From positions 62,001-126,000 of the forward strand of contig JAPPGK010000056.1 in assembly GCA_028821405.1 (NCBI GenBank): 64,000 bases of DNA, given 5' to 3'. Below the pieces are notes generated by a model. It was not told the origin of the DNA and searched no databases. It worked only from the letters and a program-made list of their open reading frames with translations. The DNA is from Gammaproteobacteria bacterium. Its GTDB lineage: Bacteria; Pseudomonadota; Gammaproteobacteria; Pseudomonadales; Azotimanducaceae. Positions 1 through 64,000 of the stretch are shown here, piece by piece (positions within the stretch are counted from its first letter, which is position 1; every line of letters begins with the position of its first letter). The position numbers were made by a program, and so were the translations under genes.

Positions 1-2
1 AT

Positions 3-221
3 CGGTTCGGTCAGCTGCTCGATGCGGCGCAACGTGCTCCGGTGCGGGTGACCAAGAACGGTCGCGGCATCACCGTGATGCTGTCGGTGGACTACTACGA
101 GCGACTCCGCGGAGTGGCGTGGGACCGTCTCACGTCCGCTATGGACGCGATGGCCGAAGAAGCCGAGGCAAGGGGTTTGACGGACGCCAAGCTTGCCGAG
201 CTTCTTGCCGATGAGAGTTGA
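3..221 (+). CDS. Phd/YefM-type antitoxin, 5' end outside window
   Basis: This is the C-terminal 72 residues of a small antitoxin; the start lies beyond the left edge. The visible part runs from a short helix (FGQLLDAAQRAPVRV) through KNGRGITVMLSVDYYERL, the typical Phd/YefM fold in which a strand pair leads to a helix after a conserved 'YY/YERL' stretch. It ends in LTDAKLAELLADES, presumably the toxin-neutralising tail. The stop overlaps the PIN toxin start by 11 bp, so the two are translationally coupled. Its tail resembles that of the second antitoxin at 11056-11301 (LTEDKLARLLDA), which supports the assignment. Family role (established): DNA-binding autorepressor that blocks the cognate toxin. 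Confidence 0.8.
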   Translation, partial: RFGQLLDAAQRAPVRVTKNGRGITVMLSVDYYERLRGVAWDRLTSAMDAMAEEAEARGLTDAKLAELLADES

Positions 222-645
222 CCGAGCGGTTGTCGACACAAACGTCCTGATCAGCGCGGCCCTCCGATCATCCGGCGCGCCGCGTCGCGTGGTCGAGACG
301 ATTCGTGACAACAACGCCTCGTTGCTGTTCTCCGATGACACCTTCGTGGAACTTCAAACTCGCATTCGTCGGCCAAAGTTCGACCGGTACGTCAGCACAA
401 GCCATCGAGACGAATACTTGCTGCAGCTACTCGTCGCGTCCGAATGGGTGTCGATAACAGGGGCTCGGCTCGGATGCCGGGACCCTGACGACGACAAGAT
501 GCTAGAAACGGCGATCATGGGCGAAGCCGACTACCTAGTCACCGGAGACCGCGCTCTCTTGGACATGTCGCCGTTTCAAGGCATTCCGATCCTGACGCCG
601 ACCGCCTTCCTTTGCGAAACCGTCGACAATACCGGCGCCCATTGA
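211..645 (+). CDS. PIN-domain toxin (putative toxin-antitoxin RNase)
   Basis: A 144-residue PIN-domain protein of the kind annotated as putative toxin-antitoxin component (COG1569-like). The acidic metal-binding set is visible: Asp9 in VVDTNVLIS, Glu48 in FVELQT, Asp95 in DPDDDK and Asp113 in YLVTGDRAL. PIN toxins are Mg-dependent RNases; the actual RNA target cannot be read from sequence. I chose ATG 211, which gives the standard N-terminus MRVDRAVVDTN; a TTG at 193 would add six residues without homology. It overlaps the antitoxin stop by 11 bp. A clear paralog lies at 11305-11730 with the same KFDRYVS stretch. Confidence 0.85.
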   Translation: MRVDRAVVDTNVLISAALRSSGAPRRVVETIRDNNASLLFSDDTFVELQTRIRRPKFDRYVSTSHRDEYLLQLLVASEWVSITGARLGCRDPDDDKMLETAIMGEADYLVTGDRALLDMSPFQGIPILTPTAFLCETVDNTGAH

Positions 646-728
646 ACTCGACGGGCCCGTACCACGGCAGTTGCCGTCCGATCCGCAACCCGACACACTC
701 ATTGATTGGTACGGCTTGGTCCAACTCG

Positions 729-1832
729 ATGCGCCACACCCGTTCCCGCTGTGGAGTCACTCTCCTCGCCTGCCTGCTCGCGGCTGCCGCCTCCGGTGCT
801 GGCGTGGCGCCCGAAACGGTCTCGACGACACAACTGGGCCCTGCCGCGCCCACGTGGTTCGTGGTGAAGGCCGGGCTTGGGGCCGGCTACGTCTTCGACG
901 CCGCCGACGGCGAGATGATCGGCACATTGTCCCTTACGCCATGGACACCCACGGTACGCCGCCATGCCGGACGCGGCGAAATCTACGCCGCGGAAACCCA
1001 CTACTCCCGACGGCACGACGGCGAGCGCACGGATGTGCTGCGCATCTATGCCCACGAAACCCTCTCGCCCGTGGGCGAGATCGCCATCCCGAACAAGATC
1101 GCCGCCCTGCATCGCCACTACTTGGGAGTCCTATCCGGCGGTCGTTTCGTCACGGTCTTCAACATGACGCCCGCGCAGTCGGTGTCCGTCGTGGACGTGG
1201 AGAACCGCCGCTTCGTCGGCGAGATCTCGACGGCCGGTTGCGCAGTCACCCTGCCAACGGGCGATCGCGGTTTCCTGATGATGTGCGGGGACGGAACGTT
1301 GCAGTGGATCGGGCTCGACGAGGACGGCACCGAATCCGCCCGGGTGCGCAGTGCGCCCTTCTTCTCGGTAGAGGACGACCCGCTATTCGACGATCCGACG
1401 CCGACACCTGCGGGATGGCAGTTCCTGAGCTTCGCCGGTGTGACCATGGAAGCCGTTGTCGAAAACGGCGAGATCGTGATCGGGAAGTCGTGGTCGATAC
1501 TGGGCAAGGACGACGAAGGTTGGCGGCCGGGCGGCGGCCAACCCGCCACCTTTCACGCGGGAAACGATCTGCTCGTCGTCCTGATGCATCAGGGTGGCGT
1601 CGACACCCAGGATCAGGACGGCACCGAAGCCTGGGTCCTTGACCGCAGTACCCAGCGTCGGATCGGTCGCATCACGTTCGAGGCCCCGGCCTCCGCGTTG
1701 CTGGTCGTCGAGGACAACGAGCCGGCGTTGCTCGCGGCCATCGGCGGCAGCGTCCATGTCTTCGACCTTGCCACCGGCGTCCGACAACGTGTCGTCCAGA
1801 CGAACCAAGGCGGCTCGCTGCTGCGTTATTGA
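729..1832 (+). CDS. aauB: Amine dehydrogenase large (beta-propeller) subunit, AauB/MauB type
   Basis: A 367-residue secreted protein of the methylamine/aromatic amine dehydrogenase heavy-chain family, a seven-bladed beta-propeller that packs against the tryptophan-tryptophylquinone light chain in the periplasm. The start at 729 gives a signal peptide (MRHTRSRCGVTLLACLLAAA...) followed by APETVSTTQLG; upstream in-frame codons do not give a plausible leader. Propeller-type text such as VSVVDVENRRFVGEI and AWVLDRSTQRRIGRI recurs through the chain. It opens a tightly packed B-E-D-A-cytochrome gene order identical to the aau cluster described in Alcaligenes faecalis, and the light chain also looks more AADH-like than MADH-like. 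The substrate (aromatic versus aliphatic amine) is inference. Confidence 0.85.
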   Translation: MRHTRSRCGVTLLACLLAAAASGAGVAPETVSTTQLGPAAPTWFVVKAGLGAGYVFDAADGEMIGTLSLTPWTPTVRRHAGRGEIYAAETHYSRRHDGERTDVLRIYAHETLSPVGEIAIPNKIAALHRHYLGVLSGGRFVTVFNMTPAQSVSVVDVENRRFVGEISTAGCAVTLPTGDRGFLMMCGDGTLQWIGLDEDGTESARVRSAPFFSVEDDPLFDDPTPTPAGWQFLSFAGVTMEAVVENGEIVIGKSWSILGKDDEGWRPGGGQPATFHAGNDLLVVLMHQGGVDTQDQDGTEAWVLDRSTQRRIGRITFEAPASALLVVEDNEPALLAAIGGSVHVFDLATGVRQRVVQTNQGGSLLRY

Positions 1833-1854
1833 GGGCCAGATGGAAGGTTCGCCA

Positions 1855-2382
1855 ATGATCGCTGCCGCTGCCGGGTTCGCATTGCTGTTGGGATTGAGCT
1901 CGTGGCGCAAGCTCCGGGGCCTCGAAGGATTCCTAGCGGTTTTGGCGGACTATCGACTGGTGCCCGGTTGGGGATTGCGACCGGCAGCGCTCGCAATCGC
2001 CTCGTGTGAAGGCGCGCTGGCAGGGATCTGGCTGGTCAGTCCGTGGCTCGTTGAAGCAACGACTGTAGCCGGTGTCGGCACGGCGCTGTTGATGGCCGGG
2101 TACGGCGGTGCAATCACGCTCAACCTGCTACGGGGCCGATCCTGGATCGATTGCGGTTGCGGTGGTGGCGAGCAACTCTCGTGGATCCTGGTCGTACGCA
2201 ACCTGGCGCTTACCGGTTTCGCCTTGCTGCCCCTCGCGATCATCGACACAGCCCCGCCGAATTGGGCGGATCTGGCGCTGTCCGTGCCGATCCTCGCGGT
2301 AGCCTCATTCCTGTACCTCGCAACACGCGCGCTGCTCGAGAACGCAGCAGCCATGCGCCCCTTGAGCGAGGCACCAGGGTGA
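1855..2382 (+). CDS. aauE: Amine dehydrogenase maturation membrane protein, AauE/MauE type
   Basis: A 175-residue integral membrane protein with about four hydrophobic segments, matching the MauE family (DoxX-like fold) needed for light-chain assembly and disulfide formation in the periplasm. It carries the Cys pair of the family in WIDCGCGGGEQ, between the second and third membrane segments. I prefer ATG 1855, preceded by GGAAGG seven bases upstream; ATG 1840 would add five residues. Its stop overlaps the GTG start of the next gene by four bases, so translation is coupled to the thioredoxin-like AauD, its known working partner. Confidence 0.87.
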   Translation: MIAAAAGFALLLGLSSWRKLRGLEGFLAVLADYRLVPGWGLRPAALAIASCEGALAGIWLVSPWLVEATTVAGVGTALLMAGYGGAITLNLLRGRSWIDCGCGGGEQLSWILVVRNLALTGFALLPLAIIDTAPPNWADLALSVPILAVASFLYLATRALLENAAAMRPLSEAPG

Positions 2383-3002
2383 ACGCCGCTTTGGTGCTCG
2401 ACATCGTGCTATGGGCGCTCGTCGGCCTCCTGTCAATCGCCGTGCTCGCGCTGGCGCGGCAAGTGGGCGTGTTGAACCAGCGCGTGTCCCCCGCCGGTGC
2501 GCTGACGCCTACTGCCGGGCCGAAGGTCGGCGAAATCACCGAGGTCACCCAGACCGATGACCTGGACGGTACGCGGCAACGCATCGGCGGTCCCACGTCG
2601 GAACGAACCACGCTCGTGTTGTTTATCTCCCCGACCTGTCCCGTGTGCAAAGCGCTGCTTCCCGGCGCGAGGTCGCTGGCCGCCTCGGAACGCCTGCGGC
2701 TGGTCTTCGCCAGCGACGGCTTCGACGCGGCCCGGCACCGCGCGTTTTCGGCGGATGTCGGGATTCGGCGCTACCCGTACGTGATCTCCCAAGAGCTCGG
2801 CCTTCGCTACGGTGTGAGCCGGCTGCCGTTCGCCGTGCTGATCGGCGCCGATGGCGTACTGCTCGGCCGCGGTCTGGTGAACACCCGGGAGCACCTCGAG
2901 AGCTTGATGGAGTCCTGGCGCAGCGGCGTTGCCACGTTGCAGGACTTCGTTCGCTCGCCTGTCCACGACGTCCCGGACGCAACAACGAAGGAGATTTCAT
3001 GA
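2379..3002 (+). CDS. aauD: Membrane-anchored thioredoxin-like disulfide protein, AauD/MauD type
   Basis: A 207-residue protein with one N-terminal membrane anchor (ALVLDIVLWALVGLLSIAVL) followed by a thioredoxin-fold domain. The active-site motif is CPVC in ISPTCPVCKALLPG, and the cis-proline loop appears as SRLPFAVLIG. In the mau/aau systems MauD works with MauE to form or isomerise the many disulfides of the quinoprotein light chain. The GTG start overlaps the aauE stop (GTGA) and the stop overlaps the next ATG (ATGA), the signature of a coupled operon. An AAGGAG ribosome site for aauA lies inside its last codons. Confidence 0.88.
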   Translation: MNAALVLDIVLWALVGLLSIAVLALARQVGVLNQRVSPAGALTPTAGPKVGEITEVTQTDDLDGTRQRIGGPTSERTTLVLFISPTCPVCKALLPGARSLAASERLRLVFASDGFDAARHRAFSADVGIRRYPYVISQELGLRYGVSRLPFAVLIGADGVLLGRGLVNTREHLESLMESWRSGVATLQDFVRSPVHDVPDATTKEIS

Positions 3003-3625
3003 GGCGCACGGATCCTGGTGCCACCCTTGGGCGTTGGTTCGATGCGGCAACGCGACGCGCCACCGCGGGTCTCGCCGAGCGCACCTCTCGCCGAGGGTTC
3101 ATCGGTCGCGTTGGTGCCGTGCTCGCCGGGTCCGGCGCGTTGCCTCTGCTGCCGGTAGCTCGAGCGTTCGGCGCTGAGGAAGCCGACGCGACCGGTGCCG
3201 AGGAGGTCGACGGGGATGAGGTCGAGCATCTAAGCGAGTTCGGCGATCCCAAGTCCTGCGACTATTGGCGCTATTGCGCGTTGGGCGGCACGCTTTGCGC
3301 CTGCTGCGGCGGTGGTCCGAGCAAATGCCCGCCCGGCGCTCAACCGTCGCCGGTGACCTGGATCGGCACCTGCCGAAACCCCGTGGACGGCAAGCAGTAC
3401 CTGATCTCCTACAACGACTGCTGCGGCAAAGCAGTCTGTCCCCGCTGTTTCTGTCACCGCACCGAAGGCGCCAAACCGGTCTATTTCCCGAGCAAGAGCA
3501 GCAACGTACTGTGGTGCTTCGGCGTCGACAGCAACGCCTACCACTGCACGTTGGCGACGGTGATCGGCGAGGCACCGGACGAAGCGCCGGCCCCGAAGGC
3601 CGAAGAATCCCCCACACACGAATGA
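2999..3625 (+). CDS. aauA: Amine dehydrogenase light chain (TTQ subunit), AauA type
   Basis: A 208-residue pre-protein with a twin-arginine signal (TSRRGFIGRVGAVLAGSG) and an acidic linker, then a cysteine-rich domain. The two tryptophans that form tryptophan tryptophylquinone are present, Trp121 in VTWIGTC and Trp172 in VLWCFG, 51 residues apart as in known light chains. There are 14 cysteines after residue 80. Twelve align with the six disulfides of methylamine dehydrogenase. Cys103 and Cys147 are additional and, as I recall, shared with aromatic amine dehydrogenase. Asp140 (SYNDCC) matches the catalytic Asp76. The second active-site aspartate (Asp32 of MADH, in a C-x-x-D-G context) is Gly96 here (CALGGTLC). 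Start fixed by AAGGAG just upstream. Confidence 0.9.
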   Translation: MRRTDPGATLGRWFDAATRRATAGLAERTSRRGFIGRVGAVLAGSGALPLLPVARAFGAEEADATGAEEVDGDEVEHLSEFGDPKSCDYWRYCALGGTLCACCGGGPSKCPPGAQPSPVTWIGTCRNPVDGKQYLISYNDCCGKAVCPRCFCHRTEGAKPVYFPSKSSNVLWCFGVDSNAYHCTLATVIGEAPDEAPAPKAEESPTHE

Positions 3626-4125
3626 GTGCCAATACGACACGGCCAAGGTTTACATCGCCGATAGCGAGCTTGACGATTTTCATGGCGTGCGCCGTCGCCG
3701 AAGCGGCCCCGGGGCGCGCGGACGAGGACGCAGCAGCCCGTTTCGACTACCTCCTGCACTGCTCCGGTTGTCACCGCACGGACGGCCGAGGATCCGCCCC
3801 CGACGTCCCGTCGCTCCGCGGGCCGGTGGGATCGCTGGTGGGAACTCCCGAAGGCCGTGAGTACATCGCCCGCGTTCCCGAGGTCGCGCAGTCGCCCCTC
3901 GACGACGAGGATCTCGCAAGGCTCTTGAACTGGGTGTTGCGGGAATTCAACGCCAAAACGCTCCCGCCCCGATTTCGCCCTCTGGATGGCGACGAGGTGG
4001 GGGCAGCCCGCGCGCGAATCCTCACCGACCCGTTGCGCGCCCGAGCCGCGATCAACAGCACTTACGCGCCAAAGGCCCCGGCGGCAGAGGAGGAAAGCGA
4101 ACCATTCCTTCGCGGTGTTGAATAG
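3622..4125 (+). CDS. Small periplasmic monohaem c-type cytochrome of the aau operon
   Basis: A 167-residue protein with an N-terminal hydrophobic leader and one haem-attachment motif, CSGCH at residues 47-51. It starts within the stop of aauA (ATGA overlap). A small periplasmic monohaem cytochrome (orf-2) occupies the same place in the published aau cluster, so a role as electron acceptor or accessory to the dehydrogenase is plausible. The conserved stretch IARVPEVAQSPLDDEDLARLLNWVL marks a class I-like fold. No methionine or histidine occurs after His51, so the usual sixth haem ligand is missing from the mature chain. The C-terminus ends in a Glu/Ala/Pro-rich tail. Confidence 0.8.
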   Translation: MSANTTRPRFTSPIASLTIFMACAVAEAAPGRADEDAAARFDYLLHCSGCHRTDGRGSAPDVPSLRGPVGSLVGTPEGREYIARVPEVAQSPLDDEDLARLLNWVLREFNAKTLPPRFRPLDGDEVGAARARILTDPLRARAAINSTYAPKAPAAEEESEPFLRGVE

Positions 4126-4244
4126 CTCCCGGTGGCCGCGGTATTGACTGCCCTTCAGCGCACCCAGATAATCGCGCGCCTCGGCTGAGAATCTCCCTAG
4201 CGAGCACTACGCGAGACCTTCCGGAGTATCCCTTTTCGACCCCT

Positions 4245-6383
4245 ATGGGTCTTTCCTGGCCAATGTCGATTTGGATGGACACTGTGCAGTTCCTTCGCCC
4301 GTCAACCGTCTTGCTCCCGTTGCTCCTAGGCGCCGTTAGCGCGGCGGAGCCAGTCGAGGGTCCCCATGGTGTTGCCACGCGCCTGTCCCAGGTGCCAACG
4401 CTGGACGGGAACGTGGCCGGCGACCCGGCGTGGGAGGGATTGTCCCCCTTCACCGGCTTCACCCAATTGAGGCCCGACAACGGCGCGCCCGCATCCGAAC
4501 GCACGGAGGTCTTCTTCGGCTTCACGGACGACGCGCTCCATGTGGGCGTTGTCTGCCATGAGACCGACCCCTCGGCCATCACCGTGTCCAACGAGGATCT
4601 CCAGTCCGATTCCTTCTCCATGGTCCTCGACACCTTCGGCACCGGAATCGCCGGCATGGTGTTCGGCACCAACCCGGTCGGCGCCGAGTACGATGGTCAG
4701 GTCGCCAACGAGTTCGCCGACTGGAACTGGAGCACCCTTTGGGAGGTGCGCACCCATACGCACGACTCGGGCTGGAGCGCCGAGTTTGCGATCCCGTTCC
4801 AGTCGCTACGCTACGGGTCCGGCGACATCCAGTCTTGGCGCGTCAACTTCGCTCGCGTGATCCGACGCCACAACGAGACCTCCTACTGGTCGCCGGTGCC
4901 ACGGCAGTTCAGCATGTTCCGGCTGTCGCTGGCCGGGCGGATCGACGGGATCCACGTACCTCCGCCACGTCGGAATCTCGAAATCACGCCCTATGTGCTC
5001 GGCAGCGCCAACCGCGGCGGCGATCTGGACCGTGTCCAACGCGACGACTACTTCGGCTTCGATGCGAAGTACTCGATCACGCCGAGTCTCACCCTCGACC
5101 TGACCTACAACACCGACTTCGCACAGGTGGAGTCCGACCGCCAGCAGGTCAATCTAGGGCGCTTCAGCTTGTTCTTTCCCGAGACGCGTCCTTTCTTCCT
5201 CGAGAACGCGGGCTCGTTCGGCATCGGCTTCCCGGACACGCAACTGTTCCATTCCCGGCGCATCGGCATCGCGCCGGACGGTCGCCGGCTGGCGATCGAG
5301 GGCGGCGTCCGGGTCTCGGGGAAGGTCGGCGTTGCAACCAATCTCGGTTTTCTGCACATGCGCACAGACGCTGCCGACCGCGCAGGGCGCAACGACTTCA
5401 CGGTCGCGCGCGTGAGCCGGGATCTCAGCAACCGGTCATCGGTGGGGTTCATCGCCACCGACCGACGCGGCCTCGGGCCGAGTAGTCAGACCTACGGCCT
5501 CGACGGGAGCCTCGGCATTGGCGCGAACGGGCAACTGCACGCGCTCGCCGCCCGAACCCCGGGCGTCGACAACGACCACGCCGTCAATCTGTTCGCCGGC
5601 TACAACTCCGCCGAATGGACGCTCGACGCCAGCTACGCCGAGGTGGGCGCGGGCTTTAATCCGGCCGTGGGATTCGTTGCCCGGCGTGACTTCCGCAGCT
5701 GGGGGACATTCGCGATGAGGAAGTTCGTGCACGAAGACACCCTGCGCGAGTGGCGTCCCCTCGTCGCCTACCAGGGGTTCTGGGACTTCGACGGCTACCA
5801 CGAGAGCGGCAGGCTCCACCTCGAGAGTTGGTGGGTCTGGAAGAGCGACGCCGACATCTGGCCTGCGGTGAATTTCTCCCACGAGGGCGTCAAGCACCCG
5901 TTCGCCATTGCCGGCGTCACGGTCCCTGCGGGGGACTACCAGACCCGCGACTTCGAGATGGGCATCAACTCGGCACCCAACAAGACCTGGAGCGGCGGCA
6001 CGCACCTGGTGACGGGCGGGTTCTACAACGGTCGCCGGCACGCCCTGTCCCCCTATGTCAACTACCGAAGGGACGAGAACTTCAGCGCCTGGGCGGGCTG
6101 GGATCACAACACCATCGACCTTCGGCAGCAGGACGGTTCGTTCAGCGTCAACCTTGCCCGGGCGGGGTTCTCCTATTCCTTCACGCCGAAGATCAACCTG
6201 CGCGCGCTGATCCAATACAACGATGCCGACGACGTGTTCTCGGCGAACGTCCGGTTCGCCTGGCTACGTGCCGCCAACGCGGGTCTCTACGTGGTGTACA
6301 ACGAGATCGACGCCCGCACCGGGCTTGGTCCGCCGCGTCGCGAACTGGTATTGAAGTACAGTCACATTTTCGACGTGTTGTAG
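4245..6383 (+). CDS. DUF5916 outer-membrane protein with N-terminal CBM9-like domain
   Basis: About 712 residues: a signal peptide (TVLLPLLLGAVSAAEP), then a family-9 carbohydrate-binding-like domain beginning at LDGNVAGDPAWEG, and a long beta-rich C-terminal region of the DUF5916 type, ending in an aromatic-terminated strand typical of outer-membrane barrels. ATG 4245 is used; 4263 and 4275 are alternative starts closer to the signal peptide, and none has a strong ribosome site. Alternating aromatic strands (NLEITPYVLGS, SLTLDLTYNTDFAQVESD) support a barrel. It follows the aau operon after 119 bp that show no clear terminator. The ligand and transported material are unknown. Confidence 0.75.
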   Translation: MGLSWPMSIWMDTVQFLRPSTVLLPLLLGAVSAAEPVEGPHGVATRLSQVPTLDGNVAGDPAWEGLSPFTGFTQLRPDNGAPASERTEVFFGFTDDALHVGVVCHETDPSAITVSNEDLQSDSFSMVLDTFGTGIAGMVFGTNPVGAEYDGQVANEFADWNWSTLWEVRTHTHDSGWSAEFAIPFQSLRYGSGDIQSWRVNFARVIRRHNETSYWSPVPRQFSMFRLSLAGRIDGIHVPPPRRNLEITPYVLGSANRGGDLDRVQRDDYFGFDAKYSITPSLTLDLTYNTDFAQVESDRQQVNLGRFSLFFPETRPFFLENAGSFGIGFPDTQLFHSRRIGIAPDGRRLAIEGGVRVSGKVGVATNLGFLHMRTDAADRAGRNDFTVARVSRDLSNRSSVGFIATDRRGLGPSSQTYGLDGSLGIGANGQLHALAARTPGVDNDHAVNLFAGYNSAEWTLDASYAEVGAGFNPAVGFVARRDFRSWGTFAMRKFVHEDTLREWRPLVAYQGFWDFDGYHESGRLHLESWWVWKSDADIWPAVNFSHEGVKHPFAIAGVTVPAGDYQTRDFEMGINSAPNKTWSGGTHLVTGGFYNGRRHALSPYVNYRRDENFSAWAGWDHNTIDLRQQDGSFSVNLARAGFSYSFTPKINLRALIQYNDADDVFSANVRFAWLRAANAGLYVVYNEIDARTGLGPPRRELVLKYSHIFDVL

Positions 6384-6418
6384 GTTGCGACCTACCGCGA
6401 GCAACCCTGGAGAAACGA

Positions 6419-7048
6419 ATGGCCGACGACTACACCCTGACCCTCTACACCCATCCGATGTCCCGCGGACGTATCGCGCGCTGGATGCTCGAGGAGGTCG
6501 GCGCCCGATACGACACCGTGCTCATGGAACTCGGCAGGAAGATCACCGATCCCGCGTTCCTGGACTTGAATCCCATGGGCAAGGTGCCCGTCATCGTCCA
6601 CGACGACGTCGTCGTCACCGAGTGCGCGGCGATCTGCGCCTACCTGGCCGACGCGTTCCCCGCAGCCGGCCTGGCACCGCCGACCGCCGAACGCGGCCCC
6701 TACTACCGTTGGCTGCTGTTCGGTGCCGGTTGCCTGGACCCGGCTGCCATCAACCAGGGTCTTGGCGTCGAGATCGCCCCGGAACAGGAAGGCATGGTGG
6801 GTTATCGGACCTTTGCCGCGACGCTCGACACCCTCGAATGGCAGCTCGCGAAATCGCCCCACATCGCCGGCGAGGCATGCACCGCCGCCGACGTCTACAT
6901 CGCCGCGCAATTGGGCTGGGGACTGCAATTCGGCTTCATCAAGGACCGACCCACGATTGCCGACTACGTCGATCGGATGTACGCGCGACCAGCCCACGAG
7001 CGAGCGGTGGCACTCGACGACGCGCTGGCGGCAACCTTGGCGGGGTAA
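6419..7048 (+). CDS. Glutathione S-transferase family protein
   Basis: A 209-residue cytosolic GST. The N-terminal thioredoxin-like domain runs from TLTLYTHPMSRGRIARWML, with the substrate-site Ser in PMSRGR, through the glutathione-binding NPMGKVPVIV and ECAAICAYLAD. The C-terminal helical domain contains the capping motif TAADVYIAAQLGW. Start at ATG 6419, with GGAG at -9. It lies 35 bp behind the DUF5916 gene on the same strand and may be its operon partner. The family conjugates or reduces electrophiles with glutathione; the substrate here is unknown. Confidence 0.88.
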   Translation: MADDYTLTLYTHPMSRGRIARWMLEEVGARYDTVLMELGRKITDPAFLDLNPMGKVPVIVHDDVVVTECAAICAYLADAFPAAGLAPPTAERGPYYRWLLFGAGCLDPAAINQGLGVEIAPEQEGMVGYRTFAATLDTLEWQLAKSPHIAGEACTAADVYIAAQLGWGLQFGFIKDRPTIADYVDRMYARPAHERAVALDDALAATLAG

Positions 7049-7072
7049 GGGCCTGCACCGCCGAAACCGCAT

Positions 7073-7094
7073 GGGACGGGCTTTGTCCCGTCCC
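7073..7094. repeat. Perfect GC-rich palindrome (REP-like), 8-bp arms
   Basis: GGGACGGG, loop CTTTGT, then CCCGTCCC form a perfect 8-bp stem between two converging genes. There is no T-tract, so it is not a standard terminator, although it could act as one in both directions. Related sequence (half-sites TTGTCCCGTCCC or the reverse, GGCAAGGCCCGTCCC) recurs near 9190-9216, 26847 and 34314, suggesting a dispersed repeat family. Confidence 0.6.
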
Positions 7095-7182
7095 GGCCGA
7101 AAACGGGGGGCATCCGGCAGGTGTGACGACAAGCGCCGCTAGCGCCGACATCAACGACCCGCGATCGCCGATGGTGATCGCG

Positions 7183-8058
7183 CTAGAAAAGCCGTTCGCC
7201 CAATGCCCGGATGTCCGACGGGCCGATGCCGCAGCAGCCGCCGACGATGCTCGCGCCCGCGGCGATAGAGCGCAGCATGGCCGCCACGTAGATGTGCTGC
7301 GGAAGGTCGCCGCGCAACCCGGTGGTGATCTCGTTGTCGAGCGTCCAGCCTTGGGGAACCTTGTTGAGCCGGTTCGGGTAGCAGCCGATGGGCTTCGTGG
7401 TGAGCGCCTTGAGTTCGCGCAAGCCCACCTCGATGGCTTCCGGGTGCGTGCAATTGAACAGGTAGCCGTCGACGGCAAGTCCCGCGAGGGCGTCGACGGC
7501 CTGACGGACGGATTCGCCGCTGCGTAGCCCCCGACCCGGGGTTTCGGCGAGGGTCCACGATACGTACACCGGTTTCCCACCCCCGTGCCCCAACGCCGCG
7601 CTGGCCGCGGTGTTCGCCTCCGTTGCCGAGGACATGGTCTCGCAGACGTAGAGATCGACATCGTTCCGAAGCGCTTCGACGACGCCTTGGTAGATCGGTC
7701 GCGCGACGTCCGGCGGCGGCACGAGATCAGCCCGGTAGCTCTCTTCCAACGGCGGCAGCGAACCTGCGACCGCCACGTCCTTGCCGCTCTCCCGAACGGC
7801 CAGGCGGGCAAGCGTCGCGGCGAGACGGGTCAGTTCCCGGTAGCGGCCCTGCATTCCTTCCTTGCCCAGGTAGCTCGGTATCGTCGAGTAGTTGTTCGTG
7901 GTGATCACCGCCGCCCCGGCGTCGATGTACTCCCGGTGAATCTCGACGACGAGATCCGGTTCGTCGACAAGCACCCGGGCGGACCAAAGGCCGTGCGCCG
8001 CTTGTGGTCGCCGTTGCTGGATCTCCCGGCCCATGCCGCCGTCGAGGAGAGTCACCAT
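7183..8058 (-). CDS. Homocysteine S-methyltransferase family protein
   Basis: A 291-residue TIM-barrel protein of the Pfam S-methyl_trans family. It starts with LLDGGMGREI, the conserved N-terminal barrel strand, and carries the zinc-binding cysteines in FNCTHPE (Cys203) and VGGCCGIGP (Cys275 and Cys276). Members move methyl groups from S-methylmethionine, betaine or related donors to a thiol. Domains for cobalamin or folate binding are absent, so it resembles MmuM rather than MetH. It is 26 bp upstream of nothing on its own strand but follows the oxidoreductase at 8085-9068 by 26 bp, making a two-gene minus-strand unit. Confidence 0.85.
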   Translation of the reverse strand: MVTLLDGGMGREIQQRRPQAAHGLWSARVLVDEPDLVVEIHREYIDAGAAVITTNNYSTIPSYLGKEGMQGRYRELTRLAATLARLAVRESGKDVAVAGSLPPLEESYRADLVPPPDVARPIYQGVVEALRNDVDLYVCETMSSATEANTAASAALGHGGGKPVYVSWTLAETPGRGLRSGESVRQAVDALAGLAVDGYLFNCTHPEAIEVGLRELKALTTKPIGCYPNRLNKVPQGWTLDNEITTGLRGDLPQHIYVAAMLRSIAAGASIVGGCCGIGPSDIRALGERLF

Positions 8059-8084
8059 GCCAAGTCTCCAAATGACCTAGTCGT

Positions 8085-9068
8085 TCAACTACGCACCGCA
8101 ACCGGCTTGCCTGCGGCCGCCGAACGGTACGCGGCTTCGGTAAGCCGCGACACCTGCAGGGCGAAATCCTGCGGCTCGTAGCCGACAAGACCGTTGCGGA
8201 TCCATGCGAACAAGGCCGCATCGGGGTTCGACGGCTTGATGCGCTTGGGCGGCTCGACCGGTTCGTCGTTGAGAAGCATGGAGCGCACCCGCCACTGATG
8301 CAGGTGCAGTACCAGCGAGCCATCGCTGCCGCTGATGGCAAGGCGTTCGTCGTGGCGGGACGCGTTGCCGGTCGTGGTCAACGTGCCGATGGCATCGTTG
8401 GCGAAACGCACGATCACCGCGCCGTTGACATCCACATCGCACCCGATGTTGTCGAAGGCGGCCGAAACGAGTTTGGGTCGCAGGCCCGTCACCCACAGTG
8501 TCGAGGCGAGGAGGTGGCTGCCCGTGTCCATGAACATGCCGCCGCCGGCCAGGTCGGGGTCGAGGCGCCAACCGCCGACGCCCAGCCAGTTCTGGGTCAC
8601 GTAGGCCGCCACGCCGCGAATCTCCCCCACCGCGCCGCGTTCCACGAGTTCCCTCGCGTAGACGAAATGAGGCATCCAATGGCGCTGGTAGGCGACCACG
8701 AGCGCGAGACCCCGCTCGTGCGCGAGCGCCAACACCCGCTTGGCGTGGCCAGGCTGAATCACCAGCGGCTTCTCCACCAGCACATGCCGACCGCTCTCCA
8801 ACGATGCCTTGGCGTGAGCGTAGTGCTCCCGGTGGGGGGTGCTGACGAGAACGGCATCGGTCTCAACCTCATTGAGCATCCGCCGCCAGTCGGCGAAATA
8901 GGGAATGTCGCGTCCCGCGCGCTCCATCAGCAGCCGTGCTTGCGATTCGAGGGGGTCGGCCACCGCCGCAATCCGCACGGCACCGTCGGAGGTTACGCGC
9001 CCCACGTGAGCGCCGCGCATGTTGCCCCCAGCCCCGATGAGCGCAACGGAAAGGCGTTTCTTGGGCAT
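8085..9068 (-). CDS. Gfo/Idh/MocA family NAD(P)-dependent oxidoreductase
   Basis: A 327-residue oxidoreductase with an N-terminal Rossmann fold (VALIGAGGNMRGAHV) and the EKPLV motif carrying the conserved lysine of the family, followed by the alpha/beta substrate domain (GGGMFMDTGSHLLAS). These enzymes oxidise or reduce sugars, inositols or their derivatives. The gene is transcribed with the S-methyltransferase-like gene 26 bp downstream. A second, clearly different family member lies at 12921-14078. The exact substrate cannot be read from the sequence. Confidence 0.88.
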   Translation of the reverse strand: MPKKRLSVALIGAGGNMRGAHVGRVTSDGAVRIAAVADPLESQARLLMERAGRDIPYFADWRRMLNEVETDAVLVSTPHREHYAHAKASLESGRHVLVEKPLVIQPGHAKRVLALAHERGLALVVAYQRHWMPHFVYARELVERGAVGEIRGVAAYVTQNWLGVGGWRLDPDLAGGGMFMDTGSHLLASTLWVTGLRPKLVSAAFDNIGCDVDVNGAVIVRFANDAIGTLTTTGNASRHDERLAISGSDGSLVLHLHQWRVRSMLLNDEPVEPPKRIKPSNPDAALFAWIRNGLVGYEPQDFALQVSRLTEAAYRSAAAGKPVAVRS

Positions 9069-9139
9069 ATCCCCCCTTGCCCGGGCCTGGTTCGCTAAAC
9101 GGCCCGTTCGCCTATCTTACCTAGGCTGGACAATCCATA

Positions 9140-9216
9140 GGGCGACCCTTGCAGTCGCCCGGCAAAACACATGGCTTGGCGCTGTCGACTCGGGCGGGGG
9201 CAAGGCCCGTCCCTAC
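9140..9216. repeat. Pair of GC-rich palindromes in a divergent intergenic region
   Basis: GGGCGAC (9140-9146), loop CCTTGCA, and GTCGCCC (9154-9160) make a perfect 7-bp stem. About 30 bp on, GGGCGGGGGCAAGG followed by CCCGTCCC (near 9193-9214) is an imperfect relative of the palindrome at 7073. The 192-bp gap lies between the divergent oxidoreductase and acyl-CoA synthetase genes and must also hold their promoters, which I cannot place. Confidence 0.5.
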
Positions 9217-9260
9217 CAGTCGCACACGCTTGCCGGTGTTCTGTTCGCTAGAATCGCGCC

Positions 9261-10874
9261 ATGGCCGATTGGTACCCCAAGCGACGATTCGGCGACCTGC
9301 CCGATGAGGTGGCGCGCAAGTTCGGAAACCGCGAAGCGCTTGTGTTCGAGGACCAGCGCTACACGTTCGCGGCGTTGAAGGACGAGATCGACCGGGCGGC
9401 CAAGGCGTTGATGGCCCTTGGCGTGGGACGGGGCGACCACGTCTCGCTGTGGCTCAACAACCGCGCGGAGTGGATCTTCCTCATGTATGCGCTCGCGAAG
9501 GTCGGCGCGGTGCAGGTGCCCATCAACACGCGGTTCCGCACCAACGACCTCCGGTACGTACTGCGCCAATCCGACAGCGCCATGCTGATCACCCACGACA
9601 CCTCCGGGCCGATCGACTACCTGGACATGGTGCGGCAAGTGGTCGACCTGCCGCACGATGGCTCGTTCCCCGAACTTCGGCACGTCGTCATCGTCGGCGA
9701 CGGCGAACACCAAGGCACCGTTTCCTGGGCATCGGCGCTTGCCAAGTCGCAAACCGTGTCCGATGCCGACCTTTGCGCTCGCGCGGACGCGGTGGATCCC
9801 GACGACCCCGTCTTCATGATGTACACATCGGGCACGACCGGGTTTCCCAAAGGCGTTCTCCACGACCACCGGCTCATCCGCAACGTGGAGGAACGCGCGT
9901 TCCGCATGGCCGTCACCGAGAACGACACGATCATGAGCTACCTGCCGTTGTTCCATGCCTTCGGCTACTCGGAGGCGGCCTTGATGTCGATGGCGACCGG
10001 CGCCAGGCAGGTACTCACGGGAACCTTCGACGCCGACGAGTCGCTGGATCTCATCGAGCGCGAGCGGGCGACCATCGCGCACGGGTTCGAGGCCCACATG
10101 CAGATGCTGTGCGATGCGCAGGAAGCCAATCCGCGGGATCTCGGCAGTCTGCGCACCGGGTTGTTCGCGGCGGGCATGCATAGCGCGACACCCGTGGCGC
10201 GACGCGGCGAACGGGTGATGACCCCGTTGAGGGCGCTGTCCGCCTACGGCATGACCGAGGTGTGGGTGGGGGCGGCGCTATCTGCCTTAGACGACGATCC
10301 GCCCCATCGCCTGGAGACCTCCGGCTATCCCGCGCCGGGCTACGAGTTCAAGGTGGTTGATCCCGAGACCGGCCGGCAACAGCCCGACGGCGTTCCCGGT
10401 GAACTGCGGGTCAAGAGCTACGCGCTCATGAAGGGCTACTACAAGAAGCCCAAGGAGACCCGGGAGTCCTACGACGCCGACGGCTGGTTCTGCACCGGCG
10501 ACATGGCCGAACGCCATGCCGACGGCTACATTCGGTTCCTCGGCCGCTTCAAGGACATGCTCAAGGTCGGCGGCGAGAACGTCGATCCGATGGAGGTCGA
10601 GGGCCTGCTGCTCGAACATCCCGCCGTGCAGCAGGTGGCCGTGGTTGGCCTGCCGGACCGGCGGCTGGCGGAAGTGCCGGTGGCGTTCGTCGAATGCAAA
10701 CCTGACCGCAAGGTCCAGGCAGATGACATTCTCGCCTACTGTCGCGGCAAGGTCGCGAGCTTCAAGATCCCCCGCCACGCGATCTTTCTCGACGAGTTCC
10801 CGATGACGGCATCGGGGAAGATCCGCAAAGTGGAGCTGCGGGAGAAAGCGCAACAGTTACTGGGGGGCAGGTGA
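9261..10874 (+). CDS. AMP-dependent acyl-CoA synthetase (acyl-activating enzyme)
   Basis: A 537-residue ANL-superfamily adenylate-forming enzyme. The P-loop-like signature is at residues 188-198 (YTSGTTGFPKG), the A5-type motif reads SAYGMTEVWVG, the A7 motif DGWFCTGDMA, and the A8/A10 motifs FLGRFKDMLKVGGENV and MTASGKIRKVEL, with the C-terminal catalytic lysine in SGKIRK. Full length and intact. It most likely ligates a carboxylic acid (fatty or aromatic) to CoA; chain length is not predictable. ATG 9261 gives the N-terminus MADWYPKRRFGDLP. It is transcribed alone, divergently from the oxidoreductase at 8085-9068. Confidence 0.9.
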   Translation: MADWYPKRRFGDLPDEVARKFGNREALVFEDQRYTFAALKDEIDRAAKALMALGVGRGDHVSLWLNNRAEWIFLMYALAKVGAVQVPINTRFRTNDLRYVLRQSDSAMLITHDTSGPIDYLDMVRQVVDLPHDGSFPELRHVVIVGDGEHQGTVSWASALAKSQTVSDADLCARADAVDPDDPVFMMYTSGTTGFPKGVLHDHRLIRNVEERAFRMAVTENDTIMSYLPLFHAFGYSEAALMSMATGARQVLTGTFDADESLDLIERERATIAHGFEAHMQMLCDAQEANPRDLGSLRTGLFAAGMHSATPVARRGERVMTPLRALSAYGMTEVWVGAALSALDDDPPHRLETSGYPAPGYEFKVVDPETGRQQPDGVPGELRVKSYALMKGYYKKPKETRESYDADGWFCTGDMAERHADGYIRFLGRFKDMLKVGGENVDPMEVEGLLLEHPAVQQVAVVGLPDRRLAEVPVAFVECKPDRKVQADDILAYCRGKVASFKIPRHAIFLDEFPMTASGKIRKVELREKAQQLLGGR

Positions 10875-11016
10875 CAAGGATCCGTTGCGCGGTCCTCGTA
10901 CCAGTCGCCATTGCAGCCGACGGTGGATGCCCGCAAGCGGGGACAGTGCACGGTCGGGTGATCGAGGAGCGGACCGGATCCATGGACGGTTCGATAGGCC
11001 CCCGACTGGTTACAAT

Positions 11017-11042
11017 TTGTCTAATATAATCATTCTAGACAA
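11017..11042 (+). promoter_or_regulatory. Promoter with operator-like inverted repeat for the second TA pair
   Basis: An AT-rich island in GC-rich DNA. TATAAT (11025-11030) is a perfect -10 box, enclosed by a 7-bp inverted repeat, TTGTCTA (11017-11023) and TAGACAA (11036-11042). Such an arrangement fits autorepression by the Phd-type antitoxin encoded 14 bp downstream. No good -35 box is visible, which also fits a regulated promoter. The role is inferred; the repeat and -10 box are seen directly. Confidence 0.6.
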
Positions 11043-11055
11043 TATGGAGACGACC

Positions 11056-11301
11056 ATGCGCTACGTATCGGCCTCCGAAGCGAAACAGCGGCTGGCGGCG
11101 GTTCTCGATTCGGTCCAGCGGGAACCGGTCACCATTCGCCGCCAGAACCGCGAGGTCGCCGTCGTCATTTCGCCCCTGGACTACCGCCGGCTAGTCACGA
11201 CGAACATCGCGGAGTTTCAACGGTTCTGCGACCGCGTCTCCACGACGGCCAACTCCCGAGGACTCACCGAGGACAAACTCGCACGGTTGCTCGACGCCTA
11301 G
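11056..11301 (+). CDS. Phd/YefM-type antitoxin
   Basis: An 81-residue antitoxin: MRYVSASEAKQRLAAVLDSV, then PVTIRRQNREVAVVISPLDYRRL, the Phd/YefM fold, and a C-terminal toxin-binding tail LTEDKLARLLDA. GGAG lies six bases upstream of ATG 11056; an in-frame ATG at 11044 would add four residues. It precedes the PIN toxin by three bases. It is related to the partial antitoxin at the left edge, and its promoter carries an inverted repeat around the -10 box that is a likely self-operator. Confidence 0.85.
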   Translation: MRYVSASEAKQRLAAVLDSVQREPVTIRRQNREVAVVISPLDYRRLVTTNIAEFQRFCDRVSTTANSRGLTEDKLARLLDA

Positions 11302-11304
11302 ACC

Positions 11305-11730
11305 ATGCGTGTCGTCATCGACACGAATGTCTGGGTAAGCCGGCTGTTGCTCGCGGACTCCGTGGCAGCGCGGGCCGTCGACTCAACCCTGCGCAACGAC
11401 GAGGTCATCGTCTCCGAGCCGTTGATCGAAGAACTGGCCGATGTGTTGGCGCGAGAGAAGTTCGATCGATACGTGTCCCTTGCTGACCGCGAGGAGTTCC
11501 TACGGCGGATCCTGCAGGTTGCAGCGACCTTTCCGGTTCTTTCGGAAGTGGCCGATTGTCGCGACGCGGACGACAATCGGCTGTTGGCGCTGGCGTTGGA
11601 TTCGGCAAGCGACTACCTAGTTACTGGCGACAAGGACCTGCTTACCATGAGTCCTTGGCGTGGAATCTTGATCATCTCGCCACGGGCATTCCTCGATGCC
11701 ACGGCGCTAAGGGCCTCACCGGAGCCCTAG
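11305..11730 (+). CDS. PIN-domain toxin
   Basis: A 141-residue PIN RNase with the acidic residues Asp6 (VVIDTNVWVS), Glu43 (EELADVL), Asp90 (RDADDNRLL) and Asp109 (YLVTGDKDL). Same family as 211-645, sharing KFDRYVS, YLVTGD and MSP-x-x-GI stretches. It follows its antitoxin with a 3-bp gap. Its last 15 bases overlap, tail to tail, the minus-strand gene ending at 11716, so the 3' ends of the two transcripts are antisense to each other. Confidence 0.86.
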   Translation: MRVVIDTNVWVSRLLLADSVAARAVDSTLRNDEVIVSEPLIEELADVLAREKFDRYVSLADREEFLRRILQVAATFPVLSEVADCRDADDNRLLALALDSASDYLVTGDKDLLTMSPWRGILIISPRAFLDATALRASPEP

Positions 11731-12771
11731 GACCGCCCGGTTCCCGGCTTCGTCGGTACCCGCAGCGGCGAAATCGTCGAACGCCTTGTCCGTGACCCGG
11801 ATGATGTGGTCACGGATGAACTCCGCACCTTCCCGCGCTCCGTCCTCCTGGTGCTTGAGGCAGCATTCCCACTCCAGCACCGCCCAGCCGTCGAAGTCGT
11901 GGGCGGCGAATTTCGAGAAGATCGAGCGGAAGTCGATCTGGCCGTCGCCGAGGCTGCGGAAGCGGCCCGGGCGGTCCACCCAGTCCTGGTAGCCGCCGTA
12001 GACGCCGGCGCGACCGTTGGGATTGAACTCGGCGTCCTTGACGTGAAACATCTTGATGCGTTCGTGGTAGATGTCGATGAAGGCCAGGTAGTCGAGCTGC
12101 TGCAGGATGAAGTGGCTGGGGTCGTAGAGGATGTTCGCCCGCGGATGGCCGTCCACTTCGTCGAGGAAGCGCTCGAAGGTAACCCCATCGTGCAGGTCCT
12201 CGCCGGGGTGGATCTCGTAGCAGCAGTCGACGCCTGCGTCCTCGAACACGTCGAGGATCGGCCGCCACCGCCCGGCGAGTTCCTTGAAGCCGGTGTCCAC
12301 CAACCCCCCGGGGCGCTGCGGCCACGGATACATCATCGGCCACAGCAAGGCACCGGAGAAGGTGACATGCGCGGTGAGGCCCAGGTTGGCGCTCGCCTTC
12401 GCCGCGAGCTTCACCTGCTCGATGGCCCACTGCGTGCGTTCAGCCGGCTTGCCGTGCAGTTCGGCGGGGGCGAAGCCGTCGAACAGTGTGTCGTAGGTCG
12501 GATGCACAGCGACCAACTGGCCCTCCAAGTGCGTGGAGAGTTCCGTGATCTCGACGCCACATTCGCGCACCCGTCCGGACAGTTCGTCGCAGTAGCCCTT
12601 GCTGTCGGCGGCCTTCGCGACATCGATGAAAGCCGGGTTGCCGATGGGCACCTGGATACCCACGAACCCGAGGTTCGCGGCCCACCGCGCCATGGACTCG
12701 ATGTTGTCGAACGGATCCTCATCGGCCATGAATTGGGCGAGGAAGATCGCCGGTCCTTTCAGTGTCTTCAT
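11716..12771 (-). CDS. Sugar phosphate isomerase/epimerase (xylose-isomerase-like TIM barrel)
   Basis: A 351-residue AP-endonuclease-2/xylose-isomerase-like barrel protein. Metal-site text includes CCYEIHPGEDLHDG, NILYDPSHF, IKMFHVKDAE and AVLEWEC, giving the Glu-Asp-His-Glu ligand set expected of the family. I start at 12771 (MKTLKGPAIFLAQF), where GAGG lies eight bases upstream; a further in-frame ATG at 12801 lacks a ribosome site. It is 150 bp downstream of the Gfo/Idh/MocA gene on the same strand, a usual pairing in inositol or rare-sugar breakdown. The substrate is unknown. Confidence 0.87.
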   Translation of the reverse strand: MKTLKGPAIFLAQFMADEDPFDNIESMARWAANLGFVGIQVPIGNPAFIDVAKAADSKGYCDELSGRVRECGVEITELSTHLEGQLVAVHPTYDTLFDGFAPAELHGKPAERTQWAIEQVKLAAKASANLGLTAHVTFSGALLWPMMYPWPQRPGGLVDTGFKELAGRWRPILDVFEDAGVDCCYEIHPGEDLHDGVTFERFLDEVDGHPRANILYDPSHFILQQLDYLAFIDIYHERIKMFHVKDAEFNPNGRAGVYGGYQDWVDRPGRFRSLGDGQIDFRSIFSKFAAHDFDGWAVLEWECCLKHQEDGAREGAEFIRDHIIRVTDKAFDDFAAAGTDEAGNRAVLGLR

Positions 12772-12789
12772 CTCATATTCCTCTCGTAG

Positions 12790-12885
12790 GGGCGAGGCCA
12801 TCGCGCCGAAGCGGGCACGCCCTCGCCCGTGTTGCGTTTGTCAATCAGCGGCGAGGCAACCGGGTGCGGCCGCCACGAGGCGGCC
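12790..12885. repeat. Two GC-rich inverted repeats between same-strand genes
   Basis: GGGCGAGG (12790-12797) pairs with CCTCGCCC (12821-12828) across a 23-base loop, and GGCCGCC (12868-12874) pairs with GGCGGCC (12879-12885) across ACGA. The repeats fill most of the gap between two minus-strand sugar genes. They look like members of the palindromic repeat set also seen at 7073 and 9140, with different arm sequences. A role in mRNA processing or stabilisation of the upstream transcript is possible but not shown. Confidence 0.5.
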
Positions 12886-12920
12886 CGTACGGGTGCCCCA
12901 TCGATCCAAGGCATGGCCCC

Positions 12921-14078
12921 TTATTCTTTGAATGCGAGCCATGTGGCCCCCGCTGCCGCGCTCTCGACCACGGTTTCGATGAACGCCATGCCGCGCACGC
13001 CGTCGGCGATGGTCGGGAAATCGAGGTTCTCCTCCGTCGGCTGCCGCCCGGCCCGTTTCGCCTCCAGGGTGTCCGCGAAGTTGCGATAAAGCAGCGCGAA
13101 CGCCTCCAGGAACCCCTCGGGATGGCCGGCAGGCAAACGTGTCGCCCCGGCCGCCGCCTCGCTGACACCCGGGCCACCGGTGCGACGCACCTCGTAGGGC
13201 CGGTCGGGCCAGCGCACGATGAGCGAGTTCGGTTCCGTCTGCGACCACTCGAGACCGCCGGCTTCGCCGTAGACGCGAAGTTTCAGGCCGTTTTCCTCGC
13301 CCACGGAGATCTGGCTCGCGAACAGCACGCCCTTGGCGCCGTTGTCGAATCGAAGCAGCACGTTGCCGTCGTCTTCGAGTCGCCGGCCCGGAACGAACGT
13401 CGTGAGGTCGGCGCAGAGGGTCTCGATCCTCAAGCCGGTTACGTACTCGAGGAGGTTCTCGCCGTGGGTGCCGATATCGCCCATACAGCCCGCTGCGCCG
13501 GATCTCGCCGGATCCGTACGCCACTCGGCCTGCTTGTTGCCCTCGCCCTCCAAGCGTTCCGACAACCAGCCCTGGATGTACTCCACCACGACCCGGCGGA
13601 TGTTTCCGAACGCACCGGTGCGAACGAGGTGGCGAGCTTCCTTCACCATGGGGTAGCCCGTGTAGTTGTGGGTGAGTCCGAATACTAGCCCCGTCCGTTC
13701 GACCAGGTCGGCAAGTTCCTTGGCCTCGTCGAGATTGAAGGTGGCGGGCTTGTCCGACATCACGTTGAACCCCGCGTCGAGCGCCGCCTTGGCAATGGGA
13801 AAGTGCGTGTGGTTCGGCGTGGCGATGACGACGAAGTCCATGCGATCGTCCTCGGGACGCGCCGCCTCGGCCGCCATCATCTCCGCGTACGTACCGTAGC
13901 TTCGGTCCGCCTCGATGCCATAGAGCGCCTCGCCAGCCGCGCGGCTCTTGGCCGGATCGCTCGAAAAGGCACCACAGGTGATCGCGATCCGACCGTCGAG
14001 TTCCGCCGCCATGCGATGCACGCCACCGATGAACGCGCCTTCGCCGCCACCGACAAGGCCCATCTGGAGTTTCGCCAT
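12921..14078 (-). CDS. Gfo/Idh/MocA family oxidoreductase
   Basis: A 385-residue NAD(P)-binding oxidoreductase with the Rossmann motif GLVGGGEGAFIGGVHR, the conserved DKPATFNLDEAKELADL (catalytic lysine) and GAAGCMGDIGTHGENL. It belongs to the subgroup that starts M-x-K-L-x-M-G-x-V-G-G-G, common in sugar and inositol degradation regions. It is transcribed divergently from the small membrane protein and epimerase genes at 14284 onward and together with the isomerase gene at 11716-12771. It shares only family-level similarity with the enzyme at 8085-9068. Confidence 0.88.
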   Translation of the reverse strand: MAKLQMGLVGGGEGAFIGGVHRMAAELDGRIAITCGAFSSDPAKSRAAGEALYGIEADRSYGTYAEMMAAEAARPEDDRMDFVVIATPNHTHFPIAKAALDAGFNVMSDKPATFNLDEAKELADLVERTGLVFGLTHNYTGYPMVKEARHLVRTGAFGNIRRVVVEYIQGWLSERLEGEGNKQAEWRTDPARSGAAGCMGDIGTHGENLLEYVTGLRIETLCADLTTFVPGRRLEDDGNVLLRFDNGAKGVLFASQISVGEENGLKLRVYGEAGGLEWSQTEPNSLIVRWPDRPYEVRRTGGPGVSEAAAGATRLPAGHPEGFLEAFALLYRNFADTLEAKRAGRQPTEENLDFPTIADGVRGMAFIETVVESAAAGATWLAFKE

Positions 14079-14283
14079 GGAAAAGTACCCTTCTCGCCGT
14101 CCCCGTGACGATTGAACGGTTACAACCCCGCCGAGGTCAACACTCGGACCCGACTTACCTGACTTTTCGCGGGCGCTTCGTCCGAGGGCACCTCCGACCC
14201 GCGGCCGGCCGCATCAAAACACCCTGTGCACGATGTCGTCTCTGCACAGTACCATGAGCGCGGGTCGACCCTTGGAGAGAGCC

Positions 14284-14592
14284 ATGGCCATTGTTGGGGC
14301 CGCTTCACCGAATGCGGCATTTCCCCTGGAGCGCTTCATGGCAGCGACAATCCGACTTGTCGGGCTGCTGGTCGGGCTTTGGGGGCTACTTCAGATTGCC
14401 ACGGGCATCATCGTCCTGATTGGTGTCAACCTCTCCATGGCCAATCGGGATGGATTGGCGACGACGACAGTCGAGTTAACGCTCCCTTTGATAGCGGGCG
14501 GCCCGGGCAGCGGCTTCGTCATGCTCCTTGGAGGCGTAGTCATCGTCGCGACGTCTAAACGCTTGACCCAGTTCGTGACCAAGGACCTCTGA
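14284..14592 (+). CDS. Small membrane protein of unknown function
   Basis: A 102-residue protein with two hydrophobic segments (LVGLLVGLWGLLQIATGIIV and GSGFVMLLGGVVIVA) and a short basic C-terminus. ATG 14284 is preceded by GGAGAG at good spacing; starts at 14233 or 14338 are also open. Its stop is directly followed by the ATG of the isomerase/epimerase gene, so the two are probably co-translated. I do not recognise the family. The loop between the two segments is predicted to face one side of the inner membrane. Confidence 0.6.
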   Translation: MAIVGAASPNAAFPLERFMAATIRLVGLLVGLWGLLQIATGIIVLIGVNLSMANRDGLATTTVELTLPLIAGGPGSGFVMLLGGVVIVATSKRLTQFVTKDL

Positions 14593-15348
14593 ATGAAGCC
14601 GATATCCGTGCAACTTTATTCCCTACGCCGGGAATCCGAGCGGAACTTCGACGCCGTTCTCGAGCGGTTGGCCGCAATCGGCTACCAAGGCGTCGAGCCG
14701 TTCAACCTGCATGGCAAGACCCCGGAATCGTTCAAGGCGCAGGTCGAGGACCTTGGCATGGTGGTGTCATCGAGCCACCATCCCTGGGCGAACCGCGCGG
14801 ACATCAACGAGGTGGTCGACACCGTGGCCGCCCTTGGCCTGACCCGGGCAGCCGGCGGGTTCGGCACCGACGACTTCGCCGACCTCGACGCTGTCAAGCG
14901 CACGGCGGACACCGTGAACTCGCTGACCGACACCCTCTCGGGCCACGGTCTCGGCTTGTTCCTGCACAACCACTGGTGGGAGTTCGCCGAGATCGAAGGC
15001 CGGCTCGGCTACCACTGGATCGCGGAACTCTGCCCCGATGTCCAATTCGAGGTGGATACCTATTGGGCCGCCAATTTCGGTGCCGTGGATGTGGCGGCCG
15101 AAGTCGCGCGGGTCAAGGACCGTGTGCCCCTGCTTCACATCAAGGACGGTCCTTTGGTGCAAGGCGAGGCGCACCTGGCGGTCGGGGACGGCAAGATGGA
15201 CATCCCCGGCATCATCGCGGCAGCCGACCCGGACGTCCTCGAATGGAACATCGTCGAACTCGACCAGTGCGACACCGATATGATGACCGCCGTGGAGCGC
15301 AGCTACCGCTATCTCGCCGGCAATGGTCTGGCCGCCGGCGGTGCCTGA
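14593..15348 (+). CDS. Sugar phosphate isomerase/epimerase family protein
   Basis: A 251-residue TIM-barrel protein of the xylose-isomerase-like superfamily: ISVQLYSLRRESERNFDAVL at the first strand, then LFLHNHWWEF, FEVDTYWAANFG, LLHIKDG and WNIVELDQCD, which supply the His, Asp and Glu metal ligands. It begins immediately after the small membrane protein gene and overlaps the next gene by 26 bp. It differs from the larger barrel protein at 11716-12771. The natural substrate is probably a sugar or polyol derivative. Confidence 0.87.
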   Translation: MKPISVQLYSLRRESERNFDAVLERLAAIGYQGVEPFNLHGKTPESFKAQVEDLGMVVSSSHHPWANRADINEVVDTVAALGLTRAAGGFGTDDFADLDAVKRTADTVNSLTDTLSGHGLGLFLHNHWWEFAEIEGRLGYHWIAELCPDVQFEVDTYWAANFGAVDVAAEVARVKDRVPLLHIKDGPLVQGEAHLAVGDGKMDIPGIIAAADPDVLEWNIVELDQCDTDMMTAVERSYRYLAGNGLAAGGA

Positions 15349-16492
15349 CCGAGTCTTCGACTTCGCCGTCGGACGCACGAATCCCGAGACCGTGCCCGTC
15401 GACCGCCTGCAGCAGGCGGCGCGAGATGCCATCGCCAACGAATACGCCGAACTGACCGACTACCATGGCAGGCTCGGCCATCACGGGCTGCGCGCCGCCA
15501 TGGCTCGGCGCGAGTCGGAGCGCGAAGGCGTGTTCGTGGACCCCGATCACCTGTCGCTCATGAACGGCTCCATGCAGGCGGTCACCCTTGTCGCCGAGGC
15601 GTTGACGCAACCGGGCGACACGGTGATCTCGGAGGCGTTCACCTACTCCGGGACCATCGGCGCCTACCGCACGCTCGGCATCGACATGGTGGGTCTACCC
15701 GTCGACGACGACGGCATGCGCGTCGATCTCCTGGAGGCGAAGCTCGACGAGTTGGGGCCAACGCGCAAGCCGAAGTTCATCTACGCGCTGACGACCTACC
15801 AGAATCCCACCGGGACCAACCTGTCGGTGGAACGTCGCCGCCTGCTGCTCGACATCGCGATCCACCACGATATCCCCATCGTCGAGGACAACTGCTACGG
15901 CGACGTGCATTTCGACGGCGACAAACCGCCGGCACTCTACGCCCTGTCGGACTACGACAAGATCATCTACCTGTGCTCGCTCTCGAAGATCCTGGGACCG
16001 GGCCTTCGACTCGGCTACCTATACGCCAAGCCGCCGTTCCTCGACACGATCCTGGCACGCCGGCACGACGCGGGCGGGAACTACCTAGCCGCCGCAGTCG
16101 TCGCGGAGCTTTATAGGGACGGCGTGTGGGAGATCACCGAGGAACTGAACGAGGCGCTCAGGGTGAAGAAGAACCTCGTGGTCGAGGGCTTGGCCGCTGC
16201 CGGCGGCGACGTCTGCGTGGCGTCCAATCCCCCGGGCGGCCTCTTCGTCTGGGTGCGGTTTCCGGAGGACGTAGACCAGGCGAAACTCATGCAATTGGCG
16301 ACCGAGCGCAACTTCCGTTACGCACCGGGTGCAAACTTCCACATCCACGGCGAGCGCATCCCGTATCTCCGCCTCGCATTCGGCCACGTCCCGGACGACG
16401 ACATCCGGGACGGCATGCCCGTTCTGGCGCAATGCCTGCGGGAGGCGCGGACAAGCAACGAGGCGCTAGCCTTCGACAACCTGTTCGACTGA
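15323..16492 (+). CDS. PLP-dependent aminotransferase, fold type I
   Basis: A 389-residue class I/II aminotransferase resembling 2-aminoadipate/MocR-domain transaminases but without a helix-turn-helix domain. The PLP lysine is Lys222 in CSLSKILGPGLRLGYL; TYQNPTGTNLS and VEDNCYGDVHF hold the cofactor-binding Asn and Asp. The ATG at 15323 lies inside the previous gene (26-bp overlap); GTG 15341 is an alternative with an 8-bp overlap. Position behind the epimerase suggests a pathway using an amino sugar or amino acid, but the substrate is not deducible. Confidence 0.86.
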   Translation: MVWPPAVPDRVFDFAVGRTNPETVPVDRLQQAARDAIANEYAELTDYHGRLGHHGLRAAMARRESEREGVFVDPDHLSLMNGSMQAVTLVAEALTQPGDTVISEAFTYSGTIGAYRTLGIDMVGLPVDDDGMRVDLLEAKLDELGPTRKPKFIYALTTYQNPTGTNLSVERRRLLLDIAIHHDIPIVEDNCYGDVHFDGDKPPALYALSDYDKIIYLCSLSKILGPGLRLGYLYAKPPFLDTILARRHDAGGNYLAAAVVAELYRDGVWEITEELNEALRVKKNLVVEGLAAAGGDVCVASNPPGGLFVWVRFPEDVDQAKLMQLATERNFRYAPGANFHIHGERIPYLRLAFGHVPDDDIRDGMPVLAQCLREARTSNEALAFDNLFD

Positions 16493-16507
16493 CGGGGGAT
16501 CGCGCTC

Positions 16508-16861
16508 GTGGTTGGCTGGCTCGTGGCGGATCCCCGCGCCGTGCTACGGGAAATCCCGCCGTTGGGTCTGGAGTGGCCGAATGCCATCTACAACGACGCA
16601 TTCCAGACGTGGTCCGAAACGGACTCCGAGGCCGCCATCGCGTTCCTGAACCAAGTGCCCGCCGCATCGCGGGACGCGGCCGTCATGGGCATCTTCGACC
16701 ATGCCCTTTACTCGGCCAACGACGCAGGATTGGCCGAGCGTATGTACGACCGGCTGGCGGGCGACGAGGCCCGGCAGCGAGCGGCGGCGACCCTCCACTC
16801 GATGTTCCAGGCAATAGATCCGCAACGGGCGGAACGCTATCGCCGGGCGGCGGGAAGTTAG
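16508..16861 (+). pseudogene. Truncated relative of the solenoid repeat protein (C-terminal part only)
   Basis: A 117-codon reading frame that aligns with the last ~115 residues of the 642-residue protein at 17019-18947: WLVADPRAVLREI against WAADDPRAAVRAI, AIAFLNQVPAASRDAAVMGI against ANAFLGQIPTSVRDAAINGM, and ending DPQRAERYRRAA against DPDRAERYRELS. It lacks signal sequence, anchor and the earlier repeats. It opens with GTG 15 bp after the aminotransferase stop, preceded by GGGGGA, so it might still be translated. The simplest reading is a 5'-deleted tandem paralog. Confidence 0.65.
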
Positions 16862-17018
16862 CGGAGGCTGACTGCGGTTCTACCTAGCGGAACCACGCGG
16901 TGTTTGCGAACGGTACGGCGACAAGGCGCGTGCCAAATCGTTGACTGCCACCCGACCGAAGCCTAGTTTCCGCTTCACGAAGGCACCCCTGGTGGCGGAC
17001 TTCGGTTAGGAGAGTGGC

Positions 17019-18947
17019 ATGATCAAGCGGGTCGCGACCCTTGGTGTCGGCGTTCTACTCGGGGCAGGAGGTGTACTAATCGTGCAGCTCTCGTCGGACC
17101 CCGAACCAGCGCCCGCACAAACCGCCATCGCATCGCCGCCGCAACCCGTCGGAGCGCGTGCCGACAACCCGCCGTCGGAACCCGCCTCCCTAGCACAGAT
17201 CCGCGACATTCCCCGGGAGTTCGAGCGAAACGCAGCTCTTTACGATCTGGTGCGTGCCGCAGATGCCCATGGGATCGAGGCGCTACTCGAAGACGCAGCC
17301 GCCCTCAAAATGGGCTGGGCCACGGGCGTCCTCTACAGGCGTTACGTGGAACTTGCACCTCGAGCCGCGCTGGGTCACCTATTGTCGGCGGATGGCAACC
17401 CACACATGGTGACGCATCTACTGCTCTACTGGGCGCGCAACGACCTTGATGCCGTCCTGGCATTCGCCGCCACACTGACCGAACCCCAGCGCACACAAGC
17501 GGGAAAGAGCATTCTCGATGCGTTGCCGGACCTAGACGACGCGCGTCAAGACGAAATCGCCAGGCGCTTCGCGGTCGAGTCCCATCTCTTGCAGATGCGG
17601 GCGAGGGCCGAAGCGGGGACGAATCCGGAAGCCGCCTGGCAGAAGGCATTGGCGATCGAACCAGGCCAATCACGGGACCGCATCCTCCGGAACATTGCCT
17701 ACAGGTGGGTCGGCCAAGACCCCGCAGCGGCACTTTCGGCATTGGACTCCCTTGCCGACGTTGGTAATCGGGAAAGTTGGCGAAGTCGGCTATTGCAACG
17801 GTGGGCCGAGACCGACCACAAAGCCGCACTTCAGTGGGCGGTGTCGCGACCCCCTTCCGCGACACGTGCCTCCCTGATCGCCCAGGTCGCTGCCATCGCC
17901 GCCAAGGCCTCGCCGCTCGAAATGCTCGAATTCGCAGAGACGCTTGTGCCGACGGAAAGGCGCACCGTTGCCAGCAGCGTGCTTGGGGTCTGGGCGGAAT
18001 CCGACCCGAGGGCGGCCCTCTCGGCGCTCGCGGACATGGCTGATCGGAGACTCACACAAGAGGCGCAGTACTCGTTGGTCGACACCTGGGCGCAATCCGA
18101 CCCGCAGGCGGCGTTCGAGTGGGCGCGGACCCGGCCCGCCTCGAACCACCGCACGCAAGCGCTCACGATAGCCTTGAACAACGTCGCGCAGTCCGATGCG
18201 GGGGAGGCGCTGGCGCTTGCCGAGGATCTCGACGCGGTTGCGCGTTCGGACGTCATCGATAGCGTTCTGCGCCAGTGGGGACGCGACGACCCCCGCGCGG
18301 CGGCCGCATGGTTGGACCGCGCGCCGCAAAAGTCGCATGGCGCTGTCGCCGCCGTCGCCATCGAATATGCCCGGCTCGATGCCGGGGAAGCATTCGACTG
18401 GCTCATGGCACAGTCGGTTGAAGCACAGCGCCAGTCGGCCTCATTCGTCGTGTCACGCCTCGCCGATGTGTCACCGGACGCGGCGCTAGAGCAGATCGAC
18501 CGCATAGACGACCTCGATACCGCGACGATTGCCGGATCCCGGGTGATCTCCGGATGGGCAGCGGACGATCCGCGCGCAGCCGTTCGGGCCATCGCCCGAA
18601 TGAGAGACGACTCGCGTCCGGCTCTGTACCGAAGCGCCTTCGCCGCCTGGTCCCGTTACGACGCCGAGGGGGCAAACGCATTCCTTGGCCAGATACCCAC
18701 GTCCGTACGCGATGCAGCGATCAACGGCATGCTCCAAGAAACCCTCTTCGCCGGGAATGTCCGATCTGCCGAGAGACTGTTCAATCGCATCGTCGACGAG
18801 GAGATGCGCCGCCACGCCGCCACGACGATGTATCTGCACTTCAGCCGGACGGACCCGGATCGAGCCGAGCGCTACCGCGAATTGTCGAGTATGACCATGG
18901 ACGAAGACGGCTCGATCACCATCAGCCTTCCGGGCCCGGGCTTCTGA
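17019..18947 (+). CDS. Membrane-anchored periplasmic alpha-solenoid repeat protein
   Basis: A 642-residue protein with an N-terminal signal anchor (VATLGVGVLLGAGGVLIV) and a Pro/Ala-rich linker, then a chain of roughly 33-37-residue helical repeats. The signature W-x-x-x-D-x-x-A-A recurs many times: WAETDHKAALQWA, WAESDPRAALSAL, WAQSDPQAAFEWA, WGRDDPRAAAAWL, WAADDPRAAVRAI. This is an alpha-solenoid of TPR/HEAT-like design, probably a protein-binding scaffold in the periplasm. I know no assigned function. It stands alone after a 157-bp gap and converges with the degraded genes beyond. A truncated relative sits just upstream. Confidence 0.7.
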   Translation: MIKRVATLGVGVLLGAGGVLIVQLSSDPEPAPAQTAIASPPQPVGARADNPPSEPASLAQIRDIPREFERNAALYDLVRAADAHGIEALLEDAAALKMGWATGVLYRRYVELAPRAALGHLLSADGNPHMVTHLLLYWARNDLDAVLAFAATLTEPQRTQAGKSILDALPDLDDARQDEIARRFAVESHLLQMRARAEAGTNPEAAWQKALAIEPGQSRDRILRNIAYRWVGQDPAAALSALDSLADVGNRESWRSRLLQRWAETDHKAALQWAVSRPPSATRASLIAQVAAIAAKASPLEMLEFAETLVPTERRTVASSVLGVWAESDPRAALSALADMADRRLTQEAQYSLVDTWAQSDPQAAFEWARTRPASNHRTQALTIALNNVAQSDAGEALALAEDLDAVARSDVIDSVLRQWGRDDPRAAAAWLDRAPQKSHGAVAAVAIEYARLDAGEAFDWLMAQSVEAQRQSASFVVSRLADVSPDAALEQIDRIDDLDTATIAGSRVISGWAADDPRAAVRAIARMRDDSRPALYRSAFAAWSRYDAEGANAFLGQIPTSVRDAAINGMLQETLFAGNVRSAERLFNRIVDEEMRRHAATTMYLHFSRTDPDRAERYRELSSMTMDEDGSITISLPGPGF

Positions 18948-18976
18948 CTTCCAGAACGGGTCGGCGATGCTAGGCC

Positions 18977-19005
18977 GGTCGCGGCGCGCCGCAAGCGGCG
19001 CGACC
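18977..19005. repeat. GC-rich hairpin downstream of the solenoid gene
   Basis: GGTCG and CGACC flank a core GCGCCGC-AA-GCGGCGC, giving a long, slightly bulged stem 30 bp after the stop of the solenoid gene and 40 bp before the 3' end of the converging FG-GAP remnant. No T-tract follows on either strand. It may limit read-through between converging transcripts; this is inference. Confidence 0.4.
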
Positions 19006-19045
19006 CGACACGTAGCGAAGCGAAGCGCCGGGGACGGCTTTGGCG

Positions 19046-20394
19046 CTACGGGTGACGGATCGCCACCTTGTTGTCCACGGAGAGTCCTTCGACGCGCGAG
19101 GCGTGGCCACCCGGGCCTGGCCAGACCACATCCACCGCCGTGATCTGATCGTCCTTGCCGAGGCCGTACCCGGTTCCCCAATGCGCGAAGAAGAGGTCCA
19201 GGTCGCCATCGAGGTCGTAGTCCCCGGCCGCCATCGAGAAAGTCGCGCGCTCGTTGTCGATGTTCGTCGCATCGCCGCCCGGGACGAATCTGCCGTTCCC
19301 GTCGTTCATGAAGACCTCGACACCGTTTCGATGGTGACCCGGGCACCGACGGCATCGCGGTTTCCCGCCAACCCCACCAGATCGATCGCCAGGTAGTGGT
19401 TGTCGTTGTCCGTGACGTTTTCATACAGGGTCGGGGCCTTGCCGCTGGTTGCCACAAGGATGTCGACCCTGCCGTCGTCGTTGTAGTCCGCGCACACCGT
19501 CCGGCGGCCTTGGCCGTCGTGGGTGACGCCGGACGAGAACGCGCGTTCCGAGAAACTGCCGTCGCCATTGGACATGAACAGGCGCGACGGATCGTATTCG
19601 TAGCGTTCGTCGACGCCGGGATACCCGTTCGTATGGAAAAGATCCAGGTGGCCGTCGTTGTCGAAGTCGGCGAAGCAGCTTCCCCAGCCCCAGTCGCCGT
19701 TGCGCACGTTGGCCTCGTCGGTGGCGTCCTCGAAGTTCCCGAGGCCGTCCATGTTCCGGTAGAGGCGATTTCCGGTGTCGGACCCGACGTCGTTGTCGTC
19801 GCGTTCAAGGGTGTGAATGCTCGACACGAACCAATCGAGGTCGCCGTCGCGGTCGTAGTCGGCCACGGTGCCGCCCATGCCGTTCTTGTCGTCGATCACG
19901 TCGGTCGTCGCATCGACGAACCGGATTCCCGCCTCGTTGCGAAGGACCTGGCTGGTCTCGGCGTCGCTCGCGAGCAGCATGTCCGGATAGCCATCATCGT
20001 CGATGTCGGCGAAGGTCGGGGTAAAACGAAAACTCCCCGAAGGATTCCGGAATCTCCTCGAACGGCTCGGCGCGGATGGCCACGCTGTCGCTGATATCCA
20101 CGAAGACACCTTGGCCGTTGTTCTGCCAAAGGTACTCGGTGAGCACGTCACCCACACTGGCGACGCCGTCCCAATGCGAGAAAAAGAGGTCGAGATCCCC
20201 GTCGAGGTCGACGTCGGCGGCCGCCATGGAGAACGTGGATCGGTGGTGGCGGATGTGCGATTGCGCCGTGGCCTCCACGAAACGACCGCCGCCCTCGCTG
20301 CGGAAGATCTCAATCGTGCGTTGCTGAACCGAAACGAAGTCCTTGTACCCGTCCGCATCGAGATCCACGAAGTACCCGGCCCGTTCGATCTCCT
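19046..20394 (-). pseudogene. Decayed FG-GAP/VCBS repeat protein with UnbV/ASPIC C-terminus
   Basis: Three successive reading frames on the minus strand keep FG-GAP calcium-binding repeats: VDLDGDLDLFFSHWDG (first frame), ADIDDDGYPDML, ADYDRDGDLDWFV and ADFDNDGHLDLF (second), DYDLDGDLDLFFAHWG (third). The third ends in an UnbV-like tail, VDVVWPGPGG to VDNKVAIRHP. One extra G in the run at 20013-20022 shifts frame 1 to 2. Near 19325 the start of an UnbV domain (VGARVTIETV) is joined to an internal repeat of a second gene copy. No start codon or signal peptide remains, because the 5' side is fused to a TonB receptor remnant at about 20395. Intact relatives are secreted CRTAC1-like proteins. Confidence 0.8.
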
Positions 20395-21515
20395 TTTGTT
20401 GACAGCTGCAGACTGTCCTCGAGGTAGCGCCCCTTGACCCCGACCTCGTAGTTGATCAACTCCTCGCCGTCGTATTGATATGGGCCATCCCCGGCGGCAC
20501 CGAAGCCGGCGGAGCCACCAGCCCGGAAGCCGGTGGCGACGCGACCGTAGATCATCACCCGATCGGTCGGTCGGTATTCGGCCCCGACGTTCCATGTGGT
20601 CTTGCCCCACTTGAGGTCGCCGCGTGGGGGAAAGATGCTCGAATCGCGGATCGCCAACCTGACGAGGGCGAAGCCGTTCTCGCAGAGGTCCAAGCCGTTT
20701 CTGCTGACGCCGGAATCGCAACCGACGTGTTCTGGAACAGCCAATCACCGGTGCTCGATGAGAAGCTCCGGGGTCGCCACACGTACGGTTCGTCGTTGGT
20801 CAGCGTGTTGGCGCCGAACGTGAAATTCAGCGGCCCGTCGAAGTTCGACACCAAGGTGATCTCGTGGCTGGTCTGTTCCGAGCTGAAGATGTAGTTGACC
20901 TGACTGTCGGTGAACAGGCCGACGCCGCCGCCGTCGAGGGCGCAGATCCGGTCGGTGGCACCTTCACGCAACATCCCCGACAGTACGCCCGGGTGATTGA
21001 AGGGACAGACACCGCCGCCGACTCGGTCGCGCTGGTCGCCGTCGTTCGTATTGCTGTTGATGACGTCGTGCCAGCCGAACTTGTAGTTCAGCGACAGGCT
21101 GTCGGTGAGCGAGAAGACGACGTCGAGCGCGAAGTTCTCGGCCGTGCTGTCCCTCGCGATGGGGGCATTGAACGCCACCTCCCAACGCAGCTCGTCCGGA
21201 TCGCAGATGATGTTCATCGGATCCCGGGTACCGTCCTGGTTGATGTTCGAGCAACCCGCGACCGCCGGGGCCGGCTGCACGCCGAAATACGGATTGCGCT
21301 GGCAGACCTCCTCGCCGGTGATGGGGTGGGCGGCGCACAACGGCTCGCCGTTGGGACCTAGGATGAACTCGTCCAGCGTGTTCTCCGGGCCAAGCGGTAT
21401 GGACGCGTTCGGCGTCCCTGTATCCCACATGTGCTGGTATTTCACGTTGACGTCCCAGCGGTCGTTCTTCCAGCGCAACTGCGGCGCCACGATCAACTCG
21501 TCCGGCAGGGTTCTG
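20395..21515 (-). pseudogene. Decayed TonB-dependent receptor, paralog of the intact receptor next door
   Basis: Minus-strand frames match the middle of the receptor at 21882-24806: LRWKNDRWDVNVKY, CSNINQDGTRDPMNIICDPD, YKFGWHDVINSNTNDGDQ and VNYIFSSEQTSHE. The signal peptide, plug and first strands are missing (homology begins near 21515). After WLFQNTS a deletion and frame change lead to KTTWNVGAEYRPTDRVMIYG, and homology stops at KGRYLEDSLQLS, where FG-GAP sequence begins. So it has lost both ends and part of the middle. It lies head to head with its intact paralog and was probably an inverted duplicate. Confidence 0.85.
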
Positions 21516-21881
21516 CATGTGACCAGCGCTCCTCACTCAACCGCGACCGCACCTCCGACACCACGAATCATGCGTTTCGCGGCATGTCCCGGTCGCCATG
21601 GGACGCTGCCATGTCGAATCTGCGCCTCGTCATTCTGGGTGAACTCTCAACGCCGTCGTAGCGGGTAATCTTGACTGGCATCGTCGGTTGTTGTAAGCCG
21701 TAGACAGTCCATGCAACCCGTCCAACTGGTGGCCCTGCCCTGCGAAGGATCGCCGGCCGTGGCAGGGGAGCGAGGGAGGCGTCATGCCGGCATGGGCAGC
21801 CGGTTGTGCGCCGAACTGTGTGAAGTTGCCGTTCCGTGGGACGGGAAGCGGGCATTGGGGAACGCTCAAACGGAGAAAACC

Positions 21882-24806
21882 ATGAAGAGAAAGCAAGTTC
21901 TTGCGTCGACTGCGTTGGCGGGTTTGGCACTGGCCCTAGTCGGCTTGCCAGCCTACTCGCAGGACGAGACCGAATCCGACGCCGAGGAAGAAGGCGGCGG
22001 CTACATCGAAGAGGTCGTGGTCACGGGCGAACGGGGGGAGACCAACGTGCTCGACCGGGCCATGACGGTCACCGGCTTCAACGTGGAGTTGATCCAGAAG
22101 CTGGGCATGCAGAATGCCGATGACCTGGAGGTGCTCGTCCCGGGTCTTCAGAAGGGCAACCGGAGCCAGGGCGCCGGCAAGAACGAGGACGGTCACTACG
22201 ACATGCGCGGTGTCGGCAACGACCGGGCCGTCAACTTCTTCCAGGATACCTCCGTCGCCTTCTACGTCGACGGCGTATACACGGACCAGAGCTATTCGAC
22301 CGACAGCATGTTCGACATGGAGCGGGTTGAGGTGGCGCGAGGGCCGCAGGGCACGACCGGTGGCAAGGCGGCGATCGCCGGCGCCATCAGTCTGTGGTCG
22401 CGCAAGCCCACGGACGAATGGGACATGCGCATGAGCGCGGAGGTCACCGACATCTCGACGCAGCGCCTGCAGGTCGCCTTCGGTGGGCCGATCGCGGATT
22501 CCGGGTTCAGCTATCGCCTCGGATTCGAGACCTATACCGGTGACGGGATGATCGAGAACGTCTATGACGGCGCCGAAGCCCGCGACGCCGGCGAGTACGA
22601 TCGGCTGCTCCTCACACCGCGTCTGCGCTGGAAGAACGACCGCTGGGACATTACCGCCCGCTATTCCAAGCAGACGGACAAGGGCACGCCCTGGGCATCA
22701 TTGCCATTGGGCGCCCGGGACACGGTCAACGAGTTCCTCCTGGATCGCAACGGCAACCCCGCCCTGTGGACGGACCGGCTCACCGGGGAGCAGATACCGC
22801 AGACGAATCCATTCTACGGTGCCGACGCCGCGCCATCGGTCGCCAACTGTTCCAACATCAACAACGATGGAACACGGGACGAGTTCGGCATCATCTGCGA
22901 CCCCGACGAGTTGCAATGGAAGGTGGCGTTCAACGCACCGATCAGGCAGGACAGCTTCGCGGAAAACGCCTCGTTGGAGGCGATATTCGCCCTAACCGAC
23001 AACCTCGATGTGACCTACAAGTTCGGCTATCACGATGTCGTCAACGACAACCTGAACGACGGCGACCAGCTACCCCGCGAGGGCGGCGGGGTTTGCCCGC
23101 CCAATCACCCGAAGGTGTTGGGCGGCATGCTGCAGGCAGGCCAGACCAGCCGATACTGCGCCTTAGATGGTGGCGGCAACGGCTCGTTCAACGACCAACG
23201 AGTCAACTACATCTTCACATCCGAGCAGACGAGCCATGAAGTCACGCTGACCTCGCACTATGAAGGCCCGTTCAATTTCACGGTGGGTGTCACCACCATG
23301 GAAGGCGACGAGCCGAACAACTACAGAGCCCTGCATTTCAGTTCGGGCACCCGGGGCGTGCCCACCAATGACTGGCTGTATACGGATAGCTCGGCTGCCT
23401 GCCAGGCGGTGATCGAGTCCCTGTATGGGCCGGGGGGCAGCTTGAGCGGCGGTCAGAACTGGCTGTTTCGCGATGTCTATACCAGCGCCGAAGGGAAAGC
23501 TCGCGCTGCGCAACACCGAACCGTGTTCGCCTGTCCGGGCGACCCGGGACTCGTGAACTATTCGCTCTCCGGTGCCGGGAACTTCCATGCGAATCTGAAC
23601 GGCCAACGGAATGCATTCTGGGGATCGATGGAAAGGGAGTCCATCGGGGTCTATTTCAACGGCGAATACATGCTGAACGAGACCTGGACGTTGTTCGGCG
23701 GTGTACGCCACGACAACGACGATAAGGGAATCACCCAGCAGGCCAACGGCACCGCCTTCGGTCTTTCAGGTGTGGATTTCTCGCCCTGCAACCACACCTC
23801 CACCTGCGAAGATGCGATCGCGTTCGTCCAAGTCAGTGTGCGCGACGCCGAGATCTTTCCCGGCAAAGCCAAAGAGTCGTGGAGCGACACGACGTGGAAC
23901 GTCGGTGCCCAGTATCGTCCCAATGACGATGTCATGATCTACGCACGCCTCTCCACCGGCTATCGTCCCGGTGGGAACAAGGGGAGCTGGAGCCTGACTC
24001 AACCGCCCTACTTCTTCGAGTCCGAGCAGGTGACCAACTACGAAATCGGCGCGAAGGGGCTTTACTTCGACAGATCGGTTCAGTTGTCCTCGACGGTCTT
24101 CTACCAGGACTTCGACAGTTACTGGGTGGTCGCCGGCCGCTTCAAGACCGACGCGGAAATCGAGGCTGATCCGCTTGGCGGCGTGACCACGCGATCGACC
24201 AACGCCATCGAAGGTACGACGATCGCCGGCGTCGAACTCGAAGGCGCATGGCGGATGACCGATCGCTTCTCCCTGCGCGGGTTCTACAACTACCTGGATA
24301 CCAACATCGGCCCCTACCTCTCGATCTACCCCTTCGGGCTCCCCGGCATACAACCCGGGTGGCAGTTCTACGAGTACACGGACGTCAATGGCGAAACCCA
24401 GGTTCACACCTACTGGGGAACGGGTATCGAGATCGAGTTCGACGGCAAGCAATTGCCGAACTCGCCCAAGCACAAGACCTCGTTGACGCTCGCCTACGAC
24501 GTACCGATCGCCGCCGACTGGGGCAGCCTGGAACTGCTGACGATCATGAACTACCGCAGCAAGAAGTACGTGGAACACGGCAACGTCGAGGCGTACGCAG
24601 TGTCCGAGTACACCCGTTGGGACCTGAGGGCCAGATGGCAGTCACCCGATTCCTCGTTGAGGGTTACTGGCTATGTGCAGAATGCGCTTGACCAAGCGGC
24701 GCTGCACATGTGGTCGCCCCGGGAAGGCATCGCCAGCCCCTTCGGGACCATTGTCGAACCGCGAGAATTCGGCATCCAGATCAGCTGGCAAAACAAGAAC
24801 GACTAG
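21882..24806 (+). CDS. TonB-dependent outer-membrane receptor
   Basis: A 974-residue receptor with signal peptide (MKRKQVLASTALAGLALALVG), an acidic linker, a TonB box-like IEEVVVTGER, a plug domain (LEVLVPGLQKGN to GRPQ-like ARGPQGTTGGKAAIAGAIS) and a 22-strand barrel ending in EFGIQISWQNK. Start fixed by GGAG six bases before ATG 21882. The barrel is cysteine-containing in its extracellular loops (CSNINNDGTRD, CDPDEL). Family role: TonB-driven uptake of siderophores, glycans or other large ligands; the ligand here is unknown. A strong terminator follows 24 bp after the stop. A decayed inverted paralog sits upstream at 20395-21515. Confidence 0.9.
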   Translation: MKRKQVLASTALAGLALALVGLPAYSQDETESDAEEEGGGYIEEVVVTGERGETNVLDRAMTVTGFNVELIQKLGMQNADDLEVLVPGLQKGNRSQGAGKNEDGHYDMRGVGNDRAVNFFQDTSVAFYVDGVYTDQSYSTDSMFDMERVEVARGPQGTTGGKAAIAGAISLWSRKPTDEWDMRMSAEVTDISTQRLQVAFGGPIADSGFSYRLGFETYTGDGMIENVYDGAEARDAGEYDRLLLTPRLRWKNDRWDITARYSKQTDKGTPWASLPLGARDTVNEFLLDRNGNPALWTDRLTGEQIPQTNPFYGADAAPSVANCSNINNDGTRDEFGIICDPDELQWKVAFNAPIRQDSFAENASLEAIFALTDNLDVTYKFGYHDVVNDNLNDGDQLPREGGGVCPPNHPKVLGGMLQAGQTSRYCALDGGGNGSFNDQRVNYIFTSEQTSHEVTLTSHYEGPFNFTVGVTTMEGDEPNNYRALHFSSGTRGVPTNDWLYTDSSAACQAVIESLYGPGGSLSGGQNWLFRDVYTSAEGKARAAQHRTVFACPGDPGLVNYSLSGAGNFHANLNGQRNAFWGSMERESIGVYFNGEYMLNETWTLFGGVRHDNDDKGITQQANGTAFGLSGVDFSPCNHTSTCEDAIAFVQVSVRDAEIFPGKAKESWSDTTWNVGAQYRPNDDVMIYARLSTGYRPGGNKGSWSLTQPPYFFESEQVTNYEIGAKGLYFDRSVQLSSTVFYQDFDSYWVVAGRFKTDAEIEADPLGGVTTRSTNAIEGTTIAGVELEGAWRMTDRFSLRGFYNYLDTNIGPYLSIYPFGLPGIQPGWQFYEYTDVNGETQVHTYWGTGIEIEFDGKQLPNSPKHKTSLTLAYDVPIAADWGSLELLTIMNYRSKKYVEHGNVEAYAVSEYTRWDLRARWQSPDSSLRVTGYVQNALDQAALHMWSPREGIASPFGTIVEPREFGIQISWQNKND

Positions 24807-24830
24807 ATCGCTTAAACGCGAACTCAACAG

Positions 24831-24866
24831 CGCACCGCGGGCTTAAGGCCCCCGGTGCGTTTTTTT
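24831..24866 (+). terminator. Rho-independent terminator after the TonB receptor
   Basis: A 12-bp stem with one mismatch (arms 24831-24842 and 24848-24859, closed by a five-base loop TTAAG) is followed by seven T residues at 24860-24866. It is the clearest intrinsic terminator in the window and isolates the receptor from the DUF3604 gene, which starts 41 bp further on. Confidence 0.9.
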
Positions 24867-24906
24867 GCTGTAGGCTCGTTTCTTGGCGCTGCACTTAAGG
24901 CGAACG

Positions 24907-26718
24907 ATGCGTTCCTTCCTTGCTCTAGTCTTGGCACTCCTCGCTGGCACCACTGCTGCGGAGCCTTACTCTGGGCCGGTAAAGCATGACTACCCCGACC
25001 AGGTCTACTGGGGCGATACCCACCTGCACACCCAGGTGTCGGCCGACGCCTTCTCAATGGGCGCTTTGGTTACGCCCGACGAGGCCTACCGGTTCGCCAA
25101 GGGGGAGACCATTCGCGCCACGGGCGGCGACGAGGTGCGGCTGCGTCGCCCCCTCGATTTCCTCATGGTGTCCGACCACGCCGAGAACATGGGGGTTCTG
25201 CCAAGGTTGGCGGCTGGCGACCCGGGATTCCTTGAATCGGCGGACGGTCGGAGGATGTTCGAGGTGCTGGCCAGCACACCGGCGCTTGCCGATGTCCTCA
25301 AGTCGAAGAGCCTTCAAGAGTTCAAAGTCGGCGACACTGCGCTGATGAACGCCAAGGGCGCGAAGGGCGGCGACTTCGGCGTCGACGAGGACTTCATACG
25401 ACACGTCTGGGCGAGCGTTGTCGCCATCGCCGAGAAGCACAACGATCCCGGCCGGTTCACGACCTTCGTCGGGTACGAATACAGCAGCGGCTCGCCCATG
25501 CTGCACCGCAACGTGATGTTCGCCGGCGGACCCGCACATACCTTGCAGGCCAGACCCTTCTCCTCCTGGGACAGTCGCAACCCGGAGGACCTCTGGGCCT
25601 ACCTCGAGAACTACCGGAAGAGAACCGGCGGCGATGTCATCTCCATTCCCCACAACAGCAACTTGAGCCGCGGCAACATGTTCAGCACCGTCACCTACGA
25701 GGGCGAGCCGCTAAGCCGCGAGTACGCCAGGGTCCGGTCATCCATCGAACCCATCATCGAAGTGACGCAAATCAAGGGCGACAGCGAGACGCTCCCGTCC
25801 ATTTCGCCCGACGACGAGTTCGCCGAGCACGAGACCTGGGGCAATCTGGCCAAGCTGCCGTCGAAGGCCGAGGCAAGGCAGTCCTACGCCCGCAGCGCCC
25901 TGCAGACCGGTCTCGCCCTTGGCGCCGAACTCGGGGTGAATCCCTACAAGTTCGGGATGATCGGCGCCACCGACTCCCACACGGGTCTCGCCACCGCCGA
26001 CGAGGACAACTTCTGGGGCAAGATGGGTGGCAATCAACCGAGCCCCTATCGCGCCCGTACCCAGGCGCAGTATTCCTCCTCCGGCTACGCCGCCGTCTGG
26101 GCGACGGAGAACACCCGCGAGGCCATCTTTGCCGCAATGAAGCGACGCGAGGTCTACGCGACGACGGGACCTCGCATCTCGTTGCGGTTTTTCGGCGGGT
26201 GGGGCTACACCGACGAGGATGCCGTGAGCCCGAACCTAGCCGAGATCGGGTACCGCAAGGGCATCCCCATGGGCGGCGATCTGGCCCACCAGACGGGAGA
26301 TGAGGCACCGAGCTTCCTGGTGAGTGCCGTCAAGGATCCGGACGGGGCGAATCTCGATCGCGTGCAGGTCATAAAGGGTTGGCGCGACACGACGGGTGCC
26401 CTGCACGAGATGGTCTACGATGTCGCCTGGTCGGGTGACCGAGTGATCGGCGAGGACGGCAAACTTCCCGCCGTCGGTTCGACGGTTAACCTTGAGACGG
26501 CAAACTACGTCAACTCCATTGGCAACGCTTCGCTGGCGACGACATGGACGGATCCGGCTTTCAATCCTCACGAAGCCGCGTTCTACTACGTCCGGGTGAT
26601 TCAGATCCCCACGCCGCGGTGGACCACATATGACGCGAAGTTCTACAACCTTGGAGACAGCCCACGGGAAGTCATCCAGGAACGCGCCTACTCCTCGCCG
26701 ATCTGGTACACCCCGTAG
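24907..26718 (+). CDS. DUF3604 protein, secreted PHP-like putative hydrolase
   Basis: A 603-residue protein with a signal peptide (MRSFLALVLALLAGTTAAEP) followed by the DUF3604 domain. Conserved metal-ligand-like text includes WGDTHLHTQVS near the N-terminus, FLMVSDHAENMG, ISIPHNSNLSRG and GATDSHTGLAT, consistent with a PHP/amidohydrolase-like metal site. The exact reaction of the family is not established. The C-terminal 150 residues are present a second time, decayed, at 33818-34308. The solute-binding protein gene follows immediately; its open frame overlaps this one by up to 89 bp. Confidence 0.85.
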   Translation: MRSFLALVLALLAGTTAAEPYSGPVKHDYPDQVYWGDTHLHTQVSADAFSMGALVTPDEAYRFAKGETIRATGGDEVRLRRPLDFLMVSDHAENMGVLPRLAAGDPGFLESADGRRMFEVLASTPALADVLKSKSLQEFKVGDTALMNAKGAKGGDFGVDEDFIRHVWASVVAIAEKHNDPGRFTTFVGYEYSSGSPMLHRNVMFAGGPAHTLQARPFSSWDSRNPEDLWAYLENYRKRTGGDVISIPHNSNLSRGNMFSTVTYEGEPLSREYARVRSSIEPIIEVTQIKGDSETLPSISPDDEFAEHETWGNLAKLPSKAEARQSYARSALQTGLALGAELGVNPYKFGMIGATDSHTGLATADEDNFWGKMGGNQPSPYRARTQAQYSSSGYAAVWATENTREAIFAAMKRREVYATTGPRISLRFFGGWGYTDEDAVSPNLAEIGYRKGIPMGGDLAHQTGDEAPSFLVSAVKDPDGANLDRVQVIKGWRDTTGALHEMVYDVAWSGDRVIGEDGKLPAVGSTVNLETANYVNSIGNASLATTWTDPAFNPHEAAFYYVRVIQIPTPRWTTYDAKFYNLGDSPREVIQERAYSSPIWYTP

Positions 26719-28675
26719 GGGACGGGCCCAGGAGTCTGCGCCGCAGCAACGGCGCGCAAGCGCCGGTGATGGGCGCGGAGTCCTGGGGCGGTGGGGGCTG
26801 GGGCCAGACGGCGAGGGCGCGCCCTGCGGGCGCGTTCGAGCGGTCTGGCGGCGTTGTCCCGTCCCGTTCGCGGGCCTGTTGCTGCTGGTCCTGTGGACAC
26901 CAGGGGCGGCTCTGGCGGATGTTGATCTCGATGAACTCGAGTTCCGTCACGGCATTTCGCAATTCCCCGACTACGACCTGAAATACCCCCCGGGGTTCGC
27001 CCACTTCGACTACGTCAATCCCAACGCGCCGAAGGGAGGCACGCTGGTGCTGCCCATCACGTACTCCATGGACAGCGTCTCGCCACCGCACAAGCCGCCG
27101 GGATATTTCCGTTCATACGATCATCTGCTGGAGCGCGCCGGCGACGAACTCTCCGGCTACTACGGCAGTCTCGCCGAGTCGGTGGCATTGAGCACTCATC
27201 GGCGCACCTTGGTATTTCGCCTGCGTCCCGAGGCGCGGTGGCACGACGGCACGCCGATCACCGCAACCGATGTCAAGTTCTCGCTGGACACGTTCTGCGA
27301 CGACTACCTGTCCTCCGGATGGGCAGACGTCCTCGAGTGGATCACGCGGGTCGATGCGCCGAGTCCCCATACGGTTGTGATTCACGCCAACTCCGACGCG
27401 GCCAAGCAAGTGCACATCCTGGGACTCATCCCCATCGTTCCGGCACACTACTGGGCCGAGCGCGACGTCACGAAACCGGCGCGGGAGCCACCGCCGCAGA
27501 GCGGTCCGTATCGTCTGACCGCGGTAACCCAGGGACGCGTCCTCACCTACACCCGGGTTCCGGACTACTGGGGACGCGATCTTCCGATCAATCGCGGCAA
27601 GTTCAACTTCGATACGATCCGCTACGAACGCCATCTCGACGCCACCGTCGCCCGCGAAGCCCTGCGCGCCGGACTGATCGACGTGTGGACCGAGAACGAC
27701 TCCCGCCACTGGCTGTCCTCCTTCAACGTGCCGGCCCGCGAGCGGGGATGGCTCAAGAAGAGCAGGCTTGGTTCCGGAGTCCAACGGGGTTCCCGGTTTC
27801 GACTGGTTCTCAATACGCGCCGCAAACCGTTTGACGATCCCCTCGTACGGGAAGCGCTAGCGTACGCGTTCGATTTCGAATGGCAGAACCGCGCGCTCCA
27901 CGGCGGTGAACGGAGACGCGCGCACAGTTTCTTCGCGAACTCGAGGTTCGCCTCGTCGGGACTGCCGGACGCCGCTGAGATGGCGCTGCTGGAACCCCAT
28001 CGCGCAACGCTGCCGGAGGAAGTGTTCAACCGGGTCTTCTCTTTCGCTCACTCCGACGCGATCGGCATCGACCGCAAGGGGCTCGCGAAGGCCCGGAAAC
28101 TGCTTGCAGGCGCCGGCTATCGGATGGAAGGCAGCGAATTGCTGGATTCGACCGGCGAGCCCCTCGCGATCGAGTTCCTCTCCGCAGCACCGGACAATCA
28201 GCGCATTCTGCTGCCGTACCTGCGTGCGCTAGACGTCTTGGGTGTCCACGCGAGGATTCGGATGATCGACAGCGTCGGCCATACCAATCGCCGGGACGCG
28301 GGCGACTTCGACGCCCTGCTGCTTCGAGGCTTTTTCAGCATGCCGCCCTCCTGGCAGCTACGACCCTATTTCCACTCCGCCTCGACGCCCTACTGGAACG
28401 TCTCCGGCATCGATCATCCCGCCGTCGATGCGCTAGTCGATGCGGCCCTGGAGGCGACGGATATCCCCGGGTTCGCAAGTGCCTTGCGCGCGCTCGACCG
28501 CGTGTTGCTCTGGAACTACTACCAGATCCCGATCGACGCCCTAGAGGACACGCGTATCGTCTACTGGGACAAATTCGGACGTCCCGAACAGCCGGACGAG
28601 ATGTACGTTGAGCCATTCCCCGATGGCTGGTGGTTCGACGAGGAGAAAGCGGCGCGGATTGGCGCGGGACAGTAG
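26630..28675 (+). CDS. Family 5 extracellular solute-binding protein (peptide ABC type), start unclear
   Basis: A solute-binding protein of SBP family 5, closest in style to the YejA (microcin C/oligopeptide) branch: FPDYDLKYPPGFAHFDYVNPNAPKGGTLVLP, ARWHDGTPITATDVKFSLDT and RREALAYAFDFEW-type text are diagnostic. Homology begins near 26850 with a signal-peptide-like run (FAGLLLLVLWTPGAALA), but no ATG, GTG or usable TTG stands at its front. The only upstream in-frame ATG, 26630, would add an unlikely 75-residue basic leader that overlaps DUF3604. The gene may therefore be silent or use a non-canonical start. A second damaged copy is at 34309-35595. No permease or ATPase genes are adjacent. 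Confidence 0.7.
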   Translation: MTRSSTTLETAHGKSSRNAPTPRRSGTPRRGRAQESAPQQRRASAGDGRGVLGRWGLGPDGEGAPCGRVRAVWRRCPVPFAGLLLLVLWTPGAALADVDLDELEFRHGISQFPDYDLKYPPGFAHFDYVNPNAPKGGTLVLPITYSMDSVSPPHKPPGYFRSYDHLLERAGDELSGYYGSLAESVALSTHRRTLVFRLRPEARWHDGTPITATDVKFSLDTFCDDYLSSGWADVLEWITRVDAPSPHTVVIHANSDAAKQVHILGLIPIVPAHYWAERDVTKPAREPPPQSGPYRLTAVTQGRVLTYTRVPDYWGRDLPINRGKFNFDTIRYERHLDATVAREALRAGLIDVWTENDSRHWLSSFNVPARERGWLKKSRLGSGVQRGSRFRLVLNTRRKPFDDPLVREALAYAFDFEWQNRALHGGERRRAHSFFANSRFASSGLPDAAEMALLEPHRATLPEEVFNRVFSFAHSDAIGIDRKGLAKARKLLAGAGYRMEGSELLDSTGEPLAIEFLSAAPDNQRILLPYLRALDVLGVHARIRMIDSVGHTNRRDAGDFDALLLRGFFSMPPSWQLRPYFHSASTPYWNVSGIDHPAVDALVDAALEATDIPGFASALRALDRVLLWNYYQIPIDALEDTRIVYWDKFGRPEQPDEMYVEPFPDGWWFDEEKAARIGAGQ

Positions 28676-28720
28676 CGACCGGCCGTTCCGTCGCGTTTCT
28701 GGGGTTTAGAATAGCCGCCC

Positions 28721-28946
28721 ATGGACCGGCATGAACGACTGCGGCAAACTGTCCTTGGCGGGCGATCAGATGTGAACATCCGCTTAGCCGACCTGCAAGC
28801 GCTGCTGATCCACCTAGGCTTCTCCGATCGGCAGCCATCATCTTTTCGACACGGGAAGGGATTGTGGACCTTATCGACATCCGAAGTCACGGAGGAGAGG
28901 CGAAGCCCTATCAGGTAGACAGGTCCGAAACCTCATTCTGAAATAA
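28721..28946 (+). pseudogene. hicA: Shattered hicA toxin gene
   Basis: HicA sequence is spread over three reading frames. From ATG 28721, LRQTVLGG...NIRLADLQALLIHLGFSDR matches the N-terminal half. The catalytic SHHLF then appears one frame over, next EGIVDLIDIRSHGGEAKPYQV in the third frame, and finally RQVRNLILK before the stop TAA at 28944. At least three small indels have hit the gene, so no functional dsRBD-like mRNA interferase is made. It precedes hicB in the usual hicA-hicB order. Confidence 0.8.
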
Positions 28947-28966
28947 AAACTGGGAGCAAAAGACTG

Positions 28967-29179
28967 ATGCATCGGTACGAGATCATCCTCTACTGGCGCA
29001 ACGAGGACCAAGCGGTCATCGCGGAGGCACCCGAACTGCCGGGCTGCATGGCGCACGGGGACAATCGGGAAGAGGCGTTGAAGAACATCCAGGACGTGAT
29101 GCCGTTCTGGATCGACACCGCCTGCGAACTGGGACGACCGGTGCCGCAACCTAAGGGCGAGCGCCTGGTGTATGCCTGA
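28967..29179 (+). CDS. hicB: HicB family antitoxin (orphan)
   Basis: A 70-residue HicB-type protein: YEIILYWRNEDQAVIAEAPELPGCMAHGDNREEALKNIQ is the classic partial RNase-H-like fold with PELPGC and EEAL-x-N motifs. It lacks the C-terminal DNA-binding extension of long HicBs. The partner hicA just upstream is destroyed. Its last codons overlap the possible first ATG of the RND fusion protein (8 bp). GGGAG precedes ATG 28967 by about ten bases. It may survive as part of the promoter-proximal control of the pump operon; that is speculative. Confidence 0.82.
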   Translation: MHRYEIILYWRNEDQAVIAEAPELPGCMAHGDNREEALKNIQDVMPFWIDTACELGRPVPQPKGERLVYA

Positions 29180-30374
29180 CTTTCCGTCGTCGGCCGACGG
29201 CAGTACCCTCATGCGTGGTACCTACATCACCGCCCTCGTCATCAGCGTAGTCATCGGAATCTGGCTCCTGTCCGGCTTCCTGACCGCCGAGGACCGCGTT
29301 GCCGAACACCCGCCGCTGGCCGAGGCCAACGGGCGTCCGTCCCAAGCGTCGGATCCGGACGCCCCAACTCCCGTGCGAGCGCGGACGATCCACGCCAGGG
29401 AACGATCGGAAGTGCTGACCCTGCGGGGCCGCACGGAAAACAAGCGCACGGTCGAGGTTCGCGCGGAAACACGAGGCCGGGTGATCGCCCGTCCCGTCGA
29501 GCGAGGCCATCGGGTCGCATCCGGCGACCTGCTATGCCAGATCGCCGAGGAGGATCGCCAATCCCGTGTCGACGACGGCGAGGAGAGCGTCAACCAGGCG
29601 CGCCTGGAGTACACCGGCAGCCTGAAGCTCAAGGATCGCGGTCTGCAATCGGAGATCACGATTGCCCAGGCTCGGGCAAGGCTTGCCAGTGCCCTGGCGC
29701 GGCGCGAGGCCGCCGTTCTCGATCTCGAGCGGACCTACATTCGCGCACCGTTCGACGGGATCGTGGAGGACGTTCACTTAGAGGTCGGGGACTACGCCCA
29801 ATCGGGCACCCCATGTGCGCGTATCGTCGACCTCGACCCGATGCTGCTCGTCGGGCAGCTGACCGAGCGCACCGTCGATCGCGTAGCCTTGGGTTCGCCG
29901 GCCGCCGGAAGGCTGTCCACGGGTGTCGAGGTCAGCGGGACAATCAGTTTCGTCGGCTACGAGGCCGATCCCGGAACTCGGACTTACCGCGTTGAGGTTA
30001 CTGTCCCGAACCCGGACTACCGGCTGCGTAGCGGCGTAACCACCGAGATCGCGATTCGAGTGGGCGAGTTGCTCGCGCACAAGATCACGCCCGCCGTGTT
30101 CGCGCTCGATGACGAGGGCCGGTTGGGGGTCCGGATCATCGGCGGCGATGACCGCGTGCAGTTCCGCCTTGTGGAAGTCGTCGCCGACGACCGCGACGGG
30201 GTGTGGGTCACGGGCCTGCCCCGGCAAACCACGCTGATCACGGTGGGCCAGGAGTTCGTCGCCGCCGGCGAGCGTGTCGTCGTACAGATGCCCAACGGCA
30301 CCGAAGCCGACGGCAGCACCGACGCGCCGCCTGTTCTCGCCAGCGGGGAGGACGCCGCTCCCGAGCCGTCATGA
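29172..30374 (+). CDS. RND efflux periplasmic adaptor (membrane fusion protein)
   Basis: A 400-residue membrane fusion protein: N-terminal anchor (ITALVISVVIGIWLLSGFL), lipoyl-like half (VEVRAETRGRVIARPVERGHRVASGDLL), a short coiled-coil hairpin (DDGEESVNQARLEYTGSLKL...), the returning lipoyl half (RTYIRAPFDGIVEDVHLEVGDY) and beta-barrel domain. It links the inner-membrane RND permease to an outer-membrane channel. ATG 29172 overlaps hicB; ATG 29211 (MRGTYIT) is an equally good start. Its stop overlaps the permease ATG (ATGA). No TolC-like gene is nearby. Confidence 0.9.
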   Translation: MPDFPSSADGSTLMRGTYITALVISVVIGIWLLSGFLTAEDRVAEHPPLAEANGRPSQASDPDAPTPVRARTIHARERSEVLTLRGRTENKRTVEVRAETRGRVIARPVERGHRVASGDLLCQIAEEDRQSRVDDGEESVNQARLEYTGSLKLKDRGLQSEITIAQARARLASALARREAAVLDLERTYIRAPFDGIVEDVHLEVGDYAQSGTPCARIVDLDPMLLVGQLTERTVDRVALGSPAAGRLSTGVEVSGTISFVGYEADPGTRTYRVEVTVPNPDYRLRSGVTTEIAIRVGELLAHKITPAVFALDDEGRLGVRIIGGDDRVQFRLVEVVADDRDGVWVTGLPRQTTLITVGQEFVAAGERVVVQMPNGTEADGSTDAPPVLASGEDAAPEPS

Positions 30375-33300
30375 CCAATCCGTTCGTCGAAGCCGCGATC
30401 CGACGTTCGCGGACGACGCTGTTGCTGATGGCGATGGTGGTCATCGCCGGCGTCGTCGCCCGGATCGCCATTCCCATCGAAGCGTCGCCGAACGTCGAGG
30501 TGCCCGTGTTCCTTGTCGCGGTGCCGCACGAGGGCATCTCCCCCGAGGACTCGGCGCGGCTCTTGGTCAAGCCACTGGAAGCGGAGCTGCGCTCGATCGA
30601 GGGGGCCGAGGAGGTGCGTGCCTACGCCTACCAGGGCATGGCGCGCCTCGCGGTGGAGTTCGACGCCGACTACGACCTCGACGATGCGCTCAACGACGTG
30701 CGCGCCGCCGTGGACCGCGCCAGACCCCTGTTCCCCACCACGACGGAAGAGCCCTACATCCAGGAGATGAGCGCATCCACGTTCTCCATCGTGCAGATCA
30801 ACCTCGTGGGGGAAGGCGTTCACGAGCGCATCATCCACGACCTCGCGAAAGCGCTTCGCGACGACATCGAGGCGCTGCCCGAGGTTCTCGACGCCTACCT
30901 GCAGGGCGAGCGGGAGGAGTTGCTTGAGGTGGTCATCGACCCGGCTGCGCTGGAGGCCTACGAAGTCGGCAGCGGCGAACTCCTCAACACGATGGTGCGC
31001 AACAATCGGCTCATCGCCGCCGGTTCGCTCGATACGGGCACCGGCCGCATGGCGGTCAAAGTCCCCAGCGTCATCGAACGCGCGGCGGACATTTTCGAAC
31101 TGCCCATCAAGTCGAACGGCGACTCGGTGGTCACGCTGTCGGACATTGCGGAGATCCGCCGCACCTTCAAGGATCGCGTCAGTTTCGCCCGCGTGAACGG
31201 CAAGGACACCATCTCGATCGACGTGGGCAAGCGCGCCAACGCGAACCTGGTCGACACCGTCGACAAGGTCCTGGCCATCGCGGAGTCCTATCGCGAGCGG
31301 CTGCCCCGTAGCGTCGATTTGTTCTACACCCAAAACCAGGCGCCCTATGCACGCGACCAGGTGACGGAGTTGCAGGGCAATATCATCACCGCGCTCGCCC
31401 TCGTCATGGTTTTGGTGGTTGCCGTCATCGGGGTGCGCAGCGGTCTGATCGTCGGCGCCGCGATACCGGTGTCGTTCCTATTCGCGCTGATCTTCGTCTG
31501 GATGCTCGGCTACTCGTTCAACTTCATGGTCATGTTCGGCATGCTGCTCGGCCTCGGCATGCTCATCGACGGCGCCATCGTGGTGACCGAGTACGCCGAC
31601 CGCAAGATGGCCGAAGGGCTCACGCCCCGAGAAGCCTACGCGAACGCAGCCTCGCGAATGTTCTGGCCGGTTGCGGCGTCCGTCGCAACAACGCTGGCGG
31701 CTTTTCTGCCGCTTATTTTCTGGCCCGGCGTGGCCGGCAAATTCATGCGCTACCTACCCATCACCGTGTTCTTCGTTCTGACGGGGTCGCTGCTCTACGC
31801 CCTGGTATTCGGGCCGACCATCGGTTCGCTGATCGGCAAGGGGAGCGCCCGCGACGAGCGACTGAAACGGACGCTGCGCCAGCTCGAGGACGGCGACCCG
31901 ACCGAACTCAAGGGCTTTACCGGGACCTACGCGCGTCTGGTCCGGCGAACGTGCCGGCACGCCGGCTTCACGGTGCTGGCAACGGTCGCCATCCTCGCGG
32001 TGACGTTCTTCACCTACAACCAATACGGTCGCGGCATGACCTTCTTCTCGGACTCCGACCCGGCCTACGCCCAGGTGTCGGTGCGGGCGCGCGGCAACCT
32101 CTCGGCGCTCGAGACCTTCGCCCTGGTGAAGGAGGTCGAGCAACGGGTGCTCACGATCCCGGGAATCAAGAGCGTCAATACCTGGACACAGACCGGGGGT
32201 GGCGCCGGCATGGCCAGCATAGGCGGTTCCAGCAGCGCCTCGGACACCGTGGGGTCGCTCTACCTCGAGATGCACGAGGAATTCGAGCGTCGACTGAGCG
32301 GCTGGGAGATCCTCGAGGAAGTCCGGTCGCGGACGGCTGACCTAGCCGGCATCGGGGTGGATGTGCAGGAGCTGGAAGACGGCCCGCCCGTCGGCAAACC
32401 GGTGCAGATCCAGTTCTCAGGAAACGACAAGGCGCTGCTCGGCCCGGTCGTGGCGCGTGTCCGCGACCATCTCGACAACGAGGTCGAAGGCTTGCGCGAC
32501 ATCGAGGACACGCGATCGCTGCCAGGCGTCGAGTGGAAACTCAGCGTCGACCGTGCCCAGGCGGCGCTCTACAACGCGGACGTATCCCTCGTCGGCGTCG
32601 CTGTCCAGTTGGTAACCAACGGGGTCTGGGTCGGTGAGTACCGGCCGGACACCGCGGACGACGCCGTGGACATCCGGGTCCGCTACCCAAGGAGCGCCCG
32701 GGGCTTGAGCGCGCTGGACGAGCTCAAGATCACGACGCCCAAGGGTCTCGTCCCCATCTCGAACTTCGTGCAACGCGAAGCCGTACCCAACCTCGACGCC
32801 ATCGAACGCATCGACGGCCGGGTGGTGATGTTCATCCGTGCCAACGTGGCCCCCGGCGTGCTCGCCGACGACAAGGTCGGCGAAATCCAGGCGTGGCTCG
32901 AGCGCGCTGAATTGGATCCCCGCGTCGATATCACCTTCCGGGGTGCAAACGAAGAGCAGGCCGAGTCCATCGCCTTCATCGTGGTCGCGCTGGTGATGTC
33001 CCTGCTGTTGATGTTCGTGCTGCTCGTGACCCAGTTCAACAGTCTCTACCAAGCGGCGCTGATCCTCGTTGCCGTGATCATGTCGACGGCCGGTGTGCTG
33101 ATCGGCCTCCTGGTGACCGGAAGTCCGTTCAGCGCGATTCTCACCGGCGTGGGGGTGGTCGCCCTTGCGGGAATCGTCGTCAACAACAACATCGTGCTCA
33201 TCGATACCTACAACCACATCCGCGAGAGGCATCCAGAGCTCGAGCCGGTCGAAGTGATCATCCGCACCGGGGCGCAGCGCTTTCGACCGGTACTGCTGAC

Positions 33301-33583
33301 CACCGTGACCACCGTCTTCGGGCTGCTGCCCTTGGCGAGCCACTTGTCCATCGACTTCATCAATCGCACGATCATCTATGGCGGTCAGTTGGCGGGGTTC
33401 TGGGTGCCGCTGGCACAAGCCATCGTCTCCGGCCTGACCTTCGCCACGCTGCTCACCCTGGTGGCCACGCCCGCCATGCTGGCGTTGCCGCATCAGCCCT
33501 ACATGCGCGCCATCCGCCACGCACCTTCGATGCTACGCAAATCCGTCACGCACCTGCTGTCGAGACGACTCCTGGCGCAATGA
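30371..33583 (+). CDS. RND family efflux permease
   Basis: A 1070-residue proton-driven transporter of the AcrB/HAE superfamily. The N-terminal transmembrane helix (TTLLLMAMVVIAGVVARIAIP) is followed by porter domains and two bundles of transmembrane helices, including ALVMVLVVAVIGVRSGLIVG, LGLGMLIDGAIVVTEYADR (the conserved helix-4 Asp-rich segment of RND pumps) and LAGIVVNNNIVLIDTYNHI. Substrates cannot be predicted. It forms a two-gene operon with the fusion protein, and the downstream 230 bp hold rearranged remnants rather than a clear terminator. Confidence 0.92.
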   Translation: MTNPFVEAAIRRSRTTLLLMAMVVIAGVVARIAIPIEASPNVEVPVFLVAVPHEGISPEDSARLLVKPLEAELRSIEGAEEVRAYAYQGMARLAVEFDADYDLDDALNDVRAAVDRARPLFPTTTEEPYIQEMSASTFSIVQINLVGEGVHERIIHDLAKALRDDIEALPEVLDAYLQGEREELLEVVIDPAALEAYEVGSGELLNTMVRNNRLIAAGSLDTGTGRMAVKVPSVIERAADIFELPIKSNGDSVVTLSDIAEIRRTFKDRVSFARVNGKDTISIDVGKRANANLVDTVDKVLAIAESYRERLPRSVDLFYTQNQAPYARDQVTELQGNIITALALVMVLVVAVIGVRSGLIVGAAIPVSFLFALIFVWMLGYSFNFMVMFGMLLGLGMLIDGAIVVTEYADRKMAEGLTPREAYANAASRMFWPVAASVATTLAAFLPLIFWPGVAGKFMRYLPITVFFVLTGSLLYALVFGPTIGSLIGKGSARDERLKRTLRQLEDGDPTELKGFTGTYARLVRRTCRHAGFTVLATVAILAVTFFTYNQYGRGMTFFSDSDPAYAQVSVRARGNLSALETFALVKEVEQRVLTIPGIKSVNTWTQTGGGAGMASIGGSSSASDTVGSLYLEMHEEFERRLSGWEILEEVRSRTADLAGIGVDVQELEDGPPVGKPVQIQFSGNDKALLGPVVARVRDHLDNEVEGLRDIEDTRSLPGVEWKLSVDRAQAALYNADVSLVGVAVQLVTNGVWVGEYRPDTADDAVDIRVRYPRSARGLSALDELKITTPKGLVPISNFVQREAVPNLDAIERIDGRVVMFIRANVAPGVLADDKVGEIQAWLERAELDPRVDITFRGANEEQAESIAFIVVALVMSLLLMFVLLVTQFNSLYQAALILVAVIMSTAGVLIGLLVTGSPFSAILTGVGVVALAGIVVNNNIVLIDTYNHIRERHPELEPVEVIIRTGAQRFRPVLLTTVTTVFGLLPLASHLSIDFINRTIIYGGQLAGFWVPLAQAIVSGLTFATLLTLVATPAMLALPHQPYMRAIRHAPSMLRKSVTHLLSRRLLAQ

Positions 33584-33778
33584 CGCTCGCGGTAGAGCTT
33601 CTTCCGATTGCGGTACCGGGCCCGAGCAGTGGCGATTCCTCGGAAACACCTGCGGCACCTTGCCCTCGGCACCCTGAATGAACTCCGTGAGGTCGGCGTC
33701 GCAGGCGACTGGCGGGTTCGCTTCGCCGATGCCCGAGTCCGGGTCGAGATGGTAGCGGACGTCGCCTGCCGATAGTTC
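33584..33778. other. Rearranged intergenic stretch with an unidentified open minus-strand frame
   Basis: Between the pump and a sulfatase tail, the minus strand reads openly through about 60 codons (for example GDVRYHLDPDSGIGEANPP and ADLTEFIQGAEGKVPQVF) without a start or a recognised family. Its composition looks coding, so it is probably another gene scrap brought in with the duplication. I see no promoter or terminator. Confidence 0.35.
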
Positions 33779-33817
33779 CTATTCGGCCTCGGTCCGCCCC
33801 GAGGGCAGCACCTTGCC
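33779..33817 (-). pseudogene. C-terminal tail of a sulfatase, isolated
   Basis: Twelve minus-strand codons, GKVLPSGRTEAE, end in a stop at 33779-33781. They match the last residues of the sulfatase at 37529-38953 (EGKVLPSGRGEPEP). The rest of that gene copy is gone; the sequence directly adjoins the DUF3604 fragment at 33818. It marks one boundary of a rearrangement. Confidence 0.5.
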
Positions 33818-34308
33818 TTGGCGCTACACCGACGAGGATGCGTCGAGTCCGCGCTTCGCCGAGATCGGCTACCGCAAGGGCGTGCCCAAGGGCGGCGATC
33901 TGGCCCACCAAAGGCCGCGCCAGGCGCCGAGTTTCCTGGTGAGCGCCGTCAAGGATCCCCACGGGGCGAATCTCGATCGCGTGCAGGGCATCAAAGGGTG
34001 GCGCGACACGACGGGCACATTGCACGAGCAGATTCACGACGTCGCGTGGTCGGATGATCGAGTGATCGGCGAGGACGGCAAACTTCCCGCCGTCGGGTCC
34101 ACGGTTGACGTTGAGACCGCAAGCTACGTCAATTCCATTGGCAGTGCATCGCTCGCGACCATCTGGACGGACCCCGCTTTCAATCCTGGCGAAGCCGCGT
34201 TCTACTACGTCCGGGTGATTCAGATCCCCACACCGCGGTCTTGGGGACAGCCCGCGGGAAGCCATCCAGGAACGCGCCTATTCCTCGCCGATCTGGTACA
34301 CGCCGTAG
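33818..34308 (+). pseudogene. Second, truncated copy of the DUF3604 C-terminus
   Basis: Starting at WRYTDEDASSP it follows the C-terminal part of the DUF3604 protein at 24907-26718 closely (GDLAHQ...APSFLVSAVKDP-x-GANLDRVQ and VRVIQIPTPR). The N-terminal three quarters are missing. After IPTPR, a deletion of about 27 bp relative to the first copy and a frame change destroy the last residues, although the original stop at 34306-34308 is still recognisable. It is directly followed by the matching copy of the solute-binding gene. Confidence 0.85.
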
Positions 34309-35595
34309 AGGAAGGGCTTGTCCCGTCCCGTTTGCGGGCCTGTTGCTCCTGGTCCTGTTGACGCAAGAAGCGACTCCTGAGGTTGTAGAGTCCGAAACGC
34401 TCGAGTTCCGTCACGGCGTTTCGCAATTCCCTGACTACGCCCTGAAATACCCTCGGGGTTTCGCCCACTTCGACTACGTCAATCCCAACGCCCCAAAGGG
34501 AGGCACGCTGGTGCTGCCCGTCACGTACGCCATGGACAGCGTCTCGCCGACGTCCAAGCCGCCGGGTTTTTTTTCGGTCGTACGATCATCTGTTGGATCG
34601 CGCGGGCGACGAACTCTCCGGCTACTATGGAGGTTTCGCCGAGTCGGTGGCATTCAGCGCCGATTCGGCGAACCCTAGTGTTTCGTTTGCGTCCCGAGGC
34701 GCGGTGGCACGACGGCACGCCGATCACCGCGACCGATGTCAAGTTCTCGCTGGACACGTTCTGCGACGACTACCTGGCCTCCGGATGGGCTGACGTCCTC
34801 GAGTGGATCACGCGGGTCGATGCGCCGAGTCCCCATACGGTTGTGGTTCACGCCAACTCCGACGCGGCCAAGCAAGTGCACATCCTGGGGCTCATCCCAT
34901 CGTGCCGGCGCACTACTGGGCCGAGCGCGACGTCACCAAACCGGCGCGGGAGCCACCGGCGCAGAGCGGTCCGTATCGTCTGACCGCGGTAACCCAGGGA
35001 CGCGTCCTCACCTACACCCGGGTTCCGGACTACTGGGGACGCGATCTTCCGATCAATCGCGGCAAGTTCAACTTCGATACGATCCGCTACGAACGCCATC
35101 TCGACGCCACCGTCGCCCGCGAAGCCCTGCGCGCCGGCCTGATCGACGTGTGGACCGAAAACGACTCCCGCCACTGGCTGTCCTCCTTCAAGCGTCGGCC
35201 ATACCAATCGCCGGGACGCGGGCGACTTCGACGCCCTTCTCCTTCGAGGCTTTTTCAGCATGCCGCCCTCCTGGCAGCTACGACCCTATTTCCACTCCGC
35301 CTCGACGCCCTACTGGAACGTCTCCGGCATCGATCATCCCGCCGTCGATGCGCTAGTCGATGCGGCCCTGGAGGCGACGGATATCCCCGGGTTCGCAAGT
35401 GCCTTGCGCGCGCTCGACCGCGTGTTGCTCTGGGGCTACTACCAGGTCCCGATCGACGCCCTGGAGGACGCGCGGATCGTCTATTGGGACAAATTCGGAC
35501 GTCCCGAACAGCCGGACGAGATGTACGGTGAGCCCTTTCCGGATGGCTGGTGGTTCGACGAGGAGAAAGCGGGGCGTATTGGCGTGGGGCACTGA
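34309..35595 (+). pseudogene. Second, broken copy of the family 5 solute-binding protein
   Basis: Same gene as 26630-28675, with at least three lesions. A frameshift at a T-run near 34567 (GGGTTTTTTTTCGG) is followed by a small deletion near 34896 (LIP-IVPAHYW). Near 35191 an internal deletion of about 545 bp fuses WLSSF to a segment ending DAGDFDAL. The leader lacks a start codon, as in the first copy. Stretches 34950-35190 and 35196-35540 differ from the first copy at only a few positions, whereas the N-terminal third is more divergent. Confidence 0.88.
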
Positions 35596-35732
35596 CTTCC
35601 GACCGTTCTGTCTGGCGACGGACTGATGAGGCAAAAAACGAGGCAAATCAGGCCAAACTCCATGTCCTTTCCTTTTGTCGGCCAAAAAGGTAACCGAATG
35701 CGTCCTGCTCGCGTATAGTTGCCTTTTCGAGC

Positions 35733-37496
35733 GTGGAACCAGGGTGCAGCACCGTGGCATTGGTCACTTCCAGTCGGGAACCAATTGACGCACTCGTAGA
35801 GCGTGTGCTGCGCCAGTTGTCCCAAGGGCGCGCACCCTCAAGCATCGAACTGGAGCGCGTGGACTTCAAGGAGGAAGGAGGCCGGCGTGACGGCGATGGG
35901 AGCGTTTCGCCCGGCAGCACGACCAACGAACACGCCGCCAGCCACCTGGCAGCGGAGATGGCCTGCATGGCGAACACGCCCGGTGGGGGCGCAGTCATTC
36001 TAGGCGTCTCGGACAATGGCGACCCGATCGGCACGAGGCTCAATGCGGACTGGCTCCGGCACCGCATCTGGGAGCTCACATCGGGCCAACTCACGGTCGC
36101 GGTCCGCGAAGAAAGCCTCGACCAGTGCCGTATCTTGATCCTGACCTGCATCGAAGCGCTTGCTCCCATCCGCCATGGCGGCAAGCTGCGGTGGCGGGTT
36201 GGCACCAACTGCGTGGAAGTCGATCCGGTCGTTTGGCAATCGAGGATGCTGGAGCGGATCGGTTTCGACTGGTCTGAGCAGCCCTCCGGCAAGACGCTGG
36301 ACGACGTGAGCCCACTCGCCTTGGAGGTCGCCCGGCGTTATCTGCGGGAATCGAACGGTACCCAGGCCAGCCTGACCGAAGCAACAGACGCCGATCTGCT
36401 CCGACGCCTGAATCTCGTCAAGGGCGAACGCGATCTCACCAACGCGGCGACACTCCTGTTCGTGGCAACTCCCTGGTCAGGCGTGGACTACATTCGTCGC
36501 GACATGCCCGGCGGCGACAGCACCCTGCGAATCGAGGGCGAGGGGCCGTTGCTCGCGCAGATTCGCGAGATCGAACAAGCCGGCAATGCTGCCAACCGCG
36601 TCACACACACGGAAGCCGGCTACGCGCACGGCAAGATCTGGGCGATCCCGCCAAGGACGTTGCGCGAAGCCATCGTCAACGGGCTCGCCCATCGGGATTG
36701 GCAAACCGCACGCCCCACCGTCGTCGAGCACATCGGCGACACCTTGACGGTGACATCGCCCGGTGGATTCGTGGGAGGCATAACGCCCGCAAACATCATC
36801 ACCCACCCAGCGGTTCCCCGCCATCGAAACCTGTCCGAGGCGATGGCCGCCCTGGGTCTCGCCGAGCGAGAGGGGATCGGCGTGGACAGGATGGTGCGAG
36901 ACATGCTCGCCATCGGTCGGCCCATGCCGGTCATTGCCGAGGTGGACGGCCCGTACGTGCGGGTCGTGTTGCTCGGCGGTTCGCCGGACACCGCCGTCGT
37001 GAATCTGGTGGCCGCGCTGTCTCCCGCATGGACTGGGAATGTGGACTCGTTGCTGTTGATCGAGCACCTCACCCGGCATGGCTGGGTGGACGCAGAGTCC
37101 GCGACAAGCCTGCTGCAGCGGTCGTCTTCGGCGGAAACCGACGAAGCCATCCGCCGACTCGCCGACGCCGGCATCGACGATGCTGGTTCCGCGCCCGTGA
37201 TTGCACCGGTGCGGGGTGTCCCTTCGCAACAGCCGAAAGCGTTTCGTCTCTCTGACGTCGTTCGACGCCGGCTCGCGCACCGACTCGCCCCATTGCGCAC
37301 TCGAGAGGGGCGTGAGGCGATGATTCTCGGCTGGGCACAGGCGCGGGGACGCGTCTCATCCACCGAAGTGGCGGACTTGACCGGGACCAGCCCCGTTTCC
37401 GCCCGCCAGTTGCTGTCGCGCCTAGTCGCTGCCGAACGCCTCAAGCCTGGCCGGCCCGGGAGTCGGGGCCGCGGCTTTTTCTACGTTCCCAAATGA
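35733..37496 (+). CDS. Schlafen/AlbA_2 DNA-binding-domain protein, RecG-like transcriptional regulator type
   Basis: A 587-residue protein. The N-terminal AlbA_2 (Schlafen AAA_4) domain reads ERVDFKEEGG, then EMACMANTPGGGAVILGVSDNGDPIG and IWELTSG. The middle holds the conserved ATP-dependent helicase-C-terminal-like/HATPase segment (IPPRTLREAIVNGLAHRDW, VTSPGGFVGGITPANII, REGIGVDRM). The C-terminus looks like a winged helix (AQARGRVSSTEVADLTGTSPVSARQLLSRLVAAERL). Members are accessory regulators often found near mobile or defence genes. ATG 35733 or GTG 35754 may start it. A TATAGT box lies at 35714-35719. No partner gene is obvious. Confidence 0.78.
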   Translation: MEPGCSTVALVTSSREPIDALVERVLRQLSQGRAPSSIELERVDFKEEGGRRDGDGSVSPGSTTNEHAASHLAAEMACMANTPGGGAVILGVSDNGDPIGTRLNADWLRHRIWELTSGQLTVAVREESLDQCRILILTCIEALAPIRHGGKLRWRVGTNCVEVDPVVWQSRMLERIGFDWSEQPSGKTLDDVSPLALEVARRYLRESNGTQASLTEATDADLLRRLNLVKGERDLTNAATLLFVATPWSGVDYIRRDMPGGDSTLRIEGEGPLLAQIREIEQAGNAANRVTHTEAGYAHGKIWAIPPRTLREAIVNGLAHRDWQTARPTVVEHIGDTLTVTSPGGFVGGITPANIITHPAVPRHRNLSEAMAALGLAEREGIGVDRMVRDMLAIGRPMPVIAEVDGPYVRVVLLGGSPDTAVVNLVAALSPAWTGNVDSLLLIEHLTRHGWVDAESATSLLQRSSSAETDEAIRRLADAGIDDAGSAPVIAPVRGVPSQQPKAFRLSDVVRRRLAHRLAPLRTREGREAMILGWAQARGRVSSTEVADLTGTSPVSARQLLSRLVAAERLKPGRPGSRGRGFFYVPK

Positions 37497-37528
37497 TCGC
37501 GGGCAACCCAAAGGCTGTCTGACGGAAG

Positions 37529-38953
37529 CTAGGGCTCGGGCTCTCCTCGCCCTGAAGGCAGCACCTTTCCCTCCAGATAGTCGGCACCTTCCGCGCTCCG
37601 GTCGACGGACTCGTTCCACGCTGCGAGTTCGGCCTTCATTCGAGCCACGATTTCCGGTTGCCGTACGATGAGATTGTCCTCCTCGGAGGGGTCGTCCACC
37701 AAGTTGTACAACTCCCACTTCTGGGTCAACGAGTCGAACACTTCCTGGTCCCAAACGCCGTCGACCATCGCCTTGTCGTAGTCGCGGTAGTAGATGAGCT
37801 TGTAGTCGTTGTCGAGCCAGCCTAGCTGGCCCTGAACCCGTAAGCCGATGGGCTGATTGCGCCTCGGCAGTTCGGTGTCGAAGACGGGCACGAGGGAGAT
37901 GCCGTCGTGCACCTCGTTCATGTCATTGGGATCGAGGTTGGCCACTTCGATGAGAGTCGGGAACATATCCAGCGTGCTGGCCGGGAAGTTCGAGATTCTC
38001 GGTTCGAGATGGCCGGGCCATTCGATGATGCCGGGTACGCGGATCCCGCCTTCGTAGAACGAATTCTTGAACCCGCGGAGGCGCCCCGTCGAATCCGGCA
38101 CCACGCCCGGCAACACCTCCCCGGTTGAGGCCCGGGTCACGTCGAATGTCGGGAGTCCGCCGTTGTCGCTGGTGAACCAAACCAGCGTGGTCTCGGCAAT
38201 TCCCAAGTCCCGCAAACCCTGACGGAGCATGCCGATGGAACGGTCCATGGCGACGATTTCGCCGTGGTGGACGCGGGAGGCTTCCGGCAACCCCTCGAAA
38301 GCTGCCATGTCCTCGTCGAGTGCCTCGAACGGCCGGTGCGGAGAGGCGTACCAGATCAGCACGAACGCAGGTTTGCCTTGCTTGTGCGCCTGCTCGATGA
38401 AAGCGAGGGCCTCATCGACCAGGATTTCGGAGGACTCGCCTTCGATGCATTCGGCCGTTCCGTTGCGACTGAACAGCGGATCGAGGTTGAACTGGTTGGT
38501 TTCGCTCAGCCAGTAGTCGAAGCCCAGTTCGCCGGGGTGGTGCGGGTCAGACAACGGCATCGGATGGTCCGGTGTGTTCACCGTGTTGAGATGCCACTTG
38601 CCGAAGTGCGCGGTCGTATAGCCGGCGTTGCGAAAAGCCGTCGACAGGGTCTTTTCCTGCTTGTTGATGGAACTGCCTACCGTGGCGACGCCCGTGCGAT
38701 CGTTGGTCCTGCCGGTCAGCACGGTGGCGCGGGCCGTGGAGCACTGCGGAGCAGCCGAGTAGAACCGGTCCATACGCAAGCCGTTGGCGGCCATGGCATC
38801 CAGATTGGGTGTTTCGAGGACCGGATGGTCGTAGTAGCCCGTCTGCGCCCAGCCCATGTCGTCGGCCATCACCAGGATCACGTTGGGAGTAGCCAAGACC
38901 CGAACGGCCAGCAGGCTGGCAAGTACGCCAATTGTCCGTCGCGGCATCGACAT
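37529..38953 (-). CDS. Secreted sulfatase with CSTAR formylglycine motif
   Basis: A 474-residue type I sulfatase with a signal peptide (MSMPRRTIGVLASLLAVRVLA). The Ca-binding start PNVILVMADDMGW and the formylglycine segment CSTARATVLTGR (Cys71) are visible, followed by GKWHLN and FTSDNGG. The third position of the motif is Thr rather than the canonical Pro or Ala, so recognition by the formylglycine-generating enzyme is not certain. It starts three bases after the stop of the upstream sulfatase at 38956-40341; in-frame codons up to 39004 lie inside that gene. A copy of its last codons is found at 33779-33817. Confidence 0.87.
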   Translation of the reverse strand: MSMPRRTIGVLASLLAVRVLATPNVILVMADDMGWAQTGYYDHPVLETPNLDAMAANGLRMDRFYSAAPQCSTARATVLTGRTNDRTGVATVGSSINKQEKTLSTAFRNAGYTTAHFGKWHLNTVNTPDHPMPLSDPHHPGELGFDYWLSETNQFNLDPLFSRNGTAECIEGESSEILVDEALAFIEQAHKQGKPAFVLIWYASPHRPFEALDEDMAAFEGLPEASRVHHGEIVAMDRSIGMLRQGLRDLGIAETTLVWFTSDNGGLPTFDVTRASTGEVLPGVVPDSTGRLRGFKNSFYEGGIRVPGIIEWPGHLEPRISNFPASTLDMFPTLIEVANLDPNDMNEVHDGISLVPVFDTELPRRNQPIGLRVQGQLGWLDNDYKLIYYRDYDKAMVDGVWDQEVFDSLTQKWELYNLVDDPSEEDNLIVRQPEIVARMKAELAAWNESVDRSAEGADYLEGKVLPSGRGEPEP

Positions 38954-38955
38954 CG

Positions 38956-40341
38956 CTAGTAAGGGCTCACGGGATCCGGGAAGTTCCACCGCACCCAATT
39001 CCACTGGAACATGTCATTGGTCGCATCGTTCCAGCCGACGAGGCGTGCCTTCATCTCGCTCTGGATATCGGCATAGTCCGGGTCATCGATGAGGTTGTTC
39101 ATCTCGGCCGGATCGGCCCGGAGATCGTAGAGTTCATCGAGGTCGTGGGGAAAATAGACGTACTTCCAACGCTCGGTCCGCACCATGCGCTGGGAACTGT
39201 AGCCCCACACTTCGCCGTGGCTTTCGCAGTAGACGCTGTCCGGCCAGTCGGCAGGCGTCTCACCCTCAACGAGGGGTACGAGGCTCCTTGCGTCCAAATC
39301 GTCCGGCAGTTCGCCCCCTCCCCATTCGATGAAGCTCGGCATTAGATCCATCAGGCGAACAAACTCGGATACTTGCCGAGGCGCAACACCCGGAACCTTC
39401 GCCAACAACGGAATGCGGAAGATCTCGTCGTACATGGTGCCGGATTTCTCGAAATGCTTGTGACTGCCCGTGGCGTCCCCGTGGTCCGTCGAAAACAGGA
39501 AGATCGTATTGTCCTCGATGCCGCATTCCGTGATCGCTTCCCGTACGCGACCGACGCAGTCGTCGATCAGGGTGACATCGCCGTAGTACTTGGCGACGAC
39601 CTTCTGCCACCAGGACCAGTCCTTGTCCTCGAGATGCCACTCCCGGTGCTTGCGCAGGTGCGCGGCGGGTTTGCCCTCGAAGGTCTCGTCGAAGTTCGGC
39701 CACGGCGGGATGGACTCCGGGTCGTACATGGAGGCGTAGGGTTCCGGGACGATATTGGGGAAGTGGGGTGCGACTCCGTCTATGCGCAGGAAGAACGGCT
39801 GATCGCCGTCGGCTCTGTCGCGCAGCATTGAGAGGCCGACATCGGTCAGTTGCCAGGTCTTGCCCTCTTCCTTGGGATGGGGATTGGTACCAGCGACCGC
39901 GAATTTCCCGCCGGGGAACTCGATGACCGTTTCATCGCCGGGAACAGATCCCCGGGCGGCACGTCCCTGGCTGTGGCGGTCGAAACCGAACTCCGTCGGC
40001 CCCAAATCCTGGTGCACATGCCACTTGCCGGCGTAGTCCAGCACATATCCCGCCGCCTTCAATCGGCTGGAGAAGGTGGGCGTGTCGAGCGCAAGACCTC
40101 GGCACCAGGCGGGTGCGATATGGGTGTTGATCATCACGCCGTGGTTGTGCGGGTAGAGTCCCGACATCAAGGAGGCCCGGGACGGCGAGCACACCGGACT
40201 CACCGTATAGGCCTGATCGAACTGCGTTCCCTCGGCGGCGAGACGATCCAGGTTCGGTGTCTGGCAGATTTCGTTCCCGTAGCAGCCCAACGCATCGCGC
40301 CTTAGCTGGTCGGTCATGAAGAGAACGATATTGGGGGGCAT
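38956..40341 (-). CDS. Type I sulfatase (CSPSR motif)
   Basis: A 461-residue sulfatase with NIVLFMTDQLRRDALGCYGN at the N-terminus and the textbook formylglycine motif CSPSRASLMSGLYPHNHG (Cys51). Metal-site text (FSTDHGDATGSHKHFEKSGTMYDE) is intact. No signal peptide is evident, so it may act in the cytoplasm, in contrast to its partner at 37529-38953. The two genes form a tight operon. Substrate could be a sulfated glycan, choline sulfate-like or other ester; not decided. No formylglycine-generating enzyme gene is in the window. Confidence 0.9.
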   Translation of the reverse strand: MPPNIVLFMTDQLRRDALGCYGNEICQTPNLDRLAAEGTQFDQAYTVSPVCSPSRASLMSGLYPHNHGVMINTHIAPAWCRGLALDTPTFSSRLKAAGYVLDYAGKWHVHQDLGPTEFGFDRHSQGRAARGSVPGDETVIEFPGGKFAVAGTNPHPKEEGKTWQLTDVGLSMLRDRADGDQPFFLRIDGVAPHFPNIVPEPYASMYDPESIPPWPNFDETFEGKPAAHLRKHREWHLEDKDWSWWQKVVAKYYGDVTLIDDCVGRVREAITECGIEDNTIFLFSTDHGDATGSHKHFEKSGTMYDEIFRIPLLAKVPGVAPRQVSEFVRLMDLMPSFIEWGGGELPDDLDARSLVPLVEGETPADWPDSVYCESHGEVWGYSSQRMVRTERWKYVYFPHDLDELYDLRADPAEMNNLIDDPDYADIQSEMKARLVGWNDATNDMFQWNWVRWNFPDPVSPY

Positions 40342-40606
40342 ATCACCACCACCACGTCGGCGTGCGCCGTTGCATCACGGCAGTAGGATACCGTGAAGTG
40401 AGCATGTAGGGCGGGGCAGACGCACTCGCGGGCCGCAGGCAGCATGGCTGGACGCTTCCGAAGACAGGACAGCCGTCGCCGTCGCCTCTATCACCGAAGC
40501 CAAAACACGTCCCGTTCTCCCGGCCGCGCCCGCCGCCATGGCAACAGACCCTGGCATCAGGCAGCGTATAGGGCCACACTCAAAGGAGGCGGGGCTCGGG
40601 ACACCC

Positions 40607-42607
40607 ATGCACAATGTCGACCGGCGGGTCACGCCGCCAATCACTTGCGTCTGCCTTTCGGCCGTAGTCAGCACCGCACTGTTGGCGGTTGCCGACGATG
40701 GGACCGCATCGGGCGAGTGGCGCCACCACGGCGGTGACCACGCCTCCACGAAGTACTCGCCGCTGAGCCAGATCGACGCCGGGAACTTCTCGAAGCTCGA
40801 AGTCGCCTGGCGGTGGAAGTCGGCCGACCAGGACCTCCCCTACGGCGACGGCGGACGCTACTACACCGGCGACTACCGGGCCACGCCGCTCATGATCGGC
40901 GGCCGTGTCTATGCCGTTACTTCGCACGGCCAGGTGGCGGCGCTCGACCCCGCAACCGGGCAGCAGTTGTGGCTCTACGACCCCAAGAGCTACGCCAAGG
41001 GTCAACCCAACATGCAGCCGCTACAGACCCGGGGAATCGAGTACTGGACCGACGGCAAGATCGAACGCATCTTCGTGGCAACACTCGGCAAGCAACTGGT
41101 CTCCATCGACATCGCGACCGGCAAGCCGGATCCCGACTTCGGCGTCAACGGCATCGTCGATCTCGCCAAGGACCTCGGCCCCGGCGACTACGAGATCAAC
41201 AACATCACCCACGGCGCGCCGCCCATCGTCGTCGCCGACACGGTGGTTGTCGGCTCGAAGATCTTCGACTACGGCATGCACAACAACAGTCCGCCGGGGC
41301 ATATCCGCGCCTACGACGCCCGCACCGGGAAGTTCAAGTGGCGATTCCACACCATCCCGCGGGAGGGCGAACCCTTCGTCGAGACGTGGGAGAACGACTC
41401 CTGGAAAAAGGCCGGCAACACCAACGCCTGGTCGATGCTCGCGGGCGACGACGCGTTGGGTCTCGTCTTCCTGCCGACCTCGACACCCACGAACGACTAT
41501 TGGGGTGGCAAACGGCCCGGGGCCAACGTCTTTGCCGAGAGCATTCTCTGCCTCGAGGCGGCTACCGGGAAACGGGTGTGGCACTTCCAGACGGTTCACC
41601 ACGGGTTGTGGGACTACGATGTCGCCTCCGCCCCCAACCTGGTGGACATCGTCGTGGACGGCCGCCCGATCAAGGCCGTGGCCCAGGTATCGAAGACCGG
41701 TTTCACCTATGTCTTCGACCGCGTGACCGGCAAGCCGGTGTGGCCGATCGAGGAACGCCCGGTTCCGCAAAGCGACGTGCCGGGCGAGAAGTCCTACCCG
41801 ACCCAGCCGCATCCCACCAAGCCGCCGCCATTCGAGCGCATCGGCATCACCGAGGACGATCTCATCGACTTCACGCCGGAACTCAGGGCCGAAGCCGTCG
41901 AGATCGCCAAGCGCTACCGACTCGGCCCGATCTTCACGCCGCCCATCGTCAAGGATGCGGGCGGGAAACTCGGCACCATCGTCGTTCCGGGCGCGGCCGG
42001 CGGCGCGAATTTCCCCGGCGCGTCGGTGGATCCCGAGACCGGCATCCTCTACGTCGAATCGCAGACGAACCCCATCGGCATGGCGGTCGTGCCGACCAAG
42101 CCGGGCACCTCCGACTGGGACTACGTCATTGCCTACCAGCCGACGCGGGGACCGCAGGGGTTGCCCCTCGTGAGACCCCCATATCGACGCATCACGGCGA
42201 TCGATCTGAACACCGGCGAGCACGTCTGGCAGATCCCGTTCGGCAACGGACCGACCAACCACCCCGCCATCAAGGACTTGAACCTCGGCCCGCTCGGCAG
42301 CCCCTACGGCGATGCCGTCGCCGAAGGCGGCATCCTGCTCACCAAAACGCTGCTCATCAGCTACCTGTCCAAATGGAGCGAACTCGGCCGGCGGGCACAG
42401 GGGACGCTCCTACGCGCTTTCGACAAGAAAACCGGCGAGCTTCTCGGTGAAGTGGATGTCGCCACCCGGCTCCACGGCGCCCCTATGACGTACATGCACG
42501 AGGGCCGCCAATACATCGCCGCGGCCGGTGGCGGGCGGCGCGGGGACGGTGCGCTAGTGGCGTTCGCGCTGCCCAAGGACGCGCCGACCGTTCAGGATCG
42601 GCCGTAG
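40607..42607 (+). CDS. PQQ-dependent quinoprotein dehydrogenase (glucose/alcohol dehydrogenase-like propeller)
   Basis: A 666-residue secreted eight-bladed propeller of the PQQ dehydrogenase family: signal peptide (ITCVCLSAVVSTALLAVA), WRHHGGDHASTKYSPLSQI at the N-terminus, blade W motifs (GKFKWRFHTIP), HHGLWDYDVASAPNLVDI with the presumed catalytic Asp, and TGFTYVFDRVTGKPVWPIEE. A C-terminal haem domain is absent. ATG 40607 begins the signal peptide, although the best ribosome site (AAGGAGG) is 17 bases away. The substrate is unknown; the family oxidises sugars or alcohols in the periplasm. An unremarkable 265-bp gap precedes it. Confidence 0.88.
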   Translation: MHNVDRRVTPPITCVCLSAVVSTALLAVADDGTASGEWRHHGGDHASTKYSPLSQIDAGNFSKLEVAWRWKSADQDLPYGDGGRYYTGDYRATPLMIGGRVYAVTSHGQVAALDPATGQQLWLYDPKSYAKGQPNMQPLQTRGIEYWTDGKIERIFVATLGKQLVSIDIATGKPDPDFGVNGIVDLAKDLGPGDYEINNITHGAPPIVVADTVVVGSKIFDYGMHNNSPPGHIRAYDARTGKFKWRFHTIPREGEPFVETWENDSWKKAGNTNAWSMLAGDDALGLVFLPTSTPTNDYWGGKRPGANVFAESILCLEAATGKRVWHFQTVHHGLWDYDVASAPNLVDIVVDGRPIKAVAQVSKTGFTYVFDRVTGKPVWPIEERPVPQSDVPGEKSYPTQPHPTKPPPFERIGITEDDLIDFTPELRAEAVEIAKRYRLGPIFTPPIVKDAGGKLGTIVVPGAAGGANFPGASVDPETGILYVESQTNPIGMAVVPTKPGTSDWDYVIAYQPTRGPQGLPLVRPPYRRITAIDLNTGEHVWQIPFGNGPTNHPAIKDLNLGPLGSPYGDAVAEGGILLTKTLLISYLSKWSELGRRAQGTLLRAFDKKTGELLGEVDVATRLHGAPMTYMHEGRQYIAAAGGGRRGDGALVAFALPKDAPTVQDRP

Positions 42608-42723
42608 CGCCCGAGCGCCGCCCCGACGCTCCGCTGTGCATCGGGTCGCCTCAGGCCCAGCCCCGCCGCCGTCGAACGTGGTACCGCCGCCGAAGGGCGC
42701 GGGATCGCCCTACGGTTGCTCAC

Positions 42724-43794
42724 TCAGTCGCACGACGCCAGCCGCGCCCAGAAATCGCCTTCGGTCGAGCAGCCCGCGGCCGCGGCCAGCAGCCCTTCTC
42801 CAGTGGCCGTCGTCGCGGCCAGGCGCCACTCGGCATCGTCCGACAGCGCAATGCCGCGCAGACGCAGCACTTCCACCGCCGCGCACACCAGAGCCTGACG
42901 GCGCCCGGCGGCCAATCCCTCGGCATGGCCTTGTTCGCGTCCGCGTGCGAATCCCGTTCGTTGGCCTACGCCGTGCGCACATCGCATATAGCCCGCAATC
43001 TGGGTGTCGTTGATCGGGCCGGTGCCATCGAGGTCGCCCAGTTCCCGACCGACGCGAACGAGGTGTCCGATCGTCTCCGGCGATGACGACGGTTCGTTCA
43101 GCGCGCGGTGGATCTCGTGCGCTTTCCATCCGGACAAGGCCGCGCTCACGGGCTGCTTGCGGTAGTCGTCGTCCTCGAGGACATAGATCGTGAATCCGGG
43201 GACGACGCCGGGCGGACGGCTCGGCGACGGGGCGTCCGGCGTCTCCACCCAGACCTCGGGAAACCGCCACCGACGATAGATGCCGAGCTTCCTTCGGCGC
43301 ACATCGGTGGTGTGGTCGACCTCCAGAACGACGTCCGGACGCGGATCCCGGCCGATCACCGTTTCGCGACCCCTCGGCGTCCAAACCTCGGGACGCAGGT
43401 AGACCGACTGGTCCGGGTGCATCGCCTCGCTTGCCCGTCCGGCGCGGTCGAAGACGACCATGCGCAGCGCGCCCCAGCAGCGAATCGGCGAACCGCGCTC
43501 CAACGCGATCCGCATCAGCAATGCCGGCAGGTGGCCGCCGGGGTTTTCGTGGTCCGGGCCGCCCTCGCGCAGAACCCAGGCCATGGCCTGCTCGCGGCTC
43601 CAGTACTCGACGCCGCCGTCGTAGTCCTGGAACTGCTCGGCGGTCATGGGAATCGGGACGCAGCCGGGGAAGTCGGCATCCTCGGGACCGTCGTAGCGCA
43701 TGACGTAGTCCAACACGGCATCCCTTTCAAACGGCCCGGAATAGATCGCATAACCGGGGCGCTTCGACCCGGGCGACAGTTGAACCTCGGCCAC
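42724..43794 (-). CDS. Uma2 family (DUF820) putative restriction-fold protein with C-terminal extension
   Basis: A 356-residue protein. The middle part is a Uma2-type PD-(D/E)xK fold: VYLRPEVWTPRG, RDPRPDVVLEVDHTTDVRRRKLGIYRRWRFPEVWVETPD. This is followed by a long Ala/Arg-rich helical tail containing GREQGHAEGLAAGRRQAL, seen in many Uma2 paralogs. GTG 43794 has GGGGAGG six bases upstream. Uma2 proteins are common in cyanobacteria and sponge symbionts; their role is not established. The gene faces away from the sulfite oxidase gene. Confidence 0.75.
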   Translation of the reverse strand: MAEVQLSPGSKRPGYAIYSGPFERDAVLDYVMRYDGPEDADFPGCVPIPMTAEQFQDYDGGVEYWSREQAMAWVLREGGPDHENPGGHLPALLMRIALERGSPIRCWGALRMVVFDRAGRASEAMHPDQSVYLRPEVWTPRGRETVIGRDPRPDVVLEVDHTTDVRRRKLGIYRRWRFPEVWVETPDAPSPSRPPGVVPGFTIYVLEDDDYRKQPVSAALSGWKAHEIHRALNEPSSSPETIGHLVRVGRELGDLDGTGPINDTQIAGYMRCAHGVGQRTGFARGREQGHAEGLAAGRRQALVCAAVEVLRLRGIALSDDAEWRLAATTATGEGLLAAAAGCSTEGDFWARLASCD

Positions 43795-43900
43795 GTTTGC
43801 CTCCCCATTGCCGTTGCTATGCTACGAGAAAAAAGCGTAACACATACAATGGGTTAAGGATTTCGTACAAGCGTGTGCGCTCGCCCGCGTCCGGCTAAGG

Positions 43901-43930
43901 TACGGGCGTGTACGGGCGTGTACGGTCGTA
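43901..43930. repeat. Three tandem copies of a 10-bp unit
   Basis: TACGGGCGTG is repeated exactly at 43901-43910 and 43911-43920, with a third degenerate copy TACGGTCGTA at 43921-43930. It lies in the 281-bp gap between the divergent Uma2 and sulfite oxidase genes, where promoters and regulator sites are expected. The rest of the gap shows only an AT-rich spot (43827-43860) and no clear promoter pair. Confidence 0.6.
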
Positions 43931-44075
43931 GGCGGCGGCTTCACGTCCATGGAAACGCCCCACAGCCGGCCCGGCGCAAGTCCGACGGATTCGCATCGCT
44001 CGCGTGGCCATCGTGCGCGAGTCTTTGCATCGCCAGGGGTCGGGATGCACACTCCGCATCCGGAGGTGCGGTTTG

Positions 44076-45305
44076 ATGGTTCTAAGCGAACGCGTTGTCT
44101 CAGGCAGGGGTGCCGCCCATGGCGTCTACTCCCGACGCTCCATGCTGCGTGGTTCACTGGCCACGGTCTCCGCGGCCCTGTGTCCGCTAGCCGCCGGTCA
44201 ACCGGTCCTGCCAGCCATTCCCGGCAAACCCGGACTCAAGGTCTTGAGCGAGCGCCCCATCAATGCCGAGACCCCGGCGCACCTTTTGGACGACCCGGTC
44301 ACGCCGGCCGAGCGGATGTTCGTGCGCAACAACGGGATACCGCCGGACACCCGGGACATCGATCCTCTCAACTGGACGCTTGAACTGGCCGGGGAGGCAT
44401 GCGCACGGCCAATGCAACTCACGCTCGGCGAACTCAAGGACCGTTTCGAGCACGTCACGCTTGCGCTTCAGATCGAATGCGGCGGCAACGGCCGCTCCGA
44501 ATTCCATCCGCCCGCCCGCGGCAACCAGTGGACGACGGGCGCGGTGGCGTGTCCAAGATTCACCGGCGTGCGCCTCAAGGACGTGCTTGAGTACTGCGGC
44601 ACAACCGACGCGGCCGTCTACGTGGCCTACGAAGCCGCCGACACGCATCTGTCCGGGGATCCGACCAAGCAACCCATCTCCCGGGGGGTGCCGATGCACA
44701 AGGCCCTTGAGGCCGAGACGCTGATCGCCTGGGCGATGAACGGCGAGCCGCTGCCACCGCTCCATGGGTATCCATTGCGCCTGGTTGCCGGCGGCTGGCC
44801 CGGTTCCGTGAGCGGCAAGTGGCTGAAGCGCATCCTGGTGCGAGACCGCGTCCACGACGGACCGAAGATGGGTGGCCAATCGTATCGCGTGCCTTGCGAT
44901 CCCGTGGCGCCCGGGGCGACGGTCCCGGACGAGGCCATGTGCATCATCGAGTCGATGCCCGTGAAGTCGCTCATCACCCATCCGCGTTCCGGCAGCCGCC
45001 AGGAACGGGCGAAGCCCATTGCCGTTCGCGGCCACGCCTGGGCCGGCGACCTTGGCGTGGCCAGCGTGTTCACGTCCATCGACTTCGGCGCCACGTGGCA
45101 ACCCGCCGATCTGAACGAGCCGGCGAATCGCCTTGCTTGGCAGCAATGGTCGACGAACATTGCCATCCCGACGCTCGGGTATTACGAGATCTGGGCTCGT
45201 GCGGTCGACGAGAACGGGCGTTCCCAACCCTTGGTCTTGCCAGGCTGGAACCCGCGCGGGTACTTGAACAACGCCTGCCACCGAATCGCGTTGGCCGTGG
45301 CATGA
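44076..45305 (+). CDS. Sulfite oxidase family molybdoenzyme (SorA-like)
   Basis: A 409-residue periplasmic molybdopterin protein. A twin-arginine-like leader (YSRRSMLRGSLATVSAALC) precedes the oxidoreductase molybdopterin domain with the Mo-ligating cysteine, Cys135 in LQIECGGNGRSEF, then the C-terminal dimerisation domain (KSLITHPRSG to GWNPRGYLNN). ATG 44076 has GGAGG nine bases upstream. It overlaps by four bases (ATGA) the small c-type cytochrome gene, the arrangement of sulfite dehydrogenase SorAB. Probable reaction: sulfite to sulfate with electrons passed to the cytochrome; other sulfur or sulfoxide substrates are possible. Confidence 0.86.
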   Translation: MVLSERVVSGRGAAHGVYSRRSMLRGSLATVSAALCPLAAGQPVLPAIPGKPGLKVLSERPINAETPAHLLDDPVTPAERMFVRNNGIPPDTRDIDPLNWTLELAGEACARPMQLTLGELKDRFEHVTLALQIECGGNGRSEFHPPARGNQWTTGAVACPRFTGVRLKDVLEYCGTTDAAVYVAYEAADTHLSGDPTKQPISRGVPMHKALEAETLIAWAMNGEPLPPLHGYPLRLVAGGWPGSVSGKWLKRILVRDRVHDGPKMGGQSYRVPCDPVAPGATVPDEAMCIIESMPVKSLITHPRSGSRQERAKPIAVRGHAWAGDLGVASVFTSIDFGATWQPADLNEPANRLAWQQWSTNIAIPTLGYYEIWARAVDENGRSQPLVLPGWNPRGYLNNACHRIALAVA

Positions 45306-45703
45306 CCCCGCCCGAGCCGGATCGCCGCGGACGGCGAACGACTCCCCCGACCCGGGATGTGTGGCCTATCCGCCTGCTCGTCGTTGCGATTCTGCCGGCT
45401 TTGGCCCTAGCCGCCGAGACCGACACCGACACCGGCCTCGTCACGACGCCCGGCTGGGAAGATGTCCGCGCCCACTGCGGCGGCTGCCACGCCTACAGCG
45501 TCGTCACGAACCAACGTGCCAACCGGGACGCCTGGCGCGACATGATCCGCTGGATGCAGCGCACCCAGAACCTCTGGCAGATCCCGGACGAGACCGAGAC
45601 CCGGATCCTCGACTACCTCGCCGAGAACTACGGACCCGACGAGGCAGTGCGGCAGCGACGGGCGCCGATTGCCGAGGCGTTGATGCCACCGCGGGACGGT
45701 TGA
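45302..45703 (+). CDS. Monohaem c-type cytochrome (SorB-like)
   Basis: A 133-residue protein with a hydrophobic leader (IRLLVVAILPALALA) and one haem motif, CGGCH at 59-63; Met85 (WMQRTQNLW) is a candidate sixth ligand. It starts within the stop of the sulfite oxidase-like gene, so it is its likely electron acceptor. The ILDYLAENYGPDEAV ending is typical of small cytochromes bound to molybdoenzymes. The gap to the next gene is 94 bp. Confidence 0.83.
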   Translation: MTPPEPDRRGRRTTPPTRDVWPIRLLVVAILPALALAAETDTDTGLVTTPGWEDVRAHCGGCHAYSVVTNQRANRDAWRDMIRWMQRTQNLWQIPDETETRILDYLAENYGPDEAVRQRRAPIAEALMPPRDG

Positions 45704-45797
45704 CGACCGATCTGGCACACGCCCCACTTGAGAACGCACGACGGCACCATCCGCCACGATTAACCCGGGCAACAGCAGCAGCAACAGGAGCAAGAGT

Positions 45798-46295
45798 ATG
45801 GAGAAGCTAACGACAGGGGACGATTTCCCGAACCTGACGCTGAACCTGGCAGACGGCGGCACCCTCGAGCTACCCAGGGACATCGACACCAAATTCGCGA
45901 TTGTGCTGTTCTATCGAGGCCACTGGTGACCCTACTGCATCCGCCTTCTGGCTGGATACGGAGAGCGCCGTGTCGCGTTCGCAGAACAAGGGTCAAGCAT
46001 ATTCGCGGCCGCCGTTGATACCCGAGATCAAGCTCTCAAAGTCGCCGGACCACTTGGGTTCCCCATCGCATACGGGGTGACGCGCGAACACGCAGATTTG
46101 CTTGGCGCGTGGTGGGAAGAACAGCGCGAGTTCATACAACCGAGCGAATTCCTCTTGACCCGCAACGGCAAGGTTCAGATGTCCACCTACAGCAATTCGC
46201 CGATTGGAAGGATGGACCCGGCCGAGATGCTCACGCTGCTAACAATGGTGAATTCCCGAAACAATAGGGGAAACAACAGGGGAAAAAAAAGCTAG
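45798..46295 (+). CDS. Peroxiredoxin-like thioredoxin-fold protein with in-frame TGA, candidate selenoprotein
   Basis: A 165-residue redoxin read through an in-frame TGA at 45927-45929. ATG 45798 has AGGAG seven bases before it. The protein opens with EKLTTGDDFPNLTLNL, then KFAIVLFYRGHW, the TGA at residue 44, and PYCIRLLAGYG with Cys47. In the common Cys-type homologs this spot reads GHWCPYC, so the TGA stands exactly at the first active-site cysteine, giving Sec-x-x-Cys. The rest continues in frame for 118 codons with normal redoxin text (FAAAVDTRDQALKVAGPLGFPIAYGV, FLLTRNGKVQ), without further damage. The stop at 46293 follows a repetitive NNRGNNRGKKS tail. The alternative is a recent nonsense mutation. 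sel genes are not in the window. Confidence 0.75.
45956..45973 (+). promoter_or_regulatory. SECIS-like hairpin downstream of the TGA codon
   Basis: ATACGG, loop AGAGCG, CCGTGT form a 6-bp stem (one U-G pair) with a G as the second loop base, 34 bases after the TGA, inside the 16-37-base window usually quoted for bacterial SECIS elements. A competing hairpin at 45939-45957 (ATCCGCC, loop TTCT, GGC, a bulged T, GGAT) also exists but lacks a G early in its loop. Both are predictions by eye. Confidence 0.45.
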
Positions 46296-46434
46296 CAGGC
46301 TGCGTTCGCCGCCGCAATGGTGGAAGCGGTTCGCCGGCAATACCTGCGGTTGACTGATCGCTTCATCCCGCAGGTCGCGGTCTTGCCGTTGGGTCATTGG
46401 CGGTTGGTCCGAGGTTGGCGCGCGGACCGGGCCG

Positions 46435-47430
46435 TCAGTCGACGTCGGGCGATTCGTCCTCGAGTGCCAATGCCGCCCGCTCCTGCGCCCGTGCACCGCG
46501 CAGGGTGTTGAACATCGAGTAGTTGCCCTCGTGGCAGGCGTACTCGTACATCTTCGACTCGGTCTTCGGCCAAGGCATCTCGCCGGTGTAGGGTGCGGTG
46601 CGATTGGGGTCGTGCACGGTGAACCGGTACAGCAGGCTGTCTCTGGTCAAGGGTGAGAACCGCTCAACAACCCTCCTTCCCTGATCCGGCACCCCTGGCG
46701 AGGAAAAGAAATTGGTGGTCTCGACGACCAGCGTATCGTCCTCCCACCAGCCGATGGAGTCCCCCGCCAGCGAGCGCATGTCGTCCGGCAGGTGTTCCGC
46801 ATTCAATCGCGCTACGCGAGCCCAATGCATCCATTCGATGAGGATCATCACGTGATCGTCGGTCTGCACGATGGTCTTGATGTTGTTGTAGACCACCGGC
46901 AGCGCCGGAATCGTGACGTGCCCGAGGTAGAGGCACCGATCCTGCAGGTTGAGTCCTTCGGGATTGTCGAACCGGCCGGGACGTTCTTGCGGGTTCGCTT
47001 GCGATGCCCGCCACCGCGCGATTGCCGCTTCGGAGGGTGGGGGAATCTGCCCGCTGGGGGGATCGACGATGATCGATGTGGGAATCTTGCCACCGATCTC
47101 GAACATCCGGAGCCCCTGGTCGAACCAGACCGGATCGTAGCTGCGGGCGTCCACGTTGGCCCCTTTCGGCGGCGGCCCGCGGTTCGGGTCCCGGTCCCGC
47201 ATGCTGTTCTGGTACCGGCGGACCGCGCCGTCTTCCCACTGGGCAGCGGCTTCGGCGTCGATGTAGCGCGGAGCTTCCGCCCCGCCACGACGGGTGTACG
47301 GGGTTAGCGTCGCGATGTCGTAGCGACCGGAGAAGTCGGGTTTGCCCGAGGCCGTGCGCGGGAACTCCTCAGGTCCGGCCAACGCCGGCAATGCCAAGGC
47401 ACCTACCAGCGAAACCACCAGGCCCTTCAT
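46435..47430 (-). CDS. Secreted protein of unknown function with FSGRYD...CHEGNY signature
   Basis: A 331-residue exported protein (signal MKGLVVSLVGALALPALA). It has the features of a common proteobacterial family without an assigned role: KPDFSGRYDIATLTPY near the start, a pattern of ..TSIIVDPPSGQIPPPSEAA, GDSIGWWEDDTLVVETTNF, and the C-terminal YEYACHEGNYSMFNTLRGARAQE. One loop carries a PEGLNLQDRCLY segment. It ends the long minus-strand run of genes and is separated by 61 bp from the enoyl-CoA hydratase. I do not know the function. Confidence 0.75.
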   Translation of the reverse strand: MKGLVVSLVGALALPALAGPEEFPRTASGKPDFSGRYDIATLTPYTRRGGAEAPRYIDAEAAAQWEDGAVRRYQNSMRDRDPNRGPPPKGANVDARSYDPVWFDQGLRMFEIGGKIPTSIIVDPPSGQIPPPSEAAIARWRASQANPQERPGRFDNPEGLNLQDRCLYLGHVTIPALPVVYNNIKTIVQTDDHVMILIEWMHWARVARLNAEHLPDDMRSLAGDSIGWWEDDTLVVETTNFFSSPGVPDQGRRVVERFSPLTRDSLLYRFTVHDPNRTAPYTGEMPWPKTESKMYEYACHEGNYSMFNTLRGARAQERAALALEDESPDVD

Positions 47431-47491
47431 GACCCACCCCCTGTGTTCGTCGACCCCCGTTCACACTCGCATACCCGGCCGACCCGTGCCA

Positions 47492-48316
47492 TCAGTACCC
47501 CTTGAAGTCCGTTTCCCTGCGGTCGGCGAACGCTCGCATCCCTTCGATCGAGTCCTTCGACAGTCCGACCACCGGTATGGCGGATTCCGACCATTGCATC
47601 GCCGTATCGAAATCCATGTGCGCGGTGCGCAAGGCGAGCATCTTGCCGAGTTTTTGCGCGATCGGCGGCCCGGCTTCGACTTCGAGCGCGAGTTCCATGG
47701 TCTTGGCCTCGAGTTCATCGGGTTCCACGAGGTAGTTGGTGAGCCCCGACTCGTGGGCCTCTTCGGCACTCATGAACCGCCCGGTCATCATCAACTCCAT
47801 GGCCTTGCGCCAACCGAGGATCTTCGGCAGCGACCAGAATCCGCCGAGGTCCGCAAAGACCCCCCGCTTGACGTAGGCCACCTGGTAACGAGCCGCGGTC
47901 GAACCGACGGCGAGGTCGCAGTGGCTTGCGAGGTCGAAACCGGCGCCGACGCAGGGGCCGTTGATCATGGCGATCACCGGTACTTCGAGACGCCGGAAGG
48001 CGATGTAGGTCTCGGTCTCGTTGCGGAAGTTCAGCCGATAGCCCTCCGGGTCGGGGCCCGCGTCGGGCGGTGGCGGTTCGCGGTCCGGGTTGGCCGCGCC
48101 GCCCATGTCCATGCCGGCGCAGAACCCGCGCCCGGCACCGGTGATGACGACACACCGCACGGTGCGGTCGAAGCGCGCATCGACGAAGATCTCCCACAAC
48201 TGGCGGAGCAACGGGAACGTCAACGCGTTCAGCTTGTTGGGGCGGTTGAGCGTCACCCAAAGGATGCCGTCCTTCTCGCCGCGACGTTCGGTCAGTACAA
48301 GGTTCTCGTCGGACAT
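47492..48316 (-). CDS. Enoyl-CoA hydratase/isomerase family protein
   Basis: A 274-residue crotonase-fold enzyme. The two oxyanion-hole segments are visible, GAGRGFCAGMDMGG and MINGPCVGAGFDLASHCDL, followed by FADLGGFWSLPKILG. Helical C-terminal trimerisation region present. The substrate may be a beta-oxidation or aromatic/steroid-chain intermediate given the neighbouring Rieske oxygenase; this is inference. A 60-bp gap separates it from the membrane protein upstream. Confidence 0.87.
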   Translation of the reverse strand: MSDENLVLTERRGEKDGILWVTLNRPNKLNALTFPLLRQLWEIFVDARFDRTVRCVVITGAGRGFCAGMDMGGAANPDREPPPPDAGPDPEGYRLNFRNETETYIAFRRLEVPVIAMINGPCVGAGFDLASHCDLAVGSTAARYQVAYVKRGVFADLGGFWSLPKILGWRKAMELMMTGRFMSAEEAHESGLTNYLVEPDELEAKTMELALEVEAGPPIAQKLGKMLALRTAHMDFDTAMQWSESAIPVVGLSKDSIEGMRAFADRRETDFKGY

Positions 48317-48376
48317 GGTTCCCCCTCTCTATGGAGGTCCAAGTCTAACCGCTAAGGTCGGGCGTCGCAGATTGCG

Positions 48377-49051
48377 TCACATGAGTCCGAGAACCGTGTA
48401 GTCGCCGTCGACGATCAGTCGAATGGCGACGTAGATACCCAGGAGCGGGATCAATACCCAGGGCGAATCCGGCACGACGATGAAGCCGAACACCTCCCCG
48501 GGACGCAACCGCTGGTGACGCTTCGCGACGAAGAAGCTCACCACATAGACGGTTGACACGTAGACCCACTGCCAGAACAACATGGCGGCGAGGATGCCCG
48601 CCACGACCGCCGGCAGGAACCCGACGGTGAAGGTCGCGTACAACACCAGCGTCGGAACGGGCGTGAAGTAGCCGTTCGCGATATCGCAGTTGAAGCCGAA
48701 GGTGCCTCGGTCCACATAGGATTCGTCGTACACGGAATAGGCGCCCCACGCATCGGCCCACAGGGTCGGCGACAACGGCCGTGCCAGCGACACCTTCGCC
48801 AACAGAAACTCGACGATCGGCGATCTGCCCGACTCCTCGTGTCGTGCGCGCCAATGTGTGCTGCGCTGCTCGATGTAGTCCCGCTTGTGGAACAGGCAGA
48901 TTTCCCAATAGCTGATCATCAGGTTGGTCGAAAAGAAGACCGCGAACACCACGTAGAGCGCATCGAGGTCCGCGTGGTAATTCAGACGCGTCAATACCCC
49001 GATCAGGGTGAGGGCGACGATGAAGAGAACCGAGAATAGCCAGACAGGCAT
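48377..49051 (-). CDS. Integral membrane protein of unknown function
   Basis: A 224-residue protein with about five transmembrane segments (LFSVLFIVALTLIGVL, LYVVFAVFFSTNLMISYW, LVLYATFTVGFLPAVVAGILA, VYVSTVYVVSFFVA and PWVLIPLLGIYVAIRLIV). Conserved-looking polar patch LFHKRDYIEQR. It starts seven bases after the Rieske oxygenase stop and is co-transcribed with it. I do not recognise the family; a role alongside the oxygenase, for example as a lipid-binding or anchoring partner, is only suggested by adjacency. Confidence 0.7.
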   Translation of the reverse strand: MPVWLFSVLFIVALTLIGVLTRLNYHADLDALYVVFAVFFSTNLMISYWEICLFHKRDYIEQRSTHWRARHEESGRSPIVEFLLAKVSLARPLSPTLWADAWGAYSVYDESYVDRGTFGFNCDIANGYFTPVPTLVLYATFTVGFLPAVVAGILAAMLFWQWVYVSTVYVVSFFVAKRHQRLRPGEVFGFIVVPDSPWVLIPLLGIYVAIRLIVDGDYTVLGLM

Positions 49052-49057
49052 TCGAAT

Positions 49058-50107
49058 CTATGCCGAGGCCGACGTCGAGAGCGCTTGATCCGGCTCGGGG
49101 TAGAACTGCGTGCAGTAGCGGCGGAACTTGAGTATCTCGCCGTCCGCCTCGTTGAGCAGCGGGTACTCCCGGTAGGCCTTGTTCTCCCAGATCATGAAGT
49201 CGTTCTCGATGTTCTTCTTGAACTCGTACATCACGAGCGGAAGCATGACTCGCTCGCGCAGTCGCCTCGGCAACCGGTTCAATCCCTTGATGCCGCCGTC
49301 GTTCAGCGCCTGCACCTTGGCGGACACCAGGATGTCAACGCGGTCACCGTCCATCGGCGTCGCAAGAAACCAATTCCGGGTGCGCGCACCGAGCGACCTC
49401 GACACGGTATCCACGAACAGAAACCCGAGGCCCCAGATCTGAACTTCCGCTTCCAGTTCGTTCTCGACACGCCGGAGCAGCGGGTGGTGGTAGCGGCCGT
49501 CGAACCGAAAGTCCGTCTTGAAACACGGTCCATCGATGTCGATCTTGCCGCTGTGCGCGACGCCATCGAAACCATGAAGGAACGACAGGTGACCGAGGTC
49601 GATCACGTTCTCGCTGGTCTCCTGCGGATGGGTCCTGACGGAATAGACGTGGGTCAGCGTCTCGGTCCACCCCGCCTCGTCCATGGCCGGCAATCGCCAC
49701 GCGGGCTCGGTTCCCCGTTCGTCGAAATACCCGAATACGAAACCGTTGATCTCTTCGCACGGAAAGACACGCAGCCGGCACGCCGGATTGGGTTCGGCGA
49801 ATGGTGTCGAGACGCATGCACCGGTGGTGTCGTACGTGAAGCCGTGAAACGGACAGACGAGATTGCCATTCCTGACCGTGCCACCGGACTCCGGGGCTAG
49901 CTTGGCACCGAGGTGCGGACAATACGCATTCGCGAGGCAGACCCTGCCGCCCTCGTCCCGCCAGGCGATCGCCGGCTCACCAAGCCACTGCCGTGATACC
50001 AGCCTCCCAACGGGCAGGTTCTTCGACAGTTCGAAGAAAAACCAGCCACGCGGAAAGGGCGTGAACGGAAACCGCCCGTTGGCCCCGTTTGCCGCACCGT
50101 TGTTCAC
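49058..50107 (-). CDS. Rieske-type oxygenase (aromatic-ring/steroid class)
   Basis: A 349-residue non-haem iron oxygenase. The Rieske centre is CPHLGAKLAPESGG...LVCPFHGF (Cys63, His65, Cys85, His88) and the mononuclear iron site ENVIDLGHLSFLHGF (Asp170, His173, His178). The sequence PRGWFFFELS before the Rieske domain is typical of the KshA/Neverland cholesterol-7-desaturase branch. GTG 50107 is used; a TTG at 50164 would add 19 residues with no homology. With the adjacent membrane protein and enoyl-CoA hydratase it may act on a sterol-like or hydrophobic substrate, which is inference. Confidence 0.85.
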   Translation of the reverse strand: MNNGAANGANGRFPFTPFPRGWFFFELSKNLPVGRLVSRQWLGEPAIAWRDEGGRVCLANAYCPHLGAKLAPESGGTVRNGNLVCPFHGFTYDTTGACVSTPFAEPNPACRLRVFPCEEINGFVFGYFDERGTEPAWRLPAMDEAGWTETLTHVYSVRTHPQETSENVIDLGHLSFLHGFDGVAHSGKIDIDGPCFKTDFRFDGRYHHPLLRRVENELEAEVQIWGLGFLFVDTVSRSLGARTRNWFLATPMDGDRVDILVSAKVQALNDGGIKGLNRLPRRLRERVMLPLVMYEFKKNIENDFMIWENKAYREYPLLNEADGEILKFRRYCTQFYPEPDQALSTSASA

Positions 50108-50182
50108 TTTCTGCGCCCCGACAGCAACAGGATCGATGCTAGTGTCGCCACGCCACAACGGCAAATCCGGCGACGGGGTGTA

Positions 50183-51193
50183 TTAATTTGAAAACCGGCC
50201 CTGGAACCGCTGGCCCGCGCCTTCAAGAGCCCGCCGGACGTCCGTCCAGGACACCAGCTTGAAGTTCTGGTTTCCGCCGGGGTTGTCGCCATCCTGAACG
50301 ACCAGCAAGCCCTCGGGGAATCCGGGCAGCGGCGTCGATGTCACCGCAATCCCGTCGGTGTCGGAGGTCTCGTCGATGTCCGGATGGTCGCCCACTCGAA
50401 ACGAACCAAGGTGGGTACCCGACGTGGCGTCGTACGCGGCATAGCTGTTGTCGCCCTGGCTGGACACCATCAGATAACGTTTATCCTGCGTACGGTACAA
50501 CGCCAAACCCTCGACGTCTGCGGTCAACACGCCGTCGTCGATGGCGGCGAACGAGACCAATTGCGCCGGGCGTCCGGGATCGGCGTCCAAACGCCACACG
50601 CCATAGCCTTCTTCACCGACGTACAGCAGTCCCTTCTCGTCGTCGGCGACGCATCCTTCCGGCTGCGTTTGGGTGCGCCAGCGCCGTGCCTCAACAAGGG
50701 AATAGTCTTCCCGCAGCTCGAACTGCACGAAGAGCCCGTCCTTGCCGTTCAACACCACCCAAGGTCGGAGCCGACCATCCAGGTACATGCAGATGCCGTA
50801 CGGTTCATCAACGACGGGCTCGCCGCGCCCCACGACGCCCAGACGACCGGTGTCGTGCGCCAGTTCAAGAACGACGATCTCATTCGGCGCCCGGGCACTG
50901 GCGACGACGACGGTCAGATTGTCCCGCCCCCATGCGCCGGTGCGCAGGTCCACGTTGTTGAGGTTGCCTGCCGGGAGATACTGCACCTGCTTCCCGGCCA
51001 GATCGTAGACCACGAGCCCCGAACGCTTGTCGGTCGCGACCACGAGGCTCCGTTCCGGGTGGCGGGGGTGGATCCAGATCGCCGGGTCGTCGGCGGCATC
51101 GCCCCCACTGGGCACCGGCTCGGTCTCGACGCGAGGGGGTACCCAAGGATGGCCATCTCCCTGGCCGTCGCAACCTCCAAGGCCGAACAACAA
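50183..51193 (-). CDS. Beta-propeller phytase (3-phytase) lipoprotein, start uncertain
   Basis: A 336-residue phytase with the BPP signature: ADDPAIWIHPRHPERSLVVATDKRSGLVVYDLAGK, DEPYGICMYLDG, PEGCVADDEKGLLYVGEEGYGVWRL and ADVEGLALYRT, supplying the acidic calcium sites. A lipobox-like LGGC precedes a Gly/Asp linker. The obvious start is TTG 51193; in frame with it the leader extends upstream (GAWCCLALLFGLGGC) to near 51248, with no ATG or GTG. A CTG start there, overlapping the end of the TonB gene region, would give a normal lipoprotein leader. It follows the TonB receptor, with which it probably forms a phytate-use operon. Confidence 0.84.
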   Translation of the reverse strand: MLFGLGGCDGQGDGHPWVPPRVETEPVPSGGDAADDPAIWIHPRHPERSLVVATDKRSGLVVYDLAGKQVQYLPAGNLNNVDLRTGAWGRDNLTVVVASARAPNEIVVLELAHDTGRLGVVGRGEPVVDEPYGICMYLDGRLRPWVVLNGKDGLFVQFELREDYSLVEARRWRTQTQPEGCVADDEKGLLYVGEEGYGVWRLDADPGRPAQLVSFAAIDDGVLTADVEGLALYRTQDKRYLMVSSQGDNSYAAYDATSGTHLGSFRVGDHPDIDETSDTDGIAVTSTPLPGFPEGLLVVQDGDNPGGNQNFKLVSWTDVRRALEGAGQRFQGRFSN

Positions 51194-51263
51194 GGCAAGG
51201 CAACACCACGCCCCGAGAGCCGTGCCCTGGCTCAGGTGACGATTTGGCCGGGCGACCAGAGAG

Positions 51264-54077
51264 CTAGTGCTGATAGCGAACGCCGATCGCGATGGTCCTG
51301 CCGTAGATCTCGTATTGCGCGTTGTAGCGTCGATCGCCGAAGTACGCGTAGTAGGGCTCGTCCGTTAGATTGTTGGCGTCGAGGTTGAGTTGCCACCGCC
51401 CGTTCACGTAGTACTTCATACCCAGATCGAGTTGCGTGTGGGCATCCTGGAACACGTCGAAGGCTGGATCGTCGAGTTCCTCCAAGCCAAGCAAACGCTC
51501 GCTCTTGTGGGAGAACGCAAGACGCGAACTGAACCGGTCGGTCTCGTAGCCCAGGGCGAAGTTGAGCACCCGGTCGGCTTGGCGCGGCATGGCGATCTTT
51601 TCGTCGCGGAAGGGCAACGTCGCCTCGCCGTCCGTAAACGTCGCGTTGGCGCTAACCAACAGGTTGCTGAAGAGCCCTGGCAGGCGCGACAGATGCTGCA
51701 CCCACGCGAGTTCGACGCCGAGCACATTGGCATCGTCGCCGTTGACGGGCTGGATGACCTCCGCCTTGTCGACTCGGCTCCCGCCCACGAACTGGGTGAA
51801 ATCGGTGATCTTCGCGGTGTCCGCCAAGACCACGAAGTCCTTCAGGGTCTTGTAGTACAAACTCGCGGACAGAAGGCCGACGTCTTGCCGGTAGTACTCG
51901 ATGGAGAGGTCCAGGTTCCGGGCTTGCAGCGGATCGAGACCGGGGTTGCCGATCTCCGCCTTGAGGACGGTCTCGCCGTCATCCTCTTCGAACTCTACCT
52001 CGCCACCCGGTGCCAAGTCGCCGAACTTGGGTCGCGCCATGGTCTCGTAGAGGGCCGCCCGGATGAGCAGGTTGTCATTGACGGCGTAGCGCAGGTTCAC
52101 GCTCGGCAGCACGCTCGCATAGTTGTCGGAGAAGGACACCGGCGTGGGCACCGGGTCGCCGTCGGCACCGACATCGTCGTAGATCACCCGAAGGCCCTGC
52201 GCCTCGAACGCCGTCCGCTCGTAGCGCAGGCCGTAGACGATACGCGCCTTGTCGAAGTCCAGCCTGTTCTTGACGTACACGGCGTCGACGTCCTCGTCCA
52301 TCTGATAGTCGCCACCCGTCGAGGCCGCCAAGGTGTCCTTGTCGTTGAGTTCGAACGAGCCCAGGTTGCTGGCAATGTACCGGTCGATGGCGTCCTCGGA
52401 CACGCCGAGCCCGAAGGTGCCTTGAACATAGTCGACCCCGTCCAATGCGAAGTCGGCGAGCGTCGGGTCTCCCGGAAACCCGTCGAACACCCGAATGCCG
52501 ATGTCGTTCGTCTTGTCTCGCCGACGCAGCTTGGCACCCACTTCCACGTAGCCGTTCAACGTTTCGGCGTCGAAGTCGCGTTTCAAGTCGATCTTGAAGC
52601 TTCGCTCCACATCGTCGGTGTGGTTGTCCTCGATGACGATTTCGCTCAACTCGTAGCCATCCGCGTCGAGCGTCGCCGGATCGGCGAACAACCCCGGTCG
52701 TTCGCCGTGGTTCGAATACCCGATACGCACCTTCTTGATCTTGAACTCGGTGTCCCGGCGGTTGGGCTCGGATTCGTCGGCCTTGGAATAACCCGCGCGG
52801 TAGTTCAGCGTCCAGGCGTCGAACGCCTGCGTGCCGCCGGCCGAGATCGACAGGATCTCCTGCGCCTCGTAGCGGTCCTTCAGTTCCTTCTCCAGCGTGG
52901 CATCGCTCCAGGTCGCGAAGCCATCGCCGCCTTCCACGGCGTCGCCCTTGTCGAACTTGAACTCGTTGCGCGTTCGGTATTCCTGGTCCGAGAAGGAACT
53001 GAACAGGGTTCTCACATACCAGCTTGCGTTGCCGTTCGGCCGGTAGTCGAAGTTCGCCGCCAGACCGAGACGTTCGCGGTTGATTACGTAGTCGCGTTGT
53101 TCGATCTCTTCCGCGCCTTTGAACTCGACATCGTCGGTTCGTTCGAGGTCGCCGAACCAGCCACCGTCCGTCTCGACGTTCTCCGAACCGAAATTGCGGT
53201 CGAACCACGATACTGCGGCCGCCACACCAAAGCTGTCCGCGTGGTCGCCCCAGTCGAACGTGTCCGAGAAGATCAGCGAAGCCCTGGGGCTCGATTCGTC
53301 CTGCAAGTCGTTGAAACTCGTTTGCGCGGCCACCGTGAGGTTTCGCCCCGGCGAGTCGAACGCCGAAGCGCTCTTGATGTTCACCGCTCCACCGATGCCG
53401 TCCGCATCCATGTCGGGCGTGATGGACTTGCTCACCTCGAGCGCCGACAGCAGCTCCGACGGGATGACGTCCAGCGCAACCGACCGCCTGTCGTTCTCAG
53501 GGGCCGGAACGTTAACCCCGTTGATCGTCGTCACGATTAGGTTCGGATCGATCCCGCGGATGCCGACGAACCGGCCCTCCCCCTGGTCGCGCTCGAGAAA
53601 CACGCCCGAAACCCGCTGCAGGGCCTCGGAGACGTTCTGGTCCGGAAACTGGCCAATGTCGGTGGCGGAGACCACGGAGACGATCCCGTCGGCGGCCCTT
53701 TGCTGGTTGAGGGCGGACGCGGTGCTCGCGGTCTGTTCGCCGTAGACGACGACCTCCTCGATCAGGTCCGAGAAGGCGAACTCGTGCCGGGTGGTCTCGC
53801 CGTCGCGAACATCGATCCGCGCACTGCGAGGGGGATAGCCGATGTAGCTGACCGTCACCTCGTAGCTGCCCGCCGGGATGCCGCCGATGGCGTAGCCGCC
53901 ATCCGTCGAAGTCACTGCCTCGAGCTTGAGTTCAGGCAGCCGTACGAGAGCCCCCTCGAGGTAGCCGCCGTCGTCCCCCGCGACCTGTCCCTCGACTCGG
54001 CCCTCGGCCCATGCCGACAGTCCCCAAAACAACCCGATAACAACGAAAGGCGAAACACAGCGCACTTGCATCTCCAT
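51264..54077 (-). CDS. TonB-dependent receptor with N-terminal carboxypeptidase-regulatory-like domain
   Basis: A 937-residue receptor. Signal peptide (SPFVVIGLFWGLSAWA), then a CarboxypepD_reg-like domain (GRVEGQVAGDDGGYLEGALVRL...IPAGSYEVTVSYIGY), TonB box-like IEEVVVYGEQ, a plug (FLERDQGEGRFVGIRGIDPNL, VSKSITPDMDADGIGGAVNIK) and a barrel ending in RTIAIGVRYQH. A phytase gene follows directly on the same strand, and such pairs occur in other proteobacteria, so phosphorylated inositols are a likely ligand class. ATG 54077 or 54071 starts it. A 457-bp gap precedes it. Confidence 0.9.
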   Translation of the reverse strand: MEMQVRCVSPFVVIGLFWGLSAWAEGRVEGQVAGDDGGYLEGALVRLPELKLEAVTSTDGGYAIGGIPAGSYEVTVSYIGYPPRSARIDVRDGETTRHEFAFSDLIEEVVVYGEQTASTASALNQQRAADGIVSVVSATDIGQFPDQNVSEALQRVSGVFLERDQGEGRFVGIRGIDPNLIVTTINGVNVPAPENDRRSVALDVIPSELLSALEVSKSITPDMDADGIGGAVNIKSASAFDSPGRNLTVAAQTSFNDLQDESSPRASLIFSDTFDWGDHADSFGVAAAVSWFDRNFGSENVETDGGWFGDLERTDDVEFKGAEEIEQRDYVINRERLGLAANFDYRPNGNASWYVRTLFSSFSDQEYRTRNEFKFDKGDAVEGGDGFATWSDATLEKELKDRYEAQEILSISAGGTQAFDAWTLNYRAGYSKADESEPNRRDTEFKIKKVRIGYSNHGERPGLFADPATLDADGYELSEIVIEDNHTDDVERSFKIDLKRDFDAETLNGYVEVGAKLRRRDKTNDIGIRVFDGFPGDPTLADFALDGVDYVQGTFGLGVSEDAIDRYIASNLGSFELNDKDTLAASTGGDYQMDEDVDAVYVKNRLDFDKARIVYGLRYERTAFEAQGLRVIYDDVGADGDPVPTPVSFSDNYASVLPSVNLRYAVNDNLLIRAALYETMARPKFGDLAPGGEVEFEEDDGETVLKAEIGNPGLDPLQARNLDLSIEYYRQDVGLLSASLYYKTLKDFVVLADTAKITDFTQFVGGSRVDKAEVIQPVNGDDANVLGVELAWVQHLSRLPGLFSNLLVSANATFTDGEATLPFRDEKIAMPRQADRVLNFALGYETDRFSSRLAFSHKSERLLGLEELDDPAFDVFQDAHTQLDLGMKYYVNGRWQLNLDANNLTDEPYYAYFGDRRYNAQYEIYGRTIAIGVRYQH

Positions 54078-54340
54078 TGCTCGTCTGAAAAGCGGAGCCT
54101 AGTCCCGGAACATGACACCCGTGTGACGGGAACAGCGATTTGTGATCGGCTGGGCGCATAGGAACGGGCCGGCGTTTCGCCTGCGAGGTGCACTTCACAA
54201 CGTGTGCCATCCGGCACCGATCCGACCCGTCCCCAAGTGAGCTTCGAGTTCCATGTGGACGCCGCCCGGTCTATCGACGGGCCCGTCCGTATGCGCGAAC
54301 CTCCGCCGGCGGCGCCCTCCAGGGCATCCGCGCTTCCCGG
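54078..54340. other. Gene-free stretch upstream of the TonB receptor
   Basis: No credible reading frame. The promoter for the receptor must lie here but no clear -35/-10 pair is visible. There is a GC-rich, partly palindromic patch (CGACGGGCCCGTCCG near 54276) like the repeats elsewhere. Confidence 0.4.
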
Positions 54341-54430
54341 TTAAGGCAGCAGCTTGGTGAGCGTGACGATCACCCCCGCGAAGCCCACGAACATCAACCA
54401 AAGGTTCCGGTAGAGCGATCGCCCGAGGTC
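54341..54430 (-). pseudogene. C-terminal remnant of a coiled-coil membrane protein
   Basis: Thirty minus-strand codons, LYRNLWLMFVGFAGVIVTLTKLLP and a stop, match the end of the coiled-coil protein at 59601-60062 (LYRHLWLLLLGFAGLIVTLNKLLA). The coiled coil itself is gone. The flanking bases (AAGAAATATCGGAAATTC) also resemble 60236-60257. It therefore looks like the debris of a second copy of that locus. Confidence 0.65.
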
Positions 54431-54534
54431 GTAAGAAATATCGGAAATTCGCTAGCGGGCGCAGCCAAGCGTCGTTGGAACAGGCACCGCCACTCGCTAT
54501 GCTTGTTCGGCAATGTTCCACCCGAGACCACTGA

Positions 54535-55419
54535 ATGGCATCCGTCGACTTCTGGCCACCCGCCGATCTGCGCCGCGCAGCCATCGGCTTCAGCTTCCGC
54601 GGCAACGACTATCTTGGCCACCTGGTCGCGCCGCCCGCATCGGTTGGCCCACGCCCCTTGGTCCTGGTCATCCACAACTACCAAGGGCTCAAGTTCTTCG
54701 ACGTTGATGTCGCCGAGTACCTTGCCCGCGTCGGCTACGTCGGGCTCGCCATCGATGTCTACGGCAACATCGTGCCACCGGACGAACGTGTCTTCCCCAC
54801 CGATCCGAGCAAGGTTCAGGCGTTCCAGAAGAAGTGCTTCGAAGGTCTCGTCGCCATGGACCACGACCACGAACTGTTCCGCTCGTTGCTCGGCGAATGG
54901 CTCGACCGGGGCTTTGCCCACGACACGGTGGATGCCTCGTTTCCCGCCGGTGCCATCGGCTACTGCTTCGGCGGCATGGCCGTCATCGAGTGCGTGCGCG
55001 GCGGCTTGAACGTCGGCGGCGTGGTGTCCTTCCACGGTCTGCTGCAGACCGGCGAGGATCCCAACGCGGCCCGCAACGGAGTCGAGCGACCACCCGTCAA
55101 GCGTTGCGAGAACAACTACAACACCGATGCCGTGATCCTCATCGAGAACGGCGCCGACGATGCCTTGGTGCCCGACTCGAGCAAGCAGCGCTTCTTCGAC
55201 GAGATGGACGCTGCAGGCGTCAGTTGGGTGTTTCACCACCACGCCAAGACGCCGCACGGTTTCGCGTTGCCGCCCACGCTGGGTCCGCCGGGAAGGCTTC
55301 ACGAGGCGACGGATCGCCGCTCGACGATGAGCATGCTCAACCTGTTCCGGGAGATCTTCCCGGGCGTGCCGCAGAACCCAGTTACGCGCAACGCCGCCGG
55401 CACATCGATACCGCACTGA
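54535..55419 (+). CDS. Dienelactone hydrolase family protein
   Basis: A 294-residue alpha/beta hydrolase of the DLH family. Nucleophile Cys144 in IGYCFGGMAV, Asp209 in GADDALVPD and His241 in KTPHGFALPP form the triad. FRGNDYLGHLVAPP at the N-terminus is typical. It is transcribed alone, ATG 54535, 119 bp ahead of the PEP-synthase-like gene. DLH members hydrolyse lactones or small esters; the physiological substrate is unknown. Confidence 0.87.
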   Translation: MASVDFWPPADLRRAAIGFSFRGNDYLGHLVAPPASVGPRPLVLVIHNYQGLKFFDVDVAEYLARVGYVGLAIDVYGNIVPPDERVFPTDPSKVQAFQKKCFEGLVAMDHDHELFRSLLGEWLDRGFAHDTVDASFPAGAIGYCFGGMAVIECVRGGLNVGGVVSFHGLLQTGEDPNAARNGVERPPVKRCENNYNTDAVILIENGADDALVPDSSKQRFFDEMDAAGVSWVFHHHAKTPHGFALPPTLGPPGRLHEATDRRSTMSMLNLFREIFPGVPQNPVTRNAAGTSIPH

Positions 55420-55537
55420 CGCAGACTGACGGCTGCGACGCGCCCAGCCAAGCATGGGTGAGGTCGCGCAGTTGCATTGTTGATCGGTCGTTGAAGCGTT
55501 CCCTATGATGGCGCGTCCTCTTTGAATCGAGCGATCA

Positions 55538-58333
55538 ATGTACGTCACGGCCCTTTACGCCACGCCGCAGGAAACAGGATCCAACGACGGCCTCGAAGTC
55601 GTCGGCGGGAAAGGCAGATCGCTCGCACGAATGACCGAGGCGGGCTTCAACGTTCCGGGCGGTTTCATCGTTACAACGCAGGCCTACCGGTCTTTCGTTG
55701 CGACGAACCAGCTACAAGAGAAGATCGTATCGCTCGCCAAACCCGCCGTGGAGGACTCCCGGGTGTCCTTCGAACCCGCGTCCAATGCCATACAGGCATT
55801 TTTTGCCGGACCCGAACTATCCGCCGAGATCGCGGCGCAGATAAGCCAAGCCTACGCCTCGCTGGACGACGCGCCCGTCGCCGTGCGCTCCTCCGCCAAT
55901 GCCGAGGATCTGCCCGGTCTGTCCTTCGCCGGTCAGCAGGAGACCTATCTGAACGTCAAGGGCGGGGACGAGGTCGTCGCGGCGGTGCAAAAATGCTGGG
56001 CTTCGCTATGGACCCCGCAAGCCATCAGCTATCGGCATCAGAACGGCATCGACCAAGGTTCGGTGGCCATGGCGGTGGTCGTCCAGATCATGGTGCCGTC
56101 CAAAGTCTCCGGCATCCTGTTCACCGCCAATCCCGCCACAGGAGAGCGCTCGGAGATCATCGTCAACTCAAGCTTCGGTCTGGGCGAAGCCGTGGTCAGC
56201 GGGCAGGTGACGCCGGACACGTACATCGTGGACAAGGAAACACTGCGTGCCAAAGACACCGTCATCGGGCCCAAGGCGCAGCAAGTCGTCGCAGACACTA
56301 GGCAGGGCACGCGGCTCGCCGACGTCGACGAAGAAAGCCGTGGCCAGTCCTCGTTGAACGACGACATGCTGCGCCAACTGTCCAAGACTGCCATCGACAT
56401 CGAGAAGCTCTACGACGGCGTCCCCCAGGATATCGAGTGGGCGGTCGTCGACGACGAACTCTATCTGCTGCAATCCCGCCCCATCACCAATCTGCCGGTG
56501 CAGCCCATCGAGGTGGTCTGGGAACCGCCGCCGCCGGCAAGGATTCTCTACCGGCGCCAGATCGTCGAGAACATGCCGGACCCCATCTGTCCGCTGTTCG
56601 AGGAGCTCTACTTGACGGAGGGTCTCGAGACACCGCGCAAAGGCAGGCCCGACAACACCGTCGGCGGCGGCGCGCACTTCGTCACCTGCAACGGCTACGC
56701 CTACAACCGGGCCGATCACCCCGGCAACCACATCGACCCGAACAGTTCCGAGGAGGAGTTGAACGCGGCCTTCAAGCGGATGATCGACGCGATCTGGGAA
56801 AGTCGCGGGGATCAGTCCGACAAAGAGAAATACGACATGGCGCTGTTTCGTTCGGAGCTGTCGACACAAGAGCAAGCCGAATTCGATGCCGTCGCCGCAA
56901 CGTACGAAGGCGACAATCTGGCCCACGATCTGACCCTGCCGCCTTCGGACAACCCGACCTACGTCGCCAACAACAAGACCGAGGACAACGATGCCCGCTG
57001 GCTGACCTGGCAGGAAGAAGCCCTGCCCCGCCTGGTCCGTACCGCCGAGAAGTGGCGCAAGGTCGATCCTAAGATCGCCACCGACGACGAACTCTTGGCC
57101 GGTATCCGCGAGATGGCGATCGAGGAAGGTGTCTACTGGAGTGGCAATACCAGCCACACCTTCGGAATCGCCAAGTCCACCGACGACCAGCTGCAGTGCT
57201 TCCTTCACGAGAACCTGCCGGACGATCACTACATCAGCGGCCAGTTCCTCACCGGCTTCCAGTCCAAGACCCTGCAGGCCAACGCGATCCTGTTCGAGAT
57301 CGCGAAGCTCGTCCGCGCCAGCGAAGCGCTTTCGTATCTCGTCATCGTGACGCCCGCACAGTTCCTGTCGAGCGCATTGCAGGAACACCCCGAAGGCGCA
57401 CCCGTCGTCAAGGCGCTCGAAGACTATTTCGACATCTACGGGCACCAGGGGTACAGCCTCGATTTCATCGAGCCCACGCAAGCCGAAGATCCGTCGGCGA
57501 CGTTCGCGACATTGAAGTCCATGGTGCAGAACGCAAACTACGATCCGAAGGATCAGGAGGTCCGGGCCACTGCGGTTCGCGAGCAGAAGTTCGCGGAAGT
57601 CTCCGAGAAGCTCTCCGGACTCACCTACTGGCAGTTCCGATACCGTCTGTGGTTCGGGCGCCGATACAACCACATCCGCGAAGAGACGGCCTTCTATTTC
57701 GGCTACACCTGGTGCGTGCTGCGGCCGATGGCCTTCGAGCTGGGTCGGCGCCTGGTCGACGCGGACACGTTTCTCGATCCGGAGGATACGTTCTTCATGG
57801 TGACCGAGGAGCTCACGCGAGCCATCGAGGCGCGCAAGACCGGCACCGGCGTTCCCGAACTGGGCGAACTCGCGGCCGAACGGCGAGAACTCAGGGAAGC
57901 CCGCAAGCTCCTGCACCCGCCGGGGACGATTCCCGAGGAGGCCAGCAATATCCCCTCCGTCCGGTTCAAGGAGACGCAGATCCGAAACGATCCGTCCGGC
58001 GACGCGCTCAACGGCTTCGCGGTCAGCTCGGGAACGGTCACCGCCCCGGCAAGCGTCATCCTGTCGCAGAACGACTTCGACAAGATGGAACCCGGCTCGA
58101 TCCTGGTCGCCCCGAACACGACACCTGCCTGGACGCAGCTCTTCGCGCACGCCGTGGGGCTGGTCACCGACATGGGCAGCATCCTGGCGCACGGGTCCAT
58201 CGTGGCACGGGAGTACGGGATCCCCGCCGTGCTCGGTGTCGGCAACGGCACCGTGCGCATCAAGCACGGCCAGTCCATTACGATCGACGGCGATGCGGGA
58301 TCGGTGACGCTACACGCGGAGAGCCCGGCCTAG
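55538..58333 (+). CDS. PEP synthase/rifampicin phosphotransferase-like dikinase
   Basis: A 931-residue protein with the three-part layout of pyruvate-phosphate dikinase relatives: N-terminal ATP-grasp domain (VGGKGRSLARMTEAGFNVPGGFIV, VAVRSSANAEDLPGLSFAGQQETYLNV, QSRPITNLP), a large middle domain (residues about 330-790) without similarity to the PEP synthase core, and a C-terminal swivelling His domain with LVTDMGSILAHGSIVAREYG (His885). The middle domain instead of a TIM barrel fits rifampicin phosphotransferase (RPH) architecture. The phosphate acceptor is unknown; antibiotic inactivation is one option only. Full length and intact. Confidence 0.82.
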   Translation: MYVTALYATPQETGSNDGLEVVGGKGRSLARMTEAGFNVPGGFIVTTQAYRSFVATNQLQEKIVSLAKPAVEDSRVSFEPASNAIQAFFAGPELSAEIAAQISQAYASLDDAPVAVRSSANAEDLPGLSFAGQQETYLNVKGGDEVVAAVQKCWASLWTPQAISYRHQNGIDQGSVAMAVVVQIMVPSKVSGILFTANPATGERSEIIVNSSFGLGEAVVSGQVTPDTYIVDKETLRAKDTVIGPKAQQVVADTRQGTRLADVDEESRGQSSLNDDMLRQLSKTAIDIEKLYDGVPQDIEWAVVDDELYLLQSRPITNLPVQPIEVVWEPPPPARILYRRQIVENMPDPICPLFEELYLTEGLETPRKGRPDNTVGGGAHFVTCNGYAYNRADHPGNHIDPNSSEEELNAAFKRMIDAIWESRGDQSDKEKYDMALFRSELSTQEQAEFDAVAATYEGDNLAHDLTLPPSDNPTYVANNKTEDNDARWLTWQEEALPRLVRTAEKWRKVDPKIATDDELLAGIREMAIEEGVYWSGNTSHTFGIAKSTDDQLQCFLHENLPDDHYISGQFLTGFQSKTLQANAILFEIAKLVRASEALSYLVIVTPAQFLSSALQEHPEGAPVVKALEDYFDIYGHQGYSLDFIEPTQAEDPSATFATLKSMVQNANYDPKDQEVRATAVREQKFAEVSEKLSGLTYWQFRYRLWFGRRYNHIREETAFYFGYTWCVLRPMAFELGRRLVDADTFLDPEDTFFMVTEELTRAIEARKTGTGVPELGELAAERRELREARKLLHPPGTIPEEASNIPSVRFKETQIRNDPSGDALNGFAVSSGTVTAPASVILSQNDFDKMEPGSILVAPNTTPAWTQLFAHAVGLVTDMGSILAHGSIVAREYGIPAVLGVGNGTVRIKHGQSITIDGDAGSVTLHAESPA

Positions 58334-58351
58334 CGCGACAATTCCGCTCGA

Positions 58352-59593
58352 TCAGTCCGTAGGCACGTCCTGTGGGGCATGTGACTCATCCAACTTGTCG
58401 AGGGTTACATCCAGATGAACGGCGCCATCGGCAAGGAATGCCCGAAACCGCTCCTCGACCGCGCTGCCGCCACCCAGGTTCTCCTTGGCGATGCCATCGG
58501 GAAGCCGCTCGAAAAGCTCCCACAGCGTGACGCTCGAAAGGCTCCGGCCAAGCGCCCACGTCTTGTTCTCCGTCGCCCGCAACCAACGCCCGTCGAGCAG
58601 CACATCGAAGACGCGGGCGCGTTCCGTGCGGGTCATGGGTACCGCGCCCAGGATTTCGGCATCCGTGACGGTGCCGCCCCGCAGATGCGCCCGATGCAGC
58701 AATCCCAACACCCTGGCGCACTTGACAACCGCCGGCACCCCGTCCGGTTCGTCTTCCCAAGGGATCAACGAGAGGGTGCGCACGCAGATCGCACCGACGA
58801 GGATCAGGACCCAAACAAGGTAGAGGCCCATCACGAACAGCGGCAACGCTGCCAAGGCACCGTAGACCAGTTCGCTTTGAAGCAACGGCACCACCGAGGC
58901 GAAGACTTCCTTGGCGAGGGCGAACAGCACGGTGGCGACAATGCCGCCGAACAGGGCATGGACGAACCGAACGCGGCAACTCGGCACCGCGTAGTAGAGC
59001 ATCGTGAAGGTCAGCGCCGTCGCGACAGGGGGAATCGCCGTGCGAACGCCTTGCATCAACGTGAATGACTGGAGGTCGGCGAAGATGGCCACGCCGTAGT
59101 CGTACCCGACCGCCGAGACGGCAACGCCGACCATCGGCACGCCCAGCGAGACGATCCCCCAGTACCAGAGGAACCGCGTCATGCCCGTTCGGGTATTGGC
59201 CACATGCCAGATACGGTTGAACGCGGCTTCCATGCGCATGAGCATGAGCATCGTGGTCACGAAAACGACGCCCACGCCCACGAGGGTCAGTTCGTTCGCC
59301 CGGGCCGAGAACTCGCGCACCTTTTGGAGCACCATGTCGCTCGAGCCCGGCAGGAACGTCTCGAAGATGAAGCCGGTCAGGATGTCCCCCGCGTCATCGA
59401 ACTCCGGCAGCAGCGATAACACCCGATACACGATGGCGACAAACGGCACGACCGCGATCATGGTGGTGAACGTCAACGCCGCCGCCGCGGTGGTGCAGCC
59501 GTCGTCGCGGAACTGGGTCGCAATCTGGCGCAGGAACCACTGGCCGTAGTGCCACGCCTTCAACGGCACTGTCACCACCGCATCGTTGGGCAC
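58352..59593 (-). CDS. YihY/BrkB family inner-membrane protein
   Basis: A 413-residue YihY family protein (once called RNase BN) with about six transmembrane helices: TFTTMIAVVPFVAIVYRVL, LTLVGVGVVFVTTMLM, FLWYWGIVSLGVPMVGVAVS, LTFTMLYYAVP, FGGIVATVLFALAKEVF and PLFVMGLYLVWVLILVGA. It starts with GTG 59593, seven bases behind the coiled-coil protein. A soluble C-terminal domain of about 130 residues with winged-helix-like text follows. The function of the family is not known. Confidence 0.86.
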   Translation of the reverse strand: MPNDAVVTVPLKAWHYGQWFLRQIATQFRDDGCTTAAAALTFTTMIAVVPFVAIVYRVLSLLPEFDDAGDILTGFIFETFLPGSSDMVLQKVREFSARANELTLVGVGVVFVTTMLMLMRMEAAFNRIWHVANTRTGMTRFLWYWGIVSLGVPMVGVAVSAVGYDYGVAIFADLQSFTLMQGVRTAIPPVATALTFTMLYYAVPSCRVRFVHALFGGIVATVLFALAKEVFASVVPLLQSELVYGALAALPLFVMGLYLVWVLILVGAICVRTLSLIPWEDEPDGVPAVVKCARVLGLLHRAHLRGGTVTDAEILGAVPMTRTERARVFDVLLDGRWLRATENKTWALGRSLSSVTLWELFERLPDGIAKENLGGGSAVEERFRAFLADGAVHLDVTLDKLDESHAPQDVPTD

Positions 59594-59600
59594 GACCGGG

Positions 59601-60062
59601 TCAAGCCAACAGTTTGTTGAGGGTGACGATCAACCCCGCGAAGCCCAGCAACAGCAGCCACAAGTGCCTGTAGAGGTTTTTGAATTCCCCATGCATCTCG
59701 GCGCGATGCTGCGCGAACTTGGCGTCCGTGTAACTCCGGGACGCCTCGATCTCTCCGCGGAACGACGTTCCAAGCTCCTGCATCTCGCCACGAAGCATGG
59801 CACCCAACTCGTTCATCTCGCCGCGCAGCGTGGCAACCGACTCGTTCATCTCGCCACGCAGCGAAGCACCCAGCTCCTTCATCTCGCCGCGCAGTTTCTC
59901 CTCGGCCTGCCGCAGGTCCGCCTTCGTGGCGAGGTTCGCGGTCGTGTGTTCGTAAATGGCAATGGCGACACCCTCGGACGCCTGACGGTCCATCCCGAAC
60001 TCCTGCTCAAGGCGACGCGCGGTCGAAAGCGTGTCCGGAGATACATCGGCCATGTCCATCAT
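59601..60062 (-). CDS. Coiled-coil protein with C-terminal membrane anchor (DUF1640-like)
   Basis: A 153-residue protein: a helical N-terminus (LSTARRLEQEFGMDRQASEGVAIAIYEH), then a long coiled coil built of 11-residue repeats of the form L-R-G-E-M-x-E-L-x-x-x, then a single transmembrane segment (HLWLLLLGFAGLIVTLNKLL) at the end. It is of the type annotated as DUF1640/CCDC90-like. Start at 60062, with GAGG directly upstream; longer starts reach 60128. It precedes yihY by seven bases. A remnant of another copy is at 54341-54430. Confidence 0.7.
   Translation of the reverse strand: MMDMADVSPDTLSTARRLEQEFGMDRQASEGVAIAIYEHTTANLATKADLRQAEEKLRGEMKELGASLRGEMNESVATLRGEMNELGAMLRGEMQELGTSFRGEIEASRSYTDAKFAQHRAEMHGEFKNLYRHLWLLLLGFAGLIVTLNKLLA
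59781..59912. repeat. 33-bp tandem repeat coding for 11-residue coiled-coil units
   Basis: The sequence CATCTCGCC(A/G)CG recurs at 59781, 59814, 59847 and 59880, exactly 33 bp apart, and codes on the minus strand for LRGEM-type units of the coiled-coil protein. The copies are similar enough to allow slippage, so repeat number may vary between strains. Confidence 0.75.
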
Positions 60063-60360
60063 TCCTCGGGCTCCGGTAACAGCGAAACGGAGCTTCTGAC
60101 CGCATGTGTCGTGTCGGTCTTGTACCACCCGAATCCGCGCAATGTCAAAGCAACGAGCTCAACGCCGTCGTCATTCATTCGAGCGACTGTAGTACCCCTC
60201 CCGTCAGGCCGGGTAGCGGGTCATCTCTCGAAGTTGCGTAGGAAATTTCGGAATTTGGTGTAACCGATAGCCGCCATTTCGCCCAACACCGCGACGCCTC
60301 GATAGTGCGGCCAACAAGCGCGCTGCTACAATCGCATGCTGCGCTATTCGCGATGGACCC

Positions 60361-61212
60361 ATGAGCGACGACCGCGTCTACTGCTCCGATCTGTGCCTGG
60401 CAGCCGGCGAGCCGATGCTCGGCACCGCAGTCGAGGTCGATGTCTGGTTGCTGCTCGAGTACAAGCCCACGTGGAAGCCCAAGGCACTCGAGGACAACGA
60501 CCTCGCGCCTCGCACCCGCGATTGGCTCGGCCGCACCCTGGCAGCCATTGCCGAGAGCGGACGCAAAGCGCGTGCGCAGTTCATTCGGCGACCCGAACTC
60601 GACACCGACGAGACGACCCTGTTCATCGCGGAGGAAGGCGCGTTGAAGCGTTTCCGCAGCCTCGGTTACGACGAAATCCAGGGGCTCGGCCTCGATTCGC
60701 CCGGTTTCGAAGAGGTCCAGGAAACACATTACTTCGTGTGTACCAACGGCCAGCGCGACCTGTGCTGTGCGCGCTACGGACTTCCGGCCTACGCGGAACT
60801 GCGCTCGCTAGCGGGAAACCGCACTTGGCAAACGACGCACTTGGGCGGACACCGCTTCGCGCCCAACGTGCTCGTCTTGCCGCAGGGCGCAATCTACGGT
60901 CGGGTGTTTCCGAAAAAAACCGCGGATTTCGTCAAGACCATCGAGGCGGGCGCGTTATCGACCGATCACCTCCGGGGTCGCTCCGCCTATTCGCCCGAGG
61001 CGCAGGTCGCCGAAGCGCTCCTCGACGGCGCGCGGAAACTCCGCGCCGTTGACGGGGGCACGGTCACCTTCGAGACGGCGAGCGGGATCGCCACCTTGGA
61101 CATTCAACCGGCCGCGACACCCCTCGAGATCATCGCGAGCTGCGGTAGAACGGAACCAGAAGCGGTATTCCCGCTGCAGCCGGTGGGGCGTCCACGCCGG
61201 GAAACCGCCTGA
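60361..61212 (+). CDS. Sucrase/ferredoxin-like family protein
   Basis: A 283-residue protein of the Suc_Fer-like family with the thioredoxin-like [2Fe-2S] fold. Key segments are VYCSDLCLAAG near the start, FVCTNGQRDLCCARYG and THLGGHRFAPNVLVLPQG, whose Cys and His residues would bind the cluster. The family (AIM32-related) is of unclear function, probably redox. ATG 60361 is clear. Its last 83 bp overlap, in antiparallel fashion, the acyltransferase gene at 61130-62011. The 230 bp upstream contain no other gene. Confidence 0.82.
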   Translation: MSDDRVYCSDLCLAAGEPMLGTAVEVDVWLLLEYKPTWKPKALEDNDLAPRTRDWLGRTLAAIAESGRKARAQFIRRPELDTDETTLFIAEEGALKRFRSLGYDEIQGLGLDSPGFEEVQETHYFVCTNGQRDLCCARYGLPAYAELRSLAGNRTWQTTHLGGHRFAPNVLVLPQGAIYGRVFPKKTADFVKTIEAGALSTDHLRGRSAYSPEAQVAEALLDGARKLRAVDGGTVTFETASGIATLDIQPAATPLEIIASCGRTEPEAVFPLQPVGRPRRETA

Positions 61213-62011
61213 GACCCTGACGCATGCCGTAGACCACGAAACGGCGCAGGGTCTTGGCGAGTTCCGCCGGATCGCCGGTCGGCTCGAACGGTTCGCCGAC
61301 ATCGATCCGGTATTTGCCGCCGCGTTTGTTGATGATCTCGCGGAACAAGGTCATGTCCTTGATCTCGCGGTTCAAATACCAGGATAGGTAGTAGAGCAAC
61401 GAGTTGTGTCCGTTGACGTGCATCGGCACGATGGGAACACTGTGTTTGCGTGCCAGCGCGAACGCGGTCGCCTGCCAAGGCCGTTCCCAAAGGCCCAGCG
61501 GCGTCGGGCGTGCCAAGCGTCCGGATGGGAAGATGACAACCAGCCGTTTCCGCTCGAACGCCCGCCGAGCCTGCCTGAGGGTCTCCCGGGTCTTGGCCAT
61601 TGTCCGCGCTTCGTCCCGCCACTCCACCGGCACGATCATCTCCGAAAACCCGGGACAGATCCGGATGGCGTCGCGGTTGGCCAGGAAGGTGATGTCCATT
61701 CGTACCCGCTTCAGGGCCTCGTAGACGGCTATGCCGTCGGCGATGCCCGCCGGATGGTTTGCCGTAACGACCGCGCTACCGGTTCGCGGGATGTTCTCGA
61801 GTCCGGTCGCGGCGACATCCATCGCAAGGGTGGCGCGCAGGTATTCCATGGCGTCATCGGCGGACATCGGCGCGATGATGTCGGCCATCGCCCGGGCCGT
61901 GTCGTAGAGGAGCAGCGGGTCGAGTCCGCGCCTAAGGAACGACAACAACGCGGGGTGCCGCAAAAGCCGGGTCGCGCGCTCTTCGATCAACGTGTCGATG
62001 ATGTGGGTCAT
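61130..62011 (-). CDS. PlsC-like acyltransferase
   Basis: A 293-residue 1-acyl-glycerol-3-phosphate-acyltransferase-type protein: block I AVVTANHPAGIADG (the HxxxxD motif reads HPAGIAD), block III VVIFPSGRLARP and block IV VPIVPMHVNGHN. A soluble form without evident transmembrane helices. The start at 62011 (MTHIIDTLIEE) sits 13 bp after the dehydrogenase stop; the frame is open up to 62050. Its C-terminal 28 codons lie on the opposite strand of the sucrase-ferredoxin-like gene. Confidence 0.83.
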   Translation of the reverse strand: MTHIIDTLIEERATRLLRHPALLSFLRRGLDPLLLYDTARAMADIIAPMSADDAMEYLRATLAMDVAATGLENIPRTGSAVVTANHPAGIADGIAVYEALKRVRMDITFLANRDAIRICPGFSEMIVPVEWRDEARTMAKTRETLRQARRAFERKRLVVIFPSGRLARPTPLGLWERPWQATAFALARKHSVPIVPMHVNGHNSLLYYLSWYLNREIKDMTLFREIINKRGGKYRIDVGEPFEPTGDPAELAKTLRRFVVYGMRQGLRRFPGVDAPPAAAGIPLLVPFYRSSR

Positions 62012-62024
62012 CGATGGATCCGCC

Positions 62025-63095
62025 TCACAGCGCCCGGGCAAGGGCCGCACAGAACTCCGTGGTCGTCGCCGTGCCGCCCTGGTCCGGCGTCAGCGCCGAG
62101 CCGTCCGCATAGACCCGGGCCAACGCGCCCTCGATCCGGGTCGCCGCAGTTTCGAGACCGAGATAGTCGAGCATCATCGTCGTCGACAGTATAGTCGCCG
62201 TCGGGTTGATGATATTCCTGCCGGCGATGTCGGGCGCGGTGCCGTGGGCCGGTTCGAAGTAGGCGTAGTCCGTGCCAAAACAGCCGCTTGCCGCGAGGCC
62301 TAGGCTGCCGAGCAGACCGCCCGCCGCGTCGGACAGAATATCGCCGTACTGGTTCGGCATCACCACGACGTCGAAGCGCTCGGGCTCGCGGATCATCCGG
62401 CAGGCGAAGTCGTCGACGATGAACGACTCGAACGCGATGTCCGGATAGTCAGCCGCGATCTCGCGCGCCACCTCTAGGAACAGGCCATCCGTGACCCGCA
62501 GCATGTTGTGCTTGGTCGCACAGGTCAGTTTGCGTTTGCCGGCGCGCTTGGCCGCCAGATCGAAGGCGAATCTGACAACGCGTTCCGTACCCTCCCGGGT
62601 GATTGCCTTGATGGCGTAGCGGCCGTCGCCGAGTTCGTGCACCGGCTTGCGAATCGTGCGGCCAACGAGGTTCAACGCGGCCAAGTCCGTGAGCGGTCCC
62701 TCGGCGCCGACGTAGAGATCTTCGAGGTTCTCCCGCACGATCACGAAGTCGATGCCTTCCGGTTGGCTCAAGGGGCTCGCGCAGCCGGGGAGGTATCGGC
62801 ACGGCCGAACGTTTGCGAAAGTCTCCTTGCCCCACCGCAGATACCCGAGCGCGGCACCGGACTTGCCACTGGTGGAGCCGAACAGCGTCGTGTCGGCGGC
62901 GTCGATGACGGCCCTAGCCGAGTCGGGAAACGTCGAACCGGCCGCGTCCGAAGCACCCGCCGCCTCGGCGGCCTCGCCCACCTCTGGATAGACCCACGTC
63001 AAACCCAGTTGAAGCGAGTCGAGCAACGCAACCACCGGACGCACCGCCTCCGGCGCAGCGTCGTCGCCCTCGATGACAGCGATGGTCTTGTTCAA
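62025..63095 (-). CDS. Isocitrate/isopropylmalate dehydrogenase family protein
   Basis: A 356-residue beta-decarboxylating dehydrogenase. Seen: TIAVIEGDDAAPEAVRP at the N-terminus (the GDGxGPE motif is degenerate as GDDAAPE), IVRENLEDLYVGAEG, KHNMLRVTDGLFLEVAREI, VVMPNQYGDILSDAAGGLLGSLG and APDIAGRNIINPTATILS. Substrate class is open: isocitrate, isopropylmalate, tartrate or homoisocitrate. It heads a two-gene unit with the acyltransferase. Confidence 0.87.
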   Translation of the reverse strand: MNKTIAVIEGDDAAPEAVRPVVALLDSLQLGLTWVYPEVGEAAEAAGASDAAGSTFPDSARAVIDAADTTLFGSTSGKSGAALGYLRWGKETFANVRPCRYLPGCASPLSQPEGIDFVIVRENLEDLYVGAEGPLTDLAALNLVGRTIRKPVHELGDGRYAIKAITREGTERVVRFAFDLAAKRAGKRKLTCATKHNMLRVTDGLFLEVAREIAADYPDIAFESFIVDDFACRMIREPERFDVVVMPNQYGDILSDAAGGLLGSLGLAASGCFGTDYAYFEPAHGTAPDIAGRNIINPTATILSTTMMLDYLGLETAATRIEGALARVYADGSALTPDQGGTATTTEFCAALARAL

Positions 63096-63170
63096 GGCGG
63101 ATCCTAAGTCGTTGTCCCGTTAGAGCAGTCTGTCGATTTGGCGCTTGAGCGGCAAGTGGAGCGGTCGCCC

Positions 63171-63686
63171 CTATGGGTTGAACCGATCCGCGATGTGATT
63201 GCACTCGGACTCATCGAGCCCCGCCTGCTCGGCGAACCGGGGCCAGCCGTCGAGGGCGCTCAGAATCTCCTCGGCGCATGCTTGGATCCACGGTTTGCTC
63301 AAGCCCAAGACCTTGCCGAGTCGCGGGACTTCGCTGGGCCGGGGCGGACGGGGTCCGTCCCCGAAACCCGCCGCGTGGCACTCGCCGACTGCAAGGTTCG
63401 GTACCAAGTCGTATGCGGGGGACAGGCGATGGCCGTCGCCCCGATGGATGAAGCTGAAGTTGCGGGCGTGATCGTCAGTGTTGTTGATGGCCCGGTTGAA
63501 GAGCGCCAGCCGTGCCAGTTGCTCGAGGTCTGCCTTGATGGTAGCGGAGTACCGGGAAAGCAATTCGGCGACATCGTCGTAGCACAACGGCACCGACAGT
63601 GTCAGTGTTTGGCGGACCCCGCGGCTATTCCGTACGAACCTGCCCCGTTGCGCGTCGGTGTGCCCGGGCGGCCCGGCGTTCCTCAC
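63171..63686 (-). pseudogene. hipA: Truncated hipA kinase (C-terminal part)
   Basis: Minus-strand codons encode the C-terminal third of a HipA-like kinase: LFNRAINNTDDHARNFSFIHRG holds the catalytic loop Asp and HRLSPAYDLVPNLAVGE the metal-binding loop, followed by a helical end (SKPWIQACAEEILSALDGW). The N-terminal ATP-binding part is missing; upstream of about 63640 the frame runs into unrelated sequence that overlaps the end of the GrdB-like gene. No hipB is seen. It is most likely inactive. Confidence 0.75.
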
Positions 63687-64000
63687 CGGCCCGGCGCAAG
63701 GCGTCGATGTTGGCCTCGTTCACCTGGAAGTAGCCGTCCCGCCACGACTCGTCGTCGCTCCATCGGAAGGGCATGGTGACCAACGTGCCCGGTTCGGCGG
63801 CCGTCTCGAACAGATCGATGGCGGCGGTGGCGATCGCCGCCTGGGTATCCCGGTCGTACGGTCTGCCGCCCGGATTGCCGAGCGGGAAGTCCACGAACGC
63901 GAATCGGGGCACGCCGCAGTGCGTGACGATGTCGCGGGCGGCGCCGAGGATCACCGTCGGGATGCCGTTGGACTCCAAGTGCCTGGCTACCAGACTCACG
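63625..64000 (-). CDS. Glycine/sarcosine/betaine reductase selenoprotein-B (GrdB)-like protein, 5' end outside window
   Basis: The last 125 residues of a larger protein that enters from the right edge: LVARHLESNGIPTVILGAARDIVTHCGVPRFAFVDFPLGNP is typical of the GrdB-related family found in many proteobacteria, and the ending PFRWSDDESWRDGYFQVNEANIDALRRAGEERRA is its usual C-terminus. In the clostridial enzymes GrdB carries selenocysteine upstream of this part; that segment is not visible here. Proteobacterial members are not shown to be glycine reductases. The 3' end overlaps the hipA remnant by 62 bp. Confidence 0.7.
   Translation of the reverse strand, partial: VSLVARHLESNGIPTVILGAARDIVTHCGVPRFAFVDFPLGNPGGRPYDRDTQAAIATAAIDLFETAAEPGTLVTMPFRWSDDESWRDGYFQVNEANIDALRRAGEERRAARAHRRATGQVRTE

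Follow-up and report, generated by a model that had tools for sequence, protein, structure and literature searches.

Introduction

Does the TGA codon that interrupts a redoxin gene in a gammaproteobacterial genome end the protein, or does it encode selenocysteine (Sec, U), and if Sec is inserted, which part does it play in the active site? The question is raised by positions 45798 to 46295 of the window, by which we mean the whole stretch of DNA analysed, 64,000 nucleotides (64 kb) in length. From the sequence evidence presented here, we infer that Sec is inserted at codon 44. The gene is very probably that of a 165-residue selenoprotein, a peroxiredoxin (Prx)-like oxidoreductase of the thioredoxin fold with a UxxC site, in which Sec would be incorporated by SelB and Sec-tRNA with the help of a downstream hairpin.

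The Redoxin Gene and Its In-Frame TGA

The Prx-like redoxin (AhpC/TSA, PF00578) is encoded on the plus strand at 45798..46295 as a protein of 165 residues, and the reading frame stops at a TAG. Apart from this TAG at codon 166, the only in-frame stop is the TGA of codon 44 (45927..45929, plus strand). It lies in the active-site motif FYRGHW-TGA-PYC, where, read as Sec, it would provide the first position of UxxC with Cys47 as the second. The read-through protein matches PF00578 (AhpC-TSA) with 60 bits against a cut-off of 26. A Shine-Dalgarno sequence, AGGAG, can be read at 45786..45790 (plus strand), 7 nt 5′ of the ATG. The earlier note had described a single in-frame TGA at the first position of the motif, no other lesion in the reading frame, and a good ribosome site before the ATG; the translation and the listing of stops confirm the first two points, and the AGGAG agrees with the third. 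The ORF listing is in line with its expectation that a gene caller would miss or split the gene. With translation table 11, the sole open reading frame (ORF) of at least 60 aa in the redoxin frame is a 72-aa C-terminal fragment (46077-46295) from which the active site is absent.

Codon usage alone would not single out the redoxin TGA: among the 277 TGA codons flanked on each side by 35 or more open codons, it ranks 12th. It is more than a chance occurrence because relatives have the same TGA, that is, by homology. The codon-usage scan was also used to look for other TGA-interrupted genes in the window, and its two top-scoring places, 16490 and 14590, were rejected by eye since each looks like the end of one gene followed by the next. 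No tRNA was found in the 64-kb window by ARAGORN, and Rfam at the gathering threshold gave no match there.

Active Site, Fold, and Proposed Mechanism

The AlphaFold model of the redoxin, calculated with Cys at position 44, has a peroxiredoxin/thioredoxin fold (pLDDT 90.1, pTM 0.85) and places residue 44 directly before a helix formed by residues 45-56. In the model, this residue appears to stand where thioredoxin-like CxxC sites have their reactive Cys. Peroxiredoxins or their close kin (BCP-, Prx1-, and AhpC-type) make up the best 50 Foldseek matches, with query TM-scores of at most 0.82 and identities of 16-21%. Both motif columns of U44-P-Y-C47 are invariant in the 17 rows of alignment A1 (U read as C); because Cys47 is as invariant as residue 44, conservation does not decide between the roles of Sec44 and Cys47.

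Canonical peroxiredoxins are characterized by a PxxxTxxC/U motif and a catalytic Arg. The redoxin departs from this pattern, with Arg40 in place of the Pro, Sec44 in place of the Thr, and Gln127 in the column of the LRQ Arg of PRDX2, a variable column that holds Arg in one of the 17 sequences (L014). Those NCBIfam peroxiredoxin models that match the redoxin at all remain far below their cut-offs. In the alignment to PRDX2, Cys47 falls on the Cys of TxxC, which we take to be the peroxidatic Cys, and residue 44 falls on the Thr, which argues for a UxxC "Prx-like" redoxin rather than a canonical peroxiredoxin with a peroxidatic Sec. In the alignment to ResA, Sec44 and Cys47 fall on the two Cys of CxxC. 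The earlier description of the protein as peroxiredoxin-like, with the catalytic Cys at the TGA, can therefore be refined: the protein is an AhpC/TSA redoxin and homologs have Cys at this position, but the peroxidatic column of PRDX2 corresponds to Cys47.

Two assignments of roles can be weighed on these alignments. If Sec is inserted and the enzyme is nevertheless a classical peroxidase, Cys47 would be the peroxidatic residue and Sec44 the resolving one, in agreement with the PRDX2 alignment and with the nearest solved folds, which are peroxiredoxins; with both the Pro and the Thr of PxxxTxxC replaced, and a Gln at the LRQ Arg position, we consider this assignment unlikely. A thioredoxin-like cycle of two residues, with Sec44 attacking, Cys47 resolving, and a peroxide or a protein disulfide as the substrate, is favoured because the Pro and the LRQ Arg are absent and the CxxC of ResA aligns with Sec44 and Cys47. 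In our reading, the SelB/Sec-tRNA complex, guided by the hairpin just 3′ of codon 44, would insert Sec there instead of allowing termination. Sec44 would then most likely attack the peroxide or disulfide substrate, Cys47 would resolve the intermediate as a local Se-S bond, and a cellular dithiol reductant would open this bond.

Selenocysteine Machinery of the Genome

The genome from which the window derives (4.77 Mb, 122 contigs, 97.6% complete) was scanned for selA, selB, selC, and selD, as the earlier note had proposed, and all four are present over their cut-offs. Three of them lie side by side on the minus strand of contig C60: selA at 5467-6780 (517 bits), selB at 3587-5422 (383 bits), and the gene for tRNA-Sec at 3437-3526 (72 bits; anticodon tca by ARAGORN). 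The selD gene is found on C28 with 252 bits, and, as for selA and selB, the match is over the curated cut-off.

A TGA read as another residue, Cys or Trp, through a code change or near-cognate suppression would suit the Cys present at this column in six of the seven more distant homologs read there (L022, L066, L067, L068, L105, and L106; the seventh, L104, has TGA). Such a reading is very unlikely, however, in a genome with SelA, SelB, SelD, and a tRNA-Sec of anticodon tca, and the redoxin gene of three relatives (L007, L010, and L015) itself terminates in TGA. In these relatives, the internal TGA must be read otherwise than the terminal one, and TGA is not simply reassigned.

Three further genes of the same genome have an in-frame TGA, in each case at a known Sec motif. 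The first encodes a TxxU peroxiredoxin with the motif TGGU (L108; G000:C107, TGA at 62167, minus strand; PF00578, 101.5 bits), the second another UxxC Prx-like protein with the motif SADWUPFC (L110; G000:C83, TGA at 21216, plus strand; PF00578, 77.6 bits), and the third a SelW-like Rdx protein with the CxxU motif YCTSU (L127; G000:C10, TGA at 32039, plus strand; PF10262, 63.2 bits, 72 codons read). As only two families were used in this search, the selenoproteome of the genome is probably larger. The stretches 3′ of these three TGA codons fold no better than shuffled sequences. The redoxin on C83 also has an apparent signal peptide, seen by eye as a leader.

The TGA Column across Relatives

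Eighteen loci were found in GTDB contigs, and the 16 full-length ones were counted; a 29-residue C-terminal fragment (L023) and a 28-residue local match judged unrelated by eye (L024) were dropped. Codon 44 is TGA in 15 of the 16 and TGC in one, L022, from a Dehalococcoidia MAG and 45% identical. The alignment profile was also run on 150 sampled genomes of the window's family, where it matches 66 places. Among these, 61 loci in 60 genomes are strong matches (E ≤ 1.5e-50), and every one has TGA at codon 44 (61/61); all 61 were checked and have U within the motif [RK]GxWUxxC. The two counts are not additive because seven of the strong family loci are identical to GTDB-contig loci over the segment compared. 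The comparison of homologs at this column, which the earlier note had suggested, thus returned the same TGA almost throughout.

Five weak family places were kept apart (G064, second copies in G018 and G118, G110, and G112). The second copy of G118 and the copy in G110 are distant homologs (66-72 bits) with Cys at the Sec column, and G112 has a C-terminal fragment with TAG. The second copy of G018 (L104; G018:C104:7267-8250) is a distant family homolog with TGA at the same motif, GHWUPAC, and a close copy is found elsewhere in the same genome. The copy in G064 (L103; G064:C15:88731-89633) is broken by a frameshift just past the retained TGA, with its two parts in different frames, through either gene decay or an assembly fault. 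The earlier note had counted random codons or further frameshifts in relatives as signs against Sec; the same TGA is kept, and the one frameshift seen is that of G064.

Beyond the family, a class sample of 369 genomes yielded four matches with E ≤ 1e-20, of which one is the window's own gene and the other three have Cys at the Sec column. None of the genomes of these three Cys forms appears in the list of 30 that have a selA match of any strength. No match to the redoxin was found in the phage records searched.

Selection was assessed with our own NG86 script against six of the 15 TGA relatives. Upstream of the TGA, dN/dS is 0.03-0.30, and in the 100 codons that follow it 0.14-0.20 (dS 0.21-0.78), so the downstream part looks translated and selected. 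A nonsense mutation that truncated the redoxin and left a pseudogene would account for the in-frame stop and has a visibly broken relative, G064, on its side, and is still less probable than a reading as Cys or Trp: the identical TGA recurs in all of the strong family matches, purifying selection acts on both sides of it, no further in-frame stop occurs, and sel machinery is present in the genome. The kept TGA, this machinery, and purifying selection strongly support the view of the earlier note that Sec is to be favoured over a nonsense mutation. A sequencing or assembly error at 45927-45929, which had been named as a possible refutation and would be conceivable only if a single genome were viewed, is excluded because many MAGs of other genera, each assembled separately, have the same codon, among them L011, a single contig of 4.3 Mb. 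All three alternatives, a pseudogene, a sequencing error, and a reassigned code, were accordingly rejected on the shared TGA, selection, the machinery, and the terminal TGAs.

The Downstream Hairpin as a Candidate SECIS

A bacterial SECIS hairpin is predicted at 45939..45957 (plus strand), 10-28 nt after the TGA, with the apical loop at 45946-45949 in the window's fold; it is kept across relatives, partly by paired changes, and its pair 45940-45956 covaries. The stem (columns 32-37/43-48) was tested on 34 distinct sequences, from 35 rows of which one duplicates the window. Pairing is found in 91.2% of 204 cells against a shuffle mean of 79.9%, and neither this fraction nor the covariation score is reached by any of 500 shuffles, although shared ancestry inflates both measures. 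Slid registers are paired in 13-53%, a comparison in which the stem is favoured because it was derived from these same sequences. Two of the five covariation measures are unremarkable: the number of pairs changed on both sides (three) is reached by 94 of 500 shuffles, and the number of further pair types (seven) by 107 of 500.

Only two states occur at the strongest covarying pair, 32-48: T-A in 16 and G-C in 20 of 36 sequences. Column 48 is the third position of a Gly codon that does not vary, and so the change there is silent. Of the Gly codons, GGA is used least in the long ORFs of the window (240 of 1,818, counted in the window only), yet every row with T at column 32 has it. On the tree, this pair needs 2-3 changes, of which well-supported branches force one, so its covariation represents few events. 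At pair 36-44, both sides have changed in five cells, and ten cells, the window's included, are unpaired. In the Cys relative L022, pair 32-48 is broken and the segment folds about like its shuffles (68 of the 200 fold as well).

The hairpin of the window itself folds with a z-score of -1.65, and its inner stem is interrupted by a C-C mismatch or bulge. Folding energy does not discriminate here because the terminal TGA of L007 also precedes a stable hairpin, and it was set aside as weak evidence for a SECIS. It is conservation, not folding energy, that points to the candidate SECIS. Bacterial SECIS elements have a G among the first two bases of the apical loop. The window's loop, UUCU, has no early G, and the loop of L017, AGUUG, has one. 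A second hairpin (GAGCGC/GCGTTC) is predicted at 45963..45980 (plus strand) in the window and consensus folds and in many relatives, and coding constraint only may explain it.

Selenocysteine Use in the Family and the Class

The window's family mostly keeps Sec decoding, with a selA match over the cut-off in 125 of 150 genomes; in the class sample, where 17 of 369 genomes have one, Sec use is rare. Inside the family, 52 of the 60 carriers of the redoxin and 73 of the 90 non-carriers have selA over the cut-off; co-occurrence with sel genes is uninformative at this level because most genomes have selA. In four carriers (G018, G027, G069, and G139), the selA match stays under the cut-off, and four others, 87-96% complete, have no selA match at all and no selB over its cut-off (G041, G079, G087, and G104). 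A tRNA-Sec is kept in three of the latter, found by Rfam in G041 and by ARAGORN in G087 (G087:C6:96744-96834) and G104 (G104:C24:7251-7341), where the RF01852 score of 45.8 bits is just under the Rfam cut-off of 47; G079 has no tRNA-Sec over the cut-off. The tRNA-Sec retained in these three genomes fits assembly gaps as the cause of the absent selA and selB.

Relation to Known Selenoproteins

"Prx-like 1" (PF00578, UxxC) is an abundant selenoprotein family of the Global Ocean Sampling (GOS) data, entered in Table 2 of that study with 225 Sec and 2,740 Cys forms (PMC2398784), and a "Prx-like thiol:disulfide oxidoreductase" (PF00578, UxxC/UxxU) is listed as predicted with high confidence in a 2026 review (PMC13188914). 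Going by these two entries, the kind of protein to which the redoxin belongs is already known. The likeness to the GOS family lies in domain and motif, namely PF00578 and UxxC with Sec first, and in the occurrence in marine bacteria; according to the same table, the GOS family is a mixture of Sec and Cys forms (PMC2398784), unlike the redoxin clade, in which all 61 strong family matches have TGA.

Other selenoproteins and redoxins are less close. TxxU peroxiredoxins (PF00578), of which the same genome has one on C107, share the fold, but their Sec follows the Thr and stands at the peroxidatic column, whereas the Sec of the redoxin takes the Thr position and a Cys stands at the peroxidatic column. 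The redox domain of the SelL-related redox protein model (NF040769) is weakly similar: each of the 17 members of A1 matches it with E ≤ 1, the best at 1.6e-5, but the window protein scores 12.1 bits against a cut-off of 120 and falls outside that family. ResA-type thiol-disulfide oxidoreductases have a CxxC that aligns residue by residue with UxxC, but here the window protein scores 19 bits against a cut-off of 170, and no signal peptide is seen by eye in its translation. ResA is also the best match among the listed NCBIfam models over the 17 members (E 1.6e-7), in a comparison where cut-offs are shown for the first member only. The window protein stays under the cut-off of every NCBIfam model, and public annotation therefore probably loses or splits the clade.

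Any novelty may lie in the clade rather than in the kind. We lean slightly towards a Sec-only Prx-like clade that is present in 60 of the 150 genomes sampled from a single gammaproteobacterial family that commonly uses Sec. No Cys form of comparable score was found in the 150-genome family sample, whose two Cys homologs are the distant ones in G118 and G110, and this suggests that Sec is hard to replace in the redoxin clade. With no close Cys form found, the clade lends itself well to asking why Sec is kept in some lineages and Cys used in others. The family to which it belongs consists mainly of uncultured bacteria and has kept Sec decoding, whereas selA is absent from most of the class members sampled. 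Some isolate names in the family presumably point to sponge and ocean samples. A search of the literature for selenoproteins in sponge symbionts or MAGs found no paper on the subject. The redoxin is one more active-site gene broken by table-11 gene calling, and with a family model that marks the Sec column, annotation could catch it in at least the 60 carriers.

Genomic Neighbourhood

To find partners of the redoxin, neighbouring ORFs of 90 aa or more were compared at 40 loci, some of which share a MAG and many of which have flanks of only about 1.5 kb. No constant operon partner was seen in these 40 loci, and other clusters of true neighbours comprise at most seven loci (five distinct MAGs). 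The window's own neighbours recur only in near relatives, except that one downstream neighbour has a weak match in L021. Upstream of the redoxin and on the same plus strand, a sulfite-oxidase-like molybdopterin oxidoreductase (44004..45305; PF00174 and PF03404) is followed by a small cytochrome-like protein (45308..45703), recognized by eye from its CxxCH haem motif and without a Pfam match. This pair (44004-45703) resembles one of the SorAB type, and both genes stand beside the redoxin only in near relatives. In L007 and L009, about 2 kb lie between the cytochrome-like gene and the redoxin.
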